This document shows positions 1-37,640 of a DNA stretch of 37,640 nucleotides, piece after piece. The notes beneath the pieces were generated by a model, which was given only the letters and a program-made list of their open reading frames with translations, had not been told where the DNA came from and did not search any database. The number at the start of each line of letters is the position of its first letter. Within the stretch, counting starts at the first letter, position 1. The position numbers were made by a program, and so were the translations under genes. This DNA is from Pseudomonadales bacterium (GTDB taxonomy: Bacteria; Pseudomonadota; Gammaproteobacteria; Pseudomonadales; Azotimanducaceae): contig JANQYP010000012.1 of assembly GCA_030728785.1 (NCBI GenBank), positions 1-37,640 of the forward strand, in the 5' to 3' direction.

Positions 1-108
1 AGCATAATCTTCGCGACAGCTCAAAAATATGCTGCCGTACTTTGGACTCAGGATAGGGATTTTGAGGGCTTGCAGAATGTCAGATACATGGCCAAGAAAA
101 GCACATAA
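1..108 (+). CDS. 3' end of a VapC-like PIN-domain toxin (truncated by window edge)
   Basis: Frame 1 reads ...SIIFATAQKYAAVLWTQDRDFEGLQNVRYMAKKST* with stop TAA at 106-108; the LWTQDxDFEGLxxVRY block resembles the C-terminus of VapC/PIN toxins. The stop overlaps the R'' end of an attC. Not in the supplied ORF track. Confidence 0.6.
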   Translation, partial: SIIFATAQKYAAVLWTQDRDFEGLQNVRYMAKKST

Positions 109-165
109 CAATTCCAAGCAATCGGACGCCGGCTCTGCCGGCGCCGTTGTTGAAGGGCGTTAGGC
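103..165 (+). other. attC recombination site (integron cassette 59-be), site 1
   Basis: ACATAAC ... imperfect dyad CGGACGCCGGC-tct-GCCGGCGCCG ... GCGTTAGGC; the 3' core matches GTTRRRY and the length (~63 bp) and placement at the CDS stop are typical of attC. Confidence 0.8.
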
Positions 166-179
166 CGCACGAGGAAGCT

Positions 180-842
180 ATGTTTGCCGCACCACGCGTC
201 AAAATTTGCTGCATCTCTAGCGTTGAGGAGGCGCAACTGGCAGTCCAGCTGGGCGCGTCGGCACTCGGTCTCGTTTCGCACATGCCCAGCGGGCCCGGCG
301 TCATCGCTGATGAGCTCATTGCTGAGATCGCGAAGTCAGTTCCTCCGCCTGTCGCGACGTTTTTGCTAACGTCGCGGAGAGAGGCGGACGGAATCGTGCA
401 GCAACATGCTGTGTGCCAGACCTCAACGATTCAACTTGTTGACTCAGTACGCCCGATTGAACTCCAGAGGCTGCGCCGCCAGCTCCCGGGAGTGAAGCTC
501 GTTCAAGTCATTCACGTTATGGGAGACCAGTCGCTAGAGGAGGCCAGAGCTGTGGCCGGGCTCGTCGATGCACTTCTGCTTGACTCAGGTAACCCCACGC
601 TGGAGGTCAAAGAGCTGGGCGGCACCGGGCGAGTTCATAACTGGGAGGTCAGCCGGGAGATTCGTCGACAGGTCGAATGCCCAGTCTTTCTGGCAGGTGG
701 TATCCGTGCGTCCAACGTCCGGAAAGCCATACAGGCGGTCCAACCGTTCGGACTAGATCTCTGCTCAAGCGTGCGGCACGAGAGCAAGCTCAGCGCAGAG
801 AAGCTCGGCGAGTTCATGCAAGCGGTGCACAGTGCGGCCTAA
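180..842 (+). CDS. TrpF-like phosphoribosylanthranilate isomerase family protein carried as an integron cassette
   Basis: MFAAPRVKICCISSVEEAQLAVQLGASALGL... keeps the KIC catalytic-Cys motif and LLLDS (Asp) motif of the TrpF TIM barrel. The ATG at 180 is preferred because the ORF-track TTG start at 147 lies inside the attC. Confidence 0.75.
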   Translation: MFAAPRVKICCISSVEEAQLAVQLGASALGLVSHMPSGPGVIADELIAEIAKSVPPPVATFLLTSRREADGIVQQHAVCQTSTIQLVDSVRPIELQRLRRQLPGVKLVQVIHVMGDQSLEEARAVAGLVDALLLDSGNPTLEVKELGGTGRVHNWEVSREIRRQVECPVFLAGGIRASNVRKAIQAVQPFGLDLCSSVRHESKLSAEKLGEFMQAVHSAA

Positions 843-906
843 CCATTCGCTCAACCGGACACAGCGCTGAATGCCGCGCTGTGTCCGGTTAGCTCAAACG
901 TTATGT
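837..906 (+). other. attC recombination site, site 2
   Basis: GCCTAAC (R'') CATTCGCTC AACCGGACACAGCG ctgaatgc CGCGCTGTGTCCGGTT AGCTCAAAC GTTATGT; long inverted repeat with attC core ends, starting at the cassette stop codon. Confidence 0.88.
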
Positions 907-1049
907 CACTCGATTAACAGCAGTGTCAGAGTAAAGTCGCTGATAACGCCAGCATCAGATTATTTTGTGTGTAGGTCAGAGCCCGTCGATGGACGTCCTG
1001 GAATTTTCGGAAATTTTCCGACTTTGATCCGGTTCTGGCGCTGCGTCTG

Positions 1050-1229
1050 TCATTCACCAGCGTGACCGTGTACCGCAACAGCCGGATGCAACCCTGCCAC
1101 ACGGAGTTTTTCCAGCAAATCCGGTAGCGCCTGCCTTGCCGCATGCTCACCGGCATCCTGTGCCTGCCTGAAGTAACTGGCGCGAGGACCCGCGGCGTAG
1201 TCCATGTCTGGGTGAATAAGGAAATCCGC
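1050..1229 (-). pseudogene. C-terminal remnant of a patatin-like (RssA/NTE-type) phospholipase
   Basis: Minus strand reads ADFLIHPDMDYAAGPRASYFRQAQDAGEHAARQALPDLLEKLRVAGLHPAVAVHGHAGE*, resembling patatin-family C-termini (ADxxIxPD ... GExAARxALPxL). The frame is interrupted by a stop a few codons upstream. Confidence 0.4.
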
Positions 1230-1480
1230 TGTGCGCGTTTCCCTGTGTGTTCACCCGCTCACCATTGCGACGCGTAATGGTACTCGTATGGCGCTTTGGA
1301 GTAGTAACGGGGTCACAGGGTTCGAAGCACCGCGGCTCTTTCGCTAATGATACTGGAATCTCTTGGACTGATAGCACCCCAAAAAATTTGAGCAAAAGCC
1401 TCAGCCGAAATGGGGCGGTGAGACAGGTTTTACAGAGGCGATTGTGCAGCCCAGCGAGCAGCGGGGCTGCGCCCAGGCTG

Positions 1481-1524
1481 GCGCAGATCAGGAGCAGATC
1501 AGGCGCAGATCAGGCGCGGATCAG
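1481..1524. repeat. 11-bp tandem repeat, four copies
   Basis: GCGCAGATCAG GAGCAGATCAG GCGCAGATCAG GCGCGGATCAG. Confidence 0.9.
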
Positions 1525-1589
1525 AGGAGAGTACTCTCGTTGGGCTCACCTTCCCTACAGGTGTCACAATCACGGTCACTGTAAACCTT

Positions 1590-1634
1590 TGGACGCTTGC
1601 CAGACAGATATAGCTTCTTATCTGGCCAGCGTCC
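1590..1634. terminator. Imperfect hairpin just downstream of the TonB receptor gene; possible terminator (or decayed attC)
   Basis: GGACGCTTGCCAGACAGATA tagcttc TTATCTGGCCAGCGTCC followed by TTTT on the + strand; about 28 bp beyond the receptor stop. Confidence 0.4.
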
Positions 1635-1660
1635 TTTTGCCCTGTTAGCAGCCAGGGTGG

Positions 1661-4606
1661 TTACAGTGTAAAACTCGCATCAACGTAATAATATCGGCCA
1701 AGATCCGAGTGCTGATCGGCAAAATAGCCGAAAGAATCATCTGCCAACGGCGCACGTTCATTAGTGACATTGTTGGCGCCAATCTTGATGCGGGTCTTGA
1801 TATCAGCAAAGGCAGTGAACCTGTAGTCTGCCGACAAGTTGAAGGTAGACATTGACGGAATCACATACTGGGTACCATCTGCCAGAGTCAAATCGGTCTG
1901 GACAAAGTCACCATAGCGAATACCTGTCAAGGCAGCGCCCCAGTTGTCCTTGCGCCAGCTCAGGCGCAGGGTCTGCTTGGTCTCCGGATTACCGTCCTGG
2001 CGTACCAGGTCAGAAAAACCGACAATCGCCACAGTATTCGGCAATGTGCCGGCGGCCTTTGCAGTCAGCAACTGGGCGGCACTGCCCCCAGCCTCTTGCT
2101 CATATCTGTCAAGCCAGGCACCGACCAGGCGCATATCAAAATTGCCCACTGCTGTGTCAATGTCATAGTACACGGCGATATCATGGCCGCGGACGGTGCG
2201 GGTATCGAGATTGGTATAGTTGTCGTCAACCCGCTGGATCTCGCCACCCGGGCACACGCCGGCAGCCAGCCAAAGGGCTGTAACAGCCGGATCTGTCACA
2301 GCATCACGGACTACTGCCGCCGTTCCTGAGCTGGCTGAACAACTGCCAGTGCCTGCCTGGATACGACTAAGCAGATCGAGGGCTATGAGGTTTTCTTCGC
2401 CAAGCAGGCCGATAGTATTGTCCTTCTCGATTTCCCAGAAATCGATAGTCAGCATGAGGTTTTCCAGAGGTTCAATCACTAAGCCAAAAGAGGTGCTCAC
2501 AGACTCTTCAGGCTGCAGGCTCTTACTTCCCTGAGCGGTTCGCTGAATGCCATAGTTGCAGTCGAGCAATGCCTGGGTCGGGTCAACAAACAGACAGCTG
2601 ATATCGTCCAGGGTATTGGATCGAGCTACTGAGGATTCGTTGACGGTGACCAGATTAGGTGCTCGGAATGACTGTGACCAGGAACCACGCACCAGTATTG
2701 GTTCAACTGGCCGGTAGCCAACAGCTACCTTACCGACAGTTGTGCTGCCCACATCTGAAAAATTCTCATAGCGCAGGGCCAGCTGCACATCAAGATTACT
2801 CAGTACCGGCACCGCCAGTTCACCAAACAGGGAAGTAACATCCCGCTCACCGTTGCTGTCGGCCGAAGGGCTGGAATTCACCACATCAGAAACAAACGGA
2901 AAGGTGTTGCCGCTGTTATCCGTAAAGTTGATGGTACCGTCGAGGCGTGGGTCGCGATCGTCAATAAAGGCTTCGTTGCGGAACTCAACCCCCGCCAATA
3001 GGCCTACGCCGCCTGCTGGTAGGTCAAAGACGCTAGGGTTTGAGATTTTAAAATCGACCATCCACAGGGTCTGCTCGTTGGCCCGTGAGACATCAATCAG
3101 CACTCGTTCGATATTGCTATTGTTTTTCCCCGAAAACGGATTGAACGCCGCAGGCGTCGGATCATTCAGGGCGGCCTGTAACAGGGTGTTGGAAATTCTG
3201 TTGTGGGTAATATCCTCACGTTCGGCCTTTGACCAAGTGTAAGCGCCTTCCCAGTTCCATGCGCCCATGTCGCCACGCAGACCGGCGACGATACGATAAG
3301 TATCACCAGTCACGTCAACAAACCGTGGCACCTGGTTATAGCGGTAGTTATCTACCAGCAGCTCAAGGCCGCTGCAGGGTACTCCTGTGCCAATCACGCT
3401 ATCTGGCAGGCGATTTGGCGAGGTGCAGGGGCCCAGTGGATTGTAGTAGTTAGCTGCACCAACGCGCTCAGCTGCCACGGCGCTGAGGCGGGTTGCTGAC
3501 TGGCGGATGGTGTTGGTATCAGAGTAATACCAGGAGTATTCAGAAAAAGCCTGCATGCCATTATCAAAGTCATGGGTCACATAACCATAGATGTTGAGGC
3601 GCTCCAGTTCAGAATAAAGGTCGCGGTTCTCATTCTGGTTGTAACGATAGGTACCCTGGCCATCAACGGCACCACAGGTGCCATAGCCAATGGCGAACTG
3701 GCAGCGGGAGTCGCCCTCAGGATAGGTCTCAAACTCGCCGGCACTGTCTGTAATGACCCCGCTGAGTCCCAGGGAGGCAACACTGGAACGGACATCAAAC
3801 TGGCCATATTCCGAGTTGGCACTGGTATTGTTGAAGGCGCTGGAGCCAACAAAGGCAGGGTTGGTCACCAGGTTGCGGATATCGCTGTTAGCCCAGCGCG
3901 GATCATCCTGAGAGTTAACCCGGTCGCGCTGGTAATGGTTGAGCGACAGGCCGACGTTGGTGCGCCCGTCATTAAAAGCCTTGCCCCATTCGACGGTGAA
4001 GCGCAGATCTTTGCGCGGCAGGTTGTCGTAGCTGTCGCCGCGGACACCAATCTTAAGTCCCTCGAAGTCAGACTTCATCACATAATTCACTACCCCGGCG
4101 ACCGCGTCAGCGCCGTAAATCGCGGATGCGCCATCACGCAACACCTCAGTACGACGCAGGCCGGTAACCGGCAGGGACTGGGCATTGACCGTATTGACGG
4201 GCACAAAACTGCCCCCCACAGATTCCGTCTGGTAGGCAGCGGCATTAACCAGGCGGCGGCCGTTAACCAGTACCAGCGTATTACCTGTGCCGAGATTCCG
4301 CAGGTTAAAAGCACCAATATCGCCGCGCGCCGAGTTGACACCACCGCTGATGTTTTCTGACTCACTGAAAAAATTCTGGCCCTGCTCTGCTATATACTCG
4401 AGTAATTCGTCACCGGAGTTGACCCCCAGCGCCTCGATATCTGCGGCGGTGATCACAGATACGGGCAGGGCATCAGCGATACGCGCACCCTTGATCTGCG
4501 TCCCGACTACCACAATTTCTTCCATACTGGCCGTTTCTTCTGCCACGACAGCAGTGCCACCCAGCACAGCCATACTGATCATCACGGATGTAATTTGTTT
4601 TTGCAT
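1661..4606 (-). CDS. TonB-dependent receptor
   Basis: 981 aa; signal peptide, TonB box-like EEIVVVGTQIKGARI, plug motif VLVNGRRLV...LRDGASAIYGADAVAGVVNYVMK, C-terminal beta strand ending in aromatic YYYVDASFTL. Confidence 0.95.
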   Translation of the reverse strand: MQKQITSVMISMAVLGGTAVVAEETASMEEIVVVGTQIKGARIADALPVSVITAADIEALGVNSGDELLEYIAEQGQNFFSESENISGGVNSARGDIGAFNLRNLGTGNTLVLVNGRRLVNAAAYQTESVGGSFVPVNTVNAQSLPVTGLRRTEVLRDGASAIYGADAVAGVVNYVMKSDFEGLKIGVRGDSYDNLPRKDLRFTVEWGKAFNDGRTNVGLSLNHYQRDRVNSQDDPRWANSDIRNLVTNPAFVGSSAFNNTSANSEYGQFDVRSSVASLGLSGVITDSAGEFETYPEGDSRCQFAIGYGTCGAVDGQGTYRYNQNENRDLYSELERLNIYGYVTHDFDNGMQAFSEYSWYYSDTNTIRQSATRLSAVAAERVGAANYYNPLGPCTSPNRLPDSVIGTGVPCSGLELLVDNYRYNQVPRFVDVTGDTYRIVAGLRGDMGAWNWEGAYTWSKAEREDITHNRISNTLLQAALNDPTPAAFNPFSGKNNSNIERVLIDVSRANEQTLWMVDFKISNPSVFDLPAGGVGLLAGVEFRNEAFIDDRDPRLDGTINFTDNSGNTFPFVSDVVNSSPSADSNGERDVTSLFGELAVPVLSNLDVQLALRYENFSDVGSTTVGKVAVGYRPVEPILVRGSWSQSFRAPNLVTVNESSVARSNTLDDISCLFVDPTQALLDCNYGIQRTAQGSKSLQPEESVSTSFGLVIEPLENLMLTIDFWEIEKDNTIGLLGEENLIALDLLSRIQAGTGSCSASSGTAAVVRDAVTDPAVTALWLAAGVCPGGEIQRVDDNYTNLDTRTVRGHDIAVYYDIDTAVGNFDMRLVGAWLDRYEQEAGGSAAQLLTAKAAGTLPNTVAIVGFSDLVRQDGNPETKQTLRLSWRKDNWGAALTGIRYGDFVQTDLTLADGTQYVIPSMSTFNLSADYRFTAFADIKTRIKIGANNVTNERAPLADDSFGYFADQHSDLGRYYYVDASFTL

Positions 4607-4724
4607 TCAGCCCCCTTAAAAGCTTCCTTAAAAGCCTTGTTATCAGTCACGGCCGCAGTATTGCTGCTGCCAGCAGGTCAAATTAACAGTCGTGCGACCA
4701 CCCAGCAAATGTTAAGAATTAGCT

Positions 4725-4749
4725 ATACCATAACCTCAGGTTATGGTAT
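4725..4749. promoter_or_regulatory. 25-bp perfect palindrome, candidate LysR operator
   Basis: ATACCATAACCT-C-AGGTTATGGTAT between the divergent TonB receptor and lysR genes; contains ATAAC-N5-GTTAT. Confidence 0.75.
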
Positions 4750-4782
4750 CTATGCATGGTCGATTGATTCAGATCCTGCAAC

Positions 4783-5697
4783 GTGCGCCTACGCCATATA
4801 GAAGTTTTTCATGCCGTATTTATCAGTGGTTCTGTGACCCAGGCGGCATTGATGCTGGACGTGTCCCAACCCTCGGTCAGCAAGGTGCTGGCCCATGCTG
4901 AGCTGCAGCTGGGTTTTAAGCTGTTTGATCGTGTCAAGGGCCGACTGGTGGCTACTCAGGAAGCCAAAATCCTCCACCAGGAGGTTTCCGAGCTGTACCG
5001 CGGACTCGATCGCATACGCCGAGTTGCCGAAAATCTGGCGCAGGCAAGGGATGGCGGCATTCGCATTGCTGCCACACCCGCGCTTGGTGTCGGTCTTATG
5101 CCGGCCCTTGTAGCGGGTTATATGCGCACCAACGCCGCCGCTTACTTTGACCTGGTCACTCGCCAACTTGACCAGATTGAGACCGATCTGCGGGAGTCAA
5201 AAGTCGACCTGGGCCTCGCCTTTGACGCGCCGCCCCTGCCAGGCATTGAGATCAGCCATTTAGGCAGGAGCAAACTCGTGCTGATTGTGCCTGCCAAGCA
5301 CAGGCTCGCAGGTGCCAACAGCATTGCTATTCGCGACATGGCGGCCCTGCCTTTTATCCAGATGACAGACCGCGGGCCCCTTGGCCAATTGCTGGCATTG
5401 AGCTTGCAGCGGGCAGGCCTGGCTTTCACCAGTGTCGCCAGCGCAGAAACCTATCAGATAGCCCAGGCCCTGGTGGCAAAGGGTGTGGGGGTCGCCATCG
5501 TTGACGAATTCACCGCCAGGTCAGACCGCGATAAGGCAACTGCGATCATCCAGCTGGAGCCGGTCATCGCCTTCAATATCTCGTTGCTGCGGCTGCAGAA
5601 CACCCCCCTGCCCATGCTCTGCAAACACTTCATAGCGGGCTTGAAGCAGCAATTTGCGGAGATCGATCTCTGCGCCGTTGATAACGTCAGGTTATGA
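4783..5697 (+). CDS. LysR-type transcriptional regulator
   Basis: 304 aa, GTG start; N-terminal HTH LRHIEVFHAVFISGSVTQAALMLDVSQPSVSKVLAHAELQLGFKLFDR typical of LTTRs. Confidence 0.95.
   Translation: MRLRHIEVFHAVFISGSVTQAALMLDVSQPSVSKVLAHAELQLGFKLFDRVKGRLVATQEAKILHQEVSELYRGLDRIRRVAENLAQARDGGIRIAATPALGVGLMPALVAGYMRTNAAAYFDLVTRQLDQIETDLRESKVDLGLAFDAPPLPGIEISHLGRSKLVLIVPAKHRLAGANSIAIRDMAALPFIQMTDRGPLGQLLALSLQRAGLAFTSVASAETYQIAQALVAKGVGVAIVDEFTARSDRDKATAIIQLEPVIAFNISLLRLQNTPLPMLCKHFIAGLKQQFAEIDLCAVDNVRL
5681..5695. promoter_or_regulatory. Second copy of candidate LysR operator
   Basis: ATAACGTCAGGTTAT, 14/15 identical to ATAACCTCAGGTTAT at 4730-4744; about 30 bp upstream of the lyase ATG, overlapping the 3' end of lysR. 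Confidence 0.6.
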
Positions 5698-5723
5698 CCT
5701 GATTAAATTTGGAGGAGTGGCAC

Positions 5724-7142
5724 ATGCTTAAAATCCGCCTGATGGCCATTGCCTGGCTGATCAATCTGAGCCCGCAGGCAGCTGTTGCCGAAGACCTGGA
5801 CATGGCACAGGTTTTCAGCGTCGAGCATGCCAACAAGGCAGTACTGCAGGTCGAGGCGGCACTGGCCTTATCCCAGGCTGAGTTTGGTGTCATTCCTCAA
5901 TGGGCCGCTGATGAGATCAAAGCCAAGGCCAGTCTTGACTACCTGCCGGCAGCCGATCTTGTCGCTGAGTATGGTCTGGTGCGTCATCGCATGGTGGCCC
6001 TGTTGAACGTCTGGAGCAGGGAGCTGGGGGCGGCGGCACAGTATGTACATTTTGGCGCCACTACCGTCGACATCTACGACACAACCCTGGTGCTGCAACT
6101 GCTTGATGCGACGGCGCTGCTGGAATCGCGCTTGTTGTCGATTGAGGCCGTGTTGGCTCGCCGGGCGCTGGAGCACAAGGCCACGCCGATGATTGGCAGA
6201 ACTCTGGGGCAGCATGCTTTACCCATTACCTTTGGCAAAAAACTCAGTACTTGGCTTGCCGAGAACCGGCGTAATATCGAGCGCCTGCGAAGTGTCCGCG
6301 CCAAATTGCAGAAGTCGGCAATCCTCAAAGGTGCTGTAGGCAGCTATCTTGGTCTCGGGGCCAGCGGCATCGCCATCGAACAACGCTTTGCCTTCTATCT
6401 GGGCTTGCAGGAACCCTATCTTGCCGATTGGCATGGCACGCGGGATGTATTTGCTGAGTATGCTCTGGTGTTGGCTCTGATCAGCAGATCCTATGGCAGA
6501 ATAGGTCAGGAATTATTCCTGTTACAGTCGACTGATATCGGCGAAACAGTCGAACGGCGGTCGCCCTCGGCGGTTGGCAGCAGCACGATGCCGCACAAAA
6601 ACAACCCAAACAGATCCGAGGCACTCATACAATTTGGCCGGTCAATTCCCAGACTGGCCGAAGTAGTACTGGATGATGTCGACAATTTTTTTGAGCGGGA
6701 CAATACCAGTCGCCCGAATAAGGTACTCGAGCAAATCAGTCTGGAGTCGGACCAGATGTTAGCCCAGGCAGAACCGTTGCTGGCTCGACTCGAGGTCAAG
6801 CCGCAGAGAATGGTGCAGAATATGGCCCGTACCAACCAACTGATTATGTCCCAGCGCCTGGCTTTTGCCCTGGCCGATCAAATTGGCAAGCAAGTCGCTA
6901 ACGACCGCTTGCATGTACTGGCCAACCAGGCGCTGGCAGACAATGTGTCTTTGCGGGAAGTATTTTTAGCGTCAGACCTGGGTAGGCTGATCAGCGTGGC
7001 GCAATTAGATGCGCTGCTAGAGCCAACCACCTATATTGGCCTGGCTATTGAACAGACTGAGGGTGTTGTCGGGCAGATTGAAGCACAACGCCAACGTGAT
7101 GGTGTACCCAGCGCTATCGAGCAGAATCGCCGAGGTAACTGA
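5724..7142 (+). CDS. Fumarase/aspartase superfamily lyase (CMLE/adenylosuccinate lyase-like) with an N-terminal signal peptide
   Basis: Signature GSSTMPHKNNPNRSEA; GRTLGQHALPITFG resembles the CMLE-type motif. N-terminus MLKIRLMAIAWLINLSPQAAVA^ED looks like a Sec signal. ATG at 5724 is preceded by GGAGGAG; the track start at 5709 is a TTG. Confidence 0.88.
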   Translation: MLKIRLMAIAWLINLSPQAAVAEDLDMAQVFSVEHANKAVLQVEAALALSQAEFGVIPQWAADEIKAKASLDYLPAADLVAEYGLVRHRMVALLNVWSRELGAAAQYVHFGATTVDIYDTTLVLQLLDATALLESRLLSIEAVLARRALEHKATPMIGRTLGQHALPITFGKKLSTWLAENRRNIERLRSVRAKLQKSAILKGAVGSYLGLGASGIAIEQRFAFYLGLQEPYLADWHGTRDVFAEYALVLALISRSYGRIGQELFLLQSTDIGETVERRSPSAVGSSTMPHKNNPNRSEALIQFGRSIPRLAEVVLDDVDNFFERDNTSRPNKVLEQISLESDQMLAQAEPLLARLEVKPQRMVQNMARTNQLIMSQRLAFALADQIGKQVANDRLHVLANQALADNVSLREVFLASDLGRLISVAQLDALLEPTTYIGLAIEQTEGVVGQIEAQRQRDGVPSAIEQNRRGN

Positions 7143-7144
7143 CC

Positions 7145-8872
7145 ATGCAGACTCTTAGCAAGATGGTGCTTGTTACCATTTGCCTGCTGTATCTCGCAGG
7201 CTGCCAGACCATCGATCGCGCTGGCCATACAACGGCACAAACCGCCAGGTCAGCCCAGGGTATGGCGGCCACGGCGCAGCCCATGGCCACCAGGGCTGCG
7301 CGCAGCATCCTCGAAGCCGGTGGCAATGCTGCAGACGCTGCAATTGCGGCGGCCTTTGTTTTGGCCGTCGTTGAACCAACCATGAGTGGCATTGGTGGTC
7401 GGAGTCAGATTCTGGTGCGAACCCAGACGGGTGTTTATGCTGTGTATAACGGCATGACCCAAATTCCCGCTGCTTATGTCCGGCCAGATACGCTACCCGC
7501 AAATGGCTACGGTACTATTGCTACGCCTGGCGTCATAGCGGCGTTGAATCGCCTGCACCGGGAGCACGGTTCACTGAGTTTGTCGACCCTGATGGCGCCG
7601 GCCATTGAACTTGCCGAAAAGGGTTTTGAGGTGTTGCCAGGTGAAGCTGCCCGGCACCTGGCTGGCCTCAAGGACTTCAAAGACAATCAAGGTTTTCAAC
7701 AGTCTTTTCTGAAGCCGGACGGTACTACTTACCTGGCGGGTGAGTGGTTACGCCAGCCGGAACTTGCCAGGACCCTGAAGCGTCTCAGCAGCGCTGGTCT
7801 TGAGGATTTTTACAGCGGCGCAATCGCTGCCAGTATAGTCGCAGACCTGCAGGAAAATGGTGGCTATGTGACCGCGCAAGACCTGTTGGACTATGTGGCC
7901 GCCGATGCGAGGTATGTCAGTACTCGCTACCGGGATTACGAAATTCATTCGATGGCGGCCCCAGGCGGCGGTGGCCTGGTAATAAAAGCTCTGAACATTC
8001 TTGAAAACTTCGCTGCGGGCAGCCTCACCAACCAACAATGGGGCGCAGTGCTTGCCCAGGCTGTCGCCATGGCCATTGATTCAATGCGCATGGATTACAC
8101 GGAAACAGATCTTGAATTAGTCATGAGTAAGGAGTGGGCCAGTGTCCAGGCCAGCCAAATCATCCTGCCGCCAGCGGCTGAGGAAGAGCTGGCGCCGTTA
8201 GTGTCTGACACCAAGGTTAGTATGGATTGGACGGGGGCAAGCTGGGGTGAAGAATCACATCACACCACGCATTTTGTTACGGCTGACTGCAGCGGCATGC
8301 TGGTCTCGGCGACGCAAACGGTTGGCCCCTTGTTTGGCTCCAAAGTCATCAGCCGTGACCTCGGCTTTGTCTACGCGTCAACCATGGGCACCTACCTGTC
8401 GGCTTCGGCGCAAGCACCAGGTTCGCAGCCCCGCACCACCATTGCACCCACGCTGGTGACAAAAAATGGCGAACCGATTCTGGTCTTGGGCGCTGCCGGC
8501 GGCCTGCGGATTCTATCGGCAATTGTGCAGTCGATCTCCCGCCATGTGGACCAGGGACTGCCGCTGGCAGAGGCCATCGCTGCGCCGCGAGTACACCCGG
8601 TTTATGAAAATGACCCCAGGACTGGTGAACGCCTGATTCAAATGACAAAGTTTCAGGCAGAGACCAGCCCTGGCATTGGCTGGCAGCCGGCAGATCTGCA
8701 GGCCTGGGAAGCTCAGGGTTTTACCGTCACAGCTAACGACAAGACTGGTGCGTTCGGGCGTGTCCATGCCATTCTCAAAAGTGACGGTGGCTGGCTGGGG
8801 GTTGCTGATCCTGATTGGGAAGGCACCGCGGAAGGTGCCTCCCGGTCCAAATGTGCAGCAGAAAATCACTGA
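7145..8872 (+). CDS. Gamma-glutamyltransferase family protein, predicted lipoprotein
   Basis: 575 aa; lipobox LAGC (MQTLSKMVLVTICLLYLAGCQT); AARSILEAGGNAADAAIAAAFVLAVVEPTMSGIGG; nucleophile motif TTHFVTADCSGMLVSATQT. Confidence 0.9.
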   Translation: MQTLSKMVLVTICLLYLAGCQTIDRAGHTTAQTARSAQGMAATAQPMATRAARSILEAGGNAADAAIAAAFVLAVVEPTMSGIGGRSQILVRTQTGVYAVYNGMTQIPAAYVRPDTLPANGYGTIATPGVIAALNRLHREHGSLSLSTLMAPAIELAEKGFEVLPGEAARHLAGLKDFKDNQGFQQSFLKPDGTTYLAGEWLRQPELARTLKRLSSAGLEDFYSGAIAASIVADLQENGGYVTAQDLLDYVAADARYVSTRYRDYEIHSMAAPGGGGLVIKALNILENFAAGSLTNQQWGAVLAQAVAMAIDSMRMDYTETDLELVMSKEWASVQASQIILPPAAEEELAPLVSDTKVSMDWTGASWGEESHHTTHFVTADCSGMLVSATQTVGPLFGSKVISRDLGFVYASTMGTYLSASAQAPGSQPRTTIAPTLVTKNGEPILVLGAAGGLRILSAIVQSISRHVDQGLPLAEAIAAPRVHPVYENDPRTGERLIQMTKFQAETSPGIGWQPADLQAWEAQGFTVTANDKTGAFGRVHAILKSDGGWLGVADPDWEGTAEGASRSKCAAENH

Positions 8873-9048
8873 GCACTGGCATTCTAAAACGCGGTGGCGA
8901 CATGCCGCGGCTGCAATGGAGCAGTGGGGTAGGCGGGCGAATGCTCGGGCAAGCCATGATGGCGTTTATTCTTCTTAACCCCATATTCGACTTCCATAGG
9001 TATACCCGCCGTGTAAACTGAGTCCATCTGACTCAGGACGTAAGTCAA

Positions 9049-11136
9049 GTGGCCGATGTATTTATCAGCTATGCCAGGGAAGACATGATCCGCGTCAAAC
9101 CTCTGGTAGAAGCACTGGAAGGGGAGGGATTCTCGGTCTGGTGGGATAGCGAACTGTCACCAGGTGACAAGTTTGATGACCTGATTGACGATGAAATTCA
9201 GGCCGCTGCCTGCGTGGTTGTCCTGTGGACTGAGGGTTCTGTAAATTCACGCTGGGTAAAGAACGAAGCCCTTGAGGGCATGGACCGGGGTATTCTGGTG
9301 CCTGTCCTGATGGACAATGTCAGATTGCCGGTCGCCTTCAAGCAAAGCCAGATTGCTGACTTCGGCCACTGGCCCGAAAGCGTGCAGACGGATCAATACG
9401 AAAGCTTCATCCAGTCGGTCAGCATAAAAGTGCGTGGTGAGACGATAGCTGAAGTCGATTTCTCTGGCGTCGCAGGCATGCAGGAGCGCGGTAGAAAAAG
9501 GTTTCGCCGCAAGAGAGATTTCGCAGTTCCTGCGCTGACCCTTGCAGTCATCGCGCTCTCGGTTTTTGTGGTCTTTCAGTTCAGTCGCGCACCCGACAAT
9601 GCAAGGCAACTCGCCCGAGTCACCGTCGGTCCCTTTAACGCCGAAATGGGTTCCGACTCACGGTTTTATGCAAGCAGCCTGACACGTGAACTGCAGCTTG
9701 GCCTGGATGAGATTGAGGACATTGAACTTGTCCAGCTGGGTGGTTTTTGGGACATCGACGAGCTGTATTCTGCCGGCAGGAAGCTTGAAAATCAGGTGGA
9801 TTACGTGCTTGCAGGCCAGGTGCAGGCAGGCAATGACCTGATCGAGATCAGTGCCGAGCTGCGCAAGTCCGATCGGGATCGACCCGTCTGGCAGGAGAAA
9901 TACACCACCAGCGGGGATGATTTTCTGGAGGTCCAGAACCGCATCATTCTTGCAGTGATCAGTGAGCTGAAGATGGCCGCAAATAACCGGGAAGTTCCCA
10001 CGCGCGCCATAACAGATAACAAGGCGGCCTACCGGGATTATCTGATCGGCCAGGATCTGATGCGGCGTGGTGAAGAAAGTCATCTTCGGCAGGCAATTAG
10101 TCGGTTTCAGTCAGCACAGGACAAGGACGCCGGATTTACTCTGGCGCTGGCATCGGAGTGTCGCTCCAACCTCGAACTCTTTCGGCTTACTAAAAACGCT
10201 GAAGACTATCAGCGCGGCAAGGAAAACTGCACAAGACTGTCTGCGCTGCAGGACCAGGGTATCGAAGCCAACCTTGCCATGGCCGAGCTTTACGATACCG
10301 GGGGCGAACTCGAGGCAGCAAAATCACACTTCCTGCAAGTACTCGAGCTGGATGCCAAGAATCCCGACGCCAACATGGGTCTGGCTGATATTCTGGTCAG
10401 GGAAGAAGACATGCAACGCGCCCATGCTTTCTATCAGGCGGCCGTCAAAGCCCATCCCACCTACTGGCAAGCCCAGAACGCACTTGGCGCTTTCTATCTT
10501 CGATCCGGCATGTATCACCAGGCCATAGAAAGTTTTATTCGTGTAACTGAGCTGGTAGACGACAATGCCACAGCGTTCAACAACCTGGGTGCCGCGCGGT
10601 TGTACGGTGGCGACTTTGCTGGCGCTTCGCAAGCCTGGCAGGTTTCCACCAACCTCGACCCTAATTCAGCCTCCTTCTCAAACATGGGTGCGGCGCTCTT
10701 TTATGCCAGAAAGTATGCCAACGCCATACAGAGCTACCGAGCCGCACTGGAACTTAACCCGGAGGATCATCGCGTCTGGGGTAATATGGCAGAAGCCCTG
10801 TTGCTGGATGGCACCGACCCGAAGGAAACCAGGCACGCTTACAATACAGCGATTCGGTATGCAGAAGCCGTTATCGCCGTCAATCCTGCAGACGCCTTTA
10901 CCCTGTCGCGCCTGGCTGTTTATTACGCAGCTATCGATAACGACGAGAAGGCGCTGAGCATCATGAGCAGCGCTCAAGATATTGCTGGCCTGGATATCGA
11001 CGTGTTGTATGATAGAGCAGTCGCTTTAACGTTGATGGATCAACTTCCCGATGCCAAGGAAGTGATAACTAAAGCGATAGAGGCAGGTTATCCTGCGGTT
11101 CTTATACAGGCTGACCCGCTACTGAATCGACAATAG
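9049..11136 (+). CDS. TIR domain - transmembrane - TolB_N-like - TPR repeat protein
   Basis: 695 aa, GTG start; DVFISYAREDMIRVKPLVEALEGEGFSVWWD...SRWVKNEALEGM (TIR), TM helix FAVPALTLAVIALSVFVVFQF, multiple C-terminal TPR units. Confidence 0.88.
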   Translation: MADVFISYAREDMIRVKPLVEALEGEGFSVWWDSELSPGDKFDDLIDDEIQAAACVVVLWTEGSVNSRWVKNEALEGMDRGILVPVLMDNVRLPVAFKQSQIADFGHWPESVQTDQYESFIQSVSIKVRGETIAEVDFSGVAGMQERGRKRFRRKRDFAVPALTLAVIALSVFVVFQFSRAPDNARQLARVTVGPFNAEMGSDSRFYASSLTRELQLGLDEIEDIELVQLGGFWDIDELYSAGRKLENQVDYVLAGQVQAGNDLIEISAELRKSDRDRPVWQEKYTTSGDDFLEVQNRIILAVISELKMAANNREVPTRAITDNKAAYRDYLIGQDLMRRGEESHLRQAISRFQSAQDKDAGFTLALASECRSNLELFRLTKNAEDYQRGKENCTRLSALQDQGIEANLAMAELYDTGGELEAAKSHFLQVLELDAKNPDANMGLADILVREEDMQRAHAFYQAAVKAHPTYWQAQNALGAFYLRSGMYHQAIESFIRVTELVDDNATAFNNLGAARLYGGDFAGASQAWQVSTNLDPNSASFSNMGAALFYARKYANAIQSYRAALELNPEDHRVWGNMAEALLLDGTDPKETRHAYNTAIRYAEAVIAVNPADAFTLSRLAVYYAAIDNDEKALSIMSSAQDIAGLDIDVLYDRAVALTLMDQLPDAKEVITKAIEAGYPAVLIQADPLLNRQ

Positions 11137-11160
11137 AGGAGCTTTTATAGGGGAGCTTTT

Positions 11161-11505
11161 ATGAAAACTGTATTAGTTATTCTGCTGCTCAGCATTTCGT
11201 TTCACGCCAGCGCTCTGCAGGTCATCATGGAAAACGGCTGCCCGGTCAGGGTAGACAACGGCGGCTCTGCCTGCCCAGGCAACTCGGCTGCCGCCTGCGT
11301 CAGTAACGGCTCAGTTGTGCGCTGGAGCGCCGATGGAATCATCGATGATGTCTACAAGAAAAGCGGTTCTGCCGATCTCCATAACTGCAGATCAGCCGGC
11401 CCTCAGGACTTTCAGTGCGTGGTGCAGGGGCACAGTGGTGACAACGTTGACTACGGCATCATCGTCGATGGTTGTGACCTGGACCCGAGGATTATCATCA
11501 AATAA
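11161..11505 (+). CDS. Small secreted Cys-containing hypothetical protein
   Basis: 114 aa; signal peptide MKTVLVILLLSISFHASA, six Cys in the mature part, strong RBS. Confidence 0.6.
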   Translation: MKTVLVILLLSISFHASALQVIMENGCPVRVDNGGSACPGNSAAACVSNGSVVRWSADGIIDDVYKKSGSADLHNCRSAGPQDFQCVVQGHSGDNVDYGIIVDGCDLDPRIIIK

Positions 11506-11603
11506 CGATGAGGCGGCTGGTGCCTCGCGGTTACCGTCTATCGCATGTTTCATGTGATGGACGTCGAGCCTTGCTGTCACAATCGGCAAGCACTCTGTTG
11601 CGT

Positions 11604-12077
11604 TCAGTCCTGTTTCAAAGGGGTCAGTCTTAAAGGGTCCAGTGTTGTGCCCGGCGGGTAGTTGTCGGCAAGCTGGTACATGCCATCGAGCGTGATCTCC
11701 GCATCCATGGTGATGCCAGCATTCGGGCAATGCGTCACTGGGCCCAGTTTGGCGATCGTGCAGCGGCCCTGGTTCATTGGCGCTTCCATTGCGGTCAGGA
11801 AGAATCCATCGACCCCCACCTCCAGGCGCAGATCGGTCAACGTTGCTTTGAGCATCCCGCCGTGGGCATCAAAGGTGATTGTGCCCTGGAATCCCATCGC
11901 GCCCGTGGCGCTGCCGTCTGCTGCGATGGCCAGATCGCCTCCAGGTATGGCCGTGAAGACAAAACAGCCATCCGCAGTGCGGGTCGCGCCATCACTTAAG
12001 TTGATGGACCCACCGACAGCCTCAACGTAATTCCGAAAACTGGCCTTTACGCCCCAGATCAATTCACTAAAACCCAT
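11604..12077 (-). CDS. HtaA-like domain protein
   Basis: MGFSELIWGVKASFRNYVEAVGGSINLSDGATRTADGCFVFTA resembles HtaA heme-binding domain starts (LxWGVKxSFRxYV...GSI). The track start at 12125 is further upstream; the internal Met is preferred. Confidence 0.55.
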   Translation of the reverse strand: MGFSELIWGVKASFRNYVEAVGGSINLSDGATRTADGCFVFTAIPGGDLAIAADGSATGAMGFQGTITFDAHGGMLKATLTDLRLEVGVDGFFLTAMEAPMNQGRCTIAKLGPVTHCPNAGITMDAEITLDGMYQLADNYPPGTTLDPLRLTPLKQD

Positions 12078-12169
12078 GGTTGCTCCCCATATGTATCGCC
12101 CCAAGAATGGCGTAGTCAGTGACAAATTGCACCATTATTCTCTTCGCGTCTTGCCAGGCTGGTGAGGCT

Positions 12170-13132
12170 TCAGCCAAACCTGATGTTCGCCTGCCTGGGT
12201 TTTTGCCTGCAGCCGCTGCACACCACATCCACCACCAGTTGGTGGCCGCAGGGTGTGTGGGTCAGTTCAGACGCCGACCCAGGCGCTGACCAATCCGCTG
12301 CCCACTGCCGAACAGCCATCAAAAAGGGCAGCAACGACAGGCCCTTATCAGTCAGCTGGTAAAGATACCGCAGCGGATGGCTTTGGTATGGTTGTTTCAC
12401 CAAGACATTATTCTCAGTCAGCATCTTCAGGCGCTCAGCCAGAATGTTAGTGGCAATGCCCAGCTGTCTGACATAGTCATCGTGTTGGCGGATACCAAAC
12501 AAGGAGGCAATAAGGATCAGCAGGGTCCAGCGATCACCGATCAAGTCGGCGATGTGGGCGAGGGCTGAGTCCCGCCCCGCCAGTTTGTTCACCTTGATGC
12601 GTCGTTGCCGATTGGCCGACTTTATCGCCGTGAATTGGGCGTCAAGGGCGCTTGTTGCATGCCGCCATGTGATATCAGTGTGCCTGATAGCAGCCAGGCA
12701 ATGTCGGCAGATGGCAACAGGGTTCAATGGTTTGGCGCAGGGTGTGTGTTGCAGTGCCGGCGGCAGGGTGGGTTCGGCGGCATCTTTGGCCCATTCAGTC
12801 TCCCATTGCCAGGCCAGCAGCGAAGTATCAAACAGCGCGAGGCCCTTGTTAGTGAACTGATATTCAAAGCGGTTGGTGCTGTAGGCGCGCCGATAGAGTA
12901 CATCGTTGGCGATGAGTTGGTTAAGTCGCCTGGTGAGGGTGGCCCTGCCTGCGCCGGTATGCTGTTGCAAGGTGTTGAATGTCCGTCTGCCAAGAAATAC
13001 GTCACGCAAGATCAGCAGGCTCCAGCGATCGCCGATAACATCCAGGCCAGCCGCTATAGCGGCGTTGATTACGAGTCGTTGCATGGCCCGATGGTAACCG
13101 CGCAGCAGGCTAACGGGAACAGCTGTGGCCAA
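12170..13132 (-). CDS. Tandem-duplicated HxlR-family transcriptional regulator
   Basis: Two HxlR wHTH blocks in one ORF (DVIGDRWSLLILRDVFLGRRTF...LTRRLNQLIANDVLYRR and DLIGDRWTLLILIASLFGIRQ...LAERLKMLTENNVLVKQ), each followed by a HTPC...CxxC segment. Confidence 0.85.
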   Translation of the reverse strand: MATAVPVSLLRGYHRAMQRLVINAAIAAGLDVIGDRWSLLILRDVFLGRRTFNTLQQHTGAGRATLTRRLNQLIANDVLYRRAYSTNRFEYQFTNKGLALFDTSLLAWQWETEWAKDAAEPTLPPALQHTPCAKPLNPVAICRHCLAAIRHTDITWRHATSALDAQFTAIKSANRQRRIKVNKLAGRDSALAHIADLIGDRWTLLILIASLFGIRQHDDYVRQLGIATNILAERLKMLTENNVLVKQPYQSHPLRYLYQLTDKGLSLLPFLMAVRQWAADWSAPGSASELTHTPCGHQLVVDVVCSGCRQKPRQANIRFG

Positions 13133-13228
13133 AATACTATTGGCTGAAGCCCAGTCCAGTTAAGTTTAAGTTGACTCAAACCCTTGAATCTACTACCTTG
13201 CGGTTAAGTTCCATAACGCAAGTGACCC

Positions 13229-14701
13229 ATGAAAATTACCCGCCAGCACAAGGTGCAGCATTCCCTGAAGCCCAGTGTACATCCCTACATGAACGGCGCC
13301 TGGACGCCAAACTTTACCGAATATGATGCTGAGGATATGCAGGTGATAGGCGTTATACCTGCTGACATTGACGGGGTTTACGTGCGCAATACTGAAAACC
13401 CGGTGCAGGAGCCTATAGGCAATTATCATCCTTTTGATGGTGATGGCATGTTGCATGTGATGGCGTTCAAAGATGGCAAAGCGAGCTACAAAAACCGTTT
13501 TATTCATACCCGTGGTTTTCTTGCCGAGCAAGAGGCCGGGGCGGCCTTGTGGACGGGCATCGCCAATAACCCGGCGCTGTCGAAACGACCCGGCATGGGT
13601 GCCCAGGGTGGCGTAAAAGATTCCTCATCGACAGATGTTGTCATCCATGCGGGAAAAATACTCACCACCTTTTGGCAGTGTGGCGAAGGCTATCGGCTGG
13701 ACCCGTATACCCTGGAGCAGGAAGGTGTAGAAGGGTGGACACCCATTGACGGCATTTCAGCTCATCCTAAGGTGGACCCGGCGACGGGTGAAATGCTGTT
13801 CTTCAACTATTCAAAATACCCGCCATACCAGCATTACGGCGTGGTGGATAAAAACAACAAGCTGGTGCATTACACGCCCATTCCAACACCGGGGCCCCGT
13901 CTTCCCCATGACATGGCGTTTTCAAAAAACTATTCGATCCTGATTGATTTACCCCTCTTTTGGGACCCTGAGTTGCTCAAACAAGGGCGGCACCAGGCAA
14001 CTTTTTACTCGAATGTGCCCACGCGCTTTGCAATTTTTCCGCGTTATGGCACTGCCGAAGACGTGCAATGGTTTGAGGCCGAGCCAACCTATGTGCTTCA
14101 CTGGGGCAATGCCTATGAAGAGGGCGATGAACTGGTGCTGGATGGTTATTTTCAGGAAAAGCCCGACCCTGAGCCGCTGCCAGGCTTGCCGCCCATGGTG
14201 GGCAAGTTGATGGCTGGCATTGATATGAACTCCTTCAAGTCGAAGCTGCATCGCTGGCGCTTTAACCTGAAAACCGGCGAGGTCAAGGAGCAGCACCTGG
14301 ATGAGCGTATCTTAGAGTTCGGTGTGTTCAACCAGCAGTATGCCGGCAACAAAGCCAAGTACCTGTACTCCGTTACGGGCGAGCCTGGCTGGTTCCTGTT
14401 CAACGGGTTAGTCAAGCACAATCTGGAAACCGGTGAGTCCTGGCATCTGCCCTTCGGCGAACAACGGTTTGGCAGCGAAGCGCCGTTTGCGCCCCGAGTG
14501 AATGCCCAAGATGAAGATGATGGCTACTTGGTGAGCTTTATTACAGATATGCAGCTCGACCAGTCTGAATGTATTCTGGTGGACGCGAAAGACATTGAGG
14601 CGGGCCCGGTGTGCCGCATCATTCTGCCGCATCGCATCAGCAGCGGCACCCATGCAACCTGGGCCGATGGCGGCAGCTTACGCGCCCGGCAGGGACAATA
14701 A
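13229..14701 (+). CDS. Carotenoid oxygenase / lignostilbene dioxygenase family protein
   Basis: 490 aa; YMNGAWTPNFTEYDAEDMQVIGVIPADIDGVYVRNTENPV...HPFDGDGMLHVMAFKDGKASYKNRFIHT; later His motifs HDMAFSKNYSI and GTHATWAD. Confidence 0.92.
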   Translation: MKITRQHKVQHSLKPSVHPYMNGAWTPNFTEYDAEDMQVIGVIPADIDGVYVRNTENPVQEPIGNYHPFDGDGMLHVMAFKDGKASYKNRFIHTRGFLAEQEAGAALWTGIANNPALSKRPGMGAQGGVKDSSSTDVVIHAGKILTTFWQCGEGYRLDPYTLEQEGVEGWTPIDGISAHPKVDPATGEMLFFNYSKYPPYQHYGVVDKNNKLVHYTPIPTPGPRLPHDMAFSKNYSILIDLPLFWDPELLKQGRHQATFYSNVPTRFAIFPRYGTAEDVQWFEAEPTYVLHWGNAYEEGDELVLDGYFQEKPDPEPLPGLPPMVGKLMAGIDMNSFKSKLHRWRFNLKTGEVKEQHLDERILEFGVFNQQYAGNKAKYLYSVTGEPGWFLFNGLVKHNLETGESWHLPFGEQRFGSEAPFAPRVNAQDEDDGYLVSFITDMQLDQSECILVDAKDIEAGPVCRIILPHRISSGTHATWADGGSLRARQGQ

Positions 14702-14852
14702 CAAGACCCTCGGACGACACTCCCGTCATGGGTTATTTGCGCATGCCGGAAAAGCATATTCGGCACCCTAAAGGGCTTTCTGGCTGGTTTTGAGAGTCGG
14801 TATGATGTCAGCTCTGTGTAAATTCTTACGATCAGCTAACAGGAAAATATTA

Positions 14853-15590
14853 CTACTGAGTCCAGTACCAACTGGTCACGTTGTAGCGATAGGCGCAGGT
14901 ATACGCAGGGTTTAGCCTCTGTACCCAGTGTTCAGCACCCTTGGAGGCAGGGTCGAAGAGAATACACCGGTTAAATACGGGCGCATAACGGATCTTTTCT
15001 TCAAGCATACCTGTAAACGTGATCTCACCGCCTGCATTGCTGTCCCAGTTCTTATTCAAATACAACAGCATGCAGACTTCTCTTGCGGGTGAGTCATCAG
15101 CATGTTGTTTGACAAAGTCCTCAGGGCCGAGGCGGAAGTAATTGGTATTGATATCAGGATCGGCGACATTCTTATCCGTTAGGGTCACGCGGTATATGCG
15201 CGATAACAACGCCAGAAACTCGTCGCCGCGCAGAAACTCCAAGAATTCCCTGGCCGTACAGCTATTGGAGCTAGCCCCGCCAACGGCCTGGCGTTGCCAG
15301 ATATCTCGCTGCACAAAGCGGGATTTTTCTCTGGTCTTTTGCCACTGGGTATTGTCTGCATAGAGGGTCGAGTAGGTGTGCTTCTGAGTTTGCCAGGCCT
15401 GCGATTGCTGCAAAATATCGACAACTTCATTGAGTTTGGTTGCGTCGAACAGGTGGTCAATCACAATATGCCTTGGGCAGGCACTTGTTAATGCCTTTTG
15501 ATAGGCGCTTATAGCCGAATCTGTTATCCGTTCATCATTCAGCCACATTCGAACAGCCCCTTTAGAGTTCTGGTTACCGTAGAAAATCAA
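14853..15590 (-). CDS. 2OG-Fe(II) oxygenase-like protein
   Basis: 245 aa; FVKQHADDSPAREVCMLLYLNKNWDSNAGGEITF ... CILFDPASKGAEHWVQRLNPAYTCAYRYNVTSWYW matches the double-stranded beta-helix hydroxylase pattern. Confidence 0.7.
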   Translation of the reverse strand: MIFYGNQNSKGAVRMWLNDERITDSAISAYQKALTSACPRHIVIDHLFDATKLNEVVDILQQSQAWQTQKHTYSTLYADNTQWQKTREKSRFVQRDIWQRQAVGGASSNSCTAREFLEFLRGDEFLALLSRIYRVTLTDKNVADPDINTNYFRLGPEDFVKQHADDSPAREVCMLLYLNKNWDSNAGGEITFTGMLEEKIRYAPVFNRCILFDPASKGAEHWVQRLNPAYTCAYRYNVTSWYWTQ

Positions 15591-15715
15591 GATCGAAGCC
15601 TATACTGCATTAACCAGGCCATGCCGGTAAAGTTCCCAGCCAGTTTCATTGCCGGCGAGTTCAGCTAGAATAGCCGCCACCTGTATTCTCCCGGCAAAAA
15701 CACCAGGTGGTACCT

Positions 15716-16198
15716 ATGCAAACATTCAACACCCAATTTACCTTATCCCGCGAGTACCTTGCTGAGTGCTTTGATCAGTCTTTGCCTTATGGTAAAAATG
15801 CCCGGCCCAATTACCTGTTTCCCGCGCTGTTGTTTGGTACCGGCTCAGGGCTGCTGTTTTTTACCGATCAACCGACCATCGCCGGGGTCATGTTAATCGC
15901 CTTGTGTGCCGTCGAGTTGCTGCATATGCGGTTCAGGCGAGCCTGGTGGTTGGCGCGACAGATGTGGGGGCGAAGCGCCAATAGTGAAGTTCTGTTGACA
16001 ATAGATGAGGAGGGGGTCAAAACACAAAACCCCTATACAGAAACCGCGCTGCGCTGGGCAGATATCGAACGTATCATTGAAACCGACTTAGGGCTTATTC
16101 TGGTGGCTAAATCCGGCGCCCAGCAATATCTGTCTAAATCATTGTTCACAGCGACGCTGATAAGCGCAATTGTCAGTAAAACTTTTCACCAGCAATAA
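15716..16198 (+). CDS. YcxB-like family protein
   Basis: TM-containing N-terminal part and C-terminal LLTIDEEGVKTQNPYTETALRWADIERIIETDLGLILV resembling the YcxB-like domain. ATG at 15716 preferred over the track start at 15707. Confidence 0.6.
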   Translation: MQTFNTQFTLSREYLAECFDQSLPYGKNARPNYLFPALLFGTGSGLLFFTDQPTIAGVMLIALCAVELLHMRFRRAWWLARQMWGRSANSEVLLTIDEEGVKTQNPYTETALRWADIERIIETDLGLILVAKSGAQQYLSKSLFTATLISAIVSKTFHQQ

Positions 16199-16303
16199 GG
16201 CTGCGCTGCTGATTTGTGTGGGTGACCAAAACGTCACTTGTCTTGTTGAGAAAATTATTGAATAACGTTTATCTGATTGCCAGTAACTGGGTGTGGAGTT
16301 TAT

Positions 16304-17089
16304 ATGACTGCTCGTATGTGTCTTGTCTTGTTAAGTGTGGTGTTACAGTCCTACAGTGCGGGTGTGTTTGCCTGGGGTGCAACGGGACACCGAGTGGTCG
16401 GCAGTATTGCGCAAACCTATCTGTCGCCTGCTGCACACACTGCGGTGCAAGGCATACTTGGTGTTGAAGATCTTGCCGAAGCAGGGGCCTGGGCAGATGA
16501 GATGCGTTCGTCGCCAGAGCCTTTCTGGCAGAAACAGGCCGGGGCCTGGCACTATGTGACGGTGCCTGAAGGAAAAAACTACCTTCAGGTGGGCGCGCCG
16601 CAGGAGGGTGATGCCTATACTGCCCTGCAACAGTTTGCCAGGGTGCTGCAGAATCCTGATTCAGATCTGCCAGCAAGGCAGTTAGCCCTGCGTTTTGCGA
16701 TCCACCTGGTGGGCGACCTGCATCAGCCGTTGCACGTCGGCAACAGCCTGGATCGTGGTGGTAATGACATCAAGGTGACCTGGTTTGGTGAACCCACCAA
16801 CCTGCACCGGGTCTGGGATGCCAACCTGATTGACCAACAGGCGTTAAGCTATTCGGAGCTGAGTCACTGGCTGGGGCGAAAAATTACTCCTGCCCAGGCC
16901 AGCCTTTGGCTTGAAGCCGACCCGCTGGTGTGGATTGCCGAGAGTGCGGCCTTGCGGCCAGGAGTGTATCCGCCGCACAACAGCCTGGGCTATGACTATA
17001 TCTATGCGCATTCAGCGCTGCTGGAAACGCGCCTTAGTCAGGCCGGTGTGCGGTTGGCAGCCTGGCTGAACCAGGTTTTTGCGCAGTAG
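16304..17089 (+). CDS. S1/P1 nuclease family protein (secreted)
   Basis: Signal peptide then WGATGHRVVGSIAQTYLSPAA...HLVGDLHQPLHVGNSLDRGGNDIKVTWFGEPTNLHRVWD, the S1/P1 zinc-ligand motifs. Confidence 0.92.
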   Translation: MTARMCLVLLSVVLQSYSAGVFAWGATGHRVVGSIAQTYLSPAAHTAVQGILGVEDLAEAGAWADEMRSSPEPFWQKQAGAWHYVTVPEGKNYLQVGAPQEGDAYTALQQFARVLQNPDSDLPARQLALRFAIHLVGDLHQPLHVGNSLDRGGNDIKVTWFGEPTNLHRVWDANLIDQQALSYSELSHWLGRKITPAQASLWLEADPLVWIAESAALRPGVYPPHNSLGYDYIYAHSALLETRLSQAGVRLAAWLNQVFAQ

Positions 17090-17120
17090 CCAAGCACTGC
17101 AAAATCTTTGGCATAGGTTG

Positions 17121-17144
17121 TGGGTTAACTAACGGATTAACCCA
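17121..17144. promoter_or_regulatory. Inverted repeat upstream of the phosphate transporter
   Basis: TGGGTTAA-ctaacgga-TTAACCCA; a second short dyad TTTAGC-agcg-GCTAAA follows at about 17153-17168. Confidence 0.4.
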
Positions 17145-17201
17145 ATCTTTACCTTTAGCAGCGGCTAAATGAGTAGACTCCTCGAACGATAGTCACAACC
17201 C

Positions 17202-18851
17202 GTGGCACAGCTGGTACTGCGACGATTGCAGCCGATGCCAGATGGGTGCTCAAACCGCCCTGCTACAGCGCCAAGAGGTCTGCCATTGATTCTGCAAAAA
17301 CCCGACAATACCAGTCTGTTTTTTGGCGCTTTGCTGCTCAGCACGTCTGCCTTCTTCCTGATCTGGGGTTTTGACTATCTGCAAGGCAGCCACACGCTGG
17401 TGTTTTTGCTGGCGTCGTGCTTTGGCATTTTTATGGCGTTTAACATCGGCGGCAATGATGTTGCCAACTCCTTTGGCACCAGTGTTGGTGCCGGCACCTT
17501 GACCATGAAGCAGGCCCTGGCTGTAGCGGCGGTCTTTGAGATCAGCGGTGCAGTGTTGGCGGGCGGTGCCGTCACCAATACCATTCGTGGCAGCATTGTT
17601 GACCTGAGCGGTATGACGGTGGAGCCCATGCAGTTTGTCTATGTGATGATGTCAGCCTTGCTGGCGGCAGCCCTGTGGCTGTTATTTGCAACCCGGCGGG
17701 GTTATCCCGTTTCAACCACTCACTCTATTATCGGCGGCATTGTCGGTAGTTCCGTTATGCTGGGTGTGCTGCTTGGCGGAGGTGACAGTGCGCTGGAGCT
17801 GGTGCATTGGGAAAAAATCGGCAGCATAGCTGCATCCTGGGTGATCTCGCCTTTAATGGGTGGCCTTGCGTCTTATGCGCTGTACTTCATGATCAAGCAG
17901 CACATCCTCATCTACAACGAACAGGCAGAACAGAAACTTATCGAGATCAAACAGGAGAAACGTGACCACAAGGAGAGCCATAAAACGGCCTTTGAACGCC
18001 TCGACGAGTTGCAGCAGGTCGCATATGCCAGTGCCCTCGCCAGGGACGGTCAGGTTTACCAGGAGGCTGACTTTGATGCGAGCGACCTGGAGTCAGACTA
18101 TTTTCAGAAGTTGAAACAGATAGAAGATAAGAAAATCGACGTTGCCGCGCACCAAGCCCTGGAGAAGTGGGTGCCCCTCGCTGCAGCGCTGGGCGCAGTG
18201 GTTATCTCGGCCATGTTGTTGTTTAAGGGCTTGAAGAATCTTGAGCTGGGTCTCTCGACCCTCAATAACCTGCTGATAATGGGCATGGTCGGCACTGGCG
18301 TGTGGATGTCGACCCTGATATTTGCCAAAAGCATGAAGGGTGAATCACTAAGCCAATCGACGTTTGTGCTCTTCAGCTGGATGCAGGTGTTCACAGCGTC
18401 AGGCTTCGCCTTTAGTCATGGTTCAAACGACATTGCCAATGCCATTGGTCCTTTTGCAGCGATCATTGATGTACTCAAGAGTGGCGAGGTCAATTCTACG
18501 GCCAATATACCCACGGTGATTATGTTCACCTTTGGTATCGGTATGGTGGCCGGGTTGTGGTTTATCGGTCGCGAAGTGATTCTGACCGTCGGCACACATC
18601 TGACAACCATGCACCCGGCGTCCGGTTTCGCCGCAGAGCTATCGGCAGCAGCAGTGGTGCTGATGGCGTCGCTACTGGGTATACCCGTGTCAAGCACTCA
18701 CATTCTGATTGGTGCGGTACTGGGTGTCGGGCTTGTTAATCGCCAGACTAACTGGGCTCTGATGAAACCCATCGCCCTGGCCTGGGTGATCACCTTGCCT
18801 GCAGCGGCAATGCTCAGTGCGGTTTTTTTGCTGTTGTTTCGCCTGCTTTAA
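17202..18851 (+). CDS. PiT-family inorganic phosphate transporter
   Basis: 549 aa; duplicated PHO-4 signatures [26 protein letters not shown] and [18 protein letters not shown]; polytopic membrane profile. Confidence 0.93.
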
Positions 18852-18858
18852 GTTGTGG

Positions 18859-19662
18859 TTATGCCGCTCGCAGGCGTTGTGGTTTCTGGCTGGCAGGCGT
18901 GTCGCTGGCAGTTAGCTGGCGCATTTGCAGCCAGTCGATGACGCGCAGATTCCCCTCCAGATCTTCGGCCAGGGCAGAGCAATGTTCTACCCAGTCACCG
19001 GTGTTGTAATATTTGACACTGTCGTACTGGCAGTTGTTGGGATGATGTATGTGGCCGCAGATCACCCCCGCATAACCGCGGCGGTGGGCCAGGTGGGCCG
19101 CTGCGGCCTCAAATTTATCAATGAAGATAACAGCGTTTTTGAATTTGTATTTTATGTAGGCGGCAAATGACCAGTAGTTGTAGCCTAGTCGCTTGCAAAT
19201 GCGATTGTAGGTCCGGCTGATGGCCAGCGCCACATCATACAGATTGCTGCCTAAGGCTTCGGTCCAGCGGTAGGTGCGAACAGTGTCGTCGAGAGCGTCG
19301 CCGTGCAGCACCAGCAACCTCTCACCTTTGAGGGTCAGATGCGTATCTTCCAGTTTTATCTGAATACCGTTGAAGTCAGTGCCGACAAAGTCTCGCAGAA
19401 GCTCATCGTGATTGCCGGGAATGTAGATGACCTGGGTGCCTGAGTTGGCTTTCGACACCAACTCACAGACAATGTCATTCATGATCCTGGGCCAGTATAT
19501 GGCACTCTTCAGCTGCCACAGGTCGATGATGTCGCCCACGAGGTAAAGCGTCTCGCATGAGGTTGACTGGAGAAACTCCAGCAGTAATTCCGCCTGGCAG
19601 TCGGCGGTACCAAGATGAGTATCTGAAATAAACAGTGTTCTGCAGTGGTGGGTCTGGTGCAT
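18859..19662 (-). CDS. Calcineurin-like metallophosphoesterase (LpxH-like)
   Basis: 267 aa; FISDTHLGT, VGDIIDLW, PGNHDELL, LHGDALD, ICGHIHHP motifs. Confidence 0.9.
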   Translation of the reverse strand: MHQTHHCRTLFISDTHLGTADCQAELLLEFLQSTSCETLYLVGDIIDLWQLKSAIYWPRIMNDIVCELVSKANSGTQVIYIPGNHDELLRDFVGTDFNGIQIKLEDTHLTLKGERLLVLHGDALDDTVRTYRWTEALGSNLYDVALAISRTYNRICKRLGYNYWSFAAYIKYKFKNAVIFIDKFEAAAAHLAHRRGYAGVICGHIHHPNNCQYDSVKYYNTGDWVEHCSALAEDLEGNLRVIDWLQMRQLTASDTPASQKPQRLRAA

Positions 19663-19815
19663 CGCTGGCAGTGGCCTGTTGCAGGGAGTTGGCTGATTTT
19701 ATAGCCAGTGCATGTTAAGACAGGGCGTATGTTTTGCCTGGGATCTGTAAAGTTAGTGTAAATGTGTGCGTAAGAGTCTGTCCTCTCGGCGGCAGTAAGC
19801 CAGTGTTGCGGGAGC

Positions 19816-21351
19816 ATGACCTGGAAAAACCACGCTAGCCGTGCCAACTGCGTTGCTAAAACATGGTGCGGCATGGACAATAGGCCCACTTGCATCTTGT
19901 TACGGATGCCTCTGGAGTTGAGTTGGAGACCCATGCAGAAAGGTAGTGCCAGACATAAAGCCATTCGCAGCCCGATAGAATATATGCCTGTTGACGTCCA
20001 GCCGTGGCCTCGAGAAGGGGGCTTGCTTGTGGGCCCGGATAATGACCAGGACGATATTTCGCGGCGAGATGTGCAGGCCTACACCAAAGACAAGATGTGG
20101 ACCGCCAGTAGCAGAGTGGTGTATTTTTTCTGTGATATCCACGCTGATGCTGATGCGTTTTTCCTGTCGCTGCTGGCTTCCGGCGGAGTGATTCGAACGG
20201 GTGCGAAAGACGAGGATTTTGAACTCACTAAGGAGGGCCGCGACGCGCTGTTTATTATTGGCGGCGATTGTTTTGACAAGGGGCCTAACAACCTGCGCCT
20301 GCTGGAAGTCATTCACCAGCTTTACCTGAAGGGTGCTGCGCTTGAACTGCTGGCGGGTAACCACGATATCCGCACCTACCTGGGCATCTTTTTTGCTGAA
20401 AGCAAAGATCCGTTACTCGACCATTTGTTTGTGCGTATGGGTAAAAAAACCGTGCCATTGCTTCAGGAGATCTACGAGAAATTTGTTCGAGGCCAGGATG
20501 AGGCTGTTACTGACAATGATGCGCTGATTAATCAATTATTATTCCCCTCTGAGACCTGGTACGAACAATTTCCTACTGTCGCGCAGCAATGGATCAAGCC
20601 CGAGAAACTCGGCAAGGAACTGCGGCGCATCAGGGAGAAAACCATTGAATTTGAAGATCGGGCCAACAAACTCGGTATGGATATTCATGCGGTTTATGCG
20701 GCAATTCAACAATTCAGGGCGCTGTTTTTCGAGCCGGACGGCCGTTATTTCTGGTTTTTCGACAAAATGAAGTTGGCCCATCGAGAAGGCTCCTATCTTT
20801 TCGTTCATGGTGGCATTGATGACTCACTGGCGCACCTGCTGCACGGCAGTGACGTTGAGTGTCTCAACGAGATGTTTCGGCGGCAATTGGCTGAAGGTCC
20901 ATTTGAGCTTTACCACGGGCCGCTGGGTAATGTTTTTCGTACCAAGTACAGAAGCTTTGATTATGATTTCACGGCGGCGGGCGTCACGTCACTGCACAGT
21001 TCCGGCATCTATGCCATAGTCCACGGGCACAGGAATATTCTGCAAGGGCAGAGACTGACAATTCGCCAGGGCATGCTGAATTTTGAGTGTGATGCTTCTG
21101 TCGATTGTAATACTCGTGAGGTTGAAGGATTGTTCGGGCCTGGTGGCGCCGTCATGAGATTTACCCCTGATGGCGCTGTACAGGGGATGAGTACAGACTA
21201 CCCTTATATCAAGCGTTTCCATCCGGGTTGTATCACGATTTATAACAATACCTATAAAAGCACTGATAAAAGCCCGTATAACAGCACGAATGACGCAGCG
21301 ACGATCGTGCAAAAAGGAGAGCACAGCGATGGCGAAAAAAATGAGCAGTAA
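19816..21351 (+). CDS. Calcineurin-like metallophosphoesterase (Ser/Thr phosphatase-like); start uncertain
   Basis: FFCDIHADADAF, IIGGDCFDKGPNNLRLL, LLAGNHDIRTYL, FVHGGIDDS, IVHGHRN motifs. Several in-frame Met codons downstream of the track start (e.g. 19873). Confidence 0.85.
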   Translation: MTWKNHASRANCVAKTWCGMDNRPTCILLRMPLELSWRPMQKGSARHKAIRSPIEYMPVDVQPWPREGGLLVGPDNDQDDISRRDVQAYTKDKMWTASSRVVYFFCDIHADADAFFLSLLASGGVIRTGAKDEDFELTKEGRDALFIIGGDCFDKGPNNLRLLEVIHQLYLKGAALELLAGNHDIRTYLGIFFAESKDPLLDHLFVRMGKKTVPLLQEIYEKFVRGQDEAVTDNDALINQLLFPSETWYEQFPTVAQQWIKPEKLGKELRRIREKTIEFEDRANKLGMDIHAVYAAIQQFRALFFEPDGRYFWFFDKMKLAHREGSYLFVHGGIDDSLAHLLHGSDVECLNEMFRRQLAEGPFELYHGPLGNVFRTKYRSFDYDFTAAGVTSLHSSGIYAIVHGHRNILQGQRLTIRQGMLNFECDASVDCNTREVEGLFGPGGAVMRFTPDGAVQGMSTDYPYIKRFHPGCITIYNNTYKSTDKSPYNSTNDAATIVQKGEHSDGEKNEQ

Positions 21352-21913
21352 AAACAAGTTCAGCTATGAACAAGCGGAAAACATTGATGCGGTCTTCAAT
21401 TATCTGAGTATGGTTAACAAGGGCCTGAAGAATCGTCATCTGTCCTTGGGCGATGATGCGCAGTTGCTTGAGTTGGCACTGCCTGAGCAGGTCAAATTGA
21501 CCATCAAAGCCCAGGTAAAGTCCACCAAGGGTTCCTTAGGGATTGAGCTCAGCTGGCAAATGCCTGAGGAGGAGCTGTTGCCCGGCGGTGCAGTTGACCA
21601 AGCGGCGACAGCATTGACCGATGACGTTAAAACACAAAAGAAGGCGGAAAAAAAGCGCCTTAAAGCTGCAGAGCAAGCACTGAAACTAGCGGAAAAAAAC
21701 GCCGCTAAAGCCGCCAAAGAATCCAAGGACGCCGCCAAAGCTGCAGCTGAAGCAGCAAAGAAAAAAGATCGCGCGGCGCCCGAAAAAGCTGTCAAGCGAT
21801 CAGTCAAGGTCGAAAAAATCGTCAGCAAAGCCACTAAAAACCAGCAGTCAGAGCAGGCCAAGACGCAGAAAAAGCCTAAGTTAGAGCCCGTCGCGGCAGT
21901 TCAGGCCGAGTAA
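21329..21913 (+). CDS. amphi-Trp domain protein with Lys/Ala-rich tail
   Basis: MAKKMSSKNKFSYEQAENIDAVFNYLSMVNKGLKNRHLSLGDDAQLLELALPEQVKLTIKAQVKSTKGSLGIELSWQ resembles the amphi-Trp domain; C-terminal ~90 aa is K/A-rich. ATG at 21329, overlapping the upstream stop by 23 bp. Confidence 0.75.
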   Translation: MAKKMSSKNKFSYEQAENIDAVFNYLSMVNKGLKNRHLSLGDDAQLLELALPEQVKLTIKAQVKSTKGSLGIELSWQMPEEELLPGGAVDQAATALTDDVKTQKKAEKKRLKAAEQALKLAEKNAAKAAKESKDAAKAAAEAAKKKDRAAPEKAVKRSVKVEKIVSKATKNQQSEQAKTQKKPKLEPVAAVQAE

Positions 21914-21969
21914 AACGCCAGCCAGGCCCTGGTTTCTGGCGAGTGAGGGTTCTTGAGCTTTTTTTGTTG

Positions 21970-21991
21970 ATTCTTTATTCATTCTTTATTA
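21970..21991. repeat. 11-bp tandem direct repeat upstream of the PhoU-kinase gene
   Basis: ATTCTTTATTC ATTCTTTATTA, about 55-75 bp upstream of ATG 22045. Confidence 0.8.
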
Positions 21992-22044
21992 ATTGACGCG
22001 CTGCTGCTAACTCGCGCGACGCAAACCGCCAATAAGGTCGCTAA

Positions 22045-23649
22045 ATGCCGTTGGAACAAGGGTTAAATTCGGATCTGCAGTTTTTGATACTGGAAGTGAA
22101 GAAGCAGGGTCGAGCGTCATTGTCGGTCATTGAGAACCCGACAGCAAAAAAAATCGAAAAGATCAAATCTCGCGAATATTTTATTGATAATCTGAAAAAC
22201 ACCATTGAGAACAAAAGTTATTTCAGCATTCACCGTCAGGCAGACGGCGACATTAACCACTTCAAGGCCATTATCACCATAGCGTCCAATTTGGAGCGGT
22301 GTGCAGACTTTTTTGAAAACATCGCCAACCAGATGTCCCATGTTGCAGACCACCTGCTGTTTGTCGAGTTTGACCTGAAGCGTTATTACCAGGTCATCGA
22401 CAAGGCGCTGGATGCAATCTACCCCGCGGTTATCCAGGAGAATCTGGAGCTCGCCCAGAAGATCTGCGATTACGAACAAACCCTTGATGACTACTATGCT
22501 GAAACGGCGGGTATTATCCGCAGAAAACTACGCCAGCGCGCCAAGCTCGATGACATGCTGACCCTGATGACGATCGCCCAGTATCTGGAGCGAGTTGGTG
22601 ACAGCTTCCTGAATATTGGTGAGGCGATTCTGGATATTCATGTCGGTGAGAAGATGGGTATTCGCCAGTTCAGGGACCTGAAGAAGGGCCTTGAGTCACA
22701 GAGCATAGATATCAGCGACGAGCATGTGGAGTTCAAGGCAATCATGAATACTCGATCCGGGTGCAGAGTCGCTCGGGTGATGTCATCACCACCGGGTGTG
22801 CAGGGCCACTCAATCTTCTACAAAGAGGGCGCAGCAGACAAGATTGATGAAGAAGTTGGCGGGCTGAAGTTGTGGCAGAGAAAATACCCTGGCCGAACGC
22901 CAAAAATTCTTTGGCATAACAGTCGCAAAGATACCGCCACCCTGCTCCTGGAGTATATTGATGGGCAGGATCTGCTGGCGATTCTGATCAACACCAGCAG
23001 TAAGCTCGACAAGGCGCTGGAGATCCTCACCAGGTCAATGACGTTGGTATGGGAAGCAAATGTCAGGCACAAAAGCCGCAAGTCCGATTTTATGCTGCAA
23101 CTGCTGAATCGGAAAAAGGATATTCAGTCGGTGCACAGTGGTTTGTTTGAGAAGGATCTTGGTTTTAACCAGCTGATTGCTCAGGGCAAGCGCATTGAAA
23201 GAGACCTGAGGGCGCCATTTACGACCCTTATTCATGGTGACTTTAATGCTGACAACATCCTCTTTCGGCTCGACGAGGACAGTGTTTTTTATGTGGATGT
23301 GCACCGCAGTTGTTACGGTGACTATGTGCAGGATATTTCCGTGTTCCTGATCTCAAACTTCAGGGTGCCGATTTTCAGTCCGGAAATTCGCCAACGCTTG
23401 AATCTTGCCAATCAGCGTATTTATGCCTGTGCGGCAGAATATGCCGCGAGGCAAAACGACAGCACATTTGAAGCCCGCCTGGCCCTGGGTTTATTCAGGT
23501 CGCTGGTGACCTCTACCCGCTTTGTTTTTGACAAAGACATTTCGAATCAATTTATTGAGCGCGCCTCAATTATTATGCACGAGTTAAACGCTCATAAAGA
23601 CAATCTCAGTGAATTCAAATTGAACACCGAGTTGTTTCTGTACAGTTGA
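22045..23649 (+). CDS. PhoU-like domain fused to an aminoglycoside phosphotransferase (APH)-like kinase domain
   Basis: N-terminal helical repeats (FKAIITIASNLERCADFFENIANQM; MLTLMTIAQYLERVGDSFLNIGEAI) match the PhoU ER..D pattern; C-terminal LIHGDFNADNILFRLDEDSVFYVDVH is an APH catalytic loop and metal site. Confidence 0.85.
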   Translation: MPLEQGLNSDLQFLILEVKKQGRASLSVIENPTAKKIEKIKSREYFIDNLKNTIENKSYFSIHRQADGDINHFKAIITIASNLERCADFFENIANQMSHVADHLLFVEFDLKRYYQVIDKALDAIYPAVIQENLELAQKICDYEQTLDDYYAETAGIIRRKLRQRAKLDDMLTLMTIAQYLERVGDSFLNIGEAILDIHVGEKMGIRQFRDLKKGLESQSIDISDEHVEFKAIMNTRSGCRVARVMSSPPGVQGHSIFYKEGAADKIDEEVGGLKLWQRKYPGRTPKILWHNSRKDTATLLLEYIDGQDLLAILINTSSKLDKALEILTRSMTLVWEANVRHKSRKSDFMLQLLNRKKDIQSVHSGLFEKDLGFNQLIAQGKRIERDLRAPFTTLIHGDFNADNILFRLDEDSVFYVDVHRSCYGDYVQDISVFLISNFRVPIFSPEIRQRLNLANQRIYACAAEYAARQNDSTFEARLALGLFRSLVTSTRFVFDKDISNQFIERASIIMHELNAHKDNLSEFKLNTELFLYS

Positions 23650-24545
23650 TGGAGAGTCCAAGATTGAATATAGGTGTAATTGGTATTCGTGGCGCCTGGT
23701 CCACAGAGTCGCTTCGGCAACATTTAGTCAAGAAAAATGCCGGCGGCACTATCATCCAGCTGGATGAAATGTCCTATGATTTTGCCACCGGCAGAGCTGC
23801 TTTAAATCACCATGATTTGGCCGATTTTGACGGGTTTATCATCAAGAAGATGGGTAAACATTACTCCAGCAATCTGCTCGATGAACTGGAGTTGCTGGAA
23901 TTGTTTGAGCGCCAGGGGGTGCGGTTTTTTTCCTCACCGAAGGCGATTAAGTCCATGATCAGTCGCCTGGGTTGTACGGTTCGACTCAGTGAGAATGATA
24001 TTCCAATGCCTGCGACTTTTGTCACAGAAGATATCGACGACGCTGTGGCCTGGGTCACGGCAAATGCTCCGGTGATCCTCAAGCCGCTTTACAGCACCAA
24101 AGCCAAAGGCATGGTGCTGCTCACCGATGGGGCTGTGGCGCGCCAGCACTTTGTCGAGTTACAGGCGCGCAACGACAACATCATCTATCTGCAAAAGTAC
24201 TACGATCTGTCCGGTTCTGATTATGGTCTGGTGTTTCTCGCTGGTGAGTATCTGGGTGCCTATGCTCGAGTGGGCGACGGGAGCACCTGGCACACAACGA
24301 CCCGGCAGGGGGGTAAATATTGTTTGTATGAGCCCACAGCAGAGCTGATCCAGCTGGCTGAGCGGGCGCAAAAGCCCTTTGGTCTGGATTTTACCTGCGT
24401 TGATATCGCCATCACTCAGGAAGTCGGGCCCGTCGTGTTTGAGGTGTCCGCCTTTGGTGGCTACAAGGGTCTGTTTGCGAGCACCGGATTAGACGCCTCT
24501 GACCTGTTAACAGACTATGCCATCAGGAACTTGACCAATGACTGA
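23649..24545 (+). CDS. ATP-grasp enzyme, GAK-system type (RimK-like)
   Basis: MESPRLNIGVIGIRGAWSTESLRQHL...FSSPKAIKSMISRLGCTVRLSENDIPMPATFVTEDIDDAVAW...VILKPLYSTKAKGMVLL...GPVVFEVSAFGGYKGL. ATG overlaps the preceding TGA. Confidence 0.85.
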   Translation: MESPRLNIGVIGIRGAWSTESLRQHLVKKNAGGTIIQLDEMSYDFATGRAALNHHDLADFDGFIIKKMGKHYSSNLLDELELLELFERQGVRFFSSPKAIKSMISRLGCTVRLSENDIPMPATFVTEDIDDAVAWVTANAPVILKPLYSTKAKGMVLLTDGAVARQHFVELQARNDNIIYLQKYYDLSGSDYGLVFLAGEYLGAYARVGDGSTWHTTTRQGGKYCLYEPTAELIQLAERAQKPFGLDFTCVDIAITQEVGPVVFEVSAFGGYKGLFASTGLDASDLLTDYAIRNLTND

Positions 24546-25614
24546 CCTGATCTCTCTACTGGAACAAAGTGAACAGAAATGTACTCAGGCGCTGCTGCTC
24601 GACCTCGGCGGTTTCCTGGTCTGTTTTAAGTCAAACTCGTCACGGCTGATTGATGATCTGCGTGACTATTACCAATATTTCCTTATGGACAGCGATCGTG
24701 TCACGCGAGAGCCAGACAGCATTGTGATTGGTTATCAGTGTGCAACACCTGCAATCGCCGGCGACTGGCAGGTCAAACAGCCGGATCCGGGCAAAACCAA
24801 GGTGAAAGAAAGCCTGTTACATCTGCGGCCAGGTGAGTTGGTGATCCACAAAGTGCTGACTGGCATTCACCTGTTGTTCGCCGGTAAGCGGCGCGTGTGT
24901 TTTGGGCCGCTGGAAGCCAACCCAAACCAGGTGGTGAATTTTATCAACAACATGCACCTGGATGCTCTCCTCAGCCCTGCTGGCCAGTTGTTTCATGCCT
25001 CGGGTGTCTGTGTCGGTGAACATGGACTGGGCATGGCGGGTAAGTCTGGCAAAGGCAAATCGACCTTGGCCTTGCGCCTGCTGCAGCGCGGCATGGACCT
25101 GGTGAGTAATGACCGGCTGGTGGTGATCAATAACGAACAACATCTTGGCATGCATGGCATCACCAAATATCCGCGAATCAACCCGGGCACGGTGATTAAC
25201 CAGCCGGAGTTGTTGGATATCGTCAAGGCCGAAGATATGGCCCGTTATGAGGCGATGGATTTTCACGATCTGTGGGAACTCGAAGAGAAATATGATGCTT
25301 TTGTCGAGGCGGCGTTTGGCGTTGATTTTGTTCTGAACGCTAAGATGCGCATGTTTGTCGCACTGGACTGGGACAGGACACTGAGTGCGCCAACCCGCCT
25401 GGATCGACGTGACCCGAAGGACTATCCAAAGCTCGTAGAAACGGTCATGAAATCACCCGGCATCATGCTGCCAGCGTCGAGTACGCGAATTCCCGCAGCG
25501 GTGGTTGAACCCTACATCGCATTGCTGTCAGAGTGCGAGTTTTACGTGCTCAGTGGCGGTGTCGATTTTGATGCGGCTGCAGATTTGATCCAGGCGCGGC
25601 TGGCACGTTTCTGA
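24538..25614 (+). CDS. HprK-related kinase (GAK-system, kinase B-like)
   Basis: 358 aa; Walker A GMAGKSGKGKSTLALRLLQRGMDLVSNDRLVV; GITKYPRINPGTVINQP resembles HprK-related kinase B. Start overlaps the ATP-grasp stop by 8 bp. Confidence 0.87.
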   Translation: MTDLISLLEQSEQKCTQALLLDLGGFLVCFKSNSSRLIDDLRDYYQYFLMDSDRVTREPDSIVIGYQCATPAIAGDWQVKQPDPGKTKVKESLLHLRPGELVIHKVLTGIHLLFAGKRRVCFGPLEANPNQVVNFINNMHLDALLSPAGQLFHASGVCVGEHGLGMAGKSGKGKSTLALRLLQRGMDLVSNDRLVVINNEQHLGMHGITKYPRINPGTVINQPELLDIVKAEDMARYEAMDFHDLWELEEKYDAFVEAAFGVDFVLNAKMRMFVALDWDRTLSAPTRLDRRDPKDYPKLVETVMKSPGIMLPASSTRIPAAVVEPYIALLSECEFYVLSGGVDFDAAADLIQARLARF

Positions 25615-25634
25615 GGTTGGCGGCGGCTGCTCGG

Positions 25635-27134
25635 CTATTGAATGAAGAGCGAGTCCTGCCAAACTGTGTCATCGGCCTGAAACGCACTGAGGTGTCGCAG
25701 CAGGTTATTGCCCTCAGTTAACAATCTTTCCGGGTTGCCCCTGGATTCCAGATTGAGGCGCACCAGGGCCTCGGTTTTTGAGATGCTCAGACTGAAGCGC
25801 CAGTCGCCAGGCATCTCAAAGCTTATGCCGTCGAAGTGATCAACTGCCTTGGCCCCTTGGGCATAACGCGCCTGAATTAGCGCAAAGGCACGCTCAACAT
25901 CGTTGAGTTGCAAATTGATTTCTGGCGTGCAGCAGATTTTCTGCCGAATGCCGCTGACAACTTCCCCTAGTGACTGGCCCTGCTGGTTCAAAATTTCTAT
26001 CACCTTGAGCCAGGCGATCATGCCAGAATCACAGGCAAAAAAATCGCCAAAATAATGGTGGGAGGATAGTTCGCCACCATAGGCTGCCTGGTTAGCACGC
26101 ATGTGTTGTTTCATAAACGCGTGCCCTGTCTCTGAGCGCACAGCGCGGCCTCTGTTGCCTCGAATGACATCCAGGGTGTGCCAGCACAACTTGGTATCAA
26201 AGACGATGGCGGCACCGGGCCGAGTCTGCAGGTAGTGTTGGGCCAGCAGGCCAATGACAAAATAGGTGGGTACCAGCTCGCCAGCGCCGTCAAAGAACAC
26301 GCAGCGATCGCAGTCGCCATCCCAGGCGACGCCCATGGAAAATGTCTGCTGCTGCATAAACTGGTGCATTTCTGCCTGCAGGCGTGGCTTCGACGGATCC
26401 GCGCCTTCGGCGGGCAGGGGCCCGGGTTGTCGTCGAAACCAATGTACGGGCAGCATAAAGTGACTCGCCAGGTCATGGGCGAGGGTGGCCGCTGTACCAT
26501 TCAGGCCGTTTAATGCGATTAACCCATTGCCCGTTGGCATAGACTTGAAACGCGCATTGAGAAAGTGCAGATAGGCACCCTGGACATCCTGCTCAATCAA
26601 TGTGCCGCGCCTGGCACTGTTTCTGTGGTTGCTGAGCATCAGGGTCATGACTTGCTGCAGGCCGCTGGCAAAGGTGACCGGCTGGCCATTGCTCAGAACG
26701 AGCTTAAAGCCGTTGAATGCCGGAGGGTTGTGGCTGGCCGTGACAACTACGGCGGCATCAATTGCCGGCAGGGATGAGGCAAAGTAGCCAAGTTCTGTGG
26801 CGCACAAGCCAAGATCTACGACGTTTACGCCAGACGCCAACAACCCTTCTATGAGTTGCTGATGAAGCACCGGGCTGGAATCACGGGCATCGTGCCCGAC
26901 TGCAATGGTGCCTGTTAACTGAAAATAGTGGGCGATGCCATGGCCAAACGCCAGGGCAAAATCGGCATTCACATCCTCTGGGTACAGGCCCCGAACATCG
27001 CCAAGGCGGAATGCTTTTAGTTTTTTATCCATGTCGCGCATACTAGCATATACGACGCCCCTGCAGCCTGATGGGTGCAGGGGCGTCGTAATAAATTTCA
27101 ACCAGGAAATAACCGCCAGCCAGTCTGCATGCAA
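25635..27134 (-). CDS. Phosphomannomutase/phosphoglucomutase family (alpha-D-phosphohexomutase); real start probably an internal Met (~27032-27041)
   Basis: Phosphoserine motif VVTASHNPPAFNGFKL, metal motif AWDGDCDRCVFFD, sugar motif GELSSHHYF. Confidence 0.9.
   Translation of the reverse strand: MHADWLAVISWLKFITTPLHPSGCRGVVYASMRDMDKKLKAFRLGDVRGLYPEDVNADFALAFGHGIAHYFQLTGTIAVGHDARDSSPVLHQQLIEGLLASGVNVVDLGLCATELGYFASSLPAIDAAVVVTASHNPPAFNGFKLVLSNGQPVTFASGLQQVMTLMLSNHRNSARRGTLIEQDVQGAYLHFLNARFKSMPTGNGLIALNGLNGTAATLAHDLASHFMLPVHWFRRQPGPLPAEGADPSKPRLQAEMHQFMQQQTFSMGVAWDGDCDRCVFFDGAGELVPTYFVIGLLAQHYLQTRPGAAIVFDTKLCWHTLDVIRGNRGRAVRSETGHAFMKQHMRANQAAYGGELSSHHYFGDFFACDSGMIAWLKVIEILNQQGQSLGEVVSGIRQKICCTPEINLQLNDVERAFALIQARYAQGAKAVDHFDGISFEMPGDWRFSLSISKTEALVRLNLESRGNPERLLTEGNNLLRHLSAFQADDTVWQDSLFIQ
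27051..27090. promoter_or_regulatory. 15-bp perfect hairpin between the divergent phosphomutase and acyltransferase genes
   Basis: TACGACGCCCCTGCA-gcctgatggg-TGCAGGGGCGTCGTA. Confidence 0.7.
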
Positions 27135-27168
27135 CTCTTTGCAGTAAATTTATTCAGAACTTATATTA

Positions 27169-28086
27169 ATGCTAACGAAGGCGCGCATGCTCCGCAGATT
27201 TAGAAAAGAGGTTGCCATGGTCACTGAATCTTTTGCTACTCAGGCTCCGCTGCTTTCCTACACCCCAACTGACGACATGGGACTGAAGCGTTACGTCATC
27301 AATCGCCTTGAGGTCCTGTTTGGCCGCCAGCACCTTGAGGCTATCTACGCGCAGTTGCACGCAGAACATCCACCCTTGCTGCAGTTTTTTGGCCGAGCCC
27401 TCAGTCTTGGTGATGTTCGAGTGCAGTTGGATGGACAGCAGTTGGCCAAAATACCTCGCCAGGGCCCCGTCATTTTTATTGCCAATCACCCTTTTGGCGT
27501 GGTCGACGGGCTGATCGCCTGTGATATCGCCGCCAGAACCAGGGATAGTTTTAAGGTCATGTTACATTCACGCCTGTGTAAGGATGACTACCTGCAGCCG
27601 TGTTTTCTGCCCGTATCCTTTGATGAAACCAAGGCGTCTGTGCAACTCAACGTGGCGAGCAAAAAGACAGCAAGAAAAATCCTCGGGGAGAACGGCACCA
27701 TTGTCATATTTCCCGCTGGCGGAGTCTCGACGCGCAGGCGGCTTGGGTTTGGCAAACTCGCCGACCTGCCCTGGTCAACATTTGTCGCCAAGCTGGCATT
27801 ACAGTCGAACGCGACGATTGTGCCGGTATATTTTCACGGCGAAAACAGTCGCCTGTTTCATTTTGTCAGCGGCTTCTCCCAGACCCTGCGTTACTCGCTG
27901 CTGTTGTCGGAGGTGTCGAATAAGTTGGGAAAAACCATTCAGGTGTCAGTGCGGGATCCTGTGACTGCTGCCGACTATGCAAGTCTCACGCGCAAGGACC
28001 TGACAAGCTACCTGCACCAGTTAACCTTTCAGTCTGGTCCCGAGCATTTACAGCAGTCGCGACCTGCTGGAGTATTAAACACATGA
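27169..28086 (+). CDS. Lysophospholipid acyltransferase (PlsC-like) family protein
   Basis: [15 protein letters not shown] (NHxxxxD-type), [47 protein letters not shown]. Confidence 0.88.
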
Positions 28087-28337
28087 GTCAAGAGCAACCA
28101 GACAACCCGCTGCATGATGTTACCCTTGAGAAGGTTGTGACCAGTCTGGTGGATCACTATGGCTGGGATGGCCTGGCGCAAAGGGTTGATATCAATTGTT
28201 TTAAAAGTGATCCATCCATCAAGTCGTCGCTGAAGTTTCTGCGCAGGACTCAATGGGCGAGAGTTAAGGTTGAAGACCTGTATATCGCCGCGATTGACCG
28301 GCAATCCCCTTGGGGCTCCAAGCTCCCTGTGGCATAA
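28083..28337 (+). CDS. VF530 (DUF2132) family protein
   Basis: [65 protein letters not shown] overlap with upstream CDS. Confidence 0.88.
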
Positions 28338-28417
28338 CTCCCACAGCCGCTGTTGTCGAGCGCTGGCAGCCCATGGGGTGCAACTGCGCGGCTGCTGGTG
28401 TGTGTGGGCGTAGCGCT

Positions 28418-29668
28418 TCAACGTTCATGCCGCGACAGCAAGGCTGCGGCGGTGATATTTGCTGTGACATTTGAGGCGGTGATAAACATATCCACAATCA
28501 GGTCGATGGCAATCAGAATGCCAATGCCAGCAACGGGTAAGCCGAGGGATACATACACCGGCGCCATGATCAGCAGGCCACCACTGGGAATGCCAGGCGA
28601 ATAGAAACTGAACAGGCCAATCGCAGCAGCGATAACGAATAACTCAAGAAAATTCAGTTCAATGCCGTAAAGACTCGCTACAAAATAGGTGCCGGCGGTG
28701 CGGGCGATGGGTGATGCAAACTTAAACAGGGTGACGGCGATCGGCAGCACCACCCCTGCTACATTATCTGAGATGTCCAGCGCCTTGGTGGCGGCAAAGG
28801 TTGCAGGCAGTGCGGCTAAGGATGAGCGAGTGCTGAAACCGATCACCTGGGCAGGCGCCACGACCCTGGCAAAATGCCGCAGCGGTACCCGGCCGATGAT
28901 TGCTGCTGTGGGATACAACAACAGCGTCATAACCACAATCAGACCGCAGCCAATGATGATGAACGCTCCCAGCACATTTATCACCGTAACCCCCAGTGTG
29001 GCTGCCAGGGGGAATACCAGGCCAAAGATGCCAATGGGTGCCCACCACATGATCCAGTTGATCAGAACAAACATGGCATCTTTGATGGCGTTAAAAAAAT
29101 TCACAATCAGGGCCCTTTGATCTTCGGCAATATGCAGCAAGGCGGCGGCAAACAAACCAGTAAAAATCATCAGTGACAACAAGGCATTATTCACCATGGC
29201 CTGAAAAGGGTTGGCAGGCACAAGGTTGACAAACCACTCACGAAAAGGTGGTAGCTCAGCGCCCCTGAACTCAGTTGTGTGAGTGGTCGCTAACAGTGCA
29301 TCGCTGGCGGCAGGATCGATATCCAGGAATGCCAGGAAAATTGGGGCCAGCAGCAGGGTATAAAGACTAGCCAGGACAATCATGATGACAAACAGGGTGA
29401 TGGTCCTGCTGCCAAGCTGCGCCACCACCCCGGTGTTGTGTTGGCCGGCGATGGCGGTGACCAACAGTGCCATCAGCAGTGGGATGACGGTCATGCGAAT
29501 GGCATTGACCCAGAGTGTTCCCACGGGTTCTATGAGCGTCGGCAGCAAGCCCAGGGCGGGCAGCGGCATCACACTATAAAGGCTGCCACAGCCGAGACCG
29601 AGGCCCAGGCCGATAAGAATACGGGTTGAAAGGCTCATGTAAGCATCTTGTCTGGCACCTCGGCGCAC
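28418..29668 (-). CDS. Dicarboxylate/amino acid:cation (DAACS family) symporter
   Basis: 416 aa; GFSTRSSLAALPATFAATKALDISDNVAGVVLPIAVTLFKFASPI and GIPSGGLLIMAPVYVSLGLPVAGIGILIAIDLIVDMFITASNVTANITAA. Confidence 0.93.
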   Translation of the reverse strand: MRRGARQDAYMSLSTRILIGLGLGLGCGSLYSVMPLPALGLLPTLIEPVGTLWVNAIRMTVIPLLMALLVTAIAGQHNTGVVAQLGSRTITLFVIMIVLASLYTLLLAPIFLAFLDIDPAASDALLATTHTTEFRGAELPPFREWFVNLVPANPFQAMVNNALLSLMIFTGLFAAALLHIAEDQRALIVNFFNAIKDAMFVLINWIMWWAPIGIFGLVFPLAATLGVTVINVLGAFIIIGCGLIVVMTLLLYPTAAIIGRVPLRHFARVVAPAQVIGFSTRSSLAALPATFAATKALDISDNVAGVVLPIAVTLFKFASPIARTAGTYFVASLYGIELNFLELFVIAAAIGLFSFYSPGIPSGGLLIMAPVYVSLGLPVAGIGILIAIDLIVDMFITASNVTANITAAALLSRHER

Positions 29669-29945
29669 TGCTCCAGTGGTTTAAGTGCATTAGTGTAGAG
29701 AGAAAAGTACTCTTAAGCGCGCTGTTTCTGCCTCTGGCCTGGCGACAGGCGTGGCGGCGGCAAATATGCACTGGCACGCGCCTGCCTGGCAGCAGTTGCC
29801 CGCTTTGAGGGCGCGGCACGGGTCTGGCGGTTCCGCGGGCGGCTGCCGGCCCCGCGCTGGACGCCGTCCCAGCTACCCCGGCAGCAACATCTGCAGTCTC
29901 AAATCTTTGGCCTGCTATTTGCATAACTTCAGCAATAAAACGACT

Positions 29946-29961
29946 GCAGTTGCGCAACTGC
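29946..29961. promoter_or_regulatory. 16-bp perfect palindrome upstream of the lipoprotein gene
   Basis: GCAGTTGCGCAACTGC. Confidence 0.4.
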
Positions 29962-30072
29962 TGCAGACCTGACGAGTTGCTTGTCTACTGGCTGCACCGT
30001 GCGCAACACAAGTCGCTCTGCTGCTGGCGAATACGTGCCACTCACGACACTTGCTGATCAAAAGGATGTTAT

Positions 30073-31239
30073 ATGAAGTTTGCGCTTGCAGGGGCTGGGT
30101 TGATGTTGCTGGTCACAGGCTGTTCGCCCACTCCCATTCCCACACCAACACCCACACCAACACCCACACCCGAAGCCGCAGCACCGGCTATGGTGGTGGA
30201 TCCCGTGGTTGCTGAACCCGCCGTGACGACCACTGGCGCCGCGCTGGTCGGCGCAGATTTTGTTGTGCCGACGCTGGTGCCCGCTGACGGTTTTAAGCTG
30301 GTGCCGCTGGGGCCCGATGTGGTCAAGATCGACTTTGACGCCTATATGTCATCCATTGAACATCTACAGACCACTTTTACCCGCAGCACCAGTTGGCCGC
30401 GAGAGGGTATCTCCGATGCCGACGCCATGCTTGATATGGAGACCGAACAAGGGCGGTTCAACAGGCGCGAATCTTTTGCTTATGCGGTGCTGACGCCTGA
30501 AGGCAGTCGAGAGCGTGGTTCTGTGTACGTCAAGCCCAGCAGCAAGGCGGGTTATGACGCCGAGGTGTTGTTGTGGGTCACCAAGGCCGAATTTGATGCT
30601 GGCTTTGACAGTCAATTGTTCGCTTGGGTGAGCCAATGGATAACAACCCAATGGCCCTTCCAGAAGGTGGCTTATCCTGGCCGGGAAATTCCCTGGGATG
30701 TCTGGGATGTCTTACCTGAGGCCGGGGACGCCGAACTGCTGGCGCAGAACTTAAAAACCGCAGAAGCATTTATCGATGCGTTTTATTCTTTTGATGCCAA
30801 GCGTCTTAGTGCATTGCTGAGCCAGGCTGATGAGACAGCCGGGGCAATACTCTACTATCAGGGCTGGGCAGAAGGCGGCAACTATAAAGTCCTCAACCGC
30901 GCCGCGTGTGCGCCGGACTCGGCGCTGCAGTTGCGCTGTGCGATTACGGTGCAGGACGATCCGGTGGTTGCCCTGCAGACCGGCTTCAACGTCACCGACA
31001 CCTTTGCCTTGACCTTTGAGGGGACCCATATCGCATCGGTCAAGACCAGTTCTAACGACCAGCCAATCTATTATGAAGCGCGGCGCTGGGTAGAGGAAAA
31101 TATGCCTGAGGTCATGACCGGGCCTTGCCTGGATCGCAAAGCCGGTGGCCTGACGCCCGGGGATTGTGCCAGGGCGATGACGGCCGGCTACGCACGCTTC
31201 TATGCGCAAAAATCCAAGGCCAGCCCCGGCGGTGCCTGA
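30073..31239 (+). CDS. Lipoprotein with (PT)n linker and GNAT-like acetyltransferase domain
   Basis: Lipobox VTGC; SPTPIPTPTPTPTPTPEA linker; TRSTSWPREGISDADAMLDMETEQGRFNRRESFAYAVLTPEGSRERGSVYVKPS...YDAEVLLWVTKAEFDAGFDSQL resembles GNAT-like proteins; C-terminal part of unknown fold. Confidence 0.6.
   Translation: MKFALAGAGLMLLVTGCSPTPIPTPTPTPTPTPEAAAPAMVVDPVVAEPAVTTTGAALVGADFVVPTLVPADGFKLVPLGPDVVKIDFDAYMSSIEHLQTTFTRSTSWPREGISDADAMLDMETEQGRFNRRESFAYAVLTPEGSRERGSVYVKPSSKAGYDAEVLLWVTKAEFDAGFDSQLFAWVSQWITTQWPFQKVAYPGREIPWDVWDVLPEAGDAELLAQNLKTAEAFIDAFYSFDAKRLSALLSQADETAGAILYYQGWAEGGNYKVLNRAACAPDSALQLRCAITVQDDPVVALQTGFNVTDTFALTFEGTHIASVKTSSNDQPIYYEARRWVEENMPEVMTGPCLDRKAGGLTPGDCARAMTAGYARFYAQKSKASPGGA
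30139..30170. repeat. 12-bp imperfect tandem repeat encoding the Thr/Pro linker
   Basis: CCCACACCAACA-type units in tandem. Confidence 0.8.
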
Positions 31240-31251
31240 TAATCAGGCACC
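31231..31251. terminator. Palindrome shared by two convergent stop codons; candidate bidirectional terminator
   Basis: GGTGCCTGA-taa-TCAGGCACC; the TGA is the stop of the + gene and TCA is the complement of the - gene stop. Confidence 0.5.
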
Positions 31252-32169
31252 GGGCAGAACCTGCTGATTTTTACCGTGGCGCTGCGCCTGTTTGAAAGTG
31301 GGTGCAGGCTCCACGTCATCACCAATATGACTCAGGCGCATCATATTCAGCTCGTCCTCGTCGTCCGCCATGGGTGGATGAATAAGGGCACTCACATGCG
31401 CTCTGGCGGCCATAAAGGGTGCCTCTGCAAACTGGGCTTCAGTGCGTGGCCGGCTGACAGGTACTGGCATAAACTCGCGGATGCGCCCGGGGTGGGCATC
31501 CAGCACCAGCACCCGATCGGCGAGATACAAGGCTTCTGTCAGGTCGTGGGTGATAAACACGATGGTGATATCGATGTTGCGCCAGATTTCCATCAGGTAG
31601 CGTTGCATTTTTGATCGTGTCTGGGCATCCAGGGCGCCAAAGGGTTCATCCATCAGCAGAATTCGCGGTTGTGCCGCCAGCGCCCGGGCGATGGCGACGC
31701 GCTGTTTCATACCACCGGAAAGCTGGCCGGGATAGGCGTCGGCAAAGCGGTTCAGACCCACCAGGTCAATCCACTGCAGCGCTTCACTCTCTGCTCGGCT
31801 GGCAGTGGCATGTTGCATCTGCAGGCCAAACAGGATGTTTTGTTTTACTGTCAGCCATGGAAAGAGGGTGTAACCCTGGAATACCATGCCCCGGTCTGGA
31901 CCCGGCCCGGCCACGGGTTTGCCGTCGAGCAGGACACTGCCTGCAGTGGCCGTCTCGAGTCCGGCAAGTATGCGGATCAAGGTGGATTTACCGCAACCAG
32001 ACGGGCCTATCACGGTGATGAACTCACGGCGGTGGACTTTGAAATTAATGTCGGTGAGTGCTGTCACCGGATTGTGCCTGGCACCAAAGGTTTTGCCCAG
32101 GCCGCGCACTTCAAGCAGCACGTCACGGTTGTTGATGGCGTCAAATTGCCCCTGTCGAGCGGTATTCAT
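31243..32169 (-). CDS. ABC transporter ATP-binding protein (SsuB/TauB/NrtD-like)
   Basis: Walker [11 protein letters not shown], signature [15 protein letters not shown], Walker [13 protein letters not shown]. Confidence 0.95.
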
Positions 32170-33137
32170 TTACTGATCTTCTCCCATCGAAACAGGCCTT
32201 TGCCCAGTCGCGCTAGCAACATATCGGACAACAGGCCAATCAGGCCAATCATGATGATGGCTGCAAAGACGTTGTCGAAATTGCGGTACCGGGCCTGCTG
32301 GGTGATAAACCAGGTGATGCCGGAGCTGCTGCCTATGAGCTCGGCCACAATCAGGTAGGTCCAGGCCCAGCCAAGCAGGATTCGAGTGTCGCGATACAGG
32401 TCCGGCAGAATGCCGGGCACCACCACCTTAAACAACAGCTGCAACCGCGATGCGCCCAGGGTCATGGCAGCATCTATTAAGGTCATATCCAGTTTGCGAG
32501 TGGTATTGGCAACAATCAGCACCTGCTGGAAAAATGTGCCGATAAAAATAATGGCAATCTTTGGGCCGTCATGGATGCCGAGAATGGCCACTGCCAGGGC
32601 ACCAAAGGCAGGTGCGGGGAAATAACGGAAAAATTCGATAAACGGCTCATGGACCCGCGACACAGCCGCATAGGCGCCACACAAAATGCCCAGGGGAATG
32701 CCGATGACAGATGACAGGGTGAAGCCCCAGAAAATGATGCTGATACTGTGCAGCAGGCTTGCATGCAGCCACTGTTCACTGCGTCGAGTCGGTGCGGTGG
32801 TAAACGCCGTATAGAAGGCTCGGGCCACTTCGTGGGGCGCGGGCAGATACACGGGGTTGACCCGCTTGCCGGTTGGCGGTGCCAGCTGCGCTGCCCTGGC
32901 CTTGTCGGCCTCAAGGGCAAAAGCCTGCCTGTCGATGCGCATGTTCGGCTGGAAATAGGTCACGCCACCCGGGTCCACTATGACGACTTCAGGGTGCCAG
33001 ATAAACGGCACATAACTGATGACACACCACAGCAGCAGCGGCAGTGCAAATGAGCAGGCCGTCAGCAGCCGAACCTGGCTGGCAGTTAAGGTATCTCTGG
33101 GTGAGAATCCGGCGCCCACGTTGACCCTACTGCTCAA
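32166..33137 (-). CDS. ABC transporter permease (SsuC/TauC-like)
   Basis: EAA-type motif [47 protein letters not shown]; overlaps the ATPase gene by 4 bp. Confidence 0.92.
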
Positions 33138-34095
33138 GCATCAGTGATGTGTCGATGTAGTTGTTGACATTCTGCGCCGTAGAATACACCGCGTGTTTGG
33201 TGTTGAACGCATCAGACACGCGACTGGAACCGTAGATGGAACCATAACCATCACGGGGTTGCAGGTACTGCGCAACCTCTTGCCGAGACAGTATTTTTGT
33301 CCCTGCCAGCAGAGGTTCATAGGCCGCAGGTGACAGCCCCACCCGCGCGGCCATAATCGCCAGGGCGTTGTCTTTGGTTGCCGGATCGGCAAGGTAGTCG
33401 ACAACCCGGTACCAGACGTTGACCACCTTCAGCCATGCCTGCCTGTCAGCGGCAAGACTGGCAGGTTTGACGGCCAATACATCGTAGATCAGGCCCGGTT
33501 GGTCACGGGACGTATAAATGGCAGTTGAACCTGGCACCAGGGCCAGTGCCTGGGACGAATTTGGTTGCCAGGCGACAATGGCATCAACCTCACCCGAGGC
33601 CAGCACCTGTGGTGTCTCGTTGGTTGGGACGTTCACAAGTTCAACATCTGCCTCGGCTAAACCCGCCGCTTCAAGGGCGTTCAGCAACAACAGGTGGCTG
33701 ACAAAGCCAACTTCCACGCCAATTTTTTTGCCACGTAACTCAGCTGTTGAGCTGATGCCAGGCCTGGCGACAATCATGTCGTTGCCATTGCTGTAGTCGT
33801 TAATCAATATCATGGTGCCCATAGCGCCAGAGGCACCGGTTACCAGAGTATCGCCGTTGGTCATGGCGACGGCATCCAGTTGGCCGGCGGCGAAGGCATC
33901 CATGGAGGCGACATAGTCAAACCACTCAAACCGGACATCAACGCCGGCCTCCTGGAACCATTGTTTCTCGATGGCTATCTCCCAGGCAACCCAGCCTGGC
34001 CAGTCGCTGTAGCCTATGGTTAAGGGTTGTGCGACTGCGCCACCGGTCATCAATGTCAGTAGCAGGGCAATCAGGGTCAGGCGTTTGCCGGGCAT
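33127..34095 (-). CDS. ABC transporter substrate-binding protein (NMT1/SsuA-like)
   Basis: Signal peptide; [59 protein letters not shown]. Confidence 0.92.
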
Positions 34096-34155
34096 TTAGT
34101 TATTCCTCAGGTCAATTGGTTAGCCATATCAAAGGGTGCGTTTGCTGCCTGCATA

Positions 34156-35178
34156 TCAGCGTCTGCGGGCCTGGGCAAATCTGGCTGGCGAGTAGCTTGG
34201 CCAACCGTGGTCGCGGGCGCCTCGGCCAACGCCGTGCATGACAATAAAGTCATCATAAATGCGGATATCTTCCCGGCCATTGATGAGGTGGACAATGTTG
34301 TAGCAGGTAGCCAGGGATTCTGTGTACAGCGCCAGGCTGTGTTCGTTAGGCCTGTAGTTGGCGCGCAAGCGGTAATCTTCACCGGGAAAGTTCGACATCT
34401 CAATGCGACCGCCGAGTACCATTGATACGGGATTTGCATCGGCCAGCGACAGCAGTCGCTGGAGTGAATCTTTATAGGCGCTGAAGTCGCGGATCACGAG
34501 GCGCCCGGGGTAGAAGCTGTTACCTGTGAACAGCAGGTCTGACCAGGGATCATACAGGCTAATGGCTTGCTTGCTGACGCCGGGTGTTGTCATGACCTGC
34601 AGCACCCGGCCACCAAGGTCGAGTTTGCCGGTCGCGGGGTTGCCGGCTGCCAACGCCAGATAGTTTTGCCGAGCCTCAGGGGTGGGTTCAACAATGCTGG
34701 TGTTGGGTCTGCCGTTGAACTGCGCCATACCTTGTAGCTGCGAGAAATCAGCGCCGCTAGGCAAGACAAATAACTTGATGTCAGCCTTATTGTTCTCGTC
34801 CAGCCAACCCTGGATGACCGTATCGACAGTATGCCGCAGGGGAAAATACTCAGCTTCAGCAGTTGCGCCGGTATCAATCAGCACGGCGCTGTCGTTGCCG
34901 AATACCAGGTACATAAAAGGCGCCTCCCAGTGAATGGCCGGGTTCTGGCGCAGAATATAGGTATGGGCGTTGTAGCGATGCACCTGCACGCGGACATCGG
35001 TGTTGGCCTTCGCCGAGATGCTGCCATGTATCCACTGAAAGCGCATATTGCCCGGGGCCGGACCTTCACGGTCAAAGTCGATGGCGGTGTTGGCTGGCAG
35101 GGGTGTTGATGCCAGTGCGGTGCCGCTCTGCAGAGCCAGCAGCAGGGCCAGGGAGGCGTGCAGAAAAATCTGTTTCAT
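34156..35178 (-). CDS. MBL-fold paralogue lacking canonical metal ligands (predicted pseudoenzyme), secreted
   Basis: Homologous along its length to the 35286-36257 product (MYLVFGNDSAVLIDTGAT vs MYLLFGNNKVMLIDQGST). Start taken as MKQIFLHASLALLLALQSGTALAS at 35178 (signal peptide), not the track start at 35289. Confidence 0.85.
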   Translation of the reverse strand: MKQIFLHASLALLLALQSGTALASTPLPANTAIDFDREGPAPGNMRFQWIHGSISAKANTDVRVQVHRYNAHTYILRQNPAIHWEAPFMYLVFGNDSAVLIDTGATAEAEYFPLRHTVDTVIQGWLDENNKADIKLFVLPSGADFSQLQGMAQFNGRPNTSIVEPTPEARQNYLALAAGNPATGKLDLGGRVLQVMTTPGVSKQAISLYDPWSDLLFTGNSFYPGRLVIRDFSAYKDSLQRLLSLADANPVSMVLGGRIEMSNFPGEDYRLRANYRPNEHSLALYTESLATCYNIVHLINGREDIRIYDDFIVMHGVGRGARDHGWPSYSPARFAQARRR

Positions 35179-35236
35179 TGTTGCCCTCGATCTTACTTGG
35201 CTGAGTGAGTGTTTGCCTGTCTGGTCAGGTGCAGTT

Positions 35237-35266
35237 GGCAAATCTGGCGAATCTGGCAAATCTGGC
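35237..35266. repeat. 9-bp tandem repeat between the two MBL genes
   Basis: GGCAAATCT GGCGAATCT GGCAAATCT GGCA. Confidence 0.9.
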
Positions 35267-35285
35267 ATGGTGGCCTCCTGCAGGT

Positions 35286-36257
35286 TCAAGGGTCAGTGGT
35301 GTAGGCCCAGGGAATTTCGTTGTAGATCAGGAATGTGTCAAAGCTGTAGATTCCCGGCCCGGTCACCTTGGTAGTGGCCTCAACGGCTGTTTTTAGCATC
35401 GCCACGGTCATTTGCATGGGGGGTTCCTCGGGCTGCCAGGTGGTGCCGATGGGATAATCGATACCAGGCTTGTTGGTCATTTCAATATGGTTATTGATGA
35501 GGTGGGAGACAGGGTAGTCTGTCGCCATGTCATCCAGACGTTTGATGCTGGCCTTCCAGGCTGCCCAGTCCTCGAGGTACAGGCGACCGCGATAGAACAT
35601 ATCGCCCGTGTACAGCAAATCCGTCCAGGTATCATAAAAGGCAATTTCTGAGCTTTGGTGCCCCGGTGTGCCGGTGACAATTAATTTCCTGCCCCCCAGG
35701 TCAAATGTCAGGCGTTGTGCCGGATAGTTGCTGAAACCCCAGAAATCCATCACCTCTTCGTGGGTCAGGCCAACCATCAGGGTGTTGGGACGGCCAACAA
35801 ACTGATTCCAGGCCGCGTAGTGATCGCCGTGGAGATGGCTGTTGGCGACAATCAGCTGAATATTGTCCTGCTTATGTTTGGTTTCCCAGGCGGCGATAAT
35901 GTCATCAACCACTTTGCGTAACGGGAACAACACGGGCGAGGAGGTTGAGCCCTGGTCAATCAGCATGACCTTGTTGTTGCCAAACAGCAGGTACATAAAG
36001 GCGCCCTCATAGTTGATGGCCTTGTTCTCGCGCAATATCCAGGTGTGGTCGTTGTAGGCATGGACCTGGACCGCAGGATCAGTATTGTCCATGGCAGATT
36101 TTGAACCGTGAATCCAACTCTCTGGAAAAGTCCCGGCAGCCCGCTGGTCCGCAGAGAAATTGATGGTTGGCATAGCCAGTGAGGTGGCGTTTTCTACCCC
36201 AAAAAGCAGCAATGTGACAAAGCCGATGCCCAGCATGGTGGTGAGAGGTTTAGGCAT
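35286..36257 (-). CDS. MBL-fold metallohydrolase, secreted
   Basis: 323 aa; signal peptide; SHLHGDHYAAW, GTPGHQSSEIAFYD, LLYTGDMFYRGRLY, HLINNHIEM metal-ligand motifs. Confidence 0.92.
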   Translation of the reverse strand: MPKPLTTMLGIGFVTLLLFGVENATSLAMPTINFSADQRAAGTFPESWIHGSKSAMDNTDPAVQVHAYNDHTWILRENKAINYEGAFMYLLFGNNKVMLIDQGSTSSPVLFPLRKVVDDIIAAWETKHKQDNIQLIVANSHLHGDHYAAWNQFVGRPNTLMVGLTHEEVMDFWGFSNYPAQRLTFDLGGRKLIVTGTPGHQSSEIAFYDTWTDLLYTGDMFYRGRLYLEDWAAWKASIKRLDDMATDYPVSHLINNHIEMTNKPGIDYPIGTTWQPEEPPMQMTVAMLKTAVEATTKVTGPGIYSFDTFLIYNEIPWAYTTDP

Positions 36258-36311
36258 GTGGGTGCTCCGTCTGAGATGTCGGTAAGTCGTGTATTTTGGA
36301 TCTGTGCGGCA

Positions 36312-37496
36312 TCAGAACAGGGTCCTTGTCAGCAGCCAGTAGGTGCCTGTGCCGGCAATGGCGACAGTTGCCGGATGGGCCACCATGGGCTCATACCAGC
36401 TTCTGCGGCGAAACCAGCCCAGCAGCATAAAAGCCACCAGCAGAACCGTCAGCTGGGCCAGTTCAACACCCAGGTTGAACAGTCCCAGGGCCGTCAGGAA
36501 TTGATCCTCCGGCAGCTTGAAATCGCGCAGCGCGGAAGCAAAGCCGAGGCCGTGGAGCAAACCAAACAGGCAGACGACGCTGAACCGAAAAGGCGCAAGT
36601 TTGGATGCGTACAGATTGTCGACGGCCACATAGATGATGGATAACGCAATTAATGGTTCGACGATATTCGCCGGGGCGGAGATAAGGCCATACATGGACA
36701 GGCCCAGCGTCAGGGAATGCGCCAGGGTAAAGCCGGTGACCTGCCAGAGCAGTGGCGTCAGGCCCGTTGCCAGAAAGAACAGGCCAAGAATAAACGCTAT
36801 ATGATCCAGTCCCTGAGGAATGATGTGCTGAAAGCCAACGGCAACCCAGCTTAAGCCAGGCAACAGCGCCTGGGTTTTATGGATTGCCAGCGCCAGCAGG
36901 TCTGATGTTGAGTTTATGCTGCCCGTCAGTTGCATGGGGCGCGTAATGCGGTTGCTGTCCGTGAGTAGTCGTGAAGCAGGTAAGGCCGCGCCACTGATGT
37001 CGATGCGCACCAGGCATGGCCACGGAATCTGCAGTGTGTCGTCAAGTTGAACACTGACCTGTTCGGCATCCTGCAGGTCGGCCCGATACACTAACGTGGC
37101 CATTTGCGGCGTCATGGTGTTTGCCACCGCTGCCAGTGACTCTGCCTCAAACTGCCAGCTGACCAACGTTTTGCTGAAGCTGCGATCACCCGCCAGCAGT
37201 TTGATGTGACGGTCAAGTTGCGCCAGCACCTCTGCCGCGAGGTGTTCCTGCTGCCCTGGGGGTGCCTGGCTAAGCGTCCAATAGGCTGCCGGTGTCATCA
37301 GGGACTGGCCAAGGTCTATCACCACAGTTAACTCAGCCATGCCGGATGTCTGGGTTTGCAGCGCCATGCGGGTCATGTTTAACATGTGGGCCTGGGCTGT
37401 TGTGGTAGACGCCAGGCTGAAAAGCAGGCACAGCAGGGCACCAAATCCGAGGCGAAGGCTTTTTGACAGGCTGCTTAGTGTGCGATGAGTTTCCAC
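36312..37496 (-). CDS. HupE/UreJ family membrane protein
   Basis: C-terminal LPGLSWVAVGFQHIIPQGLDHIAFILGLFFLATG...TGFTLAHSLTLGLSMYGLI...LFGLLHGLGFASALRDF typical of HupE/UreJ_2; N-terminal extracytoplasmic region. Confidence 0.88.
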   Translation of the reverse strand: METHRTLSSLSKSLRLGFGALLCLLFSLASTTTAQAHMLNMTRMALQTQTSGMAELTVVIDLGQSLMTPAAYWTLSQAPPGQQEHLAAEVLAQLDRHIKLLAGDRSFSKTLVSWQFEAESLAAVANTMTPQMATLVYRADLQDAEQVSVQLDDTLQIPWPCLVRIDISGAALPASRLLTDSNRITRPMQLTGSINSTSDLLALAIHKTQALLPGLSWVAVGFQHIIPQGLDHIAFILGLFFLATGLTPLLWQVTGFTLAHSLTLGLSMYGLISAPANIVEPLIALSIIYVAVDNLYASKLAPFRFSVVCLFGLLHGLGFASALRDFKLPEDQFLTALGLFNLGVELAQLTVLLVAFMLLGWFRRRSWYEPMVAHPATVAIAGTGTYWLLTRTLF

Positions 37497-37640
37497 CAGC
37501 GGAACAAAGCAATTAATGTGCCGCTAACTCCCAGATGACCAATTGAGCCTGAATTCAAGGCGCGGAGCAGAGTGAGGCGCCCGCAGTTTGGTGCCAGGCA
37601 AGTGCAAATCATCCATTGCGCACCACATTACGGCTGCCAG

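Follow-up and report, generated by a model that had tools for sequence, protein, structure and literature searches.

The locus described here raises the question of which genes make up the working unit of a GAK system and what those genes might do together. Five co-directional genes on the + strand occupy positions 19984-25614 of the window (the whole stretch of DNA analysed, 37,640 nucleotides from an uncultured Pseudomonadales bacterium), as the preliminary description had placed them, and a sixth gene converges on them:

19984..21351, + strand: metallophosphoesterase, calcineurin/PPP-like (the GAK phosphoesterase, MPE type); PF00149, E 2e-6
21329..21913, + strand: amphi-Trp domain protein; TIGR04354, 39.7 bits (cut-off 31)
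22045..23649, + strand: PhoU-APH fusion kinase, in a single frame; PF01895, E 5e-20, and PF01636, E 1.5e-10
23649..24545, + strand: GAK system ATP-grasp enzyme (RimK/MptN/LysX-like); TIGR04356, 351 bits (cut-off 300)
24538..25614, + strand: HprK-related kinase B (HprK-B); TIGR04355, 331 bits (cut-off 200)
25635..27134, - strand: phosphomannomutase/phosphoglucomutase-type enzyme, convergent with the GAK operon; PGM_PMM domains

The tight packing reported earlier was also seen, with the phosphoesterase and amphi-Trp genes overlapping by 23 bp (21329-21351), the stop codon of the PhoU-APH gene and the ATG of the ATP-grasp gene sharing the sequence TGATG (23647-23651), and the ATP-grasp and HprK-B genes overlapping by 8 bp (24538-24545). 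Position 19816 is the start only of the longest open frame, not of the phosphoesterase, whose start we placed at the ATG at 19984 from its homologues and from a profile match that runs from 19972. Pho-box searches of the window gave three matches with three mismatches each, no more than expected by chance, and a promoter scan of the window showed no excess over shuffled sequence.

The amphi-Trp, ATP-grasp and HprK-B proteins all score above the curated NCBIfam cut-offs, and the locus is therefore a GAK system, as had been claimed. The PhoU-APH kinase and the phosphoesterase match no GAK-specific model, and in relatives PGAP names them only generically. We found no paper in a literature search on GAK, amphi-Trp and HprK-related kinase, and none of the five proteins (0/5) matched a PADLOC model for anti-phage defence, a role that we rejected.

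In order to separate the constant members of the system from the variable ones, we used a neighbourhood survey of 81 loci (the window and 80 other genomes, a non-random sample of the closest of 517 relatives) and a co-occurrence scan of 399 genomes of the phylum. In the survey, GAK ranges from Pseudomonadota and Thermodesulfobacteriota to Planctomycetota and Nitrospinota. The GAK CofD-like protein (TIGR04357) is linked to 35 of the 81 loci, and a search of the window genome (85% complete) and of seven related genomes found none; the XXXCH domain protein (TIGR04358), for which the window genome and six relatives gave no match over cut-off, is linked to 12, all of them of the type with a PHP-fold phosphoesterase (see below). 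Because they are linked in only a part of the loci, both are best regarded as optional parts that do not define the system.

The preliminary description had called the phosphoesterase and the PhoU-APH kinase ‘extra’ members. The survey bears out their association with GAK in other genomes, but shows instead that no other genes accompany the ATP-grasp enzyme more constantly, with PhoU-APH in 77 of the 81 loci. Among the 399 genomes, the ATP-grasp enzyme (14 genomes), full-length PhoU-APH (13), the phosphoesterase (15) and HprK-B (16) occur in the same genomes, with exceptions at contig ends, and the co-occurrence of ATP-grasp and full-length PhoU-APH has a Fisher p of about 2e-23, uncorrected for relatedness. 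The calcineurin-type phosphoesterase, in 15 of the 399, is accompanied by HprK-B in 15/15 and by ATP-grasp in 13/15. The label was misplaced, and the parts missing from close relatives are HprK-B and the amphi-Trp protein, neither of which was found over cut-off genome-wide in four genomes of the same genus and one of the same family. Four genomes (G003, G004, G005, G006) retain the phosphoesterase, PhoU-APH and ATP-grasp with HprK-B and amphi-Trp gone, and G001 likewise retains the three-enzyme core, with PhoU-APH on a separate contig. This genome comparison shows HprK-B and the amphi-Trp protein to be accessory in the window clade. It also suggests that the conserved GAK unit consists of an APH-fold kinase fused to PhoU, an ATP-grasp enzyme of the RimK/MptN type and one phosphatase of two unrelated kinds, and we propose as core members, both present in the window, the PhoU-APH kinase and a single metallophosphoesterase of either the calcineurin or the PHP type.

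The phosphoesterase position is filled in two ways. The calcineurin-type enzyme, in an alignment of 18 members, has invariant D-x-HAD, GGD-x-x-DKGP, GNHD and GH-type motifs, and occupies the position in 34 of the 81 loci; an unnamed PHP-fold enzyme occupies it in 39, and the two are never found together. The PHP-type enzyme gave no Pfam or NCBIfam match, searches of the window genome and its relatives did not find it, and it is unrelated to the calcineurin type, homology between the two having been rejected by profile comparison (0.6% probability). Where both genes are present, the phosphoesterase gene immediately precedes amphi-Trp in 28 of 29 loci with the calcineurin type and in at least 34 of 38 with the PHP type. 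That unrelated phosphoesterases are swapped in this slot suggests a requirement for dephosphorylation, which narrows the search for the GAK substrate.

The catalytic motifs of the PhoU-APH kinase are intact. In this protein, alignment shows the HGDFNxDN and DxHR motifs of the APH half, the AlphaFold model (pLDDT 91) has APH(3')-Ia as its best fold match, and the PhoU half in the window retains both E-R-x-x-D motifs. These PhoU motifs are kept in none of 26 members of the alpha/gammaproteobacterial GAK lineage (0/26), and phosphate or metal sensing by the PhoU half is therefore not general across GAK. HprK-B has the Walker A motif GxSGxGKST and the NDR motif. The nearest solved structures to the ATP-grasp enzyme are LysX and RimK (E about 1e-17). 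In 14 GAK ATP-grasp proteins gathered by profile search and aligned, the complete metal site of RimK/MptN (D, E, N) was found in none; the Asp and Glu are kept and the Asn of the E-x-N motif is replaced by Ser in 14/14 (FEVSAFG), so that RimK-like ligase chemistry is not assured. The same motif occurs in 81/81 loci, a count that we set aside because the motif was one of the patterns used in the locus scan.

The window clade forms a separate GAK lineage in two gene trees and is mixed in character, with the gene order and intact PhoU motifs of the PHP type and the phosphoesterase of the other type. Judged by these sequence relationships, the window operon is a third GAK lineage, from uncultured Pseudomonadales, of which we know of no earlier description. 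A phosphate or cell-envelope context had been proposed from the neighbouring genes, and this proposal fared unevenly. The PiT transporter has a counterpart near just one other surveyed locus, and the LpxH-like second phosphoesterase and the acyltransferase have no counterparts next to GAK elsewhere in the survey; none of these three genes is therefore supported as context, and we rejected the transporter as a part of the system. The phosphohexomutase family does recur (window, L034, L035, L036, L038, L040; also L042, L055, L067) and is a conserved flanking gene within the window clade, with an uncertain role in GAK. A general phosphate context gains modest independent support from other phyla, where pst, phoU and phoBR genes adjoin GAK; lone PhoU, Pst and PhoB/PhoR genes do so in several lineages.

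Taken by its parts, the GAK operon resembles a make-and-erase cycle tied to phosphate more than the kinase pair for which it is named, and we read the cycle as one of phosphorylation, ligation and dephosphorylation of a small molecule. The PhoU half would sense phosphate or metal status and so set the APH kinase, which would phosphorylate a hydroxyl group of a small metabolite of the sugar, polyol or amino-alcohol class. The ATP-grasp enzyme would activate a carboxylate with ATP, the ligation forming or extending the product, and the metallophosphoesterase would strip phosphate so that the product is reset or matured. The amphi-Trp protein, usually encoded right after the phosphoesterase, is probably a partner or regulator of that enzyme, and HprK-B may contribute a further, dispensable phosphorylation. 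We would put the chances for and against about level that this is a third-lineage GAK operon whose conserved three-enzyme unit runs such a cycle in the cytoplasm.

The preliminary description had suggested the amphi-Trp protein as a possible target of modification, with the ATP-grasp enzyme ligating an amino acid or peptide to it, or a kinase phosphorylating it, and the phosphoesterase erasing the mark. That the phosphoesterase and amphi-Trp genes are neighbours in almost every locus, whichever its type, is consistent with this, as are the frequent duplication of amphi-Trp genes in PHP-type loci and the established action of RimK and LysX on proteins or carrier proteins. However, the claim is weakened by the five relatives that carry the three-enzyme core with no detectable amphi-Trp gene, and only one residue of the aligned domain, a Trp, is invariant, with no acceptor conserved at the C terminus or on a side chain; we regard the idea as unlikely. 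We rank just below it a tailoring of cofactors, like the glutamylation of F420 or methanopterin, in which a CofD-like transferase and an MptN-like ligase would act on a phosphorylated cofactor. After its own family model, the NCBIfam model that the ATP-grasp enzyme matches best is MptN (138.7 bits), and the CofD-like protein stands beside 35 of the 81 loci, but that protein was found neither in the window genome nor in the seven related genomes, and the F420 and methanopterin pathways lack two kinases and a phosphatase.

About as improbable is a bacterial counterpart of signalling by inositol (pyro)phosphates, in which the ATP-grasp and APH enzymes would be phosphotransferases acting on a polyol phosphate and the phosphoesterase, a histidine phosphatase and a NUDIX enzyme would remove phosphates. 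The alpha/gammaproteobacterial lineage does add a histidine phosphatase (25 loci), NUDIX (15) and a SixA-NUDIX fusion (11), histidine phosphatases and NUDIX enzymes being the classes of eukaryotic PPIP5K/DIPP metabolism, and the PhoU and pst context and the departure of the ATP-grasp metal site from that of RimK point the same way. Sequence searches nevertheless put the ATP-grasp enzyme with the RimK/LysX/MptN carboxylate ligases, not with inositol phosphate kinases, and the window locus has neither a histidine phosphatase nor a NUDIX gene. The PhoU domain, the phosphate transporter genes near some loci and the 118-residue Lys/Ala-rich tail of the window amphi-Trp protein could suggest a polyphosphate-granule or phosphate-storage system with this protein as granule coat; but the tail occurs in only three proteins, all of the window clade, relatives lose amphi-Trp entirely, and domain and profile searches of the operon gave no polyphosphate kinase or polyphosphatase family, which leaves this reading very improbable. 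For a coincidental grouping of unrelated phosphate genes speaks only the fact that metallophosphoesterases and APH kinases are generic, common families; the co-occurrence and synteny seen over many phyla refute chance clustering, to which we give practically no weight.

Extending the phosphate-linked cycle beyond the window is a step that we take tentatively and at somewhat less than an even chance: GAK may be a widespread, unrecognized phosphate-responsive metabolic or signalling cycle, defined by a kinase under PhoU control, a divergent ATP-grasp enzyme and a phosphoesterase that is obligatory but exchanged between two unrelated folds; of this cycle the window clade would be a stripped-down form showing HprK-B and amphi-Trp to be accessory. 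The survey redefines the parts of GAK by adding two constant members, until now annotated only generically, identifies an unnamed PHP-fold phosphoesterase and shows which parts can be lost. GAK can be tested in cultured Roseovarius, Labrenzia, Marinomonas and Desulfovibrio, and on Tritonibacter plasmids.

Compared with the GAK system as modelled (NCBIfam TIGR04354-TIGR04358), the window shares adjacent, co-directional ATP-grasp, HprK-B and amphi-Trp genes, whereas no CofD-like or XXXCH member was found in its genome. The kinase shares with the phosphate signalling protein PhoU an N-terminal domain (E 1e-20) of helical PhoU repeats that carry two E-R-x-x-D motifs, but differs in being joined to an APH kinase and, in the alpha/gammaproteobacterial lineage, in having lost those motifs. 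It shares fold and catalytic motifs with the APH kinases, yet scores only 33.9 bits against the APH(3') model (cut-off 205), far too low for aminoglycoside resistance, which we rejected. The families and structures closest to the ATP-grasp enzyme are MptN, RimK and LysX, with which it has in common the conserved Lys of the ATP site and the Asp and Glu of the metal site, whereas the GAK enzymes have E-x-S and no ribosomal, carrier or pterin context. The PHP-type GAK enzyme, finally, has its fold in common with the PHP phosphoesterases BAD_1165 and RNase AM/YciV.

All five genes placed in one operon by the preliminary description were confirmed in the window, and profile comparison put three of the products in families of the GAK (Grasp And Kinase) system, each above its curated cut-off: the ATP-grasp enzyme (TIGR04356, 351 bits), the HprK-related kinase B, HprK-B (TIGR04355, 331 bits), and the amphi-Trp protein (TIGR04354, 39.7 bits). 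The third gene is the fusion proposed earlier, its PhoU and APH domains sharing one frame, and the first encodes a divergent calcineurin-type phosphoesterase, for which a start at 19984 is better placed than the original 19816. Just upstream, on the opposite strand, lies an LpxH-like metallophosphoesterase (18859-19662; 54-58 bits, below the LpxH cut-offs), which had been taken to suggest a phosphate or cell-envelope context but is not conserved beside GAK. An open reading frame at 9049-11136, unrelated to the operon, seems by eye to encode a TIR-like domain at the N terminus and tetratricopeptide-like repeats after it.

A contig scan gave 517 stretches encoding ATP-grasp relatives, and the best 80 were taken with their flanks. 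Among these and the window (81 loci), an APH-containing relative of PhoU-APH was found in 77, HprK-B in 69 and amphi-Trp in 71; PhoU-APH was missing from L071, L082 and L099, which are short or cut contigs, and from L037 (genome G001), where it is encoded on a different contig. Because the 80 loci are the window's nearest relatives rather than a random sample, we carried out an independent profile search of 399 genomes sampled evenly across the phylum. The ATP-grasp gene was found in 14 of them; the counts for full-length PhoU-APH, the phosphoesterase and HprK-B were 13, 15 and 16. The four genome sets were identical except for G089, G194 and G238, in which genes lie at contig ends, and co-occurrence of ATP-grasp and PhoU-APH gave a Fisher p of ~2e-23, uncorrected for relatedness. 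The earlier suggestion that the phosphoesterase and PhoU-APH genes are associated with GAK is supported. A literature search of open-licence papers found none on GAK.

Most loci without the calcineurin-type enzyme encode instead a protein for which neither Pfam nor NCBIfam gave a match:
L069:6808-8019 and 38 other loci (e.g. L042, L055, L091): PHP-type protein of ~400 residues, first gene of PHP-type GAK loci
The only significant PDB folds for its predicted model (pLDDT 86) were PHP phosphoesterases (3o0f, 3e0f and RNase AM, 9etk; E 2e-5 to 2e-4); by prediction, the protein has this fold, and the HWHPE, PHPEQ and GDDxH motifs conserved across the family look like PHP metal-site motifs. Profile comparison found no relation between the calcineurin-type and PHP-type families. 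Across the same 81 loci (best 80 of 517 plus the window), the slot holds the PHP type in 39, the window's calcineurin-type family in 34, both in none and neither in eight, several of which are cut by contig ends. Where amphi-Trp is also present, the calcineurin-type gene lies directly upstream of it in 28 of 29 loci and the PHP-type gene in at least 34 of 38. Of the four PHP-type loci that depart from this arrangement, three reflect the longest-ORF rule, which stretches amphi-Trp frames upstream into the phosphoesterase gene.

Apart from the kind of phosphoesterase that fills the slot, PHP-type loci are arranged like the window (phosphoesterase, amphi-Trp, PhoU-APH, ATP-grasp, HprK-B), whereas loci of the alpha/gammaproteobacterial lineage run (NUDIX), PhoU-APH, ATP-grasp, HprK-B, (SixA-NUDIX), histidine phosphatase, phosphoesterase, amphi-Trp. 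A SixA-like histidine phosphatase-NUDIX fusion lies within these latter operons at L049:4763-5734, L107:8751-9725 and L092:9640-10617. The window and seven relatives are separate in the ATP-grasp tree (support 100/100). In the PhoU-APH tree, the window clade and the other calcineurin-type proteins form two groups with support of 100 each; the third group, the PHP type, reaches only 62. Of the PHP-type proteins, 36 of 39 have two PhoU E-R-x-x-D motifs, as do all 7 from the window clade; the motif is missing from all 26 other calcineurin-type proteins. Judged by its sequences, the window clade is a third GAK lineage. Three of its amphi-Trp proteins carry long Lys/Ala-rich, histone-H1-like tails, found nowhere else in the sample:
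window 21560-21913, + strand: amphi-Trp tail
L038:495-1061: amphi-Trp tail
L039:7710-8360: amphi-Trp tail
GAK operons also occur on Rhodobacterales plasmids (NZ_CP015232.1, NZ_CP042262.1 and three others; two read in detail) of Tritonibacter, Qingshengfaniella and Pseudooceanicola, which are 111-449 kb and typed non-mobilizable.

In three genomes of the same genus (G003, G004, G005) and one of the same family (G006), the phosphoesterase, PhoU-APH and ATP-grasp genes are adjacent, ATP-grasp adjoins the phosphohexomutase gene that flanks the window operon, and HprK-B and amphi-Trp gave no match above the cut-off genome-wide. G001 has phosphoesterase and ATP-grasp together, with PhoU-APH elsewhere on a second contig; G002 (same genus, 98% complete) is without ATP-grasp above the cut-off, full-length PhoU-APH and HprK-B. 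From these gene contents we conclude that the three enzymes travel together in the window clade, which can do without amphi-Trp and without HprK-B, the kinase that gave the system its name. The relatives are mostly metagenome-assembled (the window genome is itself 85% complete), and absence here means no match above the cut-off in draft genomes; loss of HprK-B and amphi-Trp is more likely than missing sequence, because the neighbourhoods are intact. Desulfamplus magnetovallimortis has two GAK loci (L053, L087); in the neighbourhood of one of them, neither HprK-B nor amphi-Trp was detectable.

Neighbours of GAK in L042, L097, L105 and L110 include genes for PstS, PstA, PstB, PhoU, a PhoB-like protein and PhoR; in L077 there is a PhoU gene. 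Lone PhoU genes, that of L088 counted, number five among the 1031 surveyed genes; at about one PhoU per genome, well under one would be expected, an estimate made with no computed background set. These neighbours, together with the features of the enzymes, namely the intact APH motifs of PhoU-APH, a kinase half predicted to have the fold of APH/choline-kinase-type small-molecule kinases, and the Walker A and NDR elements of HprK-B, lead us to favour the idea of a phosphate-linked cycle that would phosphorylate, ligate and dephosphorylate a small molecule. Our observations on GAK itself are confined to its parts list and conservation; the steps and the substrate we infer. The GAK ATP-grasp enzyme is closest to RimK, LysX and MptN but has E-x-S in place of E-x-N at the metal site.
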